This document shows positions 1 to 53,358 of a stretch of 53,358 nt of DNA, one piece after another. Where the stretch lies: positions 1 through 53,358 of the forward strand of contig JADGOO010000002.1 of assembly GCA_017882905.1 (NCBI GenBank). Direction: 5' to 3'. Within the stretch, counting starts at the first letter, position 1; each line of letters begins with the position of its first letter. The stretch comes from Acidimicrobiia bacterium. GTDB lineage: Bacteria > Actinomycetota > Acidimicrobiia > IMCC26256 > PALSA-610. The notes under the pieces were generated by a model. The model saw nothing but the letters and a program-made list of their open reading frames with translations. It was not told the origin of the DNA and did not search any database. The position numbers and the translations under genes were made by a program.

Positions 1-104
1 AAGATGCGTCGGCTGCGCAGCCGACGGCCACGGCGCATCGCCTCGACCGCCATCGCCGAGGTGGTGACGGGCGGGCGATCGTCGTCAAGGTGCGAGAGAT
101 CCAT
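1..104 (-). CDS. partial gene downstream of the ECF sigma factor (N-terminus only)
   Basis: Reading the minus strand, an ATG at 104 opens a frame that runs off the window edge after about 34 codons. It follows the sigma-factor stop by 3 nt, and a GGAGGA ribosome site lies inside the end of the sigma gene, so the two genes are translationally coupled. The visible peptide is acidic at first (MDLSHLDDDRPP) and then very Arg-rich (RRGRRLRSRR). That resembles the cytoplasmic start of the membrane-anchored proteins often found after actinobacterial ECF sigma genes. It may be an anti-sigma factor or a membrane protein of unknown function; the sequence seen cannot decide. Confidence 0.6.
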   Translation of the reverse strand, partial: MDLSHLDDDRPPVTTSAMAVEAMRRGRRLRSRRI

Positions 105-107
105 CGC

Positions 108-629
108 TCAGTCCTCCAATGTGCTGCGCAGCGCGCCAAGCCCGCGCGCGGCGTGCTGCTTGATGGCCCCAGCGCTGACGCCGAGCAGGTCGGCAACGGC
201 GGCTTCGGGCAGATCAGCGACGTATCGCAGCAGGACGACCTGGCGCTGACGGCGAGGCAGCGCCGACAGCGCGCGATGGAGGTCGACACGGTCGGCGACG
301 CCGTCGGCGATCGCACGGTCGGGCGGCCGGCGCGGCGCACCCTCGGAGCGAGCCGCGTGCTGCGCTCGACGCCACCGATCGAGCGCAATGTTCGCACTCA
401 CTCGCACCACCCATGGTGTCGCATCGCCAACCCTCGTCACTTTCGTCCACCGGGCGAACGCCCGGGCGCACGCCTCCTGAGCACACTCCTCCGCGTCGGC
501 GCGATCGCCGAGCAGGCGATAGGCGACTCGGTATCCGGCCGCGTGCAAACCTGGGAACGCCGCTTCGAAATCAACCCCGACCAGCGGGATCGCGCCGTCG
601 TCGGCGCCGCGAGCTTCCACCACAGCCAC
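108..629 (-). CDS. RNA polymerase ECF-family sigma factor (SigE-like)
   Basis: This 173-aa protein has the two-domain ECF layout. Region 2 covers about residues 28-90 (AYRLLGDRADAEECAQEACARAF, then WVVRVSANIALDRWRR). Region 4 covers about residues 115-170 (ALSALPRRQRQVVLLRYVADLPEAAVADLLGVSAGAIKQHAARGL), ending in a helix-turn-helix for the -35 element. There is no C-terminal extension. The start is GTG with a weak ribosome site. The downstream gene (1-104) begins 3 nt after the stop and is probably its regulator. A GGAAAC-N17-CGTGG element upstream (654-681) could be its own promoter. The signal it responds to is unknown. Confidence 0.88.
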   Translation of the reverse strand: MAVVEARGADDGAIPLVGVDFEAAFPGLHAAGYRVAYRLLGDRADAEECAQEACARAFARWTKVTRVGDATPWVVRVSANIALDRWRRAQHAARSEGAPRRPPDRAIADGVADRVDLHRALSALPRRQRQVVLLRYVADLPEAAVADLLGVSAGAIKQHAARGLGALRSTLED

Positions 630-653
630 CCAGTCTCACGTTCGGCGAGGCCG

Positions 654-681
654 CCACGTTGACACCGGGCACGAGGTTTCC
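654..681 (-). promoter_or_regulatory. candidate ECF-type promoter (autoregulatory) for the sigma gene
   Basis: On the minus strand, GGAAAC (681-676) is followed after 17 nt by CGTGG (658-654), about 25 nt before the sigma-factor start. GGAAC-type -35 boxes with a CGT-containing -10 are typical of ECF promoters, and many ECF genes transcribe themselves. This is a short pattern match only. Confidence 0.35.
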
Positions 682-712
682 GGCATCAAGCGCGTCTCCA
701 CGCACCGCGGCG

Positions 713-1177
713 CTACGGGCGGGTGGCGCGGACGCGGCCCTCGGGGTCGGCACCCTGTTCGTTCAGTGTGTAGAACCGCAGCTGGATGCCGTCGGGATCG
801 TCGAACGACATGATGAAGCCGATCGGCGCGTCGATGATGTCGGAGTGAGCGATGCCCAGCTCCTCGAGGCGCGTCGCCCACGCGTCGATGTCGGGACGAC
901 CGCACAACATGACCGCGAAGAAGTCGAAGCCGGCGATCCCGCGCGCCGCCGCAGGGTGCTCCCGCAACGCCAGCGCGAGATCTCCTTTCGCCTTGTACGA
1001 GACGCCGCGCACGACGCCGTCGGAGTCGTCGCGGAACTCCATCAGCGGCTCGAGGTCGAAGACACGCTCGTACCACGCCCGGCTCCGGACCAGATCAGAG
1101 ACCGGGACCTTCACGTGGTGCACCCCGAGTATCTCCCCGATGCCCACGTCTCGCTCCTGCGCCATGGTGCGAATCAT
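713..1177 (-). CDS. VOC family (glyoxalase/bleomycin-resistance fold) protein
   Basis: This is a single vicinal-oxygen-chelate domain of about 150 aa. The start ILGVHHVKVPVSDLVRSRAWYERVF is the typical first beta-alpha-beta module with a metal-ligand His, and the end GFIMSFDDPDGIQLRFYTLNE carries the usual DPDG-I-R/E signature of the second module. Members bind a divalent metal and act as glyoxalases, dioxygenases or drug-binding proteins, and the substrate cannot be read from sequence. The start is uncertain: TTG at 1192, ATG at 1177 or ATG at 1165, none with a good ribosome site. It diverges from the gene at 1263. Confidence 0.85.
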   Translation of the reverse strand: MIRTMAQERDVGIGEILGVHHVKVPVSDLVRSRAWYERVFDLEPLMEFRDDSDGVVRGVSYKAKGDLALALREHPAAARGIAGFDFFAVMLCGRPDIDAWATRLEELGIAHSDIIDAPIGFIMSFDDPDGIQLRFYTLNEQGADPEGRVRATRP

Positions 1178-1250
1178 GCCCGCTCGAAGCAATCTCGTCG
1201 AAGCGGACGCGGCCGGCGCGGGCCGCGGAAGCGCACGCGCCGACGGCCGT

Positions 1251-1256
1251 TAGCGT
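1251..1256 (+). promoter_or_regulatory. -10 box of a leaderless promoter (1263 gene)
   Basis: TAGCGT matches the actinobacterial TANNNT -10 and ends exactly 6 nt before the GTG start at 1263. Transcription would begin at or next to the start codon. No ribosome site is present, which agrees with leaderless translation. Confidence 0.5.
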
Positions 1257-1262
1257 CGGGGC

Positions 1263-1868
1263 GTGGCCAAGCACAATCGCTTCGGGCTCACCCGGCGGGA
1301 TCGAGTCGTCGTCGCGACGGTTGTCGCGATCCTCGCCACGACCATCGGGACGACGGTCGTCGTGGTCAGGAGCATCGGGCCCTTCACGCTGAAGCTGCCG
1401 AAGTTCGCGGTGCCGGGGCCGGGGCCGGACGCGTCGCCGCGCGAGCTCGCCGTTGCGGCAACCACGGTCCCGCCGACACCGCGAGCGTGTGGCGCGTTCC
1501 ACGACATCCGGTCGATCGGCACCGCGACGGGCCGCGTCGATCTCGACATCGCACTCCAACATCGCGACTTCCCGCACTACAAGGCCGCGCTCACGCTGCT
1601 GCTCATCGCGTTCGACCGCGACCTCGCCCGGGCGATCCCCGCCGCGAGCGGGCCGCTGCGCGACCACCTCGCGCTCGCGCGCGGGTCCGTCGATGCCGGG
1701 CTCGCCGCTATCCGCTCCGCACGCGTGGCCACCGACTACGACCCGGTCACGCACGCCGAGGCAGGCTGGTCGCAGCTCGAGATCGCGGATCAGCTACTCG
1801 GAGCGAGCTGCGGCGGCGGCCTCGCGCCGCCACCGCAGGACCCGTTTGCGTCGATGAACGTCGGGTAG
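1263..1868 (+). CDS. membrane-anchored protein of unknown function
   Basis: This 201-aa protein starts with a basic N-terminus, followed by one hydrophobic segment at about residues 15-37 (VVVATVVAILATTIGTTVVVV). The rest, about 160 residues, would be outside the cell. It has a Pro/Ala-rich linker, then a helical region (HYKAALTLLLIAFDRDLARAI ... LRDHLALARGSVDAGLAAI) that looks like a four-helix or TPR-like bundle. Two Cys residues (RACGAF and GASCGGG) could form a disulfide. I recognise no family. The GTG start is supported by the TANNNT box 6 nt upstream. Confidence 0.65.
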   Translation: MAKHNRFGLTRRDRVVVATVVAILATTIGTTVVVVRSIGPFTLKLPKFAVPGPGPDASPRELAVAATTVPPTPRACGAFHDIRSIGTATGRVDLDIALQHRDFPHYKAALTLLLIAFDRDLARAIPAASGPLRDHLALARGSVDAGLAAIRSARVATDYDPVTHAEAGWSQLEIADQLLGASCGGGLAPPPQDPFASMNVG

Positions 1869-1953
1869 CCGGCCGGCGAGCGCGACTACCGTGCACCAGC
1901 GCCAGGCGCCTCGGCCACCGACACGGCGAGCGCCGCGGATTCGGGGATCTTCT

Positions 1954-3291
1954 GTGGTTCTGAAGTTCGCAGATTGTGAGCTCGATCTGGCCCGCGTGCT
2001 CCTGCGCCGCGGCGGTCGCGAGATCAAGCTCGAGCCTCAGGTGTTCGACGTGCTTGCGCATCTCGTCCAGCGCCGCGGTGAGGTCGTGCGCAAGGAGGAG
2101 CTGCTCGACGAGATCTGGGGAAATCGCTTCGTGAGCGAGTCGGCCCTGACGACGCGCATCAAGTCGGTACGCCAGGCGGTCGGCGACGACGGCAACCGCC
2201 AATCGATCATCCGGACGGTGCACGGGAAGGGCTACGAGTTCGTGGCGCCCGTCGAGGAGGTCGACGGCGCCGAACAACCAACCGGGACCGGCGCGATCCC
2301 GGGGCTCCCCGCCGCGGTGCAGCCGCTCATCGGACGCGACCTGCTGCTCGACCTGCTCGTAGGCGCGCTCACCACGCATCGTCTGATCACGCTCGTGGGT
2401 CCGGGCGGTGTCGGCAAGACGTCGCTCTCGTTGGAGCTCGCACGGGCGGTGGCTGCCAACTACCCCGACGGCGTGAACCTCGTGGAGCTCGTGAGCGTGG
2501 TCGACGAAGACGCCACGATCGCGGCCGTCGCGACGGCGGTCGACGTGAACGTGCGCCGCGGCAGCACGATCGAAGACGCGATACTCGAGATGCTGCGGCC
2601 GCGGAGCTCCCTGCTGGTCCTCGACAACTGTGAGCACTTGATCGAACCCGTCGCCGAGCTCGTGAGTCGCATCCTGCGCGAAGCGCCGCTGGTGTCGATC
2701 GTGGCGACGAGTCGTGAACCACTGGCCGTTCCGGGCGAACGCGTGTGGTCGGTCGAGCCGCTCTCCACGGCCGGGGCGACCGGCCTCGACGAGCACGGCC
2801 TGATGAGCATCCCGGCCGTCGCGCTGTTCGTGGAGCGGGCCCGGGCCGCCGACCCCGAGTTCGTCCTCGACGCGACGACTGCGCCCGTGGTGGTCGAGAT
2901 CTGCCGGCGCCTCGACGGCATCCCACTCGCGATCGAGCTCGCCGCGGCGCGCGCCCGTGTGGTCGACGTGGCCGAGATCGCGCGGCGCCTCGACGAGCGG
3001 TTCGGGCTCCTGAAGGCGATGCGCCGAGGTAGCGATCCGCGCCACCGCACCATGCACGACGCGATCAGCTGGTCGTACGACCTGCTCGCACCCGATGAAC
3101 AAGAGCTGTTCACCACGCTCTCGGTGTTCGCCGGACCGTTCGATCTCGGTTCGGCCGAGTCGATGTGCACGACGGGCGATGCGCTCGATCTGCTCACGCG
3201 GCTCACCGAGCGCTCGATGCTCTCGGTACGCCGGCCCGCCGGCACCGGCACCCGCTACGAGGTCTTGGAGACGCTGCGCGAATACGGCTGA
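1954..3291 (+). CDS. winged-helix/ATPase transcriptional regulator, N-terminal part ended by an in-frame TGA
   Basis: Residues 1-95 form an OmpR/PhoB-type winged helix (VLKFADCELDLARVLLRRGG ... IIRTVHGKGYEFVAPV). Residues 120-420 form an AAA/STAND-like ATPase with Walker A VGPGGVGKTSL, Walker B LLVLDNCEHL, VATSREPL sensor and RLDGIPLAIELAAAR, as in large LuxR/AfsR-like regulators. The frame stops at TGA 3289-3291, straight after LETLREYG, where relatives normally continue with an Arg-rich helix into TPR repeats. Those repeats lie next door in the same frame (3322-4467). The start chosen is GTG 1954 with GGGGA upstream; the ATG at 1891 would add an unlikely Arg/Pro-rich tail. Confidence 0.8.
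   Translation: MVLKFADCELDLARVLLRRGGREIKLEPQVFDVLAHLVQRRGEVVRKEELLDEIWGNRFVSESALTTRIKSVRQAVGDDGNRQSIIRTVHGKGYEFVAPVEEVDGAEQPTGTGAIPGLPAAVQPLIGRDLLLDLLVGALTTHRLITLVGPGGVGKTSLSLELARAVAANYPDGVNLVELVSVVDEDATIAAVATAVDVNVRRGSTIEDAILEMLRPRSSLLVLDNCEHLIEPVAELVSRILREAPLVSIVATSREPLAVPGERVWSVEPLSTAGATGLDEHGLMSIPAVALFVERARAADPEFVLDATTAPVVVEICRRLDGIPLAIELAAARARVVDVAEIARRLDERFGLLKAMRRGSDPRHRTMHDAISWSYDLLAPDEQELFTTLSVFAGPFDLGSAESMCTTGDALDLLTRLTERSMLSVRRPAGTGTRYEVLETLREYG
3289..3291 (+). other. in-frame premature TGA splitting the regulator gene
   Basis: The reading frame before this codon (from 1954) and after it (to 4467) is the same, with no other stop. A C in place of T at 3289 would make it CGA (Arg) and restore one protein of about 837 aa. 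This is either a nonsense mutation, a sequencing or assembly error, or a real split. Confidence 0.8.
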
Positions 3292-3321
3292 ACCCGCCTC
3301 GGCGATGCTCGGGCGGGCGAG

Positions 3322-4467
3322 ATGTTCCAGGCTCATGCCGCACACTTCGCGGCGGAGGCGGCTTCGGTGCAGGCCGAGCTGTGCGGTCCCGGCGAGCCGG
3401 GCGCGATGGCACGCGCGGAGGCGTCGTTCGCCGATCTGCGCGCCGCGCAGCGGTTCGCGGTCGAGACCGGTGGCTTCGACGAGGCGTTCGGTCTCATCGG
3501 ATCGATTCGAGAGTTCGCGATGCGCGCCATGCGCTACGAAGTGTTCGCCTGGGCCGACGTGGCCGCCCGCGCGCCCGGAGCCGGCGACCATCCGTTGCGG
3601 CCCGTGCTGACGGGAATGCGGTCGTACGGGGCGTTCGTGTGGGGCGAGTTCGACCTGGCCGTGTCGCTCGCCCACGAGGCGCGCGACCTCGAAGCAACGC
3701 TCGGCGTTCATCCCAGCGGTCTTGCCGAGCGCGTGCTCGCCAACGTGCTGTGCATCGTCGGGCGCGGCGCCGAAGGCGATGCGGAATCAGCGCGACAGGT
3801 CGAGGTTGCCGAAGAGTCGGGCAATCGCTCGAGCATCGTCCACGCGTGCTACATGGCCGCGGTGGCCCGCAGCTCGGTCGGCGACGACGTCGCCGCCGGC
3901 CGCCTCGTGGCCCGCGCCCGGTCGGAGGCGACGAAGACCAACAGCCCGACCGACCTGGCGTCGGCGTACGTGGCGGAGGGCTTCGCCGCCCGCAGCGATG
4001 ACGATGCGCTCGCCGCGTTCGTGCGCGCCGAGCAGCTCGCGACCGCGGCCGGCAACCGCTGGATGGCCGCGTTCGCACGCACCGAAGCAAGCGGCCTGCT
4101 GGTGCACCGCGGCGCGCTCGACGAGGGGTGCGCGCGCCTCGCCGAGATGGTCGCCGTCTGGTACCGAGCCGGCGAGTGGTCCCAGCAATGGCACACGCTC
4201 TCGCGGTGCGTGATCGCACTGCACCGTGTCGGCCACACCGCGCTCGCCACCGAGCTGGTGGGCGCGATCGAAGCCCATGCGATGCTCGGTGTCGCGCCGA
4301 TGAGCCCCACGCTTCGTCTCCTCGCCTTCGAGACGCGCGACGTGCTGATCGACGAGCTGGGCGATGCGCAGGCCGCGGAGCTCCGGGCGGCCGGCGCGTC
4401 ACGTCCGGTCGAGGACATCGTTCGCCGCACGCGCAACGGCTTGCTCGGACGGCCACTCGACACGTGA
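3322..4467 (+). CDS. TPR-like C-terminal part of the split winged-helix/ATPase regulator
   Basis: This is 381 aa of Ala-rich paired helices (for example ARSEATKTNSPTDLASAYVAEGF and FVRAEQLATAAGNRWMAAFAR) that look like degenerate TPR repeats, the usual C-terminal sensor region of ATPase regulators such as the gene just upstream. It is in the same frame as 1954-3291, separated only by the TGA at 3289. It might be made separately by re-initiation at ATG 3322, which has GGGCGGGCGAG directly in front, but on its own it would have no DNA-binding or ATPase domain. The last 69 nt overlap the convergent monooxygenase gene. Confidence 0.7.
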   Translation: MFQAHAAHFAAEAASVQAELCGPGEPGAMARAEASFADLRAAQRFAVETGGFDEAFGLIGSIREFAMRAMRYEVFAWADVAARAPGAGDHPLRPVLTGMRSYGAFVWGEFDLAVSLAHEARDLEATLGVHPSGLAERVLANVLCIVGRGAEGDAESARQVEVAEESGNRSSIVHACYMAAVARSSVGDDVAAGRLVARARSEATKTNSPTDLASAYVAEGFAARSDDDALAAFVRAEQLATAAGNRWMAAFARTEASGLLVHRGALDEGCARLAEMVAVWYRAGEWSQQWHTLSRCVIALHRVGHTALATELVGAIEAHAMLGVAPMSPTLRLLAFETRDVLIDELGDAQAAELRAAGASRPVEDIVRRTRNGLLGRPLDT

Positions 4468-5727
4468 CACCACACCGATCCGCGCGCCCGCTCTCGTGCG
4501 AGCCACGTCGCCGAGGTACGCACGGACGTGGGCGGCCAGGTCGCCGGCGTCACGGCCGAAGCCGGCGATCAGGTTCGACCGACGGCGGCGCATGAACGGC
4601 AGACCGAGCACATAGAGGCCGGGCATGCGAGCCACGCCCCCGTCGTGGACGACCCGATGGCGATGATCGAACGCCGCGGCATCCAGCCACGGGTACGTGG
4701 GGCGGTAGCCGGTGGCCCAGACGACGGTCGAGAACGCCGCGAGGTCGAGGCTCGTCGGCGGGGCCGGCACGACGGTCGGTTGCGCAGGGCGCGGCGGTCC
4801 GACTTCGCCCTCGAGCCCGTTGGACGTGACGAACTCGTCGATGCGGTGCAGCAGGCGCGCTTGCTTCAGATCGGCGTTGGCGACCAGGCTCGCGAGCGCA
4901 CCGGAGCACTGCGCGGTGCGTCCCGAGATCCCCACGAGCCGGCCGACGCACCGCACGCCCTGCGCGCCGAGCGCGTTCAGATCGAGGTCGCTGTGCTCAT
5001 TCGTGCCGACAAGCTGCACCGAGGCGTGGCGCCGCGCGCGGTCAATGTCGTCGACTTCGTCGTAGCGCTCGTCGAGCTGGCCGATGGCGTCGAGCCACCA
5101 GTACACGTCGCGTTCCCGGTACGAACGCGGGAGGCGCACGTGCTCCCCTACCGCGATCGTGACCGCGCGTCCACTGCGCTGCAGCTCGGAGGCGATCTGC
5201 ACGCCGGACGCCGACGCACCCACCACGAGGATCTCGCCATCGGGGTCAAGCTGGGCCGGCCGCCGGTAGTCGAGCGCGGTGAGCTGATCGATGCGGGTGG
5301 GAAGCTCGGCTCGGAGCGCGGGGACACGCGGTTCGCTCGATGCGCCGGTTGCCGCGACAACCACGTCGCACTGCCATGTGCCCGCGTCGGCGATCACAGC
5401 GAAGCCGTCGGCGGTGCGCCGCACTGCCGCGACCGTCACCCCGGTGAGCACCGGCGGCTCGAAGCGCCGGCGGTACGCCTCGAGGAACGCGACGGTCTCC
5501 TGCGCGGTCATGAAGCCGTGCGGGTCGCCGCCTCGGTAGCCGTGACCGGGCAACGCGTTCATCCAGCTCGGGGTGAGCAGGCGCAGGGAGTCCCAGCGCT
5601 CTGTGCGCCACGAGTGCGCAAGGTCACCGCGTTCCAGCACCACATGGTCGATGCCGGCGGTAACGAGGTGATGACTCATCGCGAGTCCGGCCGGGCCGGC
5701 ACCGACGATCACTACAGGCACACGCAT
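4399..5727 (-). CDS. flavin-dependent monooxygenase (CzcO/FMO-like NAD(P)H oxidoreductase)
   Basis: This 442-aa protein has an N-terminal FAD-binding Rossmann motif, VVIVGAGPAGLAMSHHL, and a second dinucleotide-binding motif, EILVVGASASGVQIASEL, at about residue 170. Between them are the LTPSWMNALPG region and the ATG-type motif VVVAATGASSEPRVP, and near the C-terminus FSTVVWATGYRPTYPWL. This is the layout of CzcO-like flavoprotein monooxygenases that hydroxylate or Baeyer-Villiger-oxidise small substrates. The start is ATG 5727 with GAGGAG 6 nt upstream. It lies 38 nt after the OsmC gene and is probably co-transcribed with it. Its 3' end overlaps the convergent regulator gene by 69 nt. Confidence 0.85.
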   Translation of the reverse strand: MRVPVVIVGAGPAGLAMSHHLVTAGIDHVVLERGDLAHSWRTERWDSLRLLTPSWMNALPGHGYRGGDPHGFMTAQETVAFLEAYRRRFEPPVLTGVTVAAVRRTADGFAVIADAGTWQCDVVVAATGASSEPRVPALRAELPTRIDQLTALDYRRPAQLDPDGEILVVGASASGVQIASELQRSGRAVTIAVGEHVRLPRSYRERDVYWWLDAIGQLDERYDEVDDIDRARRHASVQLVGTNEHSDLDLNALGAQGVRCVGRLVGISGRTAQCSGALASLVANADLKQARLLHRIDEFVTSNGLEGEVGPPRPAQPTVVPAPPTSLDLAAFSTVVWATGYRPTYPWLDAAAFDHRHRVVHDGGVARMPGLYVLGLPFMRRRRSNLIAGFGRDAGDLAAHVRAYLGDVARTRAGARIGVVSRVEWPSEQAVARAANDVLDRT

Positions 5728-5765
5728 CACCATCTCCTCGTTACCGCCGTGGCTCGCCAGGGGCG

Positions 5766-6329
5766 TCAGGCGAGCTCGACTTGGACCAGCGTCGGGTTCG
5801 TCACGATGTCGAACACCGCCGACCGCTTCTGCGATTGGGCCACGATCGCGGCGATGTCGTCGCGCGACGCGTCGGCGTCGATGTCGTACGTGACCTTGAT
5901 CGCGTCGAATCCGTTGCGCACATCGCCGTCGATGCCGAGGATGCCCTGCAGGTCCATGCCGGCTTCGACGGTCGCCTTCACCGAGCGCAGCTGCACGCCG
6001 CGATGTGTCGCCACCGTCGCCACGCCCGCAGTGAGGCACGACGCCAGTGCGGCGAGGACGATCTCGGGCGGTGTGGCGCCATTGTCGTCCGACGCGAACA
6101 CCTCGGGGTGATCCGCCTCGATGCAGTACGCCTGGCGGTGCGCGTGCTCCTGGCCGAGGCCAGAGAAGTCGGTGATCGTGGTCCGGCTGTTCGTTCCCCG
6201 CACCCATTCGCAGCGGGCGCGCCACTGGAACTGCGCGGCCGCGGGCGCGTCGGTGAGAGCCTGACGAGCACCGCGCAAGGCGTCGATGTTCACGCCGTTG
6301 TCGACGGTCGGGGCGTCGGTCTGGGTCAT
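5766..6329 (-). CDS. OsmC family peroxiredoxin-like protein
   Basis: This 187-aa protein carries the OsmC/Ohr-type fold: TPPEIVLAALASCLTAGVATVATHRGVQLRSVKATVEAGMDLQGILG, with the conserved Cys in LASCLTAG. Family members reduce organic hydroperoxides with paired cysteines. Only this one clear catalytic Cys is visible, so the peroxidase role is uncertain. The start at ATG 6329 is preceded by AGGAG. It is the first gene of a two-gene unit with the monooxygenase and diverges from the methyltransferase gene, with a dyad sequence in between. Confidence 0.85.
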   Translation of the reverse strand: MTQTDAPTVDNGVNIDALRGARQALTDAPAAAQFQWRARCEWVRGTNSRTTITDFSGLGQEHAHRQAYCIEADHPEVFASDDNGATPPEIVLAALASCLTAGVATVATHRGVQLRSVKATVEAGMDLQGILGIDGDVRNGFDAIKVTYDIDADASRDDIAAIVAQSQKRSAVFDIVTNPTLVQVELA

Positions 6330-6421
6330 GTCGATTCTCCTGTTGCTCGGACCGCGGACCATGCGTGCCGCGGCCAACGCCAGAGTCCACGGTGCGGGCG
6401 GCCACGTCATGGAGGCGGGCT

Positions 6422-6456
6422 GGAGATCCACTGACGATCGCCGTCAACGAATCTCC
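6422..6456. promoter_or_regulatory. imperfect 35-bp dyad between divergent OsmC and methyltransferase genes
   Basis: Outer arms GGAGAT/ATCTCC and inner arms TGACG/CGTCA are arranged symmetrically around ATCGC; 12 of 15 positions pair. The site lies 93-127 nt from the OsmC start and 40-74 nt from the methyltransferase start, so it could be an operator for both. No cognate regulator is identified. Confidence 0.4.
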
Positions 6457-6495
6457 ACCCGACCTTCAGGACTCGGCGGACAGGTAGACCGCACG

Positions 6496-7359
6496 ATGCA
6501 GAGCGTGACCACATCGAGGCGAACCACGCGCGAGAAGGAAGCCGGCCACGACTGGCGGCAAGCCGGCGAAGCCTGGGGCCGACGAGCCAACGACTGGGCG
6601 TGCTTGTACGAGCACTACTCGCTCGACGTGCTCCTCGCCGTCTTCCAACGGCTCGGAGTGGGCCAGAACCTGGAGCTGCTCGACATCGCATGCGGCGCCG
6701 GGCTCGGGGCGCGCGTCGCCGACGCCTCCGGAGCGAGGGTCGCAGGGATCGACGCAGCCGCCGAGCTCATCGCGGTCGCCCGGGAACGGACTCCCAGCGC
6801 CGACCTCCGGGTGGGTTCGATGTTCGAGCTGCCGTGGGCCGACGCGTCGTTCGACGCGGTCGTGTCGATCAACGGCATCTGGGGCGGTTGCGAAGCCGCA
6901 CTCGACGAGGCATTCCGGGTGCTGCGCCCGGGTGGCACCGTGGGCATCAGCTTCTGGGGTGCCGGGCCGCCGCTCGATCTGCGGGCGTGCTTCAAGGTCT
7001 TCGCCCTTCACGCCCCGGATGAGCATGTCGCGTCGATGCGGCAGCTGAACGACATCAGTGCCCCGGGAGTCGCCGAGACGATGCTGGCGGGTGCCGGCTT
7101 CGACGTTGGCGAGCACGGGCGGCGCACGTCGGTGACCGAGTGGCCCGACGCCGACCTCGCGTGGCGCGCGCTGTCGAGCGTCGGTCCCGCCGTGCCGGCG
7201 TTGCAGTCCGGCGACCACGAGGCGATCAAGGCCGACCTGCTCGCCGCGATCGAGCCCTGCCGCGACGCACGGGGCGTTTACCGGTTGCGCAACGACCATC
7301 ACTTCGTGATCGCCCGCCGGCCGGGCGGAGCCGAGCAACACCCAACGAGGTCGACGTGA
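6496..7359 (+). CDS. class I SAM-dependent methyltransferase
   Basis: This protein is about 287 aa. The SAM-binding motif I is LELLDIACGAGLGARVADASGARVAGIDAAAELIAVA. Motif II/III is VGSMFELPWADASFDAVVSINGIWGGCEAALDEAFRVLRPGGTVGISFWG, which is the Methyltransf_11 type. The C-terminal third (VASMRQLNDISAPGVAETMLAGAGFDVGE) fits the substrate cap of ubiquinone/small-molecule methyltransferases. The substrate is unknown. ATG 6496 is chosen because the conserved region begins at about residue 20; the ORF extends upstream to 6286 but that part has no methyltransferase features. Its TGA overlaps a GTG that opens the GNAT remnant. Confidence 0.85.
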   Translation: MQSVTTSRRTTREKEAGHDWRQAGEAWGRRANDWACLYEHYSLDVLLAVFQRLGVGQNLELLDIACGAGLGARVADASGARVAGIDAAAELIAVARERTPSADLRVGSMFELPWADASFDAVVSINGIWGGCEAALDEAFRVLRPGGTVGISFWGAGPPLDLRACFKVFALHAPDEHVASMRQLNDISAPGVAETMLAGAGFDVGEHGRRTSVTEWPDADLAWRALSSVGPAVPALQSGDHEAIKADLLAAIEPCRDARGVYRLRNDHHFVIARRPGGAEQHPTRST

Positions 7360-7601
7360 CGATCGCGCGCGGTCCCCGACCGACCACACGCGACGAGATG
7401 TGGATCGACGGCGATCGCCTCTGCGTGCGACCGATCGACGGCACCGATGAGGAGCGATTGGCGCGGATGTTCGAGCGCCTCTCACCGAGGAGCATTCGCC
7501 ACCGGTTCTTCTCGCGCGCACGAAGCCGAGATCGCGCTCACCGTCGAAGACGCGTCTTTGATCGGCGCGCGCGCCGCGTGAGCGGCGTGAGAGAGAAGTA
7601 G
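7356..7601 (+). pseudogene. decayed GNAT acetyltransferase (N-terminal remnant plus frame-shifted fragment)
   Basis: The GTG at 7356 overlaps the methyltransferase TGA (GTGA). It opens a frame beginning like a GNAT domain (LCVRPIDGTDEERLARMFERLSPRSIRHRFFSR), which then dissolves into Arg-rich sequence. In the +1 frame the same DNA reads EAEIALTVEDASLIGARAA and then a stop at 7579, resembling the central beta-strand region of a GNAT domain. Two pieces of one domain in two frames with the middle missing point to an internal deletion. The in-frame stop overlaps the 3' end of tRNA-Glu. Confidence 0.65.
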
Positions 7602-7671
7602 CCCCGAGCGGATTCGAACCGCCGCTTCCGCCTTGAGAGGGCGGCGTCCTAGGCCACTAGACGACGGGGCC
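7599..7671 (-). tRNA. tRNA-Glu (anticodon CTC)
   Basis: The minus-strand sequence folds as a cloverleaf. The acceptor starts GGCCCCG and pairs with CGGGGCU, giving a G1:U72 wobble like other actinobacterial tRNA-Glu. The D-arm region is TCGTCTAGTGGCCTAGGAC, the anticodon stem-loop is CCGCC-CTCTCAA-GGCGG with anticodon CTC, and the T-loop is GGTTCGAATCC. No CCA is encoded. It lies about 22 nt downstream of tRNA-Gln on the same strand. Confidence 0.93.
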
Positions 7672-7693
7672 AGGCTGTGTGTTTGTCAGCTTG

Positions 7694-7766
7694 CTCGGGG
7701 GGGAGGACTCGAACCTCCAACCTCCTGATCCAGAGTCAGGCGTTCCGCCAATTGAACTACCCCCGA
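7694..7766 (-). tRNA. tRNA-Gln (anticodon CTG)
   Basis: The minus-strand sequence has the acceptor TCGGGGG pairing with CCCCCGA (U1-A72, typical for tRNA-Gln), the anticodon stem-loop CCTGA-CTCTGGA-TCAGG with anticodon CTG, and the T-loop GGTTCGAGTCC. Discriminator G73 is followed by CA rather than a full CCA. Its first 10 nt are also the end of the ydcF-like gene, whose TAG stop is U8-A9-G10 of this tRNA. Confidence 0.93.
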
Positions 7767-8464
7767 ATGGGTGCCACGGCACGGCGTCGTCGCGGTAGCC
7801 CGAGCATGATAGCGAGTCCGGGTACGAGCTTTCCGATGCGATCATGGCGCTGCAGGCGGGCGTAGCCGAAGATGCGGCCGGCGGCCACCCGCACCGATTC
7901 TCGGAACAGGTACCGCACCTCCGACCAGCCTCGCACCGGACTGGTGTGGGTGGGTGAGGTGACGGCGTCGAGGTCGACCTCTTCGGCGATGTCGCGGATC
8001 CGGGCGTTGTGGTACGGATCGGAGACGAGGGTGACCTTGGAGATGCGCTCGGCGTGCAGGATGCGCGCCGCGGCTTGGAGCGACTCCCACGACGAGCGGC
8101 CCTGCACCTCGCGCAGGATCGCGCTCTGCGGCACACCACGGGCGTGCAGGTAGGTGGCACCGGTCGACGCTTCGGTGTACACGTCGCCCGGTTGCTTGCC
8201 GCCCGTGACCACGATCCGGGGGGCCACGTGGGCGCGCCACAGCTCGAACGCGTGGTCGAGACGGGCGGCGAGCACGGGCGACGGGCGTCCGTTGTACTGC
8301 GCGGCGCCGAGCACGATGATCGCTTCACTCGGCCGGCGGTTGTCGACACGCGACGCCTGCCAGACCTGCACGAAGATCACCACCCAGTAGACGAAGGCGA
8401 CGAGCGCACCGAGGAGCACGACCTTCACCGCCAGCCGGAGCAGTCGCAGTGGCGTGAACGGCAT
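7757..8464 (-). CDS. YdcF/SanA-family membrane protein (DUF218)
   Basis: This 235-aa protein has one N-terminal membrane segment (residues 9-32, LAVKVVLLGALVAFVYWVVIFV) and then a DUF218 domain: EAIIVLGAAQYNGRPSPVLAARLDHAFELWR, IVVTGGKQPGD, SSWESLQAAARIL and VTLVSDPYHNARI. Members are found in vancomycin-resistance (SanA) and envelope contexts; their biochemical activity is not established. It follows gltX by 30 nt on the same strand and runs into tRNA-Gln, whose bases 8-10 supply its stop codon. The mRNA must therefore be cut by tRNA 5' processing (RNase P) exactly at its own 3' end. Confidence 0.85.
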   Translation of the reverse strand: MPFTPLRLLRLAVKVVLLGALVAFVYWVVIFVQVWQASRVDNRRPSEAIIVLGAAQYNGRPSPVLAARLDHAFELWRAHVAPRIVVTGGKQPGDVYTEASTGATYLHARGVPQSAILREVQGRSSWESLQAAARILHAERISKVTLVSDPYHNARIRDIAEEVDLDAVTSPTHTSPVRGWSEVRYLFRESVRVAAGRIFGYARLQRHDRIGKLVPGLAIMLGLPRRRRAVAPIRG

Positions 8465-8494
8465 CCGTGCGGCGTCTCGCGGGTCGGGCGATCG

Positions 8495-9922
8495 TCAGTG
8501 CGCGTCGAGCCGCGCGCGCGCGCTGCGAAGTCGGAGCAACGTGCGCTCGCGCCCGAGCAGGTGGATGGAATCGAACAGCGGCAGCCCGGCGTGGCGGCCT
8601 TCGACCGCCGTGTAGATCGCGACGAGCACCTTGGCGGGCTTCATCCCGAGTGCCTTGAGCATCTCGCGAGGATCGATCGCGTCGACGGTCCACTCGCAGT
8701 GCTCGACGTGGTCGATCACGGCGTCGAGCACCTCGGCGACGCGGTCGGCCGCGACGAGCCGATCCCATGACTCGGGCGCGATCGTGAACTCGTCGTCGGA
8801 CGCGAACAGGAAGTCGCACTGCTCGGCGATCTGCACAAGGGTCTTGGCTCGCTCTTGCGCGATGGCCACCGCGCCGGCGAACGTCGCTTCGTCGAGAGCG
8901 TCGCCGTAGCGCTGCACGGCGAACGGCCGCACCTCCTCCACGAGCTCGGCGATAGGGAGCCGGCGGATGTGCTCGCCGTTCATCCACTCGAGCTTCTGCG
9001 CGTCGAAGCCGGCCGGCGACGACGTGACGTCGGCGATGTCGAAGAGCTCGACGATCTGCGCGCGCGTCATCACCTCGTCGCCGTCGGCGGTGCCCCAACC
9101 GAGGCGGGCGAGGAAGTTCACGAGGGCCGCCGAGAGGTAACCCTGGTCGCGGTACTCCTCCACCGACACCGCGCCGTGCCGCTTCGAGAGCTTGTGGCCA
9201 CCCGGCCCGAGGATCAGCGGGCAGTGCGCATAGACGGGCACGTCGATGGCGCCCAGCGCGGCGCGGATCGCGAGCACACGGTGCGTGGTGTCGATGAGGT
9301 CTTCGCCCCGGATCACGTGCGTGATGCGCTGATCGAGATCGTCGACGGCGTTGGCGAGATAGAACACGGGCGAGCCGTCGGTGCGCACGATCACGAAATC
9401 GCTGATCGTGGCCCACTCCACGCTGACCGTGCCGCGCACCACATCGTGGAACGTGCTCGAACCCTCGCGTGGCACGCGGAAGCGGATCGCGACCGGTCGG
9501 CCCTCGGCGCGGCGGGCGGCGCGGGTGTCGTCGTCGAGGTCACGGCACGTGCCGTCGTAGCCCGGCGGCAGACCGGCCGCGCGCGCCGCGTCGGCGCGGG
9601 CGTCGAGATCTTCCTTCGTGCAGTAGCACTCGTACGCGAAGCCCGTAGCCACGATCAGGCGCGCCGCCTCGAGGTGGCGCTCGCGCGACTGGCTCTGCAC
9701 GTACGGGCCTTCGTCGATGTCGAGGCCGAGCCATTCGAGCACGGCGCGCATCTGCTGCACGTGGGCGTCGGCGCTGCGGCTGGCGTCGGTGTCTTCGACG
9801 CGCAGAACGAACGTGCCGCCGGTGTGGCGCGCGTAGAGCCAGTTGAACAGCGCGGTCCGTGCGTTGCCCACGTGGAGCTGGCCGGTCGGCGCCGGCGAGT
9901 AGCGAACGCGGACATCAGCCAT
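8495..9922 (-). CDS. gltX: glutamyl-tRNA synthetase
   Basis: This 475-aa class I aminoacyl-tRNA synthetase charges tRNA-Glu and, in bacteria that use the GatCAB route, may also mischarge tRNA-Gln. The HIGH-type motif is QLHVGNARTALFNWL and the KMSKS-type motif is HKLSKRHGAVSV. A zinc-binding CYC...YDGTC knuckle follows CTKEDLDARADAARAAGLPPG. VIRGEDLIDTTHR completes the catalytic site. ATG 9922 is chosen as the start of the conserved domain; the ORF extends further upstream but overlaps the preceding gene. A TACACT box lies 10 nt before the start. It is followed by ydcF and the two tRNAs. Confidence 0.96.
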   Translation of the reverse strand: MADVRVRYSPAPTGQLHVGNARTALFNWLYARHTGGTFVLRVEDTDASRSADAHVQQMRAVLEWLGLDIDEGPYVQSQSRERHLEAARLIVATGFAYECYCTKEDLDARADAARAAGLPPGYDGTCRDLDDDTRAARRAEGRPVAIRFRVPREGSSTFHDVVRGTVSVEWATISDFVIVRTDGSPVFYLANAVDDLDQRITHVIRGEDLIDTTHRVLAIRAALGAIDVPVYAHCPLILGPGGHKLSKRHGAVSVEEYRDQGYLSAALVNFLARLGWGTADGDEVMTRAQIVELFDIADVTSSPAGFDAQKLEWMNGEHIRRLPIAELVEEVRPFAVQRYGDALDEATFAGAVAIAQERAKTLVQIAEQCDFLFASDDEFTIAPESWDRLVAADRVAEVLDAVIDHVEHCEWTVDAIDPREMLKALGMKPAKVLVAIYTAVEGRHAGLPLFDSIHLLGRERTLLRLRSARARLDAH

Positions 9923-9965
9923 GGGACCCGTCAGTGTACGGGCCGCCCCGGCCGGCTCGCGGCCG

Positions 9966-10352
9966 TCAGCTGGTGGCGACAAGCGAGGCGACGGTGGCGC
10001 TGATCTCGTCGGCCGACGCGCCCGGCCCGAACACGGCGGCGATTCCGGCCGCCTTCAGGTCGTTCACGTCGGCGTCGGGCACGATGCCGCCCACGACCAC
10101 CGGCACGGTCACACCTGCGGCGCGCAGGGCTTCGACCACTCGGGGCGCGAGCGTGAGGTGGGCGCCCGAGAGCATCGAGAGCCCAACGAGGTCCACGTCT
10201 TCGTCGCGCGCGGCCGCGGCCACGGTCTCCGGCGTATTGAACAGGCCGAGGTACACGACCTCGTGGCCCGCGTCGCGCAGCAACCGAGCCACGACCTTCA
10301 CGCCACGGTCGTGACCGTCGAGCCCCACCTTGGCAACCAGCACGCGTGCCAC
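9966..10352 (-). CDS. icmB: B12-binding small subunit of acyl-CoA mutase (isobutyryl-CoA mutase-type)
   Basis: This 128-aa stand-alone cobalamin-binding domain contains all base-off B12 signatures: DGHDRG (the DxHxxG lower-ligand motif), GLSMLSGAH (SxL) and VVVGGIVPDAD (GG). The length matches the separate small subunits of isobutyryl-CoA mutase and of split mutases. The GTG start at 10352 lies 1 nt after the stop of the large-subunit gene, so both are made together. It positions adenosylcobalamin over the large subunit's active site. The Icm rather than Mcm name depends on residues in the large subunit. Confidence 0.88.
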   Translation of the reverse strand: MARVLVAKVGLDGHDRGVKVVARLLRDAGHEVVYLGLFNTPETVAAAARDEDVDLVGLSMLSGAHLTLAPRVVEALRAAGVTVPVVVGGIVPDADVNDLKAAGIAAVFGPGASADEISATVASLVATS

Positions 10353-10353
10353 G

Positions 10354-11991
10354 TCAGATCCGCGGCTGTTCGACGTGGTGGCCGAACACGTCACCGAGGG
10401 TCGCCATGATCTCGCCGAGCGTCGCACGGGTGCGCACGGCGTCGATGAGCACCGGCATCAGGTTCCGATCGGGGTCGGCCGCCGCGGTCGCGAGATCTCG
10501 GCGGGCGCGTTCCACGGCCGCATCGTCGCGCACCGATCGCACCGCCGCGAGCCGGTCGCGCTGGCGGCGCTCGTCGTCGCCCGTGATGCGCAGGAGCGGG
10601 ATCTCGTCTTCCTCGTTGCCGTCGGTGAAGCAGTTGACGCCCACGATGAGGCGCCGGTTCCGATTCACGCGCTTCTCGAAGTCGTAGGCAGCGTCGGCGA
10701 TCTCCGACTGGAACCAGCCTTCCTCGATTCCGCGGATCACACCCTCGAGCATCGAACCGCCGCCCATCTCGTCGAGCAGCGCGAAGATCTCCTCGGCCCG
10801 TTGCTCGACATCGTCGGTGAGCGCTTCCACGAAGTACGAACCGCCGAGCGGATCCGCCACGTTCGCCACACCGGTCTCGTGGGCGAGCACCTGCTGGGTG
10901 CGCAGGGCGATGCGGGCCGCTTTCTCCGAGGGCAGCGCGAGCGCTTCGTCCATCGAGTTCGTGTGCAGGCTCTGCGTGCCGCCGAGCACTCCCGCCAGCG
11001 CCTCGATCGCCGTGCGCACGATGTTCACTTCGGGCTGGTCGGCCGTGAGCGACACGCCTGCCGTCTGCGTGTGGAAGCGCAGTGCGAGGCTGCGCTCGTC
11101 GGTTGCGCCGTAGCGGTCGCCGAGCCAGCGCGACCAGATGCGGCGCGCGGCGCGGTACTTGGCGATCTCTTCGAAGAAGGCGATGTGCGCGTTGAAGAAG
11201 AACGACAGTCGGGGCGCGAACGCGTCGACCTCCATGCCGGCCGCCCGGGCGAGCTCCACGTACGCGAACCCGTTCGCGAGCGTGAACGCGAGCTCTTGCA
11301 CGGCCGTGGAACCGGCCTCGCGAATGTGGTAGCCGGAGATCGAGATCGTGTTCCAGCGCGGCATCTCGGCGGCGCAGAACGTGATCGTGTCCCGCACGAG
11401 GCGCATCGACGGCCGCGGCGGGAACACGAACTCCTTCTGAGCCTGGTACTCCTTCAGGATGTCGTTCTGCAACGTGCCGCCGAGGCGAGCGCGCGGCACA
11501 CCGCTGTCTTCGGCATTGGCCACGAACATGGCGAGCACCACCGCGGCCGGTGCGTTGATCGTCATCGAGGTGGTGATCTCGCCCAGATCGATGTTGCGGT
11601 ACAGGTCTTCGACGTCGGCGATCGTGTCGACGGCCACGCCGCAGCGGCCGACCTCGCCCTCGGAGCGTGGGTCGTCGGAGTCGAGTCCCATCAGCGTGGG
11701 CATGTCGTAGGCGGTCGACAGACCGTCGCCGCCCGCCCGGAGCAGCTCGTGGAAGCGGCGGTTCGTGTCGTCGGCCGTGCCGTAGCCGGCGAACATCCGC
11801 ATCGTCCACAGCTTCGTCCGGTACATCGAGGCGTACGGGCCCCGCGTGTACGGGAACAGGCCGGGATGCTCGGCGTCGGGCGGGCCGTAGACCGGCTCCA
11901 GCGGCACCCCGCTCATGGTCGTGAAATCGGCGTCGCGGAGCGGGGCCGCCGCGAACCGCTCCTGCCACCGCTCGCGGTTCGATGCCGTCAC
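10354..11991 (-). CDS. icmA: acyl-CoA mutase large subunit with isobutyryl-CoA mutase specificity residues
   Basis: This 545-aa protein is a mutase TIM barrel without an attached B12 domain (GDGLSTAYDMPTLMGLDSDDP, EITTSMTINAPAAVVLAMF, RWNTISISGYHIREAGS, QSLHTNSMDEALALPSEKAARIALRTQ). Methylmalonyl-CoA mutase uses Tyr89 and Arg207 (Propionibacterium numbering) to hold the substrate carboxylate. The aligned residues here are Phe67 (TMRMFAGYG) and Gln185 (KEYQAQKEFVFPP). The 118-residue spacing is identical, and Phe/Gln is the pair known from isobutyryl-CoA mutase. The reaction would be isobutyryl-CoA to n-butyryl-CoA, linking valine and branched-chain breakdown. The start is GTG; it is coupled to the small subunit downstream. 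Confidence 0.85.
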   Translation of the reverse strand: MTASNRERWQERFAAAPLRDADFTTMSGVPLEPVYGPPDAEHPGLFPYTRGPYASMYRTKLWTMRMFAGYGTADDTNRRFHELLRAGGDGLSTAYDMPTLMGLDSDDPRSEGEVGRCGVAVDTIADVEDLYRNIDLGEITTSMTINAPAAVVLAMFVANAEDSGVPRARLGGTLQNDILKEYQAQKEFVFPPRPSMRLVRDTITFCAAEMPRWNTISISGYHIREAGSTAVQELAFTLANGFAYVELARAAGMEVDAFAPRLSFFFNAHIAFFEEIAKYRAARRIWSRWLGDRYGATDERSLALRFHTQTAGVSLTADQPEVNIVRTAIEALAGVLGGTQSLHTNSMDEALALPSEKAARIALRTQQVLAHETGVANVADPLGGSYFVEALTDDVEQRAEEIFALLDEMGGGSMLEGVIRGIEEGWFQSEIADAAYDFEKRVNRNRRLIVGVNCFTDGNEEDEIPLLRITGDDERRQRDRLAAVRSVRDDAAVERARRDLATAAADPDRNLMPVLIDAVRTRATLGEIMATLGDVFGHHVEQPRI

Positions 11992-12014
11992 CCCACTAGT
12001 TTCGCACGCCGTCG

Positions 12015-12899
12015 ATGGTCACCATTCGAGCCGCCACCGCCAACGACCTCCCCGCATGCCGCGCGGTGTGGCTCGCCACCGAGGGCTTGGACCTGCCCAC
12101 CGGCGCCGAAACGCTGCCGCTGCACGAACACGAGCTGCGCCGCGGACGGTTGCTCGTGGCCGATTCGGGTGCCGCAGGAGCCGCCGGGATCGTCGGTTTC
12201 GGGGCCACGCTCACCCGGTCCGGCGTGGCGTACCTCTCCGACCTGTTCGTGGCGCCGGCCGAACACGGCCACGGAATCGGTGGTCGCATCCTGCAGGCGC
12301 TGTTCGCCGACCACGCCGGTCCTCGCTTCACGATGGCATCGGGTTCGCTCGCGGCGCGTGCGCTCTACGAACGCCACGGGATGCAGCCCTCGTGGTCGCT
12401 GTCGTATCTCCTCGGCGACGTCGTCTCGATCGACACCAGCGCCATCGCCGACCCGTCGGTGACGGTGCGGCGCGCCGCCGTCGACGACGTGGTGGCGCTC
12501 GACCACGAGGTCACTGGGCGAGATCGCCGACCCGAGCTCGAACACGAGGTCGGCACCCTCGGCGGCCACGTGGTGCTCATCGAACGCGCCGGACGGCCGA
12601 TCGGGCACGCCGTCGTGATCCACGGCACGTGGTGGGTGCCGTGGCGACCGCGCGGCACACGCGTCGCGCCCGTCGTAGTACGCGACGCGACCGATGCGCC
12701 CGCGGCGTTCGCAGCCGCGATCGACTACGCACGGGCGCTCGGCGCGACCGTGATCAACTCGTTCGTTCCCGCACCGCACCCGGCGCACGATGCGCTGCTC
12801 ACGGCCGGCCTGCGCAGCATCGACAGCGACCTGCACATGACGAGCGAACCCTCACTCGTGGATCCGACGCGCTACGCGCCGTCGATCGATACGGTGTGA
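12015..12899 (+). CDS. tandem GNAT-domain acetyltransferase
   Basis: This 294-aa protein has two GNAT modules. The first (residues 1-145) has a full acetyl-CoA loop: VAYLSDLFVAPAEHGHGIGGRILQALF, with GHGIGG as the P-loop-like pyrophosphate grip, then SLAARALYERHGM. The second (about 150-290, VTVRRAAVDDVVALDHEVTG ... AAFAAAIDYARALGATVINSFVPAPHPAHDALLTAGL) lacks that grip and probably only shapes the substrate site. The acceptor is unknown. It diverges from icmA with only 23 bp between start codons. TAGTTT at 11997 may be its -10. Its TGA overlaps the GTG in front of the sulfotransferase gene, indicating coupling. Confidence 0.82.
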   Translation: MVTIRAATANDLPACRAVWLATEGLDLPTGAETLPLHEHELRRGRLLVADSGAAGAAGIVGFGATLTRSGVAYLSDLFVAPAEHGHGIGGRILQALFADHAGPRFTMASGSLAARALYERHGMQPSWSLSYLLGDVVSIDTSAIADPSVTVRRAAVDDVVALDHEVTGRDRRPELEHEVGTLGGHVVLIERAGRPIGHAVVIHGTWWVPWRPRGTRVAPVVVRDATDAPAAFAAAIDYARALGATVINSFVPAPHPAHDALLTAGLRSIDSDLHMTSEPSLVDPTRYAPSIDTV

Positions 12900-12901
12900 C
12901 G

Positions 12902-14140
12902 ATGGCCGACGCGCGAGGTGCCGAAGCGTCGTGGCGGCCGCCGGCGCGCCCGGCGTGGGTGCAGAAGCTCAACACGTTCGCGCCGGCAGTGCCGGGGCTG
13001 CTCACGACGCTCGACGCCGATGAGCTCACCGGCACCGCGACTGCGACCACCGGCCTCGACGACTTCGGCGGCGACGAGTGGTACGAGCCGTTCCGGATCT
13101 TCGTGGCCTCGCTCCGCGATGAAGCCGAGCTCACCGCGACCGGTCACTTGATGGTGCGCGCCGAGCTGCTGCGCACGCTGGCGAACCGCCTGCGCGTCGT
13201 CGCCGATCCCACCGTTCCGGCCGCCGTTGCCGCACCGCTGTTCATCACCGGCACGGCGCGCAGTGGCACGTCGATCCTCCACGAGCTCCTCGCGCTCGAC
13301 CCCGAGCTCCGTGCCCCGCTCGCGTGGGAGGTGCTCTACACCGACGAGGCAGCCCGCGCCGCGGCCGACGCCGACGTCACGTGGTGGGACGAGGTCGCGC
13401 CCGAGTACCGCACGATGCACGAGAACGGCGGTGACCTGCCGATGGAGTGCATCTTCCTCACCGCGCACGCGTTCCTCTCCGATCAGTGGACCGGCCCGCA
13501 AGACGTGCCCGCGCTCGCGAAGCACACGGCCCGCGCCGACCACACCGACGCCTACCGGTGGCATCGGCGCCAGCTCGGCGTGCTCGGCGCGCATCACCGC
13601 TCGGGCGACGGATCGAACCGGCCGGCGCGGCGCTGGGTGCTGAAGGCGCCCAGCCACCTCGCCACGCTCGACGCGTTGTTCGCGGTGTACCCCGATGCCG
13701 TGGTCGTGCAGACGCACCGAGATCCGGCGCGCACGATCCCGTCGACCATCAGCTTGATGGCCACGCTCCGATGGATGCGCAGCGACCGGGTGAACGTCGA
13801 GGGCCTGGCGGCGCGCACCGCGCATGGCACCGCCGCGCTCCTCGACTGGGTCGACGCGCGCCGGGCGTCGGGCGAGCTCCCCGACGGGCAGTTCGTCGAC
13901 GTGGCCTACGCCGAGCTCGTGCAGGATCCGGTGGCGGCGCTCCGCGGCGTGTATGGCGCGGTGGGTCGGGAGCTCGGCGACGACGGCGCGGCGCGCATTC
14001 GCGCCTACCTCGACGCCAAGCCGAAGGCGAAGCACGGTGAGCACCGGTACTCGCCCGCCGCCTTCGGACTCGACGAAGATGACCTGCAGGCGCGCTATGG
14101 CGGATACTGCGAGCGGCACGACATCGCCCGCGAGCGCTGA
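12902..14140 (+). CDS. sulfotransferase family protein (PAPS-dependent type)
   Basis: This 412-aa protein has the 5'-phosphosulfate loop PLFITGTARSGTSILHELLALDPELRAPLAWE and the 3'-phosphate motif VVVQTHRDPARTIPSTISLMATLR. Other family features are RRWVLKAPSHLATLDALF and the C-terminal KPKAKHGEHRYSPAAFGLDEDDL. It belongs to the Sulfotransfer_3-like group common in mycobacteria and their relatives, which transfers sulfate from PAPS to a lipid or small-molecule hydroxyl; the acceptor is unknown. The start is ATG 12902, or the GTG at 12896 that overlaps the GNAT stop. It probably forms a transcript with the GNAT and perhaps the SnoaL-like gene that follows 45 nt later. Confidence 0.85.
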   Translation: MADARGAEASWRPPARPAWVQKLNTFAPAVPGLLTTLDADELTGTATATTGLDDFGGDEWYEPFRIFVASLRDEAELTATGHLMVRAELLRTLANRLRVVADPTVPAAVAAPLFITGTARSGTSILHELLALDPELRAPLAWEVLYTDEAARAAADADVTWWDEVAPEYRTMHENGGDLPMECIFLTAHAFLSDQWTGPQDVPALAKHTARADHTDAYRWHRRQLGVLGAHHRSGDGSNRPARRWVLKAPSHLATLDALFAVYPDAVVVQTHRDPARTIPSTISLMATLRWMRSDRVNVEGLAARTAHGTAALLDWVDARRASGELPDGQFVDVAYAELVQDPVAALRGVYGAVGRELGDDGAARIRAYLDAKPKAKHGEHRYSPAAFGLDEDDLQARYGGYCERHDIARER

Positions 14141-14185
14141 GCCACCACGAGACCACGAAGCAACGCGACACCGAGAGCGAGACCG

Positions 14186-14653
14186 ATGAGCGCCGGTACC
14201 TGGGAGAGCCACCACGCGATCACGACGCTGATGTACTCGTACGCCGACTGCGTGGACCGCGGAGACTTCGACGGCATCGGCGCGCTGTTCGAGCACGGCG
14301 AGATCACCCAGAAGAGCGTGGCGGGTGCCGTCGTCGGCGCCGACGCCGTGACCGCCCTCTATCACTCGACGACCCGCGTGCACGCCGACGGCACCACTCG
14401 GGCCCGCCATCTCAACACCAACGTGATGATCGACATCGACGAGGTGGCCGGTACCGCGACAGCGAGCTCGGTGTTCCTCGTGTTGCAGGCCACCGACGCC
14501 GTACCGCTCCAGCCGATCGTGTCAGGCCGCTACCGCGACCGCTTCACGCGCGTCGCCGGCACGTGGCACTTCACCGAGCGCGAGATGAACGTCGAGTACA
14601 TGGGCAACGTGAGCGATCACCTGAGCGACGCCGTGTTGCGAATGCTCAGCTGA
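14186..14653 (+). CDS. SnoaL-like/NTF2-fold protein
   Basis: This 155-aa protein has the cone-shaped NTF2-like fold pattern: HHAITTLMYSYADCVDRGDFDGIGALFEHGEI, a GADAVTALYHSTTRVH middle helix, then TRARHLNTNVMIDIDEVAGTATASSVFLVLQ and SGRYRDRFTRVAGTWHFTEREMNVEYMG. Relatives include polyketide cyclases, dehydratases and ring-hydroxylating-dioxygenase small-subunit-like proteins of steroid and aromatic pathways. It shares its last 8 bp with the convergent P450. The substrate is unknown, but the neighbourhood (two P450s, a TauD enzyme) suggests a catabolic or tailoring pathway. Confidence 0.82.
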   Translation: MSAGTWESHHAITTLMYSYADCVDRGDFDGIGALFEHGEITQKSVAGAVVGADAVTALYHSTTRVHADGTTRARHLNTNVMIDIDEVAGTATASSVFLVLQATDAVPLQPIVSGRYRDRFTRVAGTWHFTEREMNVEYMGNVSDHLSDAVLRMLS

Positions 14654-15824
14654 CCAGAGCGCGAGCGTGCTTGAGGCCGTAGACGAACGCGTTGGGCATC
14701 TCCTCGACGCTGCCCTGGACGATCTGCCATGCGGCGACACGGGCCAAGAGCTCCTCGAAGAAGATCCTGATCTCGAGACGAGCGAGCGACGCGCCGAGGC
14801 AGAAGTGCGTGCCGAACCCGAACGCGATGTGGTTGTTCGGCTTGCGCGCCACATCGAGGGCCTCGGGATCGGTGAAGTGCCCCGGATCACGATTCGCCGA
14901 TGAGTACATGAGCAAGACCTGGTCGCCGCGCCGGATGGTGGCGCCGTGCAGCTCGAAGTCTTCGGTGGCGCACCGGCACATGTTGTGGATCGGCGTGACG
15001 AAGCGGATGAACTCCTCCACCGCCACGGTGAGGTCGGCGCCGTCGCGCAGCGCCGCCAGCTGATCGGGCCGCCGGGTGAGCTCCACCATCATGCGCGCGA
15101 TCACGGTGCGCGTGGTCTCGGCGCCACCATCGAGGAGCAGGAGACAGTCGGAGAGCACTTCGTTGACACCGAACGGGCAGCCGCCCACCTCGTCGAGCTG
15201 CGCCCAGAGGCTCATCACGTCGTCGGCGGGCTGTGTCTTCTTCGTCTCGTACAGCTCGGCGCACGCCCCCGCGAACTCCATCGCGGCAACGATCCCCGGC
15301 TCGTCGTGGTAGCGCGGACCGCCGCCGAGCACGATCGTCTGCTCCGACCAGTCGCGCAGCTGCGGCCACATCTCGTCGGGGAAGCCGAGCAGGAGACCGA
15401 TCATCATCGCGGGAAGCGGCGCGGCCAGATCGTCGACCACGTCGGCCGTACCGTTCGCCAGCGCCGCGTCGAGGAGGTGCACCACTACGTCGCGCACGTG
15501 GTCTTCCCACCGGCGCACGGCGCGGGGCGTGAAACGCCTCGACACGAGCTGGCGGCGAGCCGCGTGCAACGGGTCGTCGAGACCGATGATCGACGGGTCG
15601 GCGCCGATCTTCGGCCGGTACCCGTGCTGCGGGTCGCTGTTCACGAACACGTCGTCGCGCTTCTCGATGGCAACGATGTCGTCGTAGCGCGAGATCGCCC
15701 ACAGCTCGTTGATCGAATCCCAGTACACGGGCGCGTGCTCCCGCATCCACGCGTAGGTGGGGTACGGGTCGGTCACGTACAAGGCACCGTCGAGCAGGTC
15801 GATCGAACGGGCGGAGGTCGTCAT
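14646..15824 (-). CDS. cytochrome P450
   Basis: This 392-aa soluble bacterial P450 has the heme-thiolate loop IAFGFGTHFCLGASLARLE, the I-helix oxygen-activation region LLLLDGGAETTRTVIA (GAETT in place of the usual A/G-G-x-D/E-T) and the meander motif VARKPNNHIAFG. It also has HAARRQLVSRRFTPRAVRRWE. It hydroxylates an unknown hydrophobic substrate using ferredoxin partners that are not in this window. The TAGATT box at 15831-15836, 6 nt before ATG 15824, indicates a leaderless transcript. It is one of two P450s in a block with dioxygenase, dehydrogenase and LLM oxidoreductase genes. Confidence 0.92.
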   Translation of the reverse strand: MTTSARSIDLLDGALYVTDPYPTYAWMREHAPVYWDSINELWAISRYDDIVAIEKRDDVFVNSDPQHGYRPKIGADPSIIGLDDPLHAARRQLVSRRFTPRAVRRWEDHVRDVVVHLLDAALANGTADVVDDLAAPLPAMMIGLLLGFPDEMWPQLRDWSEQTIVLGGGPRYHDEPGIVAAMEFAGACAELYETKKTQPADDVMSLWAQLDEVGGCPFGVNEVLSDCLLLLDGGAETTRTVIARMMVELTRRPDQLAALRDGADLTVAVEEFIRFVTPIHNMCRCATEDFELHGATIRRGDQVLLMYSSANRDPGHFTDPEALDVARKPNNHIAFGFGTHFCLGASLARLEIRIFFEELLARVAAWQIVQGSVEEMPNAFVYGLKHARALVS

Positions 15825-15830
15825 GCCCAG

Positions 15831-15836
15831 AATCTA
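15831..15836 (-). promoter_or_regulatory. -10 box of a leaderless promoter (first P450)
   Basis: On the minus strand, TAGATT is followed by 6 nt and then ATG 15824. This is the TANNNT-N6-ATG arrangement seen repeatedly in the window. Confidence 0.5.
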
Positions 15837-15866
15837 GAGCAGCGCGCCGCTCGACAGACCCGACGC

Positions 15867-16676
15867 TCAGTACGGGCGGTCGCCCACAACCGTCACGCGC
15901 TCCATGACGCGACGGTGCGGGAGGAAGTCGTTGCTCACACAGTGTTGGGTGGCACGGTTGTCCCAGAACGCCACGCTGCCCGGACGCCATCGGAAGCGGC
16001 ACTGCACATCGGGGATGGTCGCCGTGCGCTCGAGCTCGGCGAGCAGCGGCCGCGATTCGCTGTCGTCCAAGCCTTTGATCCCGCACGTGAACGCACGGTT
16101 CACGTAGATCGTCCTTCGTCCGGTCTCGGGGTGCGTGCGCACCACCGGGTGCTCCACGGTGGGGTGGCGTTCGCGCATCTTCGCCTGCTCGTCGGGCGGG
16201 AGGTGCGCACCGAACACGCGCACGAAGTCGTGCAGGCCCACCAGCCCGTCGATCTCCTTGCGCGTGCTGTCGTCGAGCATGTCGTATGCCGCGCCCATGT
16301 CGGCCCAGAGGGTGTCGCCGCCGAGCGGCGGCGACTCCACGATGCGCAGGATCGAACCGAGCGACGGCTCGGGTCGCCACGTCACGTCGCTGTGCCATAC
16401 GTCGGGCGCGCGGTGTGTGCCCTGCGACGGGAGCACGAAGATCTCCGGCTCTTTCTGCGTCGACGGCGTGAGCGGGTGCACTTCCAGATCACCGAAGGAG
16501 CGACCGAACGCGATGTGGCGCTCGCGATCGAGCTCGTGCTGGTCGCGGAAGAAGATGACCTTCCAATCGAGCAGCGCACGGCGGATCTGCGCGATCTCGT
16601 CGTCGGAGAGCGGCGACGCGAGATCGACACCGCTGATCTCTGCGCCGATCGTGGCCGTGAGCGGTTCGATCTCCAC
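15867..16676 (-). CDS. TauD/TfdA family Fe(II)/2-oxoglutarate dioxygenase
   Basis: This 269-aa protein has the 2-His-1-carboxylate iron site: VWHSDVTWRPEPS gives His and Asp, and NRATQHCVSNDF gives the distal His. RRVMERVTVVGD supplies the 2-oxoglutarate Arg. Other TauD signatures are VIFFRDQHELDRERHIAFGRSFG and EHPVVRTHPETGRRTIYVNRAFT. Relatives hydroxylate taurine, alkyl sulfates or 2,4-D-like acids with release of the leaving group. A sulfated or sulfonated substrate would fit with the nearby sulfotransferase, but that is inference. The start is GTG 16676, with TAGGCT 8 nt upstream pointing to a leaderless transcript. Confidence 0.9.
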   Translation of the reverse strand: MEIEPLTATIGAEISGVDLASPLSDDEIAQIRRALLDWKVIFFRDQHELDRERHIAFGRSFGDLEVHPLTPSTQKEPEIFVLPSQGTHRAPDVWHSDVTWRPEPSLGSILRIVESPPLGGDTLWADMGAAYDMLDDSTRKEIDGLVGLHDFVRVFGAHLPPDEQAKMRERHPTVEHPVVRTHPETGRRTIYVNRAFTCGIKGLDDSESRPLLAELERTATIPDVQCRFRWRPGSVAFWDNRATQHCVSNDFLPHRRVMERVTVVGDRPY

Positions 16677-16684
16677 GCGCCTTC

Positions 16685-16690
16685 AGCCTA
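16685..16690 (-). promoter_or_regulatory. -10 box of a leaderless promoter (TauD-like gene)
   Basis: On the minus strand, TAGGCT is followed by 8 nt and the GTG start at 16676. No ribosome site is present between them. Confidence 0.45.
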
Positions 16691-16701
16691 CGGCGCCCCC
16701 G

Positions 16702-17121
16702 TCACCAGTAGAAGCCCGTCGCCACGCCGGCTGCGATCGTCACGTTGAGCAACACGAGCAGAACGAGCCGGCCGACGGTCGGCCGAAGCCGCTTCGGCAG
16801 GGTCCGGAAGCGCGGGTCCGCATGCTCGTTCACGACGTCATGCGACCTCGCCATCAGCGCGAACGCCGTCGCGAGCGCGGCGAGGGCCAGGCTCACCCAG
16901 ATCGTGCGCGGCACACCACGACGCCCGATGTCCGCGACGTGCAGTCCCCATACGTAGCCGCCACCCAACCCGACCGCGGCCGTCACCATGGCCGTCGCGA
17001 TCATGTGGCCGGTCTTCGACGCGAGGGCGCGACCGATGGTGTTCGCGCCGAACGCGAGCAGGAAGTCACCGATGATCTCGATGACGATCTGCGCAATGAT
17101 CTCGGCGATGAAGTCGAACAT
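16702..17121 (-). CDS. small integral membrane protein of unknown function
   Basis: This 139-aa protein has about four hydrophobic segments: FDFIAEIIAQIVIEIIGDFLLAF, MIATAMVTAAVGLGGGYVWGL, TIWVSLALAALATAFALM and LVLLVLLNVTIAAGVATGF. They are joined by basic loops (RRGVPRT and RFRTLPKRLRPTVGR). I recognise no family. It lies 21 nt downstream of the second P450 on the same strand, so the two may be co-transcribed. It could be an accessory membrane protein for that pathway, but nothing shows it directly. Confidence 0.7.
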   Translation of the reverse strand: MFDFIAEIIAQIVIEIIGDFLLAFGANTIGRALASKTGHMIATAMVTAAVGLGGGYVWGLHVADIGRRGVPRTIWVSLALAALATAFALMARSHDVVNEHADPRFRTLPKRLRPTVGRLVLLVLLNVTIAAGVATGFYW

Positions 17122-17142
17122 CAGGTGAGTGCCGGGATGCCG

Positions 17143-18444
17143 TCAGTCGCGTCGAGCTCGTGTCACCCGCAATGGCAAGTGCCGGATGCCGTTGTGCTTG
17201 TTGCTGCGCGTGAACTCGACCGGCCCTGCGAGCTCGACCCTCTCGAAGGCGGCGAGCGTCTCTTCGAGGATCACGGTGAGCTCGAGGCGGGCCAGGTTCG
17301 CACCGAGGCAAAAGTGGATGCCGTGGCCGAAACCGAGGTGCGGGTTCGGATCTCGATCCACACGGAACGTCATCGCGTCGGCGCCGAACACCCGCTCGTC
17401 ACGATTCGCCGACGCTTCCCAGAACACCACCTTGTCACCGGCCGCGATCTGGCAGCCCGCGAGCACCGTGTCGCGCGTTGCCGTGCGACGGTTGTATGCG
17501 GCGGGGGCAGTGAAGCGCACAGCTTCCTCGACCGCGAACGGCATGAGCGCGGGATCGGCGCACAGCTGCTCCCACTGCCCCGGATGCTCGATCATCGCGA
17601 GCACGGCACCGGCCGCTGCGTTGCGCGTGGTGTCGGCCCCCGCCGCGAACAAGAGCGTGAAGAACGCTTGCAGCTCGCCGTCGGTGAGCTGCGGCGGATC
17701 CACACCGTCGAGGCGCGCGTGCACCACGGTCGAGAGCATGTCGTCGGCCGGACACGCCCGCTTCTCGGCAATGCGCGCCACTCCGTACTGATAGAGATCG
17801 ATCGCCGGGTTGTGCGGCTCGGACTCCACACGATCTTCCTCCCCCGCTCGCCTGCGGCTCGCGCCCCAAGGGGCTTCGGCGAGGGCTTCGGTGTAGGTGG
17901 TGGCCGCACGGCGGGTGCCGAAGTCGAACGCACCCTCGACGCACTCGAACAGCATGTGGCGATCAGCTTCCGGAACGCCGAGCAACGAGCAGATCACCTG
18001 CATCGGCAGCTCGCCGGCCACGTCGACGAGGTAGTCGCACTCGCCGCGATCGATCACCGCGCCGAGCAAGGCGCGCGTGCGCGCCCGCAGCTCCGGCTCG
18101 ATCGCGACAAGACGCCTCGGCGTGAGACCCGGCGTGACGAGCGCACGGATTCGTTGATGGCGCGGGTCGTCCATCATGTTGAGCAGCTGGCCGGCGGTCG
18201 GTGAGTCGGGCAGGATCGTGCCGCCGTAGGCGCGGTGCCCGCCGCGCTCCGACGAGAACGTGTCGGGGTCGTGGAGCACGGTGAGCGTCTCGGCGTGCGT
18301 GGCCACCGACCAGAAGCCCTCGCCGTCGGGCGTGTGCTCCGTCGGCTCGCACCACAGGACGGGCGCCTCGCGGCGATGCCACACGAAGAAGTCGTGGGGG
18401 AAGCCGTCGGCGAAGTTGTCGAGATCTGTCAGATCGAGCTGCAC
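17143..18444 (-). CDS. cytochrome P450 (CYP125/CYP142-like)
   Basis: This 433-aa P450 has the heme loop HLGFGHGIHFCLGANLARLEL, the I-helix FFTLLFAAGADTTRNAAAGAV, the ExxR motif EEAVRF, the PxR-type motif APAAYNRRTATRDTVLAG, and the C-terminal PVEFTRSNKHNGIRHLPLRV. The HFCLGANLARLE loop and FTRSNKHNGI-HLP ending resemble mycobacterial steroid/fatty-acid P450s. Around residues 185-210 there is an unusual Arg/Glu-rich stretch (EAPWGASRRRAGEEDR) encoded by a palindromic segment (17847-17883), which looks like an in-frame insertion. The start is GTG 18444 with GGGA upstream, 20 bp from the divergent SnoaL-like gene. Confidence 0.92.
   Translation of the reverse strand: MQLDLTDLDNFADGFPHDFFVWHRREAPVLWCEPTEHTPDGEGFWSVATHAETLTVLHDPDTFSSERGGHRAYGGTILPDSPTAGQLLNMMDDPRHQRIRALVTPGLTPRRLVAIEPELRARTRALLGAVIDRGECDYLVDVAGELPMQVICSLLGVPEADRHMLFECVEGAFDFGTRRAATTYTEALAEAPWGASRRRAGEEDRVESEPHNPAIDLYQYGVARIAEKRACPADDMLSTVVHARLDGVDPPQLTDGELQAFFTLLFAAGADTTRNAAAGAVLAMIEHPGQWEQLCADPALMPFAVEEAVRFTAPAAYNRRTATRDTVLAGCQIAAGDKVVFWEASANRDERVFGADAMTFRVDRDPNPHLGFGHGIHFCLGANLARLELTVILEETLAAFERVELAGPVEFTRSNKHNGIRHLPLRVTRARRD
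17847..17883. repeat. palindromic segment inside the P450 coding sequence
   Basis: Outer arms CTCGCC (17847-17852) and GGCGAG (17878-17883) enclose an inner hairpin GCCCC-AA-GGGGC (17863-17874). It encodes part of a charged loop (APWGASRRRAGE) between conserved P450 helices and keeps the frame. No second copy was noticed in this window. Confidence 0.5.
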
Positions 18445-18451
18445 CGGTCCC

Positions 18452-18457
18452 TAGTCT
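18452..18457 (+). promoter_or_regulatory. -10 box of a leaderless promoter (18465 gene)
   Basis: TAGTCT is followed by 7 nt and ATG 18465. The box sits in the 20-bp gap shared with the divergent P450 gene, so the two promoters must overlap. Confidence 0.5.
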
Positions 18458-18464
18458 CGCGGGC

Positions 18465-18986
18465 ATGCTCACCGGTGTCGACGCAGTCATCGCTCGCGAC
18501 GAGATCCGCCAGCTCGCGTACCGCTACGCGTGGCTGCTCGACACGCGCGACATGGACCGTCTCGTCGGCCTCTTCGTGCCCGAGACCCGCAATCGTGGCG
18601 AGCTGCACGCCGAGCTCACGAACCAGCTCGCGCCGCTCGGCCCCACCATCCTGCTCGTCGCCAACCACATCATCGACTTCGACCCCGACGACGACGAGGG
18701 CCCCCACGACGACCGGGCCCGCGGCATCGTGTACTGCCGCGGCTACATCAGCGAGCCGGCCGGTTTCGTGGAGCAGATGATCGTGTACACCGACCGGTAC
18801 CGGAGCGACGACGGCCATTGGCGCTTCGTGGGCCGTCGCCACGAGCTCGTCTACGGGGTGCGCACCGCCGAGCAGCCCTACGAGCAGGGGCCCGCCGACT
18901 GGCCCACCCACTCCGTCGGCGTGGGCACGATCCCCGGCCGCCTCGACACCTGGCAGCGATTCGCCCGCGAGAACGCGCCTCGGTAA
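18465..18986 (+). CDS. SnoaL-like/NTF2-fold protein
   Basis: This 173-aa protein has an NTF2-like domain: VIARDEIRQLAYRYAWLLDTRDMDRLVGLFV, then GPTILLVANHIIDFD, RGIVYCRGYI and VEQMIVYTDRYRSDDGHWRFVGRRHELVYGV. This is the sequence style of SnoaL_4-type proteins that accompany steroid and aromatic degradation genes in actinobacteria. The activity is not known: cyclase, isomerase, dehydratase or non-catalytic. It is leaderless by the TAGTCT-N7-ATG layout. Its stop codon TAA is part of the -10 box (TAACTT) of the next gene. Confidence 0.82.
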   Translation: MLTGVDAVIARDEIRQLAYRYAWLLDTRDMDRLVGLFVPETRNRGELHAELTNQLAPLGPTILLVANHIIDFDPDDDEGPHDDRARGIVYCRGYISEPAGFVEQMIVYTDRYRSDDGHWRFVGRRHELVYGVRTAEQPYEQGPADWPTHSVGVGTIPGRLDTWQRFARENAPR

Positions 18987-18989
18987 CTT
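18984..18989 (+). promoter_or_regulatory. -10 box of the alcohol dehydrogenase overlapping the upstream stop codon
   Basis: TAACTT starts with the TAA stop of the SnoaL-like gene and ends 6 nt before ATG 18996. If it is used, the dehydrogenase is transcribed leaderless from its own promoter inside the upstream gene's end. Confidence 0.45.
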
Positions 18990-18995
18990 CGCTCC

Positions 18996-20099
18996 ATGCG
19001 CGGGATCGTGTTCATGGGCGACGGCGTCGCCGAGGTCACCAGCGAGCTCGAGATGCGGGGGCCCAAGCCGCATGAGGTCGTCGTCCGCATGGTGAACGCG
19101 GGTGTGTGCCACAGCGACCTGTCGCTGATCAACGGCACGATCCCCTTCCCGGCCCCGTGCGTGATGGGCCACGAAGGCGCGGGCATCATCGAGGAGATCG
19201 GCAGCGCGGTGTCGTCCGTCGCAGTCGGCGATCACGTGGTGATCTCCACCATCGCGAACTGCGGCCGCTGCTCCGCGTGCGCGCGGGGCTTGCCCACGCA
19301 CTGCCGGCAATCGATCGGCAACTTCCGCATGTCGTACACGTACAAGGGCGAGCGCACATCGGCGTTCGCAGCGGCGTCGTGCTTCGCCGACCTCACCGTC
19401 GTCGACGCGATCCAGGCCGTGAAGATCAGCAACGACGTGCCGTTGTCGAGCGCGTGCCTCATCGGCTGCGGCGTGATCACTGGCATGGGCGCCGTGCTCA
19501 ACCGCGCCAAGGTGCGGCCCGGCGAGACCGCCGTCGTGTTCGGCGTAGGCGGCGTGGGGCTCTCGGCGATCCAGGCGTTGCGGCTCTCGGGCGCGGCGCG
19601 CATCATCACCGTCGACACCATCGCCGCCAAAGAAGGCCTCGCCCGCCAGTTCGGCGCCACCGACTTCATCGACGCCACCCAGGTGGAATCGGTGCCGGCC
19701 ACGATCAAGGCGCTGCTGCCCGCGAGTGGCGGTGCCATGTGGAACCCAGGTGGAGTGGACTGGGCGTTCGAGTGCACGGGCGTACCGCGCGTGCTGCACG
19801 ACGCGATCGAGTCACTCGACTGGGGCGGCACGGCCGTTGCGGTGGGCGTGCCGGCCGGCGATGCCCGCCTCGACATCCCGATCATGGGCAACTTCATCTA
19901 CATCGACAAGGGCCTCATCGGCTGTCGGTACGGCACGGCCCGGCCGCATCACGACTTCCCGAAGATCGCCGAGCTGTACCTCGAGGGCAAGGTGCTGCTC
20001 GACGAGCTCGTGAGCGAGGTGCATCCGATGGAGGACTTCCATACCGTCATCGAGCACATGCACACCGGCACTCTCGCCCGAGGCGTCCTCCAGTTCTGA
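18996..20099 (+). CDS. zinc-dependent alcohol dehydrogenase (MDR family)
   Basis: This 367-aa medium-chain dehydrogenase has catalytic-zinc residues in AGVCHSDLSLINGTIPFPAPCVMGHEGAGI and CLIGCGVITGMGAV. The structural-zinc loop is NCGRCSACARGLPTHCR (C-x2-C-x2-C-x7-C). The NAD-binding Rossmann motif is AVVFGVGGVGLSAIQALRLSGA, followed by IITVDTIAAKEGLARQFGATDFID, which suggests NAD(H) because of the Asp after the beta strand. It would oxidise an alcohol produced by the neighbouring oxygenases. It belongs to the class-III-like group of actinobacterial ADHs; the exact substrate is unknown. It ends 12 bp before the first palindromic repeat. Confidence 0.93.
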   Translation: MRGIVFMGDGVAEVTSELEMRGPKPHEVVVRMVNAGVCHSDLSLINGTIPFPAPCVMGHEGAGIIEEIGSAVSSVAVGDHVVISTIANCGRCSACARGLPTHCRQSIGNFRMSYTYKGERTSAFAAASCFADLTVVDAIQAVKISNDVPLSSACLIGCGVITGMGAVLNRAKVRPGETAVVFGVGGVGLSAIQALRLSGAARIITVDTIAAKEGLARQFGATDFIDATQVESVPATIKALLPASGGAMWNPGGVDWAFECTGVPRVLHDAIESLDWGGTAVAVGVPAGDARLDIPIMGNFIYIDKGLIGCRYGTARPHHDFPKIAELYLEGKVLLDELVSEVHPMEDFHTVIEHMHTGTLARGVLQF

Positions 20100-20111
20100 C
20101 CCCCCGACCAC

Positions 20112-20160
20112 GAACCAGCGTTGCGGATACGTCAGGGTGACGTATCCGTCACGCCGGTTG
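20112..20160. repeat. palindromic direct repeat, copy 1 (downstream of the AbiEi/DUF559 gene)
   Basis: This 49-bp unit is 48/49 identical to 21166-21214 and in the same orientation. Each unit is a hairpin: CGGATACGTCA and TGACGTATCCG around a GGG loop, with outer arms of 9 nt. In copy 1 the outer 5' arm has one mismatch (AACCAGCGT instead of AACCGGCGT). The AbiEi/DUF559 gene's stop codon (20149-20151) lies inside this copy. There is no T-tract. Confidence 0.95.
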
Positions 20161-21096
20161 GGCACGATCGAGACGGGCGATGGCGCCGCGGAGCGCGGCG
20201 GCGAGCGCACGGCCACCTTCCTGAAGGTCGGCATGGCGCACGGGAATCATCCAGTAGCCGTACTCAGCCGCCCACGCGCGGCGGTGATCATCCTTGGCCG
20301 TATCCACGACGTCGGTGTGGTGCAGCGTGGAGTCGTACTCGAGCAGGATGTCCCACTCCTCGAGCGCAGCGTCGACGCGCGCGACGAACCGGCCTTGTCG
20401 GTCGCGGATTTCGAACTGCAAGGTCGGTTCCGGAAACCCGTGGCGTCGCAGAGTGTGCAGTAGCAGCGTTTCCATCTCCGACTCCGTCGGGCGCGCATGC
20501 TCGCGTGACCGCTCGAGAGCGGCGCGCAGCTTGCGCACGCCCGGCCGCCCCCGGCGAGCGCGTCGATACAGGTACGCCTCGAGCGACGAGTTCGTCACGA
20601 TTCTCTTGCGGCGCACCGCATAGATCGCGCGCTCGACGTCGTCGATCGTCACCCGTCGCCGGCCGGCGACGTGGAGCACTGCGAGTTCACCGACCACGAC
20701 GGGCAATCCGGCAACAACAGTGAAATCGCTCGGTTGGAGCCCCGTGAACTCGTGCACGTGCAGGCCAGCGTGTTGTGCCCGTTCCCACCTTGGACAGAGG
20801 ATCTCGATCGGGTCCCGGCTCGCGCCGGCGAGGCCGTAGAGCTTCGCGGCGCTGCGATGCGACAGGCCGCTCAGCTCGCCGCCAGCCCACGCTGCAGCGA
20901 GCGCACGGCTCCGCCAGCTGTCGGGCGCGCCCGAAACGCGGAACACCTCGTCGTAGAGCCGTTCAATGACTCCTCGCTCGATCAGCCGGCGACGGACGTC
21001 GTGCGTCCACCCGGCGCGTTCTGCATCGGCGAGCCGAATCAGACCGCAACGCAGCCGCGCCGACGCCAACAGCTCGTGATCTCGCCGCGTTGCCAT
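20149..21096 (-). CDS. orphan AbiEi-like winged-helix protein with C-terminal DUF559 nuclease-like domain
   Basis: This is a 315-aa protein. Residues 10-80 look like the AbiEi-antitoxin-type winged helix (IRLADAERAGWTHDVRRRLIERGVIERLYDEVFRVSGAP). The C-terminal 110 residues resemble DUF559, a Vsr/PD-(D/E)XK-like nuclease fold: SEMETLLLHTLRRHGFPEPTLQFEI, FVARVDAALEEWDILLEYDSTLHH, then DDHRRAWAAEYGYWMIPV. The Asp in RVDA and the E-x-D in LEYD match the expected active-site positions. No AbiEii toxin partner is adjacent. Actinobacteria often carry many such solitary genes of unknown role. The gene lies exactly between two 49-bp palindromic repeats, and its last three codons and stop are in one of them. 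No ribosome site or TANNNT box is visible. Confidence 0.82.
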   Translation of the reverse strand: MATRRDHELLASARLRCGLIRLADAERAGWTHDVRRRLIERGVIERLYDEVFRVSGAPDSWRSRALAAAWAGGELSGLSHRSAAKLYGLAGASRDPIEILCPRWERAQHAGLHVHEFTGLQPSDFTVVAGLPVVVGELAVLHVAGRRRVTIDDVERAIYAVRRKRIVTNSSLEAYLYRRARRGRPGVRKLRAALERSREHARPTESEMETLLLHTLRRHGFPEPTLQFEIRDRQGRFVARVDAALEEWDILLEYDSTLHHTDVVDTAKDDHRRAWAAEYGYWMIPVRHADLQEGGRALAAALRGAIARLDRAQPA

Positions 21097-21165
21097 GCAC
21101 GCCAGCGTGGCAGGAGCGGGCGGGCGCGGAACCGGAGCCCATCCGGTTTCGCGCCCACTCCATCC

Positions 21166-21214
21166 GAACCGGCGTTGCGGATACGTCAGGGTGACGTATC
21201 CGTCACGCCGGTTG
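21166..21214. repeat. palindromic direct repeat, copy 2 (upstream of the AbiEi/DUF559 gene)
   Basis: This is the perfect version of the hairpin: AACCGGCGT / ACGCCGGTT outer arms (9 bp), a TG/TC internal mismatch, then CGGATACGTCA / TGACGTATCCG (11 bp) and a GGG loop. It lies 69 bp upstream of the AbiEi/DUF559 start and 17 bp past the stop of the LLM oxidoreductase. It could act as a transcription terminator without a U-tract, a protein-binding site or an insertion target. Confidence 0.95.
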
Positions 21215-21231
21215 AGACGTGGGGGGTCGGG

Positions 21232-22362
21232 TCAGGACTTGGCGAGGGCGGCTTCGCGTTGGCGGGTGGTGCTATGCACCGGGTCCTTGTCGAACTGCGG
21301 GAGCACGTGCTTGCCGAACGTCTCCACCGTCTCGATGGCCACCTCGCGCGACATCGTGGTCGACAGCTGGCCGAACACCAGCTGATCGACACCGGCGTCG
21401 GCGTACTTCTGGCACACGTCGGCGACCTCGTCGGGCGTGCCGAAGCACTGGATGCGCGCCTTGATCATCGCGTCGATCTGCTCGACGCTCGGCTCGGGGA
21501 TCAGGTCGGGCCACACCGGGATGCCGGCCGGGCGCGGGAACGTATCGAGATACTTGAACAGCAAGCTCGTGTGGTAGCTGCCCTGCAACGTGGCCGCGAT
21601 GTCGCGCACGCGCTGGCCGTCTTCGAGGCACAGCATGTTGCTCGTGACCATGATGTTGTTGTTCACGTACTCGCCGACGGGCTCGGCCTTCTCGATCGCC
21701 GTCTTGTACGAGTCGATCAGCGGCTTGAGCGAGTCGACGCTCGCCATCGTGAAGCACAGCACGCCGAGGCCCATCTCGCCCGCCTTCACGAACGTGCTCG
21801 GCGAACCGGCCGCAACCCACATCGGCGGGTGCGGCTTCGTGTAGGTCTTCGGGAGCACGTTGCGCTGCGGCATCGAGAAGAACTTGCCGTCGTGCGGCCC
21901 GTACTCGTCGTCGCGCCACATCTTCTTGAACTCGACGATCACCTCGTCGAACATCTCTCGGGTGATCTCCGGGTCTTCGATGCCGAAGCCGCGCTGCTCC
22001 GTCGACGACGAGCCGCGGCCCATGCCGAACTCGAAGCGACCCAGTGACAGGTGGTCGAGCATCGCGACGCGCTCGGCCACACGCGCCGGCGGGTTGACCG
22101 GCGGCGTGATGTTGAAGATGCCGGAGCCGATGTGGATGCGCTCGGTGGCGGCGGCGAGGTAGCCGAGGAAGACCTCGTTCGCCGACAGGTGCGAGTACTC
22201 GGTGAGGAAGTGGTGCTCGGTGGCCCACGTGTACTTGAAGCCCGACCGATCGGCCGCCTTGGTCCACTCGACCTCGTCGATCATGCGGTGGTGTTCGCGC
22301 AGCGGGTCGCCCGGGCGGTAGCCGGGCAGCAGACAGCCAGAGTTGAAGAGTCCGAATTCCAT
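21232..22362 (-). CDS. LLM class flavin-dependent oxidoreductase (luciferase-like)
   Basis: This 376-aa bacterial-luciferase-fold protein has MEFGLFNSGCLLPGY, KAADRSGFKYTWATEHHFLTEYSHL, ATERIHIGSGIFNITPPVNPPARVAERVAMLDHLSLGRFEFGMGRGSSS and PMWVAAGSPSTFVKAGEMGLGVL. These are the standard FMN- or F420-binding TIM-barrel features. Such enzymes act as monooxygenases or F420-dependent reductases, often in lipid or steroid metabolism. The start at ATG 22362 is chosen because TACTGT lies 7 nt upstream; the track start at 22392 would run through the operator. It is divergent from another LLM gene, and a KstR-like site covers both promoters. Confidence 0.92.
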   Translation of the reverse strand: MEFGLFNSGCLLPGYRPGDPLREHHRMIDEVEWTKAADRSGFKYTWATEHHFLTEYSHLSANEVFLGYLAAATERIHIGSGIFNITPPVNPPARVAERVAMLDHLSLGRFEFGMGRGSSSTEQRGFGIEDPEITREMFDEVIVEFKKMWRDDEYGPHDGKFFSMPQRNVLPKTYTKPHPPMWVAAGSPSTFVKAGEMGLGVLCFTMASVDSLKPLIDSYKTAIEKAEPVGEYVNNNIMVTSNMLCLEDGQRVRDIAATLQGSYHTSLLFKYLDTFPRPAGIPVWPDLIPEPSVEQIDAMIKARIQCFGTPDEVADVCQKYADAGVDQLVFGQLSTTMSREVAIETVETFGKHVLPQFDKDPVHSTTRQREAALAKS

Positions 22363-22369
22363 TCGGAGC

Positions 22370-22375
22370 ACAGTA
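22370..22375 (-). promoter_or_regulatory. -10 box of a leaderless promoter (21232-22362 LLM gene)
   Basis: On the minus strand, TACTGT is followed by 7 nt and ATG 22362. The matching -35 position would lie inside the KstR-like palindrome at 22385-22398. Confidence 0.5.
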
Positions 22376-22384
22376 GCAAGGAAA

Positions 22385-22398
22385 TGGAACACGTTCTA
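22385..22398. promoter_or_regulatory. KstR-like operator (TNNAACNNGTTNNA)
   Basis: TGGAACACGTTCTA fits at every fixed position the TNNAACNNGTTNNA motif known for KstR, the TetR-family repressor of cholesterol catabolism in mycobacteria and rhodococci. It lies in the 46-bp gap between two divergent LLM genes, overlapping the -10 (TAATCT) of one and the expected -35 of the other. A repressor bound here would block both. No TetR regulator is encoded in the window. Confidence 0.65.
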
Positions 22399-22402
22399 AT
22401 CT
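22397..22402 (+). promoter_or_regulatory. -10 box of a leaderless promoter (22409 LLM gene)
   Basis: TAATCT is followed by 6 nt and ATG 22409, and shares its first two bases with the KstR-like operator. Confidence 0.5.
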
Positions 22403-22408
22403 TCCGGG

Positions 22409-23284
22409 ATGCGCTGGACCGTGCCCTTCCCGATGTTCCCCGCCGACCAGATCGTGCCCATGGCCCGCGCGGCCGAGGCCAACGGCTTCGACACGATCGC
22501 GGTGCCCGACTCCGTCTTCTACCCGAAGGCGGTGACGGCCGATTATCCGTACTCGGCCGACGGCAGCCGGTTCTGGGCGCCCGAGACACCGTTCGTCGAC
22601 CCGTTCATCGCGATGGCCGCGATGGTCGCGGTCACTGAGCGGATCCGGTTCACGACCAACGTGGTGAAGCTCGCGATCCGCGACCCGCTGCTCGTCGCCA
22701 AGCAGCTCGCGTCACTCGCCGTGCTGTCGAACGATCGCGTGAGCCTCGGCGTGGGCCTGTCGTGGATCCCCGAGGAGTTCCGCTACACGCACACCGACAT
22801 GCGCACCCGCGGCAAGCGCGCCGACGAGATGATCGAGATCCTCAAGCTCGTGTGCGCGGGCAACGGGCCCGAGTGGGTCGAGTACCACGGCACCTACTAC
22901 GACTTCGACGAGCTGATGATCTCCCCCGCGCCCACGAAGCCTGTCAAGATCCATGTGGGTGGGCTCTCCGAGCCGGCGTTCCGGCGCGCCGCGCGCCTCG
23001 CCGACGGCTGGATCTCCGTGCAGAACAGCGAAGCGGAGATCCGGCACGCGATCGAACGACTCACGGCGCTGCGCGCCGAGCTCGACCGCGCCGACGAACC
23101 CTTCGAGGTCAACTCGCTGTGCATCGATGTCTGGGATGTCGACGGCTACCGGCGTCTGGCCGACGCGGGCGTCACCGAGCTCCAAGCGGTGCCGTGGTAC
23201 TTCTATGGCGGCGACCCCGAAGCGCTCACGACCCGTGTCGACTCACTGGCCCGCTTCGCGGACGAGGTCATCGCGAAGCTGTGA
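22409..23284 (+). CDS. LLM class (F420-dependent type) oxidoreductase
   Basis: This 291-aa protein is shorter than its divergent neighbour and of the F420-dependent LLM type: ARAAEANGFDTIAVPDSVFY, ERIRFTTNVVKLAIRDPLLVAKQLASLAVLSNDRVSLGVGLSWIPEEF, KRADEMIEILKLVCAG, KPVKIHVGGLSEPAFRRAARLADGWI. It probably uses F420H2 or reduced FMN on a lipid or steroid-like intermediate; the substrate is unknown. It is leaderless by the TAATCT-N6-ATG layout and controlled through the KstR-like site. Its 3' end overlaps the convergent membrane-protein gene by 17 bp. Confidence 0.9.
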   Translation: MRWTVPFPMFPADQIVPMARAAEANGFDTIAVPDSVFYPKAVTADYPYSADGSRFWAPETPFVDPFIAMAAMVAVTERIRFTTNVVKLAIRDPLLVAKQLASLAVLSNDRVSLGVGLSWIPEEFRYTHTDMRTRGKRADEMIEILKLVCAGNGPEWVEYHGTYYDFDELMISPAPTKPVKIHVGGLSEPAFRRAARLADGWISVQNSEAEIRHAIERLTALRAELDRADEPFEVNSLCIDVWDVDGYRRLADAGVTELQAVPWYFYGGDPEALTTRVDSLARFADEVIAKL

Positions 23285-23912
23285 CCTGAGCCCGTCGGTC
23301 GAAGCCCCGCTCCTTCTGCCACGCGTCGACGCGACTGCGCAACGCGAGACCGAACGCGAGACCGGCCACCACGGCGAGCACCAGCGCGCCGCGCCGCACG
23401 TTCGCACGACTCCCGGCGCGCGGCTGGTAGTCGCGCTTGGCGACGCGTGCCGTCTCGATGATGTGCCCGAGCACGTGCCCCGTCATCGCCGCGAACCACA
23501 GGTAGAACGACACCTGGTGCAGGGTGAGCCAGGGCTCACGGTGCGAGCGGCCGCCGAAGATCAGGACCAGGCCGGTACCGAGCAACGAGACGGTGAGGAC
23601 TGTGACGACCGGCCCGAGGAGCCGCAGCACGATGTGCGGCGGTCCCTTGCGCACGTAGGCCTCGTCGCCGACGTAGTACCGGGCGAACCGGTACATCGTG
23701 GCGCCCACCTTCAGGGCCACGACCGGCACGAGCAGCGCCCCCACGAACACGTGGATGCTCAGCAGTCCTCGTACGGACGGGACCGTCACACCCTCGACCG
23801 CGAGGAGCACGAAGATCACCGCGCCGGTCGCGGCGGTGAGGCGGTGGTTGCCCTCCACGCCGGGGTCGCCAGACGTCTCCTCGCCGGCGCGCAACACCTC
23901 TGCAAGCACCAT
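23268..23912 (-). CDS. cytochrome b561-like integral membrane protein
   Basis: This 214-aa protein has about five membrane segments: HRLTAATGAVIFVLLAVEGV, LLSIHVFVGALLVPVVALKVG, IVLRLLGPVVTVLTVSLLGTGLVLIF, TLHQVSFYLWFAAMTGHVLGHI and ALVLAVVAGLAFGLAL. Conserved-looking histidines (LLSIHVFVG, LTLHQVSF, MTGHVLGHI) sit in pairs in the membrane, as in b-type cytochromes that shuttle electrons from quinol. Heme binding is inferred from this pattern only. The TACGCT box 8 nt before ATG 23912 suggests a leaderless transcript. Confidence 0.68.
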   Translation of the reverse strand: MVLAEVLRAGEETSGDPGVEGNHRLTAATGAVIFVLLAVEGVTVPSVRGLLSIHVFVGALLVPVVALKVGATMYRFARYYVGDEAYVRKGPPHIVLRLLGPVVTVLTVSLLGTGLVLIFGGRSHREPWLTLHQVSFYLWFAAMTGHVLGHIIETARVAKRDYQPRAGSRANVRRGALVLAVVAGLAFGLALRSRVDAWQKERGFDRRAQVTASR

Positions 23913-24094
23913 CGGCCGGAAGCGTACGGATTGCCGGCAAGACGCGGGTAAGAGGCCGAGCGGGTTCCTGAATGTGCTCTGACCTGGGCATGTCGTCGGT
24001 CGAGCCGGGCGGCGGGCGCGTTCGGCTTCGGGGTCGCCGACGCATTTGTGCGCTCAGAAGGGTGGGCAGCGGTCGAGTGGGGCAGAACCCTGGC

Positions 24095-25048
24095 ATGTTC
24101 GATGTGATGGACGAGGCCCGCGACCGCGTCGCGCCCGACGAGGACCTCGTCCGCATGTACCTCGACGAGATCGGGCGCCATCAGCTGTTGACCAAGGACG
24201 ACGAGGTTCGCCTGGCCCAGACGCTCGACGCGGCCAAGCTCGCCGCCGCCGAACTGCGCCAGGCCACGGGCCGCATGGGCGTCCGGCGCCGGCGGGAGCT
24301 CGAAGCGGCGGTCGCGGCAGGCGAGGTGGCGCGCCGCGAGTTCATCAACGCCAACCTTCGCCTCGTCGTGTCGCTGGCCAAGCGCTACCGGGCCTACGGC
24401 GTGCCGCTGCTCGACCTCGTGCAGGACGGCAACCTCGGGCTGATCCGAGCCGTCGAGAAGTTCGATTGGCGCAAGGGCTTCAAGTTCTCCACCTACGCCA
24501 CCTGGTGGATCCGCCAAGCACTGCAGCGCGGCGTGTTGAACTCGGCTCGCGTCGTGCGGCTTCCGGTGCACGCCGCCGACGCGCTCGCGAGAGTGCAAAA
24601 AGCGCGCGCCGAGCTCGAGATCCAGCTCGGCCGCACTCCCAGCTTGGCGGAGATGGCCGCGGCGGCGAACCTGCCGATCGACCGCGTGCTCGAGGTGACG
24701 CGCTTTGCGGTCGAACCGCTGTCGCTCGACGAGCCGCTCTCCGATCAGGGCACCACCGAGCGCGGCGACCTCCTCGCTGATCCCACGGCGGTGGCGCACC
24801 TCGAGACGACGGCACGGCGGTGGGCCGAAGGCGATCTCGCTCCGCTGCTGCGGCTCCTCGAACCTCGCGAGCAGCGAGTGGTGGCGATGCGCTACGGCCT
24901 CGGCGACCGGGAGTACTCGCTCCAAGAGGTGGCCGATCAGCTCGGCTTGACGCGCGAGCGTGTGCGCCAGATCGAGACGAAGGCCATCAACAAGCTGCGC
25001 CATCCGAGTGCGCGCGCCGCGGCCCGGGCGCTCTTGCAGACCGGCTGA
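24095..25048 (+). CDS. RNA polymerase sigma-70 factor, group 2 (RpoD/HrdB-like)
   Basis: This 317-aa protein has region 1.2 (DEDLVRMYLDEIGRHQLLTKDDEVRLA), region 2 (NLRLVVSLAKRYRAYGVPLLDLVQDGNLGLIRAVEKFDWRKGFKFSTYATWWIRQAL), region 3 (SLAEMAAAANLPIDRVLEV) and region 4 (LLEPREQRVVAMRYGLGDREYSLQEVADQLGLTRERVRQIETKAINKLRHP). It lacks the long acidic region 1.1 of primary sigma factors, so it is probably a non-essential group-2 factor rather than the housekeeping one. ATG 24095 is chosen because the upstream extension (to 23972) is Arg/Gly-rich and unlike the family. Confidence 0.92.
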   Translation: MFDVMDEARDRVAPDEDLVRMYLDEIGRHQLLTKDDEVRLAQTLDAAKLAAAELRQATGRMGVRRRRELEAAVAAGEVARREFINANLRLVVSLAKRYRAYGVPLLDLVQDGNLGLIRAVEKFDWRKGFKFSTYATWWIRQALQRGVLNSARVVRLPVHAADALARVQKARAELEIQLGRTPSLAEMAAAANLPIDRVLEVTRFAVEPLSLDEPLSDQGTTERGDLLADPTAVAHLETTARRWAEGDLAPLLRLLEPREQRVVAMRYGLGDREYSLQEVADQLGLTRERVRQIETKAINKLRHPSARAAARALLQTG

Positions 25049-25084
25049 GCCGAGGCGGTCGACGCGCCGGGGCGGCGGTTCGCG

Positions 25085-25090
25085 TAGCGT
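25085..25090 (+). promoter_or_regulatory. -10 box of a leaderless promoter (upstream ORF and GH15 gene)
   Basis: TAGCGT is followed by 6 nt and a GTG at 25097, the same spacing as at other leaderless starts here. The GTG opens a 19-codon ORF, not the GH15 gene itself. Confidence 0.45.
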
Positions 25091-25096
25091 CGCCGC

Positions 25097-25156
25097 GTGC
25101 GCAGCACCCCGGCACGACGGTCCACGCCACGCCCCACGCGACCATCCGCCCGATGA
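25097..25156 (+). CDS. 19-codon upstream ORF coupled to the GH15 trehalase start
   Basis: GTG 25097 begins a 19-residue Arg/Pro/Thr-rich peptide (MRSTPARRSTPRPTRPSAR). Its TGA (25154-25156) overlaps the GH15 start in an ATGA arrangement. A -10-like TAGCGT sits 6 nt before the GTG, so the mRNA would start at this GTG. GH15 has no ribosome site of its own, so translation of the small ORF followed by re-initiation is a reasonable way to reach it. The peptide may have no function of its own. Confidence 0.45.
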   Translation: MRSTPARRSTPRPTRPSAR

Positions 25157-26949
25157 GCCGACCGATCGAGGACTACGCGCTGCTCGCCGACACGCAGAGC
25201 GCCGCGCTCGTGTCGCGCGACGGCTCCATCGATTGGATGTGTCTGCCCCGCTTCGACTCGCCCGCGATGTTCGCGGCCATGCTCGGCGGGCCCGAACACG
25301 GCTACTGGCAGATCGCTCCGGAGGGCGACGGCTGGACCAGCACCCGCCGCTATCGCGACAACACGTGGATCCTCGAGACGGAGTTCCGGCGCGGCGACGA
25401 CGCGGTTCGCATCATCGACTTCATGCCGGTGCGCGACAACCACCCGAACGTCGTTCGGGTCATCGAAGGCGTGCAGGGTCGCGTGGCGATGGCGAGCAAC
25501 CTCGCCGTGCGGTTCGACTACGGCCATCTGGTCCCGTGGGTGCAGACCACCGATACCGGCTGCCGGGTGATCGCCGGTCCCGACGGCGCGACGTTGCGCA
25601 CGCCCGTTCCGATGCACGCGACGAACGACCTGATCAGCTGCGAGTTCCACGTCGACGCAGGCCAACGGTTGCCGTTCGTGCTCGTGTGGCACCCATCGCA
25701 CGAACACCACCGAGCCGACATCGACGTGGAGAAGGCCCTCGCGCACACGGAGCGTTGGTGGCAGCAGTGGTGCGGGCACTGCACCTACGACGGGCCCGAT
25801 GCAGCGTTGGTGCGCCGTTCCCTCCTGGCGCTCAAGGCACTCACCTACGGGCCGACGGGCGGCATCATCGCGGCGGCCACGACGTCGCTCCCCGAAGACA
25901 TCGGTGGCGAGCGCAACTGGGACTACCGCTACGGGTGGCTGCGCGATGCCACCTTCACGCTGCACGCAATGCTGCTCAACGGCTTCGTTGCCGAAGCGAA
26001 CGCCTGGCGCGATTGGTTGTTGCGGGCCATCGCCGGCGATCCCAGCAGTGCACAGATCATGTATGGGCCTGCCGGCGAGCGGCGACTCACCGAATGGGAG
26101 GTCCCGTGGCTTCCGGGGTACGAGGGCTCGCGGCCCGTGCGGATCGGGAACGCGGCCAGCGAGCAGCTGCAGATCGACGTGTACGGCGAAGTGATGGACG
26201 TGCTCACGCACCGGCGCGAGCTCGACCACGGTCCGCACGGCGAAGCCGTCTGGCGTCTGCAGTGCGAGCTGCTCGACTACCTCGAAGGCAAGTGGCAGGA
26301 GCCCGACGAAGGCATCTGGGAGGTGCGCGGGCCGCGCCGCGACTTCACGCACTCGAAGGTGATGGCTTGGGTCGCGTTCGATCGTGGCGTGCGGGCCATC
26401 GAGAGCTTCCACGTCGACGGCGACGCGGCGCGATTTGCCGCGGCTCGCGACGCCGTCCACGCCGAGGTGTGCAGCCGCGCCTACGACGCCGACATCAACG
26501 CGTTCACCCAGGCGTACGGCAACGGCCGCGCCGATGCCGCGGTCCTCATGATGCCGCTCGTGGGATTCCTCCCGATCGACGACCCTCGAGTGCAGGGGAC
26601 GATTGCAATGGTCACCGAGCGCCTCGACGACCATGGCTTCCTGCAGCGCTACGAGCACGACACGTCGGCGGTCGACGGGCTGCCCGGTGGTGAGGGCGCC
26701 TTCCTGCCGTGCACGTTCTGGCTCGCAGACTGCTACGCGCTCTCGGGCGACACGGAACGTGCGCGAAAGGTCTTCGAACGCGCGAGTGGCGTCGCCAACG
26801 ACCTGGGCCTGTTGGCGGAGGAGTACGACGTGACTCGCAAGCGACTCGTGGGCAACTACCCGCAAGCGTTCTCGCACGTATCGCTCGTGAACACGGCACG
26901 GAACCTCACCGAGAGCGGACCGGCGCAGCTGCGCGCGCAGCGCTTGTAG
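25153..26949 (+). CDS. glycoside hydrolase family 15 protein (actinobacterial trehalase-type)
   Basis: This 598-aa protein has an N-terminal beta-sandwich (IEDYALLADTQSAALVSRDGSIDWMCLPRFDSPAMFAAMLGG) and a C-terminal (alpha/alpha)6 barrel with EDIGGERNWDYRYGWLRDATFTLHAML, SEQLQIDVYGEVMDVL and the catalytic-base region GGEGAFLPCTFWLADCYAL. The length and start match mycobacterial GH15 trehalases, which split trehalose to glucose; related GH15 enzymes act on maltose or glucoamylase substrates. It sits 1.6 kb before glgX and near otsA, so trehalose recycling is the likely role. It is followed after 11 nt by the DNA ligase gene. Confidence 0.88.
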   Translation: MSRPIEDYALLADTQSAALVSRDGSIDWMCLPRFDSPAMFAAMLGGPEHGYWQIAPEGDGWTSTRRYRDNTWILETEFRRGDDAVRIIDFMPVRDNHPNVVRVIEGVQGRVAMASNLAVRFDYGHLVPWVQTTDTGCRVIAGPDGATLRTPVPMHATNDLISCEFHVDAGQRLPFVLVWHPSHEHHRADIDVEKALAHTERWWQQWCGHCTYDGPDAALVRRSLLALKALTYGPTGGIIAAATTSLPEDIGGERNWDYRYGWLRDATFTLHAMLLNGFVAEANAWRDWLLRAIAGDPSSAQIMYGPAGERRLTEWEVPWLPGYEGSRPVRIGNAASEQLQIDVYGEVMDVLTHRRELDHGPHGEAVWRLQCELLDYLEGKWQEPDEGIWEVRGPRRDFTHSKVMAWVAFDRGVRAIESFHVDGDAARFAAARDAVHAEVCSRAYDADINAFTQAYGNGRADAAVLMMPLVGFLPIDDPRVQGTIAMVTERLDDHGFLQRYEHDTSAVDGLPGGEGAFLPCTFWLADCYALSGDTERARKVFERASGVANDLGLLAEEYDVTRKRLVGNYPQAFSHVSLVNTARNLTESGPAQLRAQRL

Positions 26950-26960
26950 CGTTGCCGGCA

Positions 26961-28481
26961 GTGCCTGGGCGCGAACCTCCTGTGCCGCCGGACACGTCAG
27001 GCCCGGAGTCGAGTGCGTCGGGCCGGGCCGGCCCCCTCGACGACTACCGCGCGAAGCGAGACTTCGCGGCGACACCGGAACCGTCGGGCAACGATGGCGC
27101 GCTCGCTGCCCCCAACGTGCTGCGCTTCGTCGTCCAGGAGCATCACGCCCGCGCGATGCACTGGGACCTGCGCCTCGAACACGACGGCGTGCTGCCGTCG
27201 TGGGCGGTGCCGAAGGGCATCCCGCTCGACCCTCACGTGAACCGGCTCGCGGTGCGCACCGAGGATCATCCGCTCGAGTACCTCGACTTCGCCGGCGACA
27301 TCCCCGAGGGCGAGTATGGCGGCGGCACCATGCGCGTCTGGGACCACGGCACGTACGAAGCGCTCGAGTGGACCGATCGCAAGGTCACGGTCGTGTTGCA
27401 CGGCGAACGGGTGCAGGGGCGCTACGCGTTGTTCCGCACCGGGCGCGACGGGCGCGAACGCGATTGGATGATCCACCGCATGGATCCGCCGGCCGACCCG
27501 ACCGCGCAACCGATGCCGGCGACAGTCGCGCCGATGCTCGCCACGCCCGCTACGGAGCGACCTCGGCACGGCGCGTGGGCCTACGAGCTGAAGTGGGACG
27601 GCATCCGCGCCGTGGCGTTCGTCGAGGGCGGTCGCGTCCGCTTCCAGAATCGCAACGAACGAGACATCACGCCTCGTTATCCCGAGCTGCGCGAGCTCGG
27701 CCGCGCACTCGGGAGCACGCGCGCCATCCTCGACGGCGAGATCGTCTCGTTCAATCCCGAGACGGGCCGGCCCGACTTCCATCGCCTGCAGCAGCGCATG
27801 CACGTCGATGGCGACCATCGCATCCGCAAGCTGAGCCAGGACCTGCCGGCCACCTACATGATCTTCGATCTGGTCTGGCTCGACGGGCATTCGCTCGTCG
27901 AGGTGCCCTACGAGCAGCGGCGCGCGACGCTCGCAGGCCTCGACCTGCGCGGGCCGAGCTGGCAGTGTCCCCCGCACGAGGTCGGCGACGGATCGGCGAC
28001 GTTCGACATCAGTCTGCGCTTCGGCCTCGAAGGCGTGGTCGCCAAGGCGCTCGACAGCCGCTACGAGGGTGGTCGGCGTTCGTCGGCGTGGCTGAAGATC
28101 AAGCACGGGATGCGCCAGGAGCTGGTCGTGGCCGGTTGGATGCCCGGCGAGCGGGGCCGCACCGGCTCGGTCGGATCGCTGCTCGTCGGCTACTACGACG
28201 ACGAGGGAACGCTCGTGTACTCAGGGCGCGTGGGCAGCGGCCTCACCGGCAACGACATCGAGCGCCTCGACCGCGCGCTCCCGCAGCTCGAACGCGCGAC
28301 GAGCCCGTTCGGCGCCGGATCCGTGCCGCGTGGCGCACGATTCACCGAGCCGCGGCTCGTCGCCGAGGTGCGCTTCACCGAGTGGACCCCAGCCGGCGGA
28401 CTGCGCCAGCCTGTCTTCCTCGGGCTGCGCACCGACGTCGATCCGGCCACGGTGCGTCGCGAAGCGCCCACGGCCCCCTGA
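26961..28481 (+). CDS. ligD: ATP-dependent DNA ligase with LigD 3'-phosphoesterase domain (PE-LIG)
   Basis: This 506-aa protein has a 3'-phosphoesterase domain at residues 35-170 (VLRFVVQEHHARAMHWDLRLEHDGVLPSWAVPKG ... GDIPEGEYGGGTMRVWDHGTYE) and a ligase domain at about 185-495. The ligase has the adenylation motif AYELKWDGIRAVAF (Lys in KWDG), then LDGEIVSF, YMIFDLVWLDG, EGVVAKALDSRYEGGRRSSAWLKIK and an OB-fold with GRVGSG and RFTEWTPAGGLRQPVFLGLR. LigD normally also carries a polymerase domain and works with Ku in end joining; neither is in this window. The GTG start at 26961 is 11 nt after the GH15 stop. Confidence 0.9.
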   Translation: MPGREPPVPPDTSGPESSASGRAGPLDDYRAKRDFAATPEPSGNDGALAAPNVLRFVVQEHHARAMHWDLRLEHDGVLPSWAVPKGIPLDPHVNRLAVRTEDHPLEYLDFAGDIPEGEYGGGTMRVWDHGTYEALEWTDRKVTVVLHGERVQGRYALFRTGRDGRERDWMIHRMDPPADPTAQPMPATVAPMLATPATERPRHGAWAYELKWDGIRAVAFVEGGRVRFQNRNERDITPRYPELRELGRALGSTRAILDGEIVSFNPETGRPDFHRLQQRMHVDGDHRIRKLSQDLPATYMIFDLVWLDGHSLVEVPYEQRRATLAGLDLRGPSWQCPPHEVGDGSATFDISLRFGLEGVVAKALDSRYEGGRRSSAWLKIKHGMRQELVVAGWMPGERGRTGSVGSLLVGYYDDEGTLVYSGRVGSGLTGNDIERLDRALPQLERATSPFGAGSVPRGARFTEPRLVAEVRFTEWTPAGGLRQPVFLGLRTDVDPATVRREAPTAP

Positions 28482-28488
28482 CGTTCTC

Positions 28489-28513
28489 GTTTCTGGACTG
28501 ACGGCACGGGTAC
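28489..28513 (+). promoter_or_regulatory. SigB/SigF-type promoter of uspA
   Basis: GTTT (28489-28492), a 15-nt spacer and GGGTAC (28508-28513) fit the GTTT-N15-17-GGGTAT/C pattern of SigF/SigB promoters in mycobacteria and streptomycetes. The -10 ends 9 nt before the GTG start, so the transcript is nearly leaderless. This is the best match of its kind in the window. Confidence 0.72.
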
Positions 28514-28522
28514 AACTGTGAT

Positions 28523-28999
28523 GTGACCAGCTTGTTGTTCGCGGTCGACGGATCACCGATCTCGCTCGACGCGATCCACCGTGCGCTCACGCTCGTGCCG
28601 CCGCCGGCGACGGTGACGTTGCTGCATGTGAGCGCGTCGCCCGCGGCCGAGGCCGGAGCCGGTGGCATCGAAGGGCCCGTGTACACGCCGGGCGAGCTCG
28701 AGACGTTGCGGGAGGCCGAAGCGCACGACGCCGAAGAGGTGCTCGACAAGGCTGCCGGTGCCGTTCCTTCCGGATACCAGGTCGAGCGGCGCACCGACGA
28801 GGGCGACCCCGGCACCGCCATCTGCGCGGCGGCGCTCGCCGTCGACGCAGATCTCGTCGTGGTCGGCAGCCACGGGCGCGGCGCGCTCGCACGGATGGTC
28901 CTCGGGTCGACGAGCACCTACGTGGTGCACCACTGCCGGCGTCCGGTGATGGTCGTGGGACACCACGACGACGGCGAGACCGAACCGGCGGCCGGCTGA
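28523..28999 (+). CDS. universal stress protein (UspA family)
   Basis: This single-domain Usp has 158 aa. TSLLFAVDGSPISLDAIHRALTL carries the first-strand Asp that contacts ATP, and AADLVVVGSHGRGALARMVLGSTSTYVVHHCRRPVMVV (from VDADLVVVGSHG on) carries the ATP-binding G-x2-G-x9-G-S/T signature. Such proteins bind ATP or cAMP and are induced in stationary phase, hypoxia or starvation. A perfect SigB/SigF-type promoter in front places it under the stress sigma factor encoded at 50294. Confidence 0.92.
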   Translation: MTSLLFAVDGSPISLDAIHRALTLVPPPATVTLLHVSASPAAEAGAGGIEGPVYTPGELETLREAEAHDAEEVLDKAAGAVPSGYQVERRTDEGDPGTAICAAALAVDADLVVVGSHGRGALARMVLGSTSTYVVHHCRRPVMVVGHHDDGETEPAAG

Positions 29000-29019
29000 C
29001 GGCGTTCGGCCGCTCCGGC

Positions 29020-29367
29020 TCAGCCCGCTTCGCGATGCGGATCGACCTGCTCGAACCAGTCGGCGCGCTCGAGCAGGAAGTGGAAGTCGATGAGGTCGTC
29101 ACCGCTCAGCACGGGCGCGACGAAGCTCGGGTGCTCGTCGATCTCACTGGGCCGGGCCGACACGTGCAGCACCACACCCGCTGCTGCGATCGCGCAGAGC
29201 TCCCCCGCATCGATCCATGCGGCGTCGCGCCGCGCGCAGCGCCGGCACACAAACGCGACGCTCGCTCGCGCCAGACCCACGAAGCACTCAACGTGGAGCG
29301 CGTCGAGCGGCAGCATCATGGCTCCGCAGTCGTGGCACTCGACTTCGACGAACGAAACCTGTTGCAC
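29020..29367 (-). CDS. small zinc-ribbon-like protein of unknown function
   Basis: The conserved-looking part is about 115 aa: VEVECHDCGAMMLPLDALHVECF and VAFVCRRCARRDAAWI form two CxxC pairs that could bind one zinc, followed by an acidic helical tail (SGDDLIDFHFLLERADWFEQVDPH). I do not recognise the family. The start is unclear: GTG 29367 gives the compact domain, ATG 29439 adds a basic N-terminus, and the ORF extends to 29514. A perfect GC-rich hairpin lies directly before GTG 29367. It diverges from glgX. Confidence 0.55.
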   Translation of the reverse strand: MQQVSFVEVECHDCGAMMLPLDALHVECFVGLARASVAFVCRRCARRDAAWIDAGELCAIAAAGVVLHVSARPSEIDEHPSFVAPVLSGDDLIDFHFLLERADWFEQVDPHREAG

Positions 29368-29368
29368 T

Positions 29369-29388
29369 CCCGCGCGATACCGCGCGGG
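29369..29388. repeat. perfect 8-bp GC hairpin in front of the zinc-ribbon gene
   Basis: CCCGCGCG (29369-29376) and CGCGCGGG (29381-29388) are separated by ATAC. It lies 1 nt upstream of the GTG at 29367, or inside the coding region if translation starts at 29439. It could affect initiation on the minus-strand mRNA. Confidence 0.5.
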
Positions 29389-29461
29389 TCGTAAGTTCAA
29401 CCCTGCTCGGTGCAACCGAAGCAGGCACTTCGACCTCATCTGACCCGGCGGAGAGACGATC

Positions 29462-31633
29462 TTGATCGCACGAGTACCCCGAGCTTCCGACGCTGCCGCG
29501 GCCGGTGCCGGCAATCTCGCGGCGTGGCCGGGTCAACCCTTCCCCCTCGGGGCGACCTGGGACGGCATCGGGACGAACTTCTCGGTGTACTCCGAGGTCG
29601 CCGAGGGCGTGGAGCTCGGCCTCTTCGACGCGTACGGGCGCGAGACGCGCCTGGCGATGAGCGAACAGACTGCCTTCATCCATCACATCTACGTGCCGGG
29701 CGTGGGCCCCGGAGACGAATACGGGTTCCGGGTACGAGGTCCATGGGCTCCTGCAGCCGGAAAGCGCAACAACCGCAGCAAGCTCCTCCTCGACCCGTAC
29801 GGCAAGGCTGTGCGCGGCGCGGTGCGGTGGGGGCCGAGCGTCTATCCGTATCGATTCGGCGACGAGACGCGCGCGAGCACGTCCGACAGCGCACGCGCCA
29901 TGCCGAAGAGCGTCGTGGCCAACCCCTACTTCGACTGGGGCGTCGACCGCCGACCGTCAACCCCGCTCCACGAGACCGTCATCTACGAGACGCACGTCAA
30001 GGGGTTGACGCAACGGCACCCGTCGGTGCCCCCGAACCTGCGCGGCACGTATGCCGGCTTGGCCACACCCGACGTCATCGAGTATCTGCTCGGTCTCGGA
30101 GTGACCGCCGTCGAGCTGCTCCCGGTGCACCAGTTCGTGCACGATCACCGACTCGTACGCGACGGCCTGCGCAACTACTGGGGCTACAACTCGATCTGTT
30201 ACCTCGCGCCGCACAACGAGTACAGCGCGAGCGGTGACCGTGGCAGCCAGGTGCAGGAGTTCAAGCAGATGGTGCGCGCGCTGCACGACGCGGGCATCGA
30301 GGTGATCCTCGACGTGGTCTACAACCACACCGCCGAAGGCAACCACCTCGGGCCGATGCTGAGCTTCAAGGGCATCGACAACGAGGCCTACTACCGACTC
30401 GCCGACGATCCCCGCTACTACGTCGACTACACCGGCACCGGCAACACGCTGAACATGCGCCATCCGCACGTGCTGCAGCTCATGATGGACAGCCTGCGGT
30501 ACTGGGTGATCGACATGCACGTCGACGGCTTCCGATTCGACCTCGCCGCGACGCTCGCCCGCACTCTGCACGACGTCGATCGACTCTCGGCGTTCTTCGA
30601 CGTGATCCAGCAAGATCCGATCATCAGCCAGGTGAAGCTGATCGCCGAGCCGTGGGACGTGGGCGAGGGCGGCTATCAGGTGGGCAACTTCCCGCCGTTG
30701 TGGAGCGAGTGGAACGGGCGCTATCGCGACACCGTGCGCGACTACTGGCGGGGCCGCGATCAGACCATCGGCGAGCTCGCTCAGAGGCTCACCGGCAGCT
30801 CCGACCTCTACGAGGCCACCGGGCGCAGACCGAGCGCGAGCATCAACTTCATCACGGCGCACGATGGTCTCACGTTGCGCGATCTCGTGTCGTACGAGCA
30901 GAAGCACAACGAGGCGAATGGCGAGGAGAACCGGGACGGGACCGACGACAACCGAAGCTGGAACTGCGGTGTCGAAGGCGACACCGACGATGCCGACATC
31001 CTGGAGTGCCGCAAGCGCCAACAGCGCAACTTCCTGGCCACGCTCATGCTGTCCCAAGGCGTACCGATGCTGCTCGCCGGAGACGAGATCGGACGGACCC
31101 AGCGCGGGAACAACAACGCGTACTGCCAGGACAACGAGGCGTCGTGGTTCGACTGGGAACAGGCCGACGAGAACCTGTTGGCGTTCACTTGCGAGCTCAC
31201 GAGCCTGCGGCGCGAGCACGCGGTGTTCCGTCGCCGGCGCTGGTTCCAAGGCCGAGCGATCCACGGCTCCGAGGTCAGCGACATCGCATGGTTCCGACCC
31301 GACGGCACGCCGATGGCCGACGACGATTGGAACGCCGCGTTCGCCAAGACGCTCGGCGTGTTCCTCAACGGCGAAGCACTCCCCGACCTCGACTCGCGCG
31401 GCCGGCCAGTGCACAGCGCGAGCTTCTACATGGTGTTCAACGCACATGCCGAGCCGTTGCGCATCACGCTTCCCGAAGCCGCGTGGGGCCGTCGCTGGCG
31501 GCTGCGCCTCGATACCGCGCGCGATCGGCTCTACGCCGACAACAGCGACGCGCCCGCGTTCAAGGCCGGAGACTGGATCGAAGCTCTGGATCGATCGCTG
31601 CTGTTGCTGAGAAGGCTCGACGGCGCATCGTGA
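29462..31633 (+). CDS. glgX: glycogen debranching enzyme GlgX
   Basis: This 723-aa GH13 isoamylase-type enzyme hydrolyses alpha-1,6 branches of trimmed glycogen. An N-terminal CBM48-like domain (PLGATWDGIGTNFSVYSEVAEGVELGLFD) precedes the barrel. Catalytic residues are in HVDGFRFDLAATL (nucleophile Asp), VKLIAEPWDVG (acid Glu) and ITAHDGLTLRDLVSYEQKHNEANGEENRDG (Asp). The loop NEANGEENRDGTDDNRSWNCG is typical for GlgX. The start is TTG 29462 with GGAGAG upstream. In other actinobacteria the same enzyme (TreX) precedes treY and treZ. Its last 74 nt overlap the convergent phosphatase gene. Confidence 0.95.
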   Translation: MIARVPRASDAAAAGAGNLAAWPGQPFPLGATWDGIGTNFSVYSEVAEGVELGLFDAYGRETRLAMSEQTAFIHHIYVPGVGPGDEYGFRVRGPWAPAAGKRNNRSKLLLDPYGKAVRGAVRWGPSVYPYRFGDETRASTSDSARAMPKSVVANPYFDWGVDRRPSTPLHETVIYETHVKGLTQRHPSVPPNLRGTYAGLATPDVIEYLLGLGVTAVELLPVHQFVHDHRLVRDGLRNYWGYNSICYLAPHNEYSASGDRGSQVQEFKQMVRALHDAGIEVILDVVYNHTAEGNHLGPMLSFKGIDNEAYYRLADDPRYYVDYTGTGNTLNMRHPHVLQLMMDSLRYWVIDMHVDGFRFDLAATLARTLHDVDRLSAFFDVIQQDPIISQVKLIAEPWDVGEGGYQVGNFPPLWSEWNGRYRDTVRDYWRGRDQTIGELAQRLTGSSDLYEATGRRPSASINFITAHDGLTLRDLVSYEQKHNEANGEENRDGTDDNRSWNCGVEGDTDDADILECRKRQQRNFLATLMLSQGVPMLLAGDEIGRTQRGNNNAYCQDNEASWFDWEQADENLLAFTCELTSLRREHAVFRRRRWFQGRAIHGSEVSDIAWFRPDGTPMADDDWNAAFAKTLGVFLNGEALPDLDSRGRPVHSASFYMVFNAHAEPLRITLPEAAWGRRWRLRLDTARDRLYADNSDAPAFKAGDWIEALDRSLLLLRRLDGAS

Positions 31634-33701
31634 CGGTGGTGCCGAAGCTCGTCGTGGTGTAGTCGACGTCGTCCATCAGCGCTTCCATCAAGGCATGCCC
31701 GCGGCCACGACGCGTATCGCGGCGCGGCCGCTTCCAAGTGCCGCGGTCGCGCACGGTCACCTCGACGAGCTCGCCGTCGCTGCGCGCTTCGACCTCGACA
31801 TCGCCTCGAGCAGGCGCGGGTGCATAGGCGTGCTCGACCACGTTGGCAGCCGCCTCGCCGACCGCGAGCAGGATCTCGGACGCGACCGCGGCCGGAATGC
31901 CCTCCCGTGTCATCCACCGCTGCAGCTCGCGCCGCACCGAGCCGAGCTGCACGGCTTCGGCGGGGACGCGACGATGAAACGGCGCGCCACTGCGCACCGT
32001 GGAGCGCACCACGAGTAGCGCGACGTCGTCGGTGGCCGAGTCGCCGACCAGCTCCTCGAGCAGGTCGGCACTGAGATCGTCGACCGAGGCAACCGGGCCC
32101 TTCGGCGCATCGGCCGCGAGGCGTGCCTCCAAGGTCGCGGCGAGACGAGCGAGCCCGATGTCGATCGCTTCGCCGCGCCGCTCGATGAGCCCGTCGGTGT
32201 AAAGCACGAGCATGTCGTCACCGGCGAGCGTGGCCGTGGCGGTCTCACGCTCGGCTGCGATGCCGGCACCGACCGGCACTGACCGGCCTTCGTCGAGGAA
32301 CCGCACACCGTGGGGACCGGCGAGCAGCGGCGGTGGATGACCGGCACACGCGTAGCGGAGACCCGCGGTGGTGGGGTCGTACACCGCGTACACGACCGTG
32401 GCCATCGCCGCGCCGGCGGTCACGCGGGCGAAGTGATCGAGATGACTGAGTACGACGCCGGGGTCGTCGTGCGCGAGCGCAAGCGCACGCAAGGCGCTGC
32501 GCAGCTGCCCCATGGTGGTCGCGGCGCGCACGCCGCGGCCGACCACGTCGCCCACCGCGAGGCCGAGGCGGCCGGCACCCAGGTCGATCACGTCGTACCA
32601 GTCGCCGCCCACTTCCATCTCGGCGACCGACGACACGTACCGGGCCGACAGCTCGGCGTCGCGCGTCTCGGGAAGGACGTCGAGCAGCAAGCTGTGTTGC
32701 AGCACGTGCGCGATCTCGCGGTCGAGTTCCGAGAGGCGCACCCGGTCGTACGCCTGACCAGCGAGACTGGCAAGGTTCTCGAGGTCGGCCAGCGCGTCGT
32801 CGGAGAGCGCCGTCTCGTCTCCGAAGGCGATACCGAGCGAGCCGACCGCGCGGTCCTGCAGCAACATCGGCACGCACACGCCGGCGCTCCCGATCTCCTG
32901 CATGACGACCGAGAGCTCGGGCCGGAGATCCACGTAATCCCGCAGGTCGCGGAACTCGAGGCGGCGGCGGGCACGAACCGCGACCGCGAGCGGCGACGGC
33001 GAATCGAGCGACACTCGCTGGAGATCCGAGAACATCCCGCGTCGGTAGCCGTAGAGTCCGGCGAGAACGAGCACCCGCTGGGCTTCGTCGACGAGCATCA
33101 CGACAGCCGCGCGGGCCCCGAACGCCCGCATGCCGTGTGCGAGCACGGCCTCCGTGACGTCATCGCGAGTAGCCGCGGTGGCGAGTGCCGCGGTGGTGGC
33201 CTGCACGCGCACCACGCGGTCGCGCTCCTCGGCCAGGTTCGCCAGCAGCGCGTCGCGTTCCGTCTGTGCTCGGACTCGCTCGGTGACATCCTTGATCGTG
33301 CCGAAGCGCTCGCCGCGACCCGACGAGTCTCGGATCGCGGCGATGCTCAAAGTGATCGTGCGCTGCTCACCGTCGCCGCGGCGGATCTCGAGGTTGTCGA
33401 ACTCCCCCTTGCCGGTCGCGATGATCTGCGCACGCGCGCGTTGCACCTCGATCCGGTCGGCCGGCACCGATGACCACCACGGGTAGGGCGGCATCGCGCC
33501 CACCACGTGCTCGCGATCGAACCCGACGATGCGGCAGAACTCGTCGTTCGCGTCGACGACCGAGCCGTCGTGCGCGGTCACGAACCAGCCGTCCTGGAAT
33601 GCGTCGAGCATCGCCTGATGACGCCGGGCCTGGACGACCAGCTCATCAGCGAGCGTGGCGCCGTGCCCCGCGTCGGCGTCCGCGCTGGTCTCGCCCGTCA
33701 C
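31560..33701 (-). CDS. PAS-GAF-PP2C phosphatase with C-terminal anti-sigma kinase domain (RsbU/RsbW-like fusion)
   Basis: This is a 713-aa protein. PAS covers about 25-145 (DAFQDGWFVTAHDGSVVDANDEFCRIVGFDREH) and GAF about 165-310 (AFGARAAVVMLVDEAQRVLVLAGLYGY). The SpoIIE/PP2C domain spans about 335-540, with metal-binding aspartates in EVGGDWYDVIDL, VGDVVGRG and ATDDVALLVV. The HATPase domain spans about 570-690, with N-box ILLAVGEAAANVVEHAY and GRGHALMEAL. It should dephosphorylate STAS anti-anti-sigma proteins in response to a ligand or redox signal, while its kinase domain could rephosphorylate them. It starts 94 nt after treY in the same direction, with GAGGAG before GTG, so it may be the last gene of the glgE operon. 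Confidence 0.9.
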   Translation of the reverse strand: MTGETSADADAGHGATLADELVVQARRHQAMLDAFQDGWFVTAHDGSVVDANDEFCRIVGFDREHVVGAMPPYPWWSSVPADRIEVQRARAQIIATGKGEFDNLEIRRGDGEQRTITLSIAAIRDSSGRGERFGTIKDVTERVRAQTERDALLANLAEERDRVVRVQATTAALATAATRDDVTEAVLAHGMRAFGARAAVVMLVDEAQRVLVLAGLYGYRRGMFSDLQRVSLDSPSPLAVAVRARRRLEFRDLRDYVDLRPELSVVMQEIGSAGVCVPMLLQDRAVGSLGIAFGDETALSDDALADLENLASLAGQAYDRVRLSELDREIAHVLQHSLLLDVLPETRDAELSARYVSSVAEMEVGGDWYDVIDLGAGRLGLAVGDVVGRGVRAATTMGQLRSALRALALAHDDPGVVLSHLDHFARVTAGAAMATVVYAVYDPTTAGLRYACAGHPPPLLAGPHGVRFLDEGRSVPVGAGIAAERETATATLAGDDMLVLYTDGLIERRGEAIDIGLARLAATLEARLAADAPKGPVASVDDLSADLLEELVGDSATDDVALLVVRSTVRSGAPFHRRVPAEAVQLGSVRRELQRWMTREGIPAAVASEILLAVGEAAANVVEHAYAPAPARGDVEVEARSDGELVEVTVRDRGTWKRPRRDTRRGRGHALMEALMDDVDYTTTSFGTTVTMRRRAFSATAAIDPELRSSLRP

Positions 33702-33795
33702 CTCGGCTCCTCGTTGGGGACTCCATCGTCGCGGCGCCTCGCCCGGAGGTCAACCGCCTCGCGGTGGGTGGCACCCAACGACAACCCAACACTCG

Positions 33796-36222
33796 TCAAT
33801 GACGGAGCAGCAGCGCAACCGGAAGCTCGGCGCACACGGCGGCCAGCGGCAGGTTCCCATCGGCATCGGCGACCAGGGTCGCACCCGTGAGCGCGTCGGT
33901 CCAGGGGCCGTCACCCACGGCGATCGCCGTGTCGGACCAGGTCGCGGCGATCGACCACCGGTACGGCGCCAGCGTCGCCGGCCATCGGGCCCCCACCGCC
34001 ACCGCTTCGGCACCGCCGAGCGCCCTGCGCAGCGCGACCACATGTGCGGCGCGGGAGCCCAGAGCGGCGACGCGTGCGACCCGACCGGCCACGAAGAGCG
34101 GCGCGTCGGCGCGTCGCGCCGCCAAGAGGCGAGCGGTCACCGCCAGCTTGATCGCGCCGTCGCGCCACTGCGCGCGCAGCTCGGCCCACTGCAGCTCGGC
34201 GTTCCCCGCCAACATCGCGGCGTGCGCCGCGTGGTCGACGGGCCGCCGGTTGTCGGGGTCGACGAGGCTGAGGTCCCAAGTCTCGGTTCCCTGGTACACG
34301 TCGGGTGCGGGCGCCAAGACCATCTTGAGGAGCAGCTGCACGAGCGAGTTGCTCGCACCCGCGAGCTCGATGCGGCTGCGCAGGTCGGCGAACAGCTTCT
34401 CGAACTCGCTCGAGTGCGCCACCGACCGGCGGGCAAGGTCGATCACGACGGCTTCGTGAGCTTCGTCGGGATCGAGCCAGCTGGTTCGCAGCTTCGCTTC
34501 CCGGAGCGCTTTGCGCAGGTACTCCTCGAGCCGGTCGGCGAACGAGGCGCTCGCGTCGGGATCGAGCGGCCATGCGCCGAGCATCGTCTGCGCCACGAAC
34601 CGCACTTCGTCGGGCGCGACCTCTTCGGGGATCGCGCCGCTCGCCCACCATGCGCACACGGCCGCGTCGAGCTCGTCGGCACATTCACTCGCCGCGGCCA
34701 GGCGGGCGCGTACGTCTTCGCCCCGCTTGCTGTCATGCGTGGAAGTCGCGACCTGGCCCGGCGGGCGCTGCGCGCCGGGCGTCGACCGCGACGCTCGGTC
34801 GATCAGCCGCTCGAACGCGTCGTGCACGTCGTCGTCGGGGTCGGCACCAACCTCACACTGTGAGATGAGCACCGGGTAGCGGTAGCACGCGGTGTCTTCC
34901 CGGCCCTTCGCCATCACCGGCCCCGAGAGCTGCTGCCAGCGCCGCGCCAGCTCGCCGTCGACGACGAGTCGCTCGACCACTGCGTCGAGGTCGGCCCGCG
35001 AGACTCCGGCGGCCGCGGCCCGTTGTACGGCGCGCTCGATACGCCTGCGATCATCGGCCGACGGCGGCTGCGGGGGCACGAGGTAGGTGCGGTAGACGTC
35101 GAGGCAGAGGGTCAGCTCGCGCAATGCCCCAAGCAGAGGCTGCGGCAGTCGCGCACACAGCGTGGCCCACTCGGCGGCGAACGATTCGTCGAGGACGAGC
35201 GCCTTGGCCTCTCGTTCCACACGCGCGTAGTCGACATCGACGCCGTCGGCTGCAGCAGCTGCGAGCAGCGCGGCCCGACCGGATGGGTGGATCTGAGCGG
35301 CGTGCAGCGCTGCACCCCACTCGTAGCCGGTCGTGCCCGCGATGGGCCAGGGCGGGAGCATCTCATCGGCGGCGAGGATCTTCTCGACGACGATCCACGC
35401 GTCGGGTGGGAGCGCGTCGGCCAGTCGGCGCAGGTAGCCGGCCGGGTCGGCGAGGCCATCGATGTGGTCGAGGCGCACGCCGTCGAGGACACCCTCATCC
35501 GCGAGCTCGATCACCAGCGCGTGCGTCGCCCGGAAGACATCGGGGTCTTCGACGCGTACGCCGACGAGCGAGTCGATGTCGAAGAAGCGCCGGTAGTTGC
35601 GGGCGTGCGCGGCCGTTCGCCATTCGCCGAGCACGTACACCTGGACGTCGAGGAGCGCACGCAGCGCGTCGATGTCGCCGTCGCGCGCGGCGGGCGACAC
35701 AGGCCCGCGCACCGGATACGCGGTGCCGTGGTGGTCGAACGCAAGACCGCCGGCTCCGTCGGACACCAGGCGCAGTGCGCCGCTGCGCAGCGCGTCGTCG
35801 CTCGGCTCGTCGAGCACGGGAAGCGTCACCCGGCCGGGTGGCGTCTGCGCGTTACCACGCCAATCGATGTCGAACCAGGCCGCGAACGGCGATGCTTCCC
35901 CTTCAGCGAGCACGGAACGCCAGCGGGCATTGCGCACATCGGCCGCCTGGTGGTTCGGTACGACATCGGCGATCACGAGCATGTCGTGGTTGTGGGCGAC
36001 GAACGCGAGCCGTTCGAGCGCGCCCATGCCGCCGAGCTCCGCGCTGACCGAATCGGGCGCCAGCACGTCGTAGCCGTGCATCGAGCCCGGCACCGCCTGC
36101 CACACGGGCGCGAGATACAGCGCGCCGATGCCGAGCCGAGCGAGGTACGGGACGACGGCGCGGGCATCTTCGAGCGTGAATCCGGCGTGCAGCTGAAGCC
36201 GGTAGGTCGATGTCGGAGTCAA
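33796..36222 (-). CDS. treY: malto-oligosyltrehalose synthase
   Basis: This 808-aa GH13 enzyme turns the reducing end of alpha-1,4-glucans into a trehalosyl end. Signatures are [82 protein letters not shown] (nucleophile Asp), [16 protein letters not shown] (acid Glu), GTTGYEW and [19 protein letters not shown]. It begins with TTG overlapping the glgB stop (TTGA). TreZ, which would release free trehalose from the product, is not in the window, so the pathway is incomplete locally. Confidence 0.95.
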
Positions 36223-38114
36223 ACGGATGCGTCGGGTTCGGGCTCGGGGGCGAGGACCAGCGCGCCGAGGGGCGGGAGCGTGAGCGTCACCGACCAGGCG
36301 TACGGCCCGAGCGGCACGGGAACGGCGTCGACACCACCGAGGTTGCCGATTCCACTCCCTCCGTACACGTCGGCGTCGCTGTTGAGCAGCTCACGCCATC
36401 GCCCACCCGATGGCACGCCGAGGCGGTAGCCCTCGCGAACGGTCGGGGTCCAGTTGGTCACTGCGAGCACCGGTCGAGCGCGAGGCGCGGTGCGGGTCCA
36501 CGCGAACACGCTCTGTCTGGTGTCGTTGTCGACGACCCATTGGAAACCGGCCGGATCATGGTCGAGGGCGTGCAGCGCCGGTTCGGAACGCACGAGTGCG
36601 TTGAGGTCGCGGACCAGCCGGTATGTACCGCGGCCGGAACCGTCGTCGAGCCGCCACCATTCGAGCTCGCCGTCGTGATCCCATTCGCGTCGCTGCGCGA
36701 TCTCGCCGCCCATGAACAAGAGCTTCTTGCCCGGGTTCATCCACTCGTTCGCAAAGAGCAGGCGCAGCGTCGCAAGCTGCTGCCATTCGTCGCCGGGTGC
36801 CTTCGCCACCAGCGACCGCTTGCCGTGCACGACCTCATCGTGCGAGAGCGCGAGCACGTATCGCTCACTCCACGCGTAGAGCGACCGGAACGTCAGATCG
36901 TCGTGGTGCCAGGCGCGGTGCACCGGCTCGCGCGTCACATAGCGCAGCGTGTCGTGCATCCAACCCATGTCCCACTTGAACGAGAACCCGAGACCGCCGC
37001 CGGCCGTCGGCGCGGTGACTCCCGGCCAGGCAGTCGACTCCTCCGCGTAGGTCCGAACACCTGGGAACGAACCCGAGATCTCGTCGTTGAGCTCTTGGAG
37101 CAACGTGATCGCGTCGAGGTTCTCGCGACCGCCGTGCTCGTTGGGCAACCACTCTCCCGCCTTGCGGGAGTAGTCGCGGTAGAGCATCGATGCCACGGCA
37201 TCGACCCGGATTCCGTCGGCGTGGTATCGCTCGAGCCAGCAGCACGCGCTGCTGACGAGGAAGCTGCGCACCTCGCGTCGCCCGTAGTTGAAGATGCACG
37301 AGCGCCAGTCGGGATGGAAGCCGAGACGCGGATCCGCGTGCTCGTACAGGTGCGTACCGTCGAAGTGCGCAAGGCCGTGCGGGTCATCGGGGAAGTGTGA
37401 CGGCACCCAGTCGAGGATCACTCCGATGCCGGCGGCGTGCAGCTCGTCGACGAACCACATGAAGTCGGTGGGAGTGCCGAAGCGTGATGTGGGCGCGAAG
37501 TAGCCCGTGGTCTGATAGCCCCACGACCCCGTGAACGGATGTTCCATCACGGGCAGCAGCTCTACGTGTGTGAAACCGAGATCGTTCACGTAGTCGGCGA
37601 GCAGGGGTGCCATCTCGCGGTAGGTGAGCAAGCGGCCATCGGGGCTTCGCCGCCATGATCCGAGATGCACCTCGTAGATCGACATCGGCGCGTCGTCGCC
37701 CTGGCGCGCGGCGCGGTCGGCCATCCACCCGTCGTCGCGCCATGTGTACGCGAGATCGGCGACGATGGAAGCCGTGGCCGGCGGCAGCTCGCATTGCGAG
37801 GCAAGCGGATCGGCCTTGTCGGCAACGAAGCCGTTGCGACCTTCCACCCGGTACTTGTAACGGTCGCCGGGCCCCCATCCGGGCAGGCGGCCGGCCCAGA
37901 CACCGGTTCCACCCTGTTCGGCCAAGGCGTCGGCGCGCGGCCGCCATCCGTTGCGGTCACCGACGACGCTCACCGCCTGCGCGTCGGGCGCCCACACCGC
38001 GAAGTGCACCCCGTCACCGTCGCAGTGCGCGCCGAGCGCGTCGTAGAGGCGGAAGTGGCGACCCTCGTTGAGCAGATAGCGGTCGATCGATCCCAGCACG
38101 CGATCTCCTGTCAC
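36219..38114 (-). CDS. glgB: 1,4-alpha-glucan branching enzyme
   Basis: This 631-aa protein makes alpha-1,6 branches. A CBM48 domain ([25 protein letters not shown]) precedes the GH13 barrel with [56 protein letters not shown] (nucleophile Asp), [16 protein letters not shown] (acid Glu) and [15 protein letters not shown]. It lacks the extra N1 domain found in about 730-aa GlgB proteins. GTG start and malQ stop overlap (GTGA), and its own stop overlaps treY, so the operon is translationally coupled. It branches the linear glucan made by GlgE. Confidence 0.96.
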
Positions 38115-40105
38115 ACCTCGACCAATCCGCGGCGTCGGGCGGCATCGAGACGGGCCAACAGAGCTCGGATGCTCTCGTCGGATTCAACCTCGTCGAACGA
38201 ACGCGCGGCCCGGTGCGCGAAGTTCTCCGCCCGCCGGTCTTCGGGCGCGCTCGGATCGTTCTGCTGTTCCGGTTCGAGCCAGAGATCTTCGAGCGCCACG
38301 AGCACCATCTCCGCCCGGCTCGTCCCGAGGAAGGCCAACAGGGCCCCGAGAACCTCGCTCGGCTCGAGTGAATCACCGCCGTCTTCGTCGAGCACGCGTG
38401 CGTCGCGTAGCGAGTTGAGGACCTTCGTCTGATCGATCGGTTCGAGCTCGGCCCACCAGCGAGCGAACGTGCGGGTGTCGTGCGTGTCGATCGCGGCGAG
38501 CGTGCGGCGGCCCGGAGGTGCAAGACCGTCGTCGCGCAGCTCGAACTGCGCCACGTACATGCCGAGCATGCGGTGGGCTTGCAGCGCTCGGCTCGTCTCG
38601 TGCGGGACTGTCCCGAGGTTCTCTCCGACGATCAAGGCGCCGGCGCGTTCGGCTTCGAGGCAGAGCAGCGCGTAGAGCTCTTCCGATGGATACTGCACGT
38701 ACGCGCCGTCGGCGGCGCCGGCGTCGCCCGGAAGCCACCACAAGCGCTGGAGACCCATCACGTGGTCCACTCGCAAGATGCCGCACGCGCTGAGATGCGT
38801 CCGCAGCGCGGCGATGAGCTCGGCGTGCCCGGTGCGCCGCGCCGCGGCCGGGTTGACGGGAGGCGTGCCCCAATCCTGGCCGGCGCGATTGAACTCGTCC
38901 GGCGGAGCTCCGACCCGGGCGTTGAGCACGAACAGGTCGGGATGCGCATGCACGTCGAACCCGTCGCGGTGCGTTCCGAGAGGCAGATCGAGATACAGCA
39001 CCTGACGGCGCCGTGTCAGCTCCGCATGCAACGCGTCGAGCTGGTCCACGGCCAGCCATTGCACGTAGGCGTGGTAGCGGGCGGTCGGATCCTCCGCGCC
39101 CACCTCGGCGATGCGCGCCGCGCTTCCGTGTTGCTCCACGGCGGAGCGGAAGCGCGCGTAGTGCACGGCATCGGGGTGCGCGGCGCACCAGTGCGCGAAC
39201 GCATCGGCGCGCGAAGGATGGGTGTGCAGCGTGTCGTAGGCGCGCTGCAGCTCATGGCGCCGTCTGGCCGCGACGCCGACGATATCGACGATGCTCGCCG
39301 AGCGGTCGCCGTCGACTCGGGGCACGCCGGCGAGCTCCGGCACGGCGGCCACGTCGAGGTAGGTCTCGTTCCAGTACCGACGACTCACCGGGGAGTACGG
39401 GCTCAGCGTCGTCGGCTCCCGGCCCGCCCCGACGAACGCGGCCAGCAGCGGCAGCGTGGCGATCACGTCGGCCGAGCAGTGTTCCGCCCAGACCGCGAGT
39501 CGCTCGAGCGCGCCGAGATCACCGATCTCACGTGCCTCGTCGTGCAAGGCATAGAGCGGCGCGAACACACCCCACCGGCGCTGCACACCAGGTGAGCGAT
39601 CCCTGAGGTGCGACGGCGCCGCGATCACGGTGGCGACCGAATCGTCGTGCCCGACACGACTCACCGCGGCGGCGTGCACACCGGGTGGGATCCGGACAGG
39701 CGGCTCGACGAGCATCGATACGTGCGCCATGCCATCGCGGCGGGGCGCGCCGACACGACAGTCGCGGCGACCGAACTCGTGCGCTTCGCCATCCTCGAGC
39801 TCGATCCGAAGCCTGAACTCGTTGTTCGCTTCTCCACTCGGCACCCGTACCGTGAGTCGCAGCGGAGCGCCGTCCCAGAGGACAACGACCGGCTCGAGCA
39901 TCTGGCGAAGCTGATCGTCGCGGCTGAGCCTCAGGGCTTCTGGCGCGTCGTCGACCCGGGCGATCTCTACACCCATTGCTGCGAGGACGGCGAGCAACAC
40001 GTCGTCGCTGACGACGCGACGCGAGCCGTCCCAGGCCCGCCAGGCACGTTGGACTCCGTGATGCTTGGCGAGCGCGCGCAACGCGGCCGGCGCGTCGGCC
40101 ATCAC
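38111..40105 (-). CDS. malQ: 4-alpha-glucanotransferase (amylomaltase)
   Basis: This 664-aa GH77 enzyme moves maltodextrin segments between chains. Signatures are [47 protein letters not shown] (nucleophile Asp), [20 protein letters not shown] (acid Glu) and [16 protein letters not shown]. About 150 N-terminal residues precede the barrel, as in actinobacterial MalQ. The start is GTG 40105 or ATG 40102, both overlapping the stop of treS/mak. Its place between the maltokinase fusion and glgB suggests it adjusts chain length or recovers maltose and glucose during glucan synthesis. Confidence 0.95.
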
Positions 40106-43100
40106 TGCGCCTCGATCAGCTCAGGGAGCGTGGGGTCGCCTTCCGTGACGCCGGCCAGCCGAAGGGCGGCGCGCAACGGCACGCCGACGAGCGCGGGACG
40201 GTGCGCGAGCTCGTAGCCGATCTCGTAGAGCGCTTTCTCGAGCAGCAACGCGTCGAGCTCGCGATTGCGGTCTTCGGTACCGGGGGGAAGCAGGTCGAGG
40301 GGGCTCACCACCTCCAGATACCCATTCACGAACGCCTCGCTCATCGCGGTCGTCCAACCACGGAGATGCGCGCCGAGCTGCTCCTCGGCGCGCCGCTCGT
40401 CGTTGATACGACCGTGGGCAACCACTTCGCTCATCGCCGCGCGTGCCACATAATCGAACGACCGGATCATCCCCGCGACATCGCGGAGCGCGGGCCGGCG
40501 CAGCCCACGTTCGCTGATCGTGCGCATGGGCTCACCCTCGAAATCGATCACGACGAAGTCGCAACCGGTCCATAGAACTTGACCGAGATGGAGGTCGCCG
40601 TGCACGCGGATGCGGCGTCCTCCTTGCACCGAACCGATCGCGGCGAGACGTTCGTGCACCGCGTCGGTGTGCTCGGCGAGCGTGCGCGCCCACGACGCGG
40701 CGGGTTCTTCGAGCCGGTCGCGCGCGATTCTCAGGCTGCGCAACGTTCGCTGGCCCGTCGTGCGCAGCGACTGCGCCAGGCTGCGCCGCACCAGCACGCC
40801 CATGGGTTCGGGCGTGAAGCGCGGATCGTCGACCTGCGCGAGCAACGCGTGCAGCTGACCGATGCGCCCTCCGAGCAGCTGCGCTTCTCCGAGCCCTTGG
40901 GGTGCTTCATCGGGAACATGCGCGAGCACGTTCTCGGCTTCACGGCCGGCCGCTTCGAGGAACCACTCGTAGCCGGTGGTCTCGTGCGGAACGAACGCGT
41001 GCGCAACGGCCAACGTGGTGGCCGGCCCCGGGCGTCGAGGTCGGTAGTCGAGCGCCCCGAGCACTGCCGGTACCGGTGCACCGGATCCATCGAGCGACCG
41101 GGAGATCTCGAACTCCGGACTCTCCCCCGGCTCGAGCCGGCGCACGAGCTTCATCACCGCGGTGTTCCCGAACAACAACGACGTGTTCGACTGCTCCTTC
41201 GAGACGGGCACGGGGTCGGGCAGCCCGTCGAGGTCGACGACGTTGCGCCGCAACGGCACGCCGCACAGTGAGGCGTCACGGCCCTCGATGCGGCGGCGGC
41301 GGGAGATCAGCGTCATCAGCACCCGGCCGAAACCAGGGTCGCTCGTGGCGTCGACGAGGCTCCATTCACCGTCGGCCGCGACGACGTCGGCGAGCACTCC
41401 GACTTCGTCGTCGTGCGGCCTCGCGAGCAGTACCGGCAGCGCGTAGCTCTCGGGCTCGCTGTCGGCGTACTCGACCCGCACGATCAGGACCCACGCCTCT
41501 CGTCCCGAGCCGAGCGGCACGTCGAAGTGGTCACTGACCCTGGTCGCGGTGATGAAGCGGTCCTTGCCTCCGAACCAGCGGCTGGCGCGCAGGATGTCGG
41601 GCAGCACCAGCTCGATGCTGCGCACGTCGTCGGCGAGCCGCGTGCCGCGCCACGACGTTCGGATGCACGGGCGGCGCGGCGCGCTGTCGAGCCCGCCCGG
41701 ACGCACCGATTCGAGTGCCAGCCAGTAGAACGCGTGCGGGCCGAGTGTGAGCGTGTAGGGCCGGTCGGTGATCGTCGGGAACTCGGTGTTCCCGAACAGC
41801 TCACGGGGCGCCACGCCGCGCCACCGGCTGAGATCGAGCTCAACCGACTGCGCAAATCGCGACAGGTTCGCCACTACGAGCACCGACGCGTCATCGGCGT
41901 GGTCCCGATCGCGTTCCTTCTGCTCGTCGGATGTCTCGAAGCCGGCCGACAGCGCCGACACGACGGGGACGCCGGCGGTGTCGAGCACCGCCCGAGCATC
42001 GGCTTCGGCATCGAGCGGGCGGCGCACGAACGCGAAGACCCGATGGTTTTCGGGCGTGAGCAGCTCTACGGCGCCCCGACCGAACACCGCGTGGCGACGC
42101 CGCAACGCGAGCAACCGCCGCACCCACCACAGCAGCGAGTCGGGGTTGTCCACCTGCGCGGCCACGTTCACGGTCTCGTGGTGGTACTCGGGATCGATGA
42201 CGAGCGGGAGGTACAGACGCTGCGGGTTCGCTTGCGAGAATCCGGCGTTTCGGTCGGCACTCCATTGCATCGGAGTGCGCACGCCGTCGCGGTCACCGAG
42301 GTAGACGTTGTCGCCCATCCCGATCTCATCGCCGTAGTACAAGACCGGCGTGCCCGGCAGCGAGCACAAGAGTCCGTGCATGAGCTCGATCTTCTGGCGA
42401 TGGTGCTGCAGCAGCGGAGCCAGTCGGCGGCGGATGCCGAGGTTCACGCGCATCGCGGGATCTTTGGCGTACACGCGCCACATGTAGTCGCGTTCCTCCT
42501 CGGTCACCATCTCGAGGGTGAGCTCGTCGTGGTTGCGAAGGAAGATCGCCCATTGCGCGCCGGGAGGAGCCGCCGGTGTCTGGCGCAGGATGTCGACGAT
42601 CGGGAAACGGTCTTCCATACGCAGACCCATGAACAACCGCGGCATGAGCGGGAAGTGGAACGCCATGTGGCATTCGTCGCCCGCGCCGAAGTACTCGACC
42701 GCGTCTTCTGGCCATTGGTTCGCCTCCGCGAGCAGGAGGCGATCGCCGAACCGCTGATCCACGTGCGCGCGCAGCGAACGCAAGAACGCGTGCGTCTCGG
42801 GCAGGTTCTCGCAGTTCGTGCCCTCGCGTTCGAACAGGTACGGAACGGCGTCGAGGCGCAACCCGTCGACACCGAGCTCGAACCAATGGTCAACCGTGCG
42901 CAACATCTCTCGACGCACGTCGGCGTTGTCGAAGTTCAGGTCGGGCTGGTGCGAGTAGAACCGGTGCCAGTAGTACTGCCCGGCGACGGGGTCCCACGTC
43001 CAGTTCGAGTGCTCGAAGTCCTGGAAGATGATGCGCGCTTCGCGGTAGCGCGTGGGGTCGTCGCTCCACACGTACCAGTCCCTGAAGCGCGATCCGATCG

Positions 43101-43497
43101 CGGCCCGACGGGCGCGTTGGAACCAAGGGTGCTGGTCCGACGTGTGGTTCATCACCAGCTCGGTGATGACCCGCAATCCGCGTCGGTGAGCCGCGTCGAG
43201 AAAGCGCCGGAAGTCGCGCATCGTGCCGTAGATCGGGTTGATGCCCCGATAGTCGGCGATGTCGTAGCCCTCGTCGCGCAGGGGCGACGGATAGAACGGC
43301 AACAGCCAGAGTGCCGTGACGCCCAGGTCTTGCAGGTAGTCGAGCTTGCTCGTCAGCCCGTTGAGGTCGCCGATGCCATCGCCGTCGCTGTCGCAGAACG
43401 ACCGCACGTGCAGCTCGTAGACGATCGCGTCCTTGTACCAGTCGTCACCCGAGGATCGCACGACGACATCGCCGCGCTCGGCCGCCTCGAGCTGCAT
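40102..43497 (-). CDS. treS: trehalose synthase-maltokinase fusion (TreS-Mak)
   Basis: This is a 1131-aa fusion. Residues 15-560 are TreS, which isomerises trehalose and maltose: WYKDAIVYELHVRSFCDSDGDGIGDLNGLTSKLDYL, ELGVDGLRLDAVPYLF (nucleophile Asp), RLLLAEANQWPEDAVEYFG (acid Glu), FLRNHDELTLEMV. Residues about 620-1125 are maltokinase, which makes maltose-1-phosphate with ATP: WFGGKDRFI, NTSLLFGNTAVMKLVRRLEPG, IRVHGDLHLGQVLWTGCDFVVIDFEGEP, with HGDLH and DFEGEP as phosphotransfer and metal motifs. It hands maltose-1-phosphate to GlgE. The ATG start overlaps the glgE stop by one base (TGATG). The track's upstream start at 43581 is inside glgE and rejected. Confidence 0.95.
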   Translation of the reverse strand: MQLEAAERGDVVVRSSGDDWYKDAIVYELHVRSFCDSDGDGIGDLNGLTSKLDYLQDLGVTALWLLPFYPSPLRDEGYDIADYRGINPIYGTMRDFRRFLDAAHRRGLRVITELVMNHTSDQHPWFQRARRAAIGSRFRDWYVWSDDPTRYREARIIFQDFEHSNWTWDPVAGQYYWHRFYSHQPDLNFDNADVRREMLRTVDHWFELGVDGLRLDAVPYLFEREGTNCENLPETHAFLRSLRAHVDQRFGDRLLLAEANQWPEDAVEYFGAGDECHMAFHFPLMPRLFMGLRMEDRFPIVDILRQTPAAPPGAQWAIFLRNHDELTLEMVTEEERDYMWRVYAKDPAMRVNLGIRRRLAPLLQHHRQKIELMHGLLCSLPGTPVLYYGDEIGMGDNVYLGDRDGVRTPMQWSADRNAGFSQANPQRLYLPLVIDPEYHHETVNVAAQVDNPDSLLWWVRRLLALRRRHAVFGRGAVELLTPENHRVFAFVRRPLDAEADARAVLDTAGVPVVSALSAGFETSDEQKERDRDHADDASVLVVANLSRFAQSVELDLSRWRGVAPRELFGNTEFPTITDRPYTLTLGPHAFYWLALESVRPGGLDSAPRRPCIRTSWRGTRLADDVRSIELVLPDILRASRWFGGKDRFITATRVSDHFDVPLGSGREAWVLIVRVEYADSEPESYALPVLLARPHDDEVGVLADVVAADGEWSLVDATSDPGFGRVLMTLISRRRRIEGRDASLCGVPLRRNVVDLDGLPDPVPVSKEQSNTSLLFGNTAVMKLVRRLEPGESPEFEISRSLDGSGAPVPAVLGALDYRPRRPGPATTLAVAHAFVPHETTGYEWFLEAAGREAENVLAHVPDEAPQGLGEAQLLGGRIGQLHALLAQVDDPRFTPEPMGVLVRRSLAQSLRTTGQRTLRSLRIARDRLEEPAASWARTLAEHTDAVHERLAAIGSVQGGRRIRVHGDLHLGQVLWTGCDFVVIDFEGEPMRTISERGLRRPALRDVAGMIRSFDYVARAAMSEVVAHGRINDERRAEEQLGAHLRGWTTAMSEAFVNGYLEVVSPLDLLPPGTEDRNRELDALLLEKALYEIGYELAHRPALVGVPLRAALRLAGVTEGDPTLPELIEAQ

Positions 43498-45443
43498 CAG
43501 GTTGCCTCCCGCAAGATCTCGAACAGGTGGCCCGGCACCGTGCCAGGGTCGAGCTGCACAAAGCCTCGCGCGCCCTGCCACGAATAGCGCGCGTCGGTCA
43601 GCAAGTCGTGCACGACGAACGCCTCATCGGGTTCCATACCCAATGCCGCCAGATCGAGACCACACCAGCCCGACTGCACCTGCCACGAGTCGAGGCTCAC
43701 GAAGCCGAGCACCCGATCGTCACCGCACTGCTTCGTCCAGCAGACGATCTGGTCGTTGTCGATGTGATGGAAGCGCAGCGAGTCGTTGCGGTGCAGCGCC
43801 GGGTGGGCGCGCCGGGCCCGGTTCAGGTGCCCGATGAACGGGGCGAGCGATCCGGGCGCGTCGAAGTCCCAGTGGCGCACCTGGTACTTCTCCGAGTCGA
43901 GGTACTCCTCGGATCCTGGCGCGATCGAGTCGCGTACCATCAGCTCGAACGATGGGCCGAACATGCCGTAGCTCGCGCTCATGCCGGCGGCGAGCAGCAG
44001 GCGGGCCAGGAACGTGGCCCGGCTGCCCCGTTGGAGGTGGCCGGGCAGGATGTCGGGCGTGTTCGTCCAGACGTTGCCCCGGAAGTAGGCGCTCCCTGGT
44101 CCGTGGGCGAGCTCGTTGAAGTAGTCGATGATCTCCGACTTGGTCTCACGCCACGTGAAGTACGTGTACGACTGGGTGAACCCGACCTTCGCCAGCCTGT
44201 GCATCACCTTCGGTCGCGTGAAAGCTTCCGACAAGAAGATGACGTCGGAGTCGCGCTCGTGCACCTGCGCGATCAGCCACTCCCAGAACGGGAACGGCTT
44301 CGTGTGCGGGTTGTCGACCCGGAACACGCGCACCCCGGCGTCGATCCAGTGGCGCACGACCTCGAGCAGCGCAGCCCAGAGCGCGTCACGGTCGGGACCC
44401 TCGAGATCGAACGGATAGATGTCCTGATACAGCTTCGGAGGGTTGGAAGCGTGACGGATCGTGCCGTCGGCTCGATGCGCGAACCACTCGGGATGCTCGG
44501 CGACCCAGGGGTGGTCGGGCGCGGCCTGCCACGCGAGGTCGAGGGCGATCTCGACGCCGTGGTGTCGCGCCGCGGTCACGAGATGGGCGAGATCGTCGAG
44601 GGTTCCGAGATCGGGATCCACCGCGAGGTGGCCGCCTTCCGCGGCGCCGATCGCCCACGGGCTCCCCGGGTCTGACGCGCTCGCCTCGAGCGAGTTGTTC
44701 GGACCCTTTCGGTGCGACCGGCCGATCGGGTGGATCGGCGGCAGGTAGAGCACGTCGGCGCCGAGTGCCGTCACGTACGGCAGCCGGGCCACGACATCGG
44801 CCAGCGTGCCCGGGCGATCCGGATCGGGAGACGCCGACCGTGGGAACATCTCGTACCAGACACCACACACCGCAAGGGGCGGGTCGACGCGCAACGGATA
44901 GTCGGGCGACGTCGTGGCATCCGGTGTCGGAGATCGACGGGCCAGGGCAACGGCGCGCTCCACCTCAGGGTTCGGCAGCGGACCGCCGAGGGCCTGCAGC
45001 GCAGCGTCGATCACGGCGATGTCGCGCTTGCGCAGTGCGCCTCGGAGTCGCTGCAACAGCGCGGCGCCTTCGCGGCGATCGAGGGTCGTGTCGGCGCCGC
45101 TGCGCTCGAACGCGAGCGTGTCCCGGTACCAGGTCGAGATCCGATCCGCCCACGCGATCACTCGAAAGCTGTGCGCACCGGTCAGCGTCGGCGTGACGAC
45201 CGCGCGAGAGCGGTCGTTCCCGAGGGACTCCATCTCGGTCGTGGTCGGCGACTTCGCTCCGGGTGCGGTGACTTGCACGATCGCGCTGACCAGGTCATGC
45301 CCGTCGCACACGAGATCGGCCTCGATCGCGAGTGCGTCGCCGGCGATGCACTTGGCCGGAAAGCGCCCGCCGTCGACGGTCGGCACGACCGACTCGATCG
45401 CCACGCGCGTCAGCGGCGGCGGGCATCCTCTGGTGTCGCTCAC
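43497..45443 (-). CDS. glgE: alpha-1,4-glucan:maltose-1-phosphate maltosyltransferase
   Basis: This 648-aa GH13_3 enzyme extends alpha-glucan with maltosyl units from maltose-1-phosphate. The N-terminal part (VAIESVVPTVDGGRFPAKCIAGDALAIEADLVCDGHD) is the GlgE beta domain. Barrel motifs are YEMFPRS, ADVLYLPPIHPIGRSHRKGPNN, GVRVFRVDNPHTKPFPFWEWL (nucleophile Asp), DVIFLSEAFTRPKVMHRLAKVGFTQSYTYFTWR (acid Glu) and EYLDSEKYQVRHWD. It is the first gene of a five- or six-gene overlapping operon. The start is GTG 45443, with GGGTAC ending 11 nt upstream and no ribosome site, which suggests SigB/F-dependent near-leaderless expression. Confidence 0.96.
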   Translation of the reverse strand: MSDTRGCPPPLTRVAIESVVPTVDGGRFPAKCIAGDALAIEADLVCDGHDLVSAIVQVTAPGAKSPTTTEMESLGNDRSRAVVTPTLTGAHSFRVIAWADRISTWYRDTLAFERSGADTTLDRREGAALLQRLRGALRKRDIAVIDAALQALGGPLPNPEVERAVALARRSPTPDATTSPDYPLRVDPPLAVCGVWYEMFPRSASPDPDRPGTLADVVARLPYVTALGADVLYLPPIHPIGRSHRKGPNNSLEASASDPGSPWAIGAAEGGHLAVDPDLGTLDDLAHLVTAARHHGVEIALDLAWQAAPDHPWVAEHPEWFAHRADGTIRHASNPPKLYQDIYPFDLEGPDRDALWAALLEVVRHWIDAGVRVFRVDNPHTKPFPFWEWLIAQVHERDSDVIFLSEAFTRPKVMHRLAKVGFTQSYTYFTWRETKSEIIDYFNELAHGPGSAYFRGNVWTNTPDILPGHLQRGSRATFLARLLLAAGMSASYGMFGPSFELMVRDSIAPGSEEYLDSEKYQVRHWDFDAPGSLAPFIGHLNRARRAHPALHRNDSLRFHHIDNDQIVCWTKQCGDDRVLGFVSLDSWQVQSGWCGLDLAALGMEPDEAFVVHDLLTDARYSWQGARGFVQLDPGTVPGHLFEILREAT

Positions 45444-45454
45444 AACGCAATGTT

Positions 45455-45460
45455 GTACCC
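45455..45460 (-). promoter_or_regulatory. GGGTAC -10 box upstream of glgE (SigB/F-like)
   Basis: On the minus strand, GGGTACAAC ends close to the GTG of glgE, with 11 nt between the hexamer and the start. This closely resembles uspA (GGGTACAAC, 9 nt) and otsA (GGGTACGAC, 11 nt). The -35 position (GGGA at a 15-nt spacing) does not match GTTT, so the call rests on the -10 and its position. Confidence 0.45.
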
Positions 45461-45567
45461 AAGATCTGGGCCCGCTCCCGGACCGGGACGACCAACCGTC
45501 TCGCGATGTTCACGATTTTCCGCGAGATCTGTTTGAGCCGCCGGGGCAGCGGGAAGATTGATTCTGC

Positions 45568-45598
45568 AGGTCCGGTGCCCGCCCGCCCAACCGGACCT
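45568..45598. repeat. perfect 9-bp inverted repeat upstream of the glgE operon
   Basis: AGGTCCGGT (45568-45576) and ACCGGACCT (45590-45598) are separated by 13 nt of C-rich sequence. It may be a terminator for the phosphatase gene, which ends at 45729 on the minus strand, or an operator for glgE. Confidence 0.55.
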
Positions 45599-45610
45599 CA
45601 ACGTGCCGTC

Positions 45611-45650
45611 GGGGGCCCGCCGTGCGCCCGCCCAGATTCTGCGGGTCCCC
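45611..45650. repeat. second inverted repeat upstream of the glgE operon
   Basis: GGGGGCCCGC (45611-45620) pairs with GCGGGTCCCC (45641-45650) except for one position, with a 20-nt loop. The right arm lies within a near-repeat of the sequence at 45560-45573. Confidence 0.4.
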
Positions 45651-45728
45651 GGCGAGCACATCCGACCTCTGCGGGCAGGTCGTACCTCCGCTGCACAATC
45701 GGGGCGGCCGATGCAATGCAGCGGCTGC

Positions 45729-48170
45729 TCAGCGCCGGTGGCGGAGTTGAACGCGTGTGCCCCAGCTGGTGCGCTCCACGTCGATCTCGTCGACGAGCTC
45801 GCCCATCAGCCCGAAGCCGCGTCCGCCGGGTCGCACCGCGTCGCTCGTCCGCCAGCGGCCGAAGTCGCGCACGGTGCACACCACGGCCCGCTCGCTCAAA
45901 TGACCTTCGACCGCGAGCTCTCCGGTGGGCATGTCGCGATAGGCGTGCTCCACGACGTTGGCGCACGCCTCGCCGCATGCGAGCACCACGTCGTCGATGA
46001 CCGGCAGCGCCAACCCGGCGTGGCGCAGCCAGTCGCGAAGATCGTGGCGAACCGAGCGCAGAAGTCGCGGATACGCAGGCACGCGGCGCATGAACGTGCT
46101 CGCCGGGTCGCAGAGCTGCACTGCGAGCACAGCAACATCGTCGAGTGGCGCCGCACCGCCGCCGAGCACCGAGTCGAGCAAGCCGGCACAGAGCGCGTCG
46201 GGCAGGTCCTCGCCGAGCGCCGCGGCCGCGTGCTCCACTCGTGCCAGGCCCACATCGAGGGCCTCACCGCGCCGTTCGACAAGTCCGTCAGTGCACAGCA
46301 CGACGCTCCCGCCGAGGTCGAGATGCACGACAGCTTCGGTCCGATCGAAACGCCAGACCCCGAGCGGGCCGCCTTGGCCACCTGCTGCGAAGCGAGCGCC
46401 GGAACGATCCACCAGGAGCGGCGGAAGATGTCCGGCACAGGAGTAGCGCACGCTGCGGTCGGCCGGGTCGGCGATCGCGTAGACGAGCGTGGTGGATCGG
46501 CCGACGTTGAGCGCAACATATCGATCGAGCGCGCGCAGCACGCGCGAGGGATCGTCCCCATCCATCGCCAGCGCGACGAGCGCCGAACGAAGCTGTCCCA
46601 TCGTGGCGGCGGCTTCGACACCGCGCCCGACCACGTCGCCGACCACGAGACCGAGCCGACCCCCCGGCAGCGCAAACGTGTCGATCCAGTCACCACCGAC
46701 GAGCATCTCGTCGGCGCCCGCGCGGTAACGGTGCCCGACGAGCGCGCCCTCGATGGTCGTGAGCAGCTTGGGCAACAAGCGCTCCTGCAGCGTGGCCGCC
46801 ACGCGCCGCTCACGGTCGCGGGCGCGCTCACGCTCGAGCGCGGGTTCGGCCGCGGCCGCGACGGCCTCGACGAGCTCCATCTCCGACGGTCCGAGCTGCC
46901 CGGCGCTCCCCGCAGCAAGTGCGATCGTGCCGGCCAATGACTCGCGCTCGAGGCGGAACGGAACCACCACGAGCGACTCGACGCCAAGGCGGAGCAACGC
47001 GTCGCGATGGCGTTGGTCGTGCACGATGTGGTCGATCAATCCGGGCGGCACGACCGACACGCACACCGCTCCCCCGGCTTCGCCGGTGGCGCGGACCGGG
47101 TCGCGCGGCCGCGACGGATACCCGGCGACAAGATGCGCGTCGGCTTCCCGGTCAGGTTCGGACGCGGCGGCAACGCGCACGACCTCGGTTCCGCCCTGCA
47201 GCTCGATGAGGCACCAGTCGGCGAACTGCGACAGGTGCACCGCCAAGGCATCGAGGCGCGCTTCGAAGCCGGTGACAGCCTCGAGCGAGCTCATGATCGC
47301 GGCCGTCTGCTCGGCGAGGTGGTGCAAGCGGTCGGCCGCCCGACGCGCCGCGCGTTCCGCTTCGACGGCGAGCGCGCGTTCGAGCGCGTGCGCGCCCTGG
47401 CGCACCACGGCCAACAGCACTTCGCGCGTGGGGGCATCAAGGTTGCGTCCCGAACCGGAGTGCTCGATCACGCCGAGGGTGCGCGCCCGCACGATCAGTG
47501 GCACGGCGTGCGCACCGTCGGTTCGGTCGTCGATGATCGATCCTGCGCGCACCGCTTCGTGCACGAGCTCGCTCGCCGCCGGCGCGCCGGCGAGGGCCGT
47601 CACCTCATCGTTCTCGATCGCGTACGCGTGCACCTCGCCGCGCAGGACGGTCGCCAGCTCGAGGGCGAGCGTCGCGAGGACTTCGCGGGCGTCGGTGGTA
47701 GCGAGGTCACCCGTCCAGCGCTGGAGCAGCGTCGCGCGCGCCGCGCCCGCATGGCGTTCGCTCACGTCGACGAACAGCACGACACCGCCGACGATGAGCC
47801 GACCGACGCGCAGCGGCGCCGAGCTCACCTCCATCACGCCATGAACGCCGTCATCGCGCTCGAAGTGGATCTCTTCGGCCCGCACGACCTCGCCACTCGT
47901 CAGCGAACGCGCGAGCGGCCAGTCGTGCATTGCCAGCGCACTGCCGTCGGGCCGCAGGCCGCTGTAGCGCCGGAAGCTCTCCGTCGCGGGCTCCTCGCCC
48001 CAGATCCTGGCCACCTCTGGATTGGCGTACACGACCTCGCCCTCGGCGTTGGCCACGATGACGCCGACCGGCCACTGGTCGAGGACGGCGGCGATGACCG
48101 AGTCGGGGACCGAGGCGGACCCGCCGGCGGGTGACGGCTCGGTGGCGGCAGCGTCATCAGGAGTGGCCAC
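45729..48170 (-). CDS. PAS-GAF-GAF-PP2C phosphatase with C-terminal anti-sigma kinase domain
   Basis: This protein is about 813 aa. PAS covers about 28-138 (LDQWPVGVIVANAEGEVVYANPEVARIWGEEPATESFRRY) and two GAF-like domains about 143-278 and 303-458. SpoIIE/PP2C spans about 463-660 (MLVGGDWIDTFAL, VGDVVGRGVEAAATMGQLRSAL, PLDDVAVLAVQ). The HATPase domain spans about 683-808 (VVLACGEACANVVEHAY, RDFGRWRTSD, GRGFGLMGELVDEI). It has the same architecture as the protein at 31560 but more sensor domains, so it is a second input to the same partner-switching circuit. The start is uncertain: GTG 48170 has TAACCT 10 nt upstream; GTG 48200 and the ORF start at 48296 are alternatives. It diverges from sodA. 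Confidence 0.88.
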   Translation of the reverse strand: MATPDDAAATEPSPAGGSASVPDSVIAAVLDQWPVGVIVANAEGEVVYANPEVARIWGEEPATESFRRYSGLRPDGSALAMHDWPLARSLTSGEVVRAEEIHFERDDGVHGVMEVSSAPLRVGRLIVGGVVLFVDVSERHAGAARATLLQRWTGDLATTDAREVLATLALELATVLRGEVHAYAIENDEVTALAGAPAASELVHEAVRAGSIIDDRTDGAHAVPLIVRARTLGVIEHSGSGRNLDAPTREVLLAVVRQGAHALERALAVEAERAARRAADRLHHLAEQTAAIMSSLEAVTGFEARLDALAVHLSQFADWCLIELQGGTEVVRVAAASEPDREADAHLVAGYPSRPRDPVRATGEAGGAVCVSVVPPGLIDHIVHDQRHRDALLRLGVESLVVVPFRLERESLAGTIALAAGSAGQLGPSEMELVEAVAAAAEPALERERARDRERRVAATLQERLLPKLLTTIEGALVGHRYRAGADEMLVGGDWIDTFALPGGRLGLVVGDVVGRGVEAAATMGQLRSALVALAMDGDDPSRVLRALDRYVALNVGRSTTLVYAIADPADRSVRYSCAGHLPPLLVDRSGARFAAGGQGGPLGVWRFDRTEAVVHLDLGGSVVLCTDGLVERRGEALDVGLARVEHAAAALGEDLPDALCAGLLDSVLGGGAAPLDDVAVLAVQLCDPASTFMRRVPAYPRLLRSVRHDLRDWLRHAGLALPVIDDVVLACGEACANVVEHAYRDMPTGELAVEGHLSERAVVCTVRDFGRWRTSDAVRPGGRGFGLMGELVDEIDVERTSWGTRVQLRHRR

Positions 48171-48182
48171 AGGCAAATCGAG

Positions 48183-48209
48183 GTTATCGGCCCAGCGCAC
48201 ATTGGGTAG
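48183..48209 (+). promoter_or_regulatory. possible SigB/F-type promoter of sodA
   Basis: GTTA (48183-48186), a 17-nt spacer and GGGTAG (48204-48209) lie about 60 nt upstream of the sodA start. One position differs from GTTT and one from GGGTAT/C. It overlaps the start region of the divergent phosphatase gene. Confidence 0.4.
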
Positions 48210-48271
48210 TCGGCCTGTAGAGCGACGGGGCGCGACGCGCGGCCGAAACGTCGTGGATGCGGATGGAGACG

Positions 48272-48928
48272 ATGGATTCGATGGACACCTACACACTCCC
48301 GGACCTTCCCTATGACTACGCCGCGCTCGAGCCGCACATCTCGGCTCGGATCATGGAGCTGCACCACGACAAGCACCACGCGGGTTATGTGAAGCAGGCC
48401 AACGCCACGCTCGAACGACTCGAGCAGCTGCGGTCCGACGGTGGCGGCGACGCGATGTTGCTCCGAGCGCTCGAGAAGTCGTTGGCCTTCAACGTGTCGG
48501 GCCATCTGCTGCACTCCGCCCTGTGGCCGTCGATGCGCCCTGGCGGCGGCGAGCTCGAGGGCGAGCTCGCGGCGGCCGTCGACGACGCCTTCGGCACCTT
48601 CGATGCCATGCGCCGCCAGCTCACCGAGGCCGTGTCGAGCCTGCAGGGCTCGGGTTGGGCCGCCCTCGTGTGGGAGCCGCTCGCGGGCCGCCTGATCGTC
48701 GAGCAGATCTACGACCACCAAGGCAACATGACGCCGGCAAACGTGCCGCTCCTCGTGATCGACGGCTGGGAGCACGCGTACTACCTGCAATACGCCAATG
48801 AGAAGGACCGCTACATCGAAGCGTTCTTCGAGGTGGCCGACTGGGGACAGGCCGCCCGTCGATTCGAGCAGACCCGTCGTCTTCCGGCGTTTGCCGACAT
48901 CACGGCCCGCGGCGCCGTCCGGCCATGA
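48272..48928 (+). CDS. sodA: Fe/Mn superoxide dismutase
   Basis: This 218-aa protein has metal ligands in YAALEPHISARIMELHHDKHHAGYV (His), FNVSGHLLHSALWP (His) and VPLLVIDGWEHAYYLQY (Asp and His). QGSGWAALVWEPL is the standard C-terminal signature. It converts superoxide to peroxide in the cytoplasm, and sequence alone does not settle Fe versus Mn. Several in-frame ATGs exist (48257, 48263, 48272, 48281); 48272 is a compromise. A SigB/F-like promoter may lie upstream. Its stop overlaps the DUF3040 gene (ATGA). Confidence 0.95.
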   Translation: MDSMDTYTLPDLPYDYAALEPHISARIMELHHDKHHAGYVKQANATLERLEQLRSDGGGDAMLLRALEKSLAFNVSGHLLHSALWPSMRPGGGELEGELAAAVDDAFGTFDAMRRQLTEAVSSLQGSGWAALVWEPLAGRLIVEQIYDHQGNMTPANVPLLVIDGWEHAYYLQYANEKDRYIEAFFEVADWGQAARRFEQTRRLPAFADITARGAVRP

Positions 48929-49335
48929 GCCTCGACCGCAGCTCGCGTGGCGACGAGCGCCGCGACGCGGGCATTCGAGAGCGACACGGACCGTCGCCCG
49001 CCATCACACCGCGCGAGCTACGGCTCCTCGCCGAGATCGAAGACGGCATCCGGCTCGAAGACCCACGGCTCGCCGCGCGGCTCACGGCGGGGCGCCGAGA
49101 GCGGGTGCGGCTCCATCTCCGCGCCCACCGCGCCGTGCTGTCGCTGGTCGGCGCGCTCGGCGGCATGGTGCTCATGGTGCTGTGCTTCGCGAGCCTGCTC
49201 CCCGTCGCGCTCATCGGCGCCGCCATGTTCAGCGCGTCGATCGGTGCCCAGGCCCAGCCGGTGGCCCGCGCCGTTCGCCGGCTTGCGTGCCGCGTGGCGC
49301 GCTTGGGTATCGAGCGGCATCACCCGGGCGGCTGA
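48925..49335 (+). CDS. DUF3040-like membrane protein
   Basis: This 136-aa protein has the N-terminal motif PAITPRELRLLAEIEDGIRLEDPRLAARL, typical of actinobacterial DUF3040 proteins. Two membrane segments follow (AVLSLVGALGGMVLMVLCFASL and LPVALIGAAMFSASIGA) and then a basic tail. The function is unknown. The ATG overlaps the sodA stop, so both are translated from one message and a stress-related role is plausible but unproven. Confidence 0.78.
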   Translation: MSLDRSSRGDERRDAGIRERHGPSPAITPRELRLLAEIEDGIRLEDPRLAARLTAGRRERVRLHLRAHRAVLSLVGALGGMVLMVLCFASLLPVALIGAAMFSASIGAQAQPVARAVRRLACRVARLGIERHHPGG

Positions 49336-49435
49336 TCCCGCCGCCGAGCACGCCGCATCGCTCATCTGCCTCGCTGCACCCCACAAGGCCGGTGAGGGCG
49401 CATCGAACCGTAACGCACCGAACACCTTGGTCAAT

Positions 49436-49462
49436 GTTTGTGTGATGGTACGAGGCGGGTAG
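49436..49462 (+). promoter_or_regulatory. SigB/SigF-type promoter of the STAS-RsbW-sigma operon
   Basis: GTTT (49436-49439), a 17-nt spacer and GGGTAG (49457-49462) match the stress-sigma consensus at all but the last base. The -10 ends 9 nt before ATG 49472 and 24 nt before ATG 49487. The operon encodes a SigB/F-type sigma factor, so this would be a positive feedback loop. Confidence 0.65.
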
Positions 49463-49486
49463 CAGGCACAGATGGAGGGCGCGAAC

Positions 49487-49837
49487 ATGACTGAGGTGGG
49501 TCCGGAATCTGGTCAGGAGCTGGTGCTCGACACCCAACGGCACGGCGCTGCTGCGATCGTGCGGGTGCGAGGCGAGCTCGACGCGTACAGCGCGCCGAGC
49601 CTCGAGGACCTCGGCGCGAACCTGCTCGCCGACGGCACCAGCGAGATCGTTCTCGATCTCTCCGAGACGTCGTTCCTCGATTCGTCAGGCTTGCGGGCGA
49701 TCCTCACGTTGCACCGCCGGATCGACAATGATCGGGGCGAGCTCACGCTCGGCAACCCCAGCGAGCCGGTGCTTCGATTGCTCGAGATCACCGGCTTGAC
49801 TGATCACTTCACAGTGCGCCGCGACGCTGCGCACTGA
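49487..49837 (+). CDS. STAS-domain anti-anti-sigma factor (RsbV/SpoIIAA-like)
   Basis: This protein is about 116 aa and is a complete STAS domain: ELVLDTQRHGAAAIVRVRGELDAYSAPSLEDLGANLL, EIVLDLSETSFLDSSGLRAILTLHRRI, LTLGNPSEPVLRLLEITGL. The Ser in FLDSSGLRA is the usual phosphorylation site. In its dephosphorylated form it would bind the anti-sigma protein and release the sigma factor. ATG 49487 has GGAGG 8 nt upstream; ATG 49472 is an alternative if the transcript is leaderless. It is the first gene of an operon with the RsbW-like protein and the sigma factor. Confidence 0.92.
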   Translation: MTEVGPESGQELVLDTQRHGAAAIVRVRGELDAYSAPSLEDLGANLLADGTSEIVLDLSETSFLDSSGLRAILTLHRRIDNDRGELTLGNPSEPVLRLLEITGLTDHFTVRRDAAH

Positions 49838-49903
49838 CAGCTGATCGACTGACACCCAGTCGTTCGTACAACTCGTCCGGTCGGATCATTCGTGAGGTGG
49901 GCA

Positions 49904-50290
49904 ATGGAGCAGCACTCGACGTTGACCTCTGAAGTGGTGCGTCTCACGGTGCCGCGGTCGCTCGAGTACGTACGATTGGTACGGCTCACGGCCGCGGGGT
50001 TCGCTTCGAGACTCGGTTACGATGTCGAGGAGATCGACGACGTACGCCGCGCAGTCGACGAGCTCGCGAGCATCATCGTCGAGACGGGAACGGGTGGCGA
50101 CCTCGAAGTGGGGTTCCGAGTTGCCGGCGGCGTGCTGATCGTCGAGGGCTCTGCGCCCGCCGAGATCCCGCCGCTCGTCGACGAGCTGGCCCATCAGATC
50201 CTCGCCGTCGTGGTCTCCGTGCACGACACCGGGCTCGAGTCCGATCGCGCGTGGTTCCGTTGCGAGAAGCCGCTTCCGGCGGGTGCGTGA
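49904..50290 (+). CDS. RsbW-like anti-sigma factor with degenerate ATPase motifs
   Basis: This 128-aa protein has the shape of an RsbW/SpoIIAB HATPase domain (VVRLTVPRSLEYVRLVRLTAAGFASRLGYDVEEIDDVRRAVDELASIIVETG). The N-box reads AVDELASIIVE, with Ile where the phosphatase-fused kinases in this window have the metal-binding Asn (AVGEAAANVVE). No DxGxG box is visible before the C-terminus. It may bind the sigma factor without efficient kinase activity. It lies between the STAS and sigma genes, which supports the anti-sigma role. ATG 49904 is chosen for GAGGTGGG upstream; GTG 49892 is possible. Confidence 0.82.
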   Translation: MEQHSTLTSEVVRLTVPRSLEYVRLVRLTAAGFASRLGYDVEEIDDVRRAVDELASIIVETGTGGDLEVGFRVAGGVLIVEGSAPAEIPPLVDELAHQILAVVVSVHDTGLESDRAWFRCEKPLPAGA

Positions 50291-50293
50291 CCT

Positions 50294-51046
50294 ATGGCGC
50301 CACGTGACGCTGAACGCGCTGCGCTGTTCGCGAAGTTCGTCGAGTTCCGAGCCACTGGCGATCGCAAGCTCCGCAACGAGCTGATCGAGGCGCATCGCTC
50401 TCTCGCGACGCACCTGGCCCGCCGATTCACCAATCGCGGCGAGCCGTTCGACGACCTTCTGCAGGTGGCGCAGCTCGGCATGCTCAAGGCAGTCGAGCGC
50501 TTCGACACCGACCGCAACCTCGAGTTCTCGACCTTCGCGACGGCCACGATCGAAGGCGAGCTGAAGCGCCACTTCCGCGACCGCACATGGTCGGTACGCG
50601 TCCCTCGGCGCGCGCAGGAGCTCCACCTCCGGCTCGGCACGACCATCGGTGAGCTGTCGCAACGTCTCGGTCATGCACCGACCATCCCGGAGCTCGCCGA
50701 AGAGCTCGGGGTCAGCGACGACGAGGTGCTGCAGGCGATGGAGGTCGGTGGCGCCTACCGCAGCGCGTCACTCGAAGCGAAGTCGGCCGACAGCCGCGAA
50801 GCGCCGGTGCTGGAGCGCACGCTCGGCCGGACCGACGTGGGCTTCGACGCCGCCGAGCACCGCGTGCTCGTCGACGAGCTCCTGTCATCGTTGCCCGAGC
50901 GAGAGCGCCGCATCGTCGAGCTGCGCTTCTACCAGGAGATGACACAGACCGAGATCGCCGAGCACGTGGGCATCAGCCAGATGCACGTGTCAAGGTTGCT
51001 GTCACGCACGCTCGCCGAGCTCCGGTCACGGCTCCAGGGCGTCTGA
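50294..51046 (+). CDS. alternative sigma factor of the SigB/SigF (group 3) type
   Basis: This 250-aa protein has region 2 (RNELIEAHRSLATHLARRFTNRGEPFDDLLQVAQLGMLKAVERFDTDRNLEFSTFATATIEGELKRHFRDRTWSVRVPRRAQEL), region 3 (GTTIGELSQRLGHAPTIPELAEELGVSDDEVLQAM) and region 4 (LLSSLPERERRIVELRFYQEMTQTEIAEHVGISQMHVSRLLSRTL). GELKRHFRDR and VRVPRR are hallmarks of SigB/SigF. It follows the anti-sigma gene by 3 nt. Its predicted targets (GTTT...GGGTAC/G) occur in front of several genes in this window, including its own operon. Confidence 0.94.
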   Translation: MAPRDAERAALFAKFVEFRATGDRKLRNELIEAHRSLATHLARRFTNRGEPFDDLLQVAQLGMLKAVERFDTDRNLEFSTFATATIEGELKRHFRDRTWSVRVPRRAQELHLRLGTTIGELSQRLGHAPTIPELAEELGVSDDEVLQAMEVGGAYRSASLEAKSADSREAPVLERTLGRTDVGFDAAEHRVLVDELLSSLPERERRIVELRFYQEMTQTEIAEHVGISQMHVSRLLSRTLAELRSRLQGV

Positions 51047-51076
51047 TCGGCCCGGCGACAGCCGCGGTCCGCGCGG

Positions 51077-51102
51077 GTGTCACCCGCAACGACGCGGGGT
51101 AC
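51077..51102 (+). promoter_or_regulatory. SigB/SigF-type promoter of otsA
   Basis: GTGT (51077-51080), a 16-nt spacer and GGGTAC (51097-51102) lie with 11 nt between the -10 and ATG 51114. One of four -35 bases differs from GTTT. The position matches uspA and glgE. Confidence 0.6.
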
Positions 51103-51113
51103 GACCGTGGTGA

Positions 51114-52634
51114 ATGGCCACGGTCCTGCACCCTCCCGCCTCGCGACGGAACGCGGCACGATCGACGGCTCCGGCCGATGCTGCGCCACCGCTGATCCTG
51201 CTGTCACACCGAGGACCGGTCGGCTTCGTCGAGACCGAGACCGGTTGCCGCATGACGCGTGGCGGTGGCGGTCTCGTCACCGCACTGCGCGATCTCGTTC
51301 GGCACGCGCCCAACGCCTCGTGGATCTGCGCAGCGACGACTGAACCAGAGCGGGTCTTGGCCGCGGCCGGTCGACCGGTGCCGGCCGTGATCGGTACCGA
51401 CGCGCAGTGCGATCTGCATCTCGTCGCGGTCGATGCCGCGGCGCACCACGACTTCTACGCAGTGATCGCAAACCCGCTGCTGTGGTTCGTGCAGCACATG
51501 CTGTGGGATCTTGCGACCGCGCCGAACATCACGGCGCGCGAGCTTGCCGCGTGGCGCGACGGCTACGTGCGTGTGAACGAGGAGTTCGCCCATCGGCTTG
51601 TGGAAGTGGGGCGGGCGAGCGAGCCGGGCACCGTCGTGATGGTGCACGACTACCACTTCTATCTCGTACCTGCGCTGGCCCGGGCCGCCGGCCTCGACCG
51701 CTTCCTGCATTTCTTCGTGCACATCCCGTGGCCGCATCCCGACGCCTTGCGCGTCCTCCCGCTCGAGATGCGTCACGCGATCGTGCGCGGGCTGCTCGGT
51801 GCCGATCTCGTGGCGTTCCACACGGGGCGGTACGCACGCAACTTCATGCTGACCTGTCAAGACCTGCTCGGCCTCGAGATCGACGAGAGCCGCAACACCG
51901 TGCGCTACGACGGTCGCGACGTAGCCGTGCGCTTCTATCCGATCTCGGTCGACCCCGAGTCGCTTCGCGAGCTTGCCGCGACACCGGAGACGGAACAGCA
52001 CGAACGCGCGCTCGCGGCCACGCGGCGCGAGATGATGATCTTGCGCGTCGACCGCACCGACCCCGCGAAGAACATCCTGCGCGGCTTCCTCGCGTTCGAT
52101 CGTCTGCTCGAGCTCCATCCCGAGCTCGCATCGCGAGTGACGTTCCTCGCATTGCTGCAGCCGAGCCGCCAAGACGTGCCCGAGTACGCCGAGTACCGCG
52201 CCGCGATCGAGAAGATCGTCGACGAGGTGAACGCGCGGCACGGCACGCCCGACTGGCAACCGATCGATCTGCGCGTCGAAGAGAACCTCGCGCGCGCGGT
52301 CGCCGCGTACCGCGACTTCGATGTGCTGGTCGTGAACGGTGTGGCCGACGGGATGAACCTCGTCGCCAAGGAGGCGCTCGTGGTGAATCAGCGCGACGGC
52401 GTGCTCGCCCTGTCGGAGTGCACCGGAGCCCACGAGGAGCTCGGGGCCGTGGCGCTGACGCTCGCTCCGTTCGACATCGAGCAGCAGGCAAACGCGCTCT
52501 GGGAGGCATTGACGATGCCGGCCGCCGAACGAGCGCTGCGCCACGCCGCCGCACTCGAGATCGTGGAGACGAACAACACGGCGAAGTGGCTCACGCACCA
52601 GCTCGCCGACATCCGGTCGTTGCGACCCGCCTGA
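51114..52634 (+). CDS. otsA: alpha,alpha-trehalose-phosphate synthase
   Basis: This 506-aa GT20 enzyme makes trehalose-6-phosphate from UDP-/ADP-glucose and glucose-6-phosphate. Signatures are ILLSHRGPVGF and RGGGGLVTALRDL (donor loop), VMVHDYHFYLVPALAR, HFFVHIPWPHPDALRVLP, ADLVAFHTGRYARNFM, LRVDRTDPAKNILRGFLAFDRLLE, VVNGVADGMNLVAKEALV and LSECTGAHEELG. The phosphatase partner OtsB is absent from the window. The product, once dephosphorylated, feeds TreS/Mak and GlgE encoded upstream. It is directly downstream of the sigma gene with its own SigB/F-type promoter. Confidence 0.95.
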   Translation: MATVLHPPASRRNAARSTAPADAAPPLILLSHRGPVGFVETETGCRMTRGGGGLVTALRDLVRHAPNASWICAATTEPERVLAAAGRPVPAVIGTDAQCDLHLVAVDAAAHHDFYAVIANPLLWFVQHMLWDLATAPNITARELAAWRDGYVRVNEEFAHRLVEVGRASEPGTVVMVHDYHFYLVPALARAAGLDRFLHFFVHIPWPHPDALRVLPLEMRHAIVRGLLGADLVAFHTGRYARNFMLTCQDLLGLEIDESRNTVRYDGRDVAVRFYPISVDPESLRELAATPETEQHERALAATRREMMILRVDRTDPAKNILRGFLAFDRLLELHPELASRVTFLALLQPSRQDVPEYAEYRAAIEKIVDEVNARHGTPDWQPIDLRVEENLARAVAAYRDFDVLVVNGVADGMNLVAKEALVVNQRDGVLALSECTGAHEELGAVALTLAPFDIEQQANALWEALTMPAAERALRHAAALEIVETNNTAKWLTHQLADIRSLRPA

Positions 52635-52648
52635 AGGCGCGTCGTCAG

Positions 52649-53350
52649 TCAGGCGGCGAGCTGCAGGAGTGGCAGGATCTGCGCGGTGACCGCATCCGCG
52701 GCGCGGGTTCCGTCGACTCGCACCAGCTGGTTGCGCCGCTCGAACCAGCGCAACATCGGTTCCGTGTAGCAGCGGTACGCGGCCAGGCGGCGATGCACGG
52801 CGGCGCTTTCGTCGTCGCTGCGCCTCACGAGCCGGCCGCCGCACTCCTCGCAGCACGAGCGCGCCACGGCGAGCTCCGCGACGAACGGTCTGTCGCATTC
52901 GCCGCACACGAGCCGATCCGCGAGCCGCGCCGCGATGTGCTCACCCGGAACGACGAGCTCGATCACGAGGTCGAGGCCACCCGGGCCGAGCAGGTTGCAC
53001 AGCGCACGCGCCTGCTCACTCGTACGCGGGAAGCCGTCGAGCACGAACCCCGCATCGGTATCGTCCTGGGTGAGTCGATTCCCCACGAGCGCGAGGACCA
53101 GCGCGTCGGGGAGCAATCCGCCGCGCGACATGGTCGCAGCCACTTCGAGGCCGAGCGCGCTGTCGTTGCGCACCTCATCACGCAGGAGGTCACCGGTGGA
53201 GATGTGCGGCACGCCGAGCGCCGCGGCGATGCGCGGGCACTGGGTGCCCTTGCCCGCGCCGGGTGCGCCGGCCACGACCAGACGCGTCCGCGCCGCGTGC
53301 CCCCTCGGCGCGTCGGAAACGGCGAGGGCCCGCGACTCCGCGGGCGGCAT
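52649..53350 (-). CDS. adk: adenylate kinase with zinc-binding LID
   Basis: This 233-aa protein interconverts ATP + AMP and 2 ADP. The P-loop is VVAGAPGAGKGTQCPR, the AMP site is HISTGDLLRDEV and FVLDGFPRTSEQA, and the LID is RLVCGECDRPFVAELAVARSCCEECGGRLVRRSDD with two CxxC pairs for zinc. About 20 residues precede the core, so translation may start later than 53350. It is convergent with otsA, not in a ribosomal-protein operon as the main adk usually is, so it may be a second copy tied to stress or nucleotide-sugar use. That is inference. Confidence 0.9.
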   Translation of the reverse strand: MPPAESRALAVSDAPRGHAARTRLVVAGAPGAGKGTQCPRIAAALGVPHISTGDLLRDEVRNDSALGLEVAATMSRGGLLPDALVLALVGNRLTQDDTDAGFVLDGFPRTSEQARALCNLLGPGGLDLVIELVVPGEHIAARLADRLVCGECDRPFVAELAVARSCCEECGGRLVRRSDDESAAVHRRLAAYRCYTEPMLRWFERRNQLVRVDGTRAADAVTAQILPLLQLAA

Positions 53351-53358
53351 CGGTGGGC

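Follow-up and report, generated by a model that had tools for sequence, protein, structure and literature searches.

A STAND regulator gene at positions 1,954–4,467 of the window (the whole 53,358-nucleotide stretch of DNA analyzed here) has probably acquired a single nonsense change in the recent past, through ordinary mutation rather than a new genetic mechanism. The change would be either fixed in the strain or one variant within the population that was sampled for the assembly. With position 3,289 as the most likely end of translation, the predicted product has 445 residues and retains the DNA-binding and ATPase parts of the regulator without its arm and sensor.

One coding frame with a single in-frame stop

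Between the GTG at 1,954 and the TGA at 4,465–4,467, the plus strand carries one frame with a single break, a TGA at 3,289–3,291. Translation in frame 1 yields 445 residues, the stop, a further 391 residues and the terminal TGA, so that the gene consists of an open part before the stop (1,954–3,291) and a same-frame continuation behind it (3,292–4,467). The length of the continuation proves little by itself, since open runs of 391 codons are not rare in this window of 69% GC (52 of 1,237 stop-to-stop runs). We instead base the single coding frame on coding bias and homology. GC content at the three codon positions was 0.742, 0.456 and 0.876 before the stop and 0.762, 0.545 and 0.867 after it, and a self-trained codon score marked two adjoining coding stretches in the same frame. 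Together with the translation and a gapless alignment to orthologs, this bears out an earlier sequence-only reading, according to which the frame is intact on both sides of the TGA.

Uninterrupted orthologs were found in three cases, L029, L030 and L036, each with one open frame of ~840 codons that aligns without gaps across the stop. Amino acid identity to the window copy before and after the stop was 73% and 63% for L029, 61% and 51% for L030, and 65% and 57% for L036. The family is sparsely distributed: among 395 genomes of the class, L036 came from the only other genome with the second half at E ≤ 1e-60, the full-length L029 and L030 were recovered from GTDB contigs together with one partial ortholog, and other genomes of the same order gave no match at E ≤ 1e-150. 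A sequence related to the sensor part (49% identity) was also present on a contig binned as Woeseiaceae (Gammaproteobacteria; L031:2-628), which is probably a mis-binned actinobacterial contig.

At the position of the stop, all three orthologs encode arginine (CGG, CGC and CGC). The sequence-only reading had proposed a C-to-T change in a CGA codon; the relatives do carry the expected residue, but their codons are CGG or CGC, and the CGA ancestor is therefore presumed. Across the window's clear genes, 97 of 1,054 arginine codons are CGA.

The gene neighborhood is conserved as well. A convergent gene for an FAD-dependent oxidoreductase, whose relatedness to the MSMEG_0569 family stays below that family's cut-off, adjoins the regulator in the window (4,477–5,763, minus strand), and a convergent flavin oxidoreductase lies next to all three orthologs. 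Upstream of the oxidoreductase gene is one for an OsmC-like protein (5,766–6,431, minus strand), which is also found beside L029. Given the arginine at the stop position and the shared oxidoreductase, the ancestral gene was a single one encoding a protein of ~840 residues. As far as these sequences reach, the regulator thus appears to be one gene that is interrupted in this genome only. The conserved neighborhood suggests that its natural target may be the oxidoreductase–OsmC pair. In actinobacteria that are only distantly related, a flavin oxidoreductase (with the OsmC-like gene in the window and L029) recurs beside this rare STAND regulator, which also points to a possible functional unit.

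Domain architecture around the stop

The sequence-only reading had described a large ATPase regulator, which is correct and can be sharpened: the locus encodes a STAND regulator with an OmpR-type winged helix, an NB-ARC-like ATPase, and then an arm and a TPR-like sensor. Before the stop, residues 21–96 form an OmpR/PhoB-type winged-helix DNA-binding domain (Trans_reg_C, 68.1 bits), followed by a NOD module with a P-loop (GPGGVGKT), a Walker B motif (LLVLDNCEH), TSRE, a GIPL motif and a winged-helix domain. The NB-ARC profile scored 31.4, 24.3 and 26.3 in the three orthologs and 23.1 in the window copy, just under the cut-off of 23.5. The profile search matched no Pfam or NCBIfam family to the part after the stop.

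We took the domain layout from an AlphaFold model of ortholog L029 rather than of the window copy, built from an alignment of six sequences. The model (mean pLDDT 77.8, pTM 0.73, with low confidence for the winged-helix effector) places the effector first, followed by the nucleotide-binding domain (NBD), a helical domain, a winged-helix domain and then helices to the C terminus. Its top match in the PDB was 6MFV (E = 1e-13), followed by Apaf-1 (1Z6T, E = 2e-9), and 8BOB was matched too. The window copy aligns with L029 over the NOD region, comprising the NBD, the helical domain and the C-terminal winged-helix domain. In the model, the stop corresponds to L029 residue 452 and would fall inside helix 445–453, the last helix of the NOD winged-helix domain. 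The all-helical arm and repeat-type sensor, which are joined to the NOD in the orthologs, occupy the region behind it, and the chain of the window copy ends before both unless the UGA is read through. This makes the window copy an interrupted gene of the regulator family rather than an intact member.

Age of the stop and competing explanations

Long freedom from selection should have left the second half decayed, and we saw no such decay. Compared with L029, L030 and L036, the window copy has private residue changes at 11 of 439 positions before the stop and 13 of 387 after it (Fisher p = 0.54), a proportion that is the same for the private changes of L029 (22 before and 20 after; p = 0.80). 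Third-position GC shows the same picture, at 0.867 after the stop against 0.876 before. While pN/pS is slightly higher in the second half for every pair of orthologs, this includes pairs without the window copy and is thus a property of the domain. These comparisons suggest that the change arose very recently, represents a variant within the population or reflects an error in the consensus, or that a product of the second half is still being translated. Stop codons inside bacterial reading frames have been found to be widespread, and most of them last no longer than SNPs do (PMC7918605); a recent nonsense change is therefore the plain expectation. A literature search on pseudogene rates in metagenome-assembled genomes found none. 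The sequence-only reading had offered four possibilities without ranking them; the fresh pseudogene, or nonsense change, emerges as the best supported, while readthrough and re-initiation gained no positive evidence.

The main rival, which we consider unlikely, is an error in the consensus or assembly, with the gene uninterrupted in the organism itself and the stop present only in the draft assembly. In its favor, the genome is a draft of 259 contigs, and the interruption is a lone one at base level in a gene that otherwise shows the full coding signal without decay. However, nothing in the surrounding sequence positively points to an error. Errors in a short-read consensus are rare, and only a small share of random ones would create a stop.

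An undecayed second part would equally be expected if it were still under selection, as a readthrough or split product. It is quite improbable that the stop marks a split that is being maintained, with effector–NOD and arm–sensor made as two proteins through re-initiation or a leaky UGA and the sensor acting in trans. Slightly more doubtful still is the specific form of this idea, a functional two-part arrangement in which an arm–sensor protein starting at the ATG at 3,322–3,324 works in trans with the effector–NOD protein. The sequence-only reading had listed re-initiation at this ATG among its possibilities, and the open reading frame is present: 30 nt separate the TGA from the ATG, which opens a frame of 381 residues, and in the L029 model the stop would lie close to a domain boundary. 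Against this, the methionine at 3,322 is not conserved (CTC, GTG and TTG in the three orthologs), and the Shine–Dalgarno-like stretch upstream of it, GGCGGGCGAG, is weak. Nor do the relatives all keep a stop with both halves conserved, as in a true split, since none of the three orthologs has a stop there.

Programmed or leaky readthrough of the UGA, yielding some full-length protein as a form of low-level expression control, is very unlikely. Leakiness has been described for UGA stop codons (PMC7918605) and the second half is undecayed, but the stop is missing from every ortholog (n = 3). TGA is the main stop codon of the window, ending 40 of its 45 coding stretches, which speaks against recoding. 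A suppressor tRNA was considered and rejected, as neither the 30 best-scoring tRNA loci nor the 8 tRNA-Sec-like loci examined include one with a UCA anticodon.

A change of genetic code or weak termination at UGA was likewise rejected. The gene for release factor 2, prfB, was not found in the assembly, which is scored 100% complete, and it exceeds the cut-off in 46 of the 58 genomes of the order. In relatives prfB lies just upstream of ftsE, and here contig C105 carries ftsE from its base 3 onward; the secA–prfB part had no good match in this genome. The apparent loss is thus best explained by the contig break, with prfB most likely in an assembly gap, and lends readthrough no support. As a side observation, release factor 1 on contig C155 reads PET in a motif that is usually PAT or PVT.

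Selenocysteine insertion at UGA 3,289, considered after a selA–selB pair was found (contig C156, L121:6381-10350), has a negligible chance of being correct on the grounds of residue and SECIS geometry: the site is never cysteine in the orthologs, whereas nearly all selenoproteins have cysteine homologs (PMC13188914), and the GC-rich hairpin that follows the UGA (3,293–3,317, plus strand) has its apical loop 12 nt from it rather than the 16–37 nt that the SECIS model for bacteria calls for, does not exceed shuffled sequence in stability (z = −1.15 for 52 nt) and lies in a region without an Rfam match at E ≤ 10. No tRNA-Sec scored above the cut-off in the assembly either, although that gene may be in an assembly gap. 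Separately, the presence of SelA and SelB suggests that the organism probably makes selenoproteins.

Significance and comparison with known systems

Beyond the locus itself, the significance of a recent nonsense change is small. What the analysis adds is a record of a small and rare actinobacterial family of STAND regulators, conserved next to a flavin oxidoreductase, and of one copy in which a single stop near a domain boundary has taken away the arm and sensor. Annotations should treat the two open reading frames as a single, interrupted gene. Should there be strains of both kinds, some with the stop and others lacking it, comparing them would amount to a natural experiment on the role of the arm and sensor.

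The closest structural parallels are the TPR-sensor STAND ATPases PH0952 (6MFV) and MalT of E. coli, in which a NOD of NBD, helical domain and winged-helix domain is followed by a helical arm and a TPR-like sensor, as in ortholog L029; 8BOB, also matched by the L029 model, is a maltose-system entry. The P-loop, Walker B and GIPL motifs are present here too. The DNA-binding domain of MalT is a C-terminal LuxR-type HTH, whereas that of the regulator described here is an N-terminal OmpR-type winged helix. A second difference is that the arm and sensor of the window copy are cut off by the stop. In PH0952 and MalT these parts clamp the NBD and keep the protein off until the inducer binds (PMC6468293).

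In its N-terminal OmpR-type DNA-binding domain, followed by NOD and TPR, the family also resembles AfsR, a large SARP of Streptomyces. The bacterial transcriptional activation (BTA) domain of SARPs was not found: neither the window copy nor any of the three orthologs has a Pfam match to it after the winged helix and ahead of the NOD. The NOD and TPR of AfsR restrain its effector, and AfsR without the TPR retains DNA binding and activation in vitro (PMC10936776); the stop described here removes the arm as well as the TPR sensor. In known relatives, it is the arm and sensor, missing here, that keep the NOD in its closed state and bind inducer. By analogy with the clamp of PH0952 and MalT and the restraint in AfsR, the truncated product may have lost inducible control and would be either non-functional or unregulated.

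Finally, the interrupted gene resembles the nonsense-interrupted genes of Belinky et al. 2021 (PMC7918605) in having a single in-frame stop, an otherwise intact frame and no decay. The stops in that study were shared by orthologs of at least two species, whereas the one at 3,289–3,291 is seen in one genome only.
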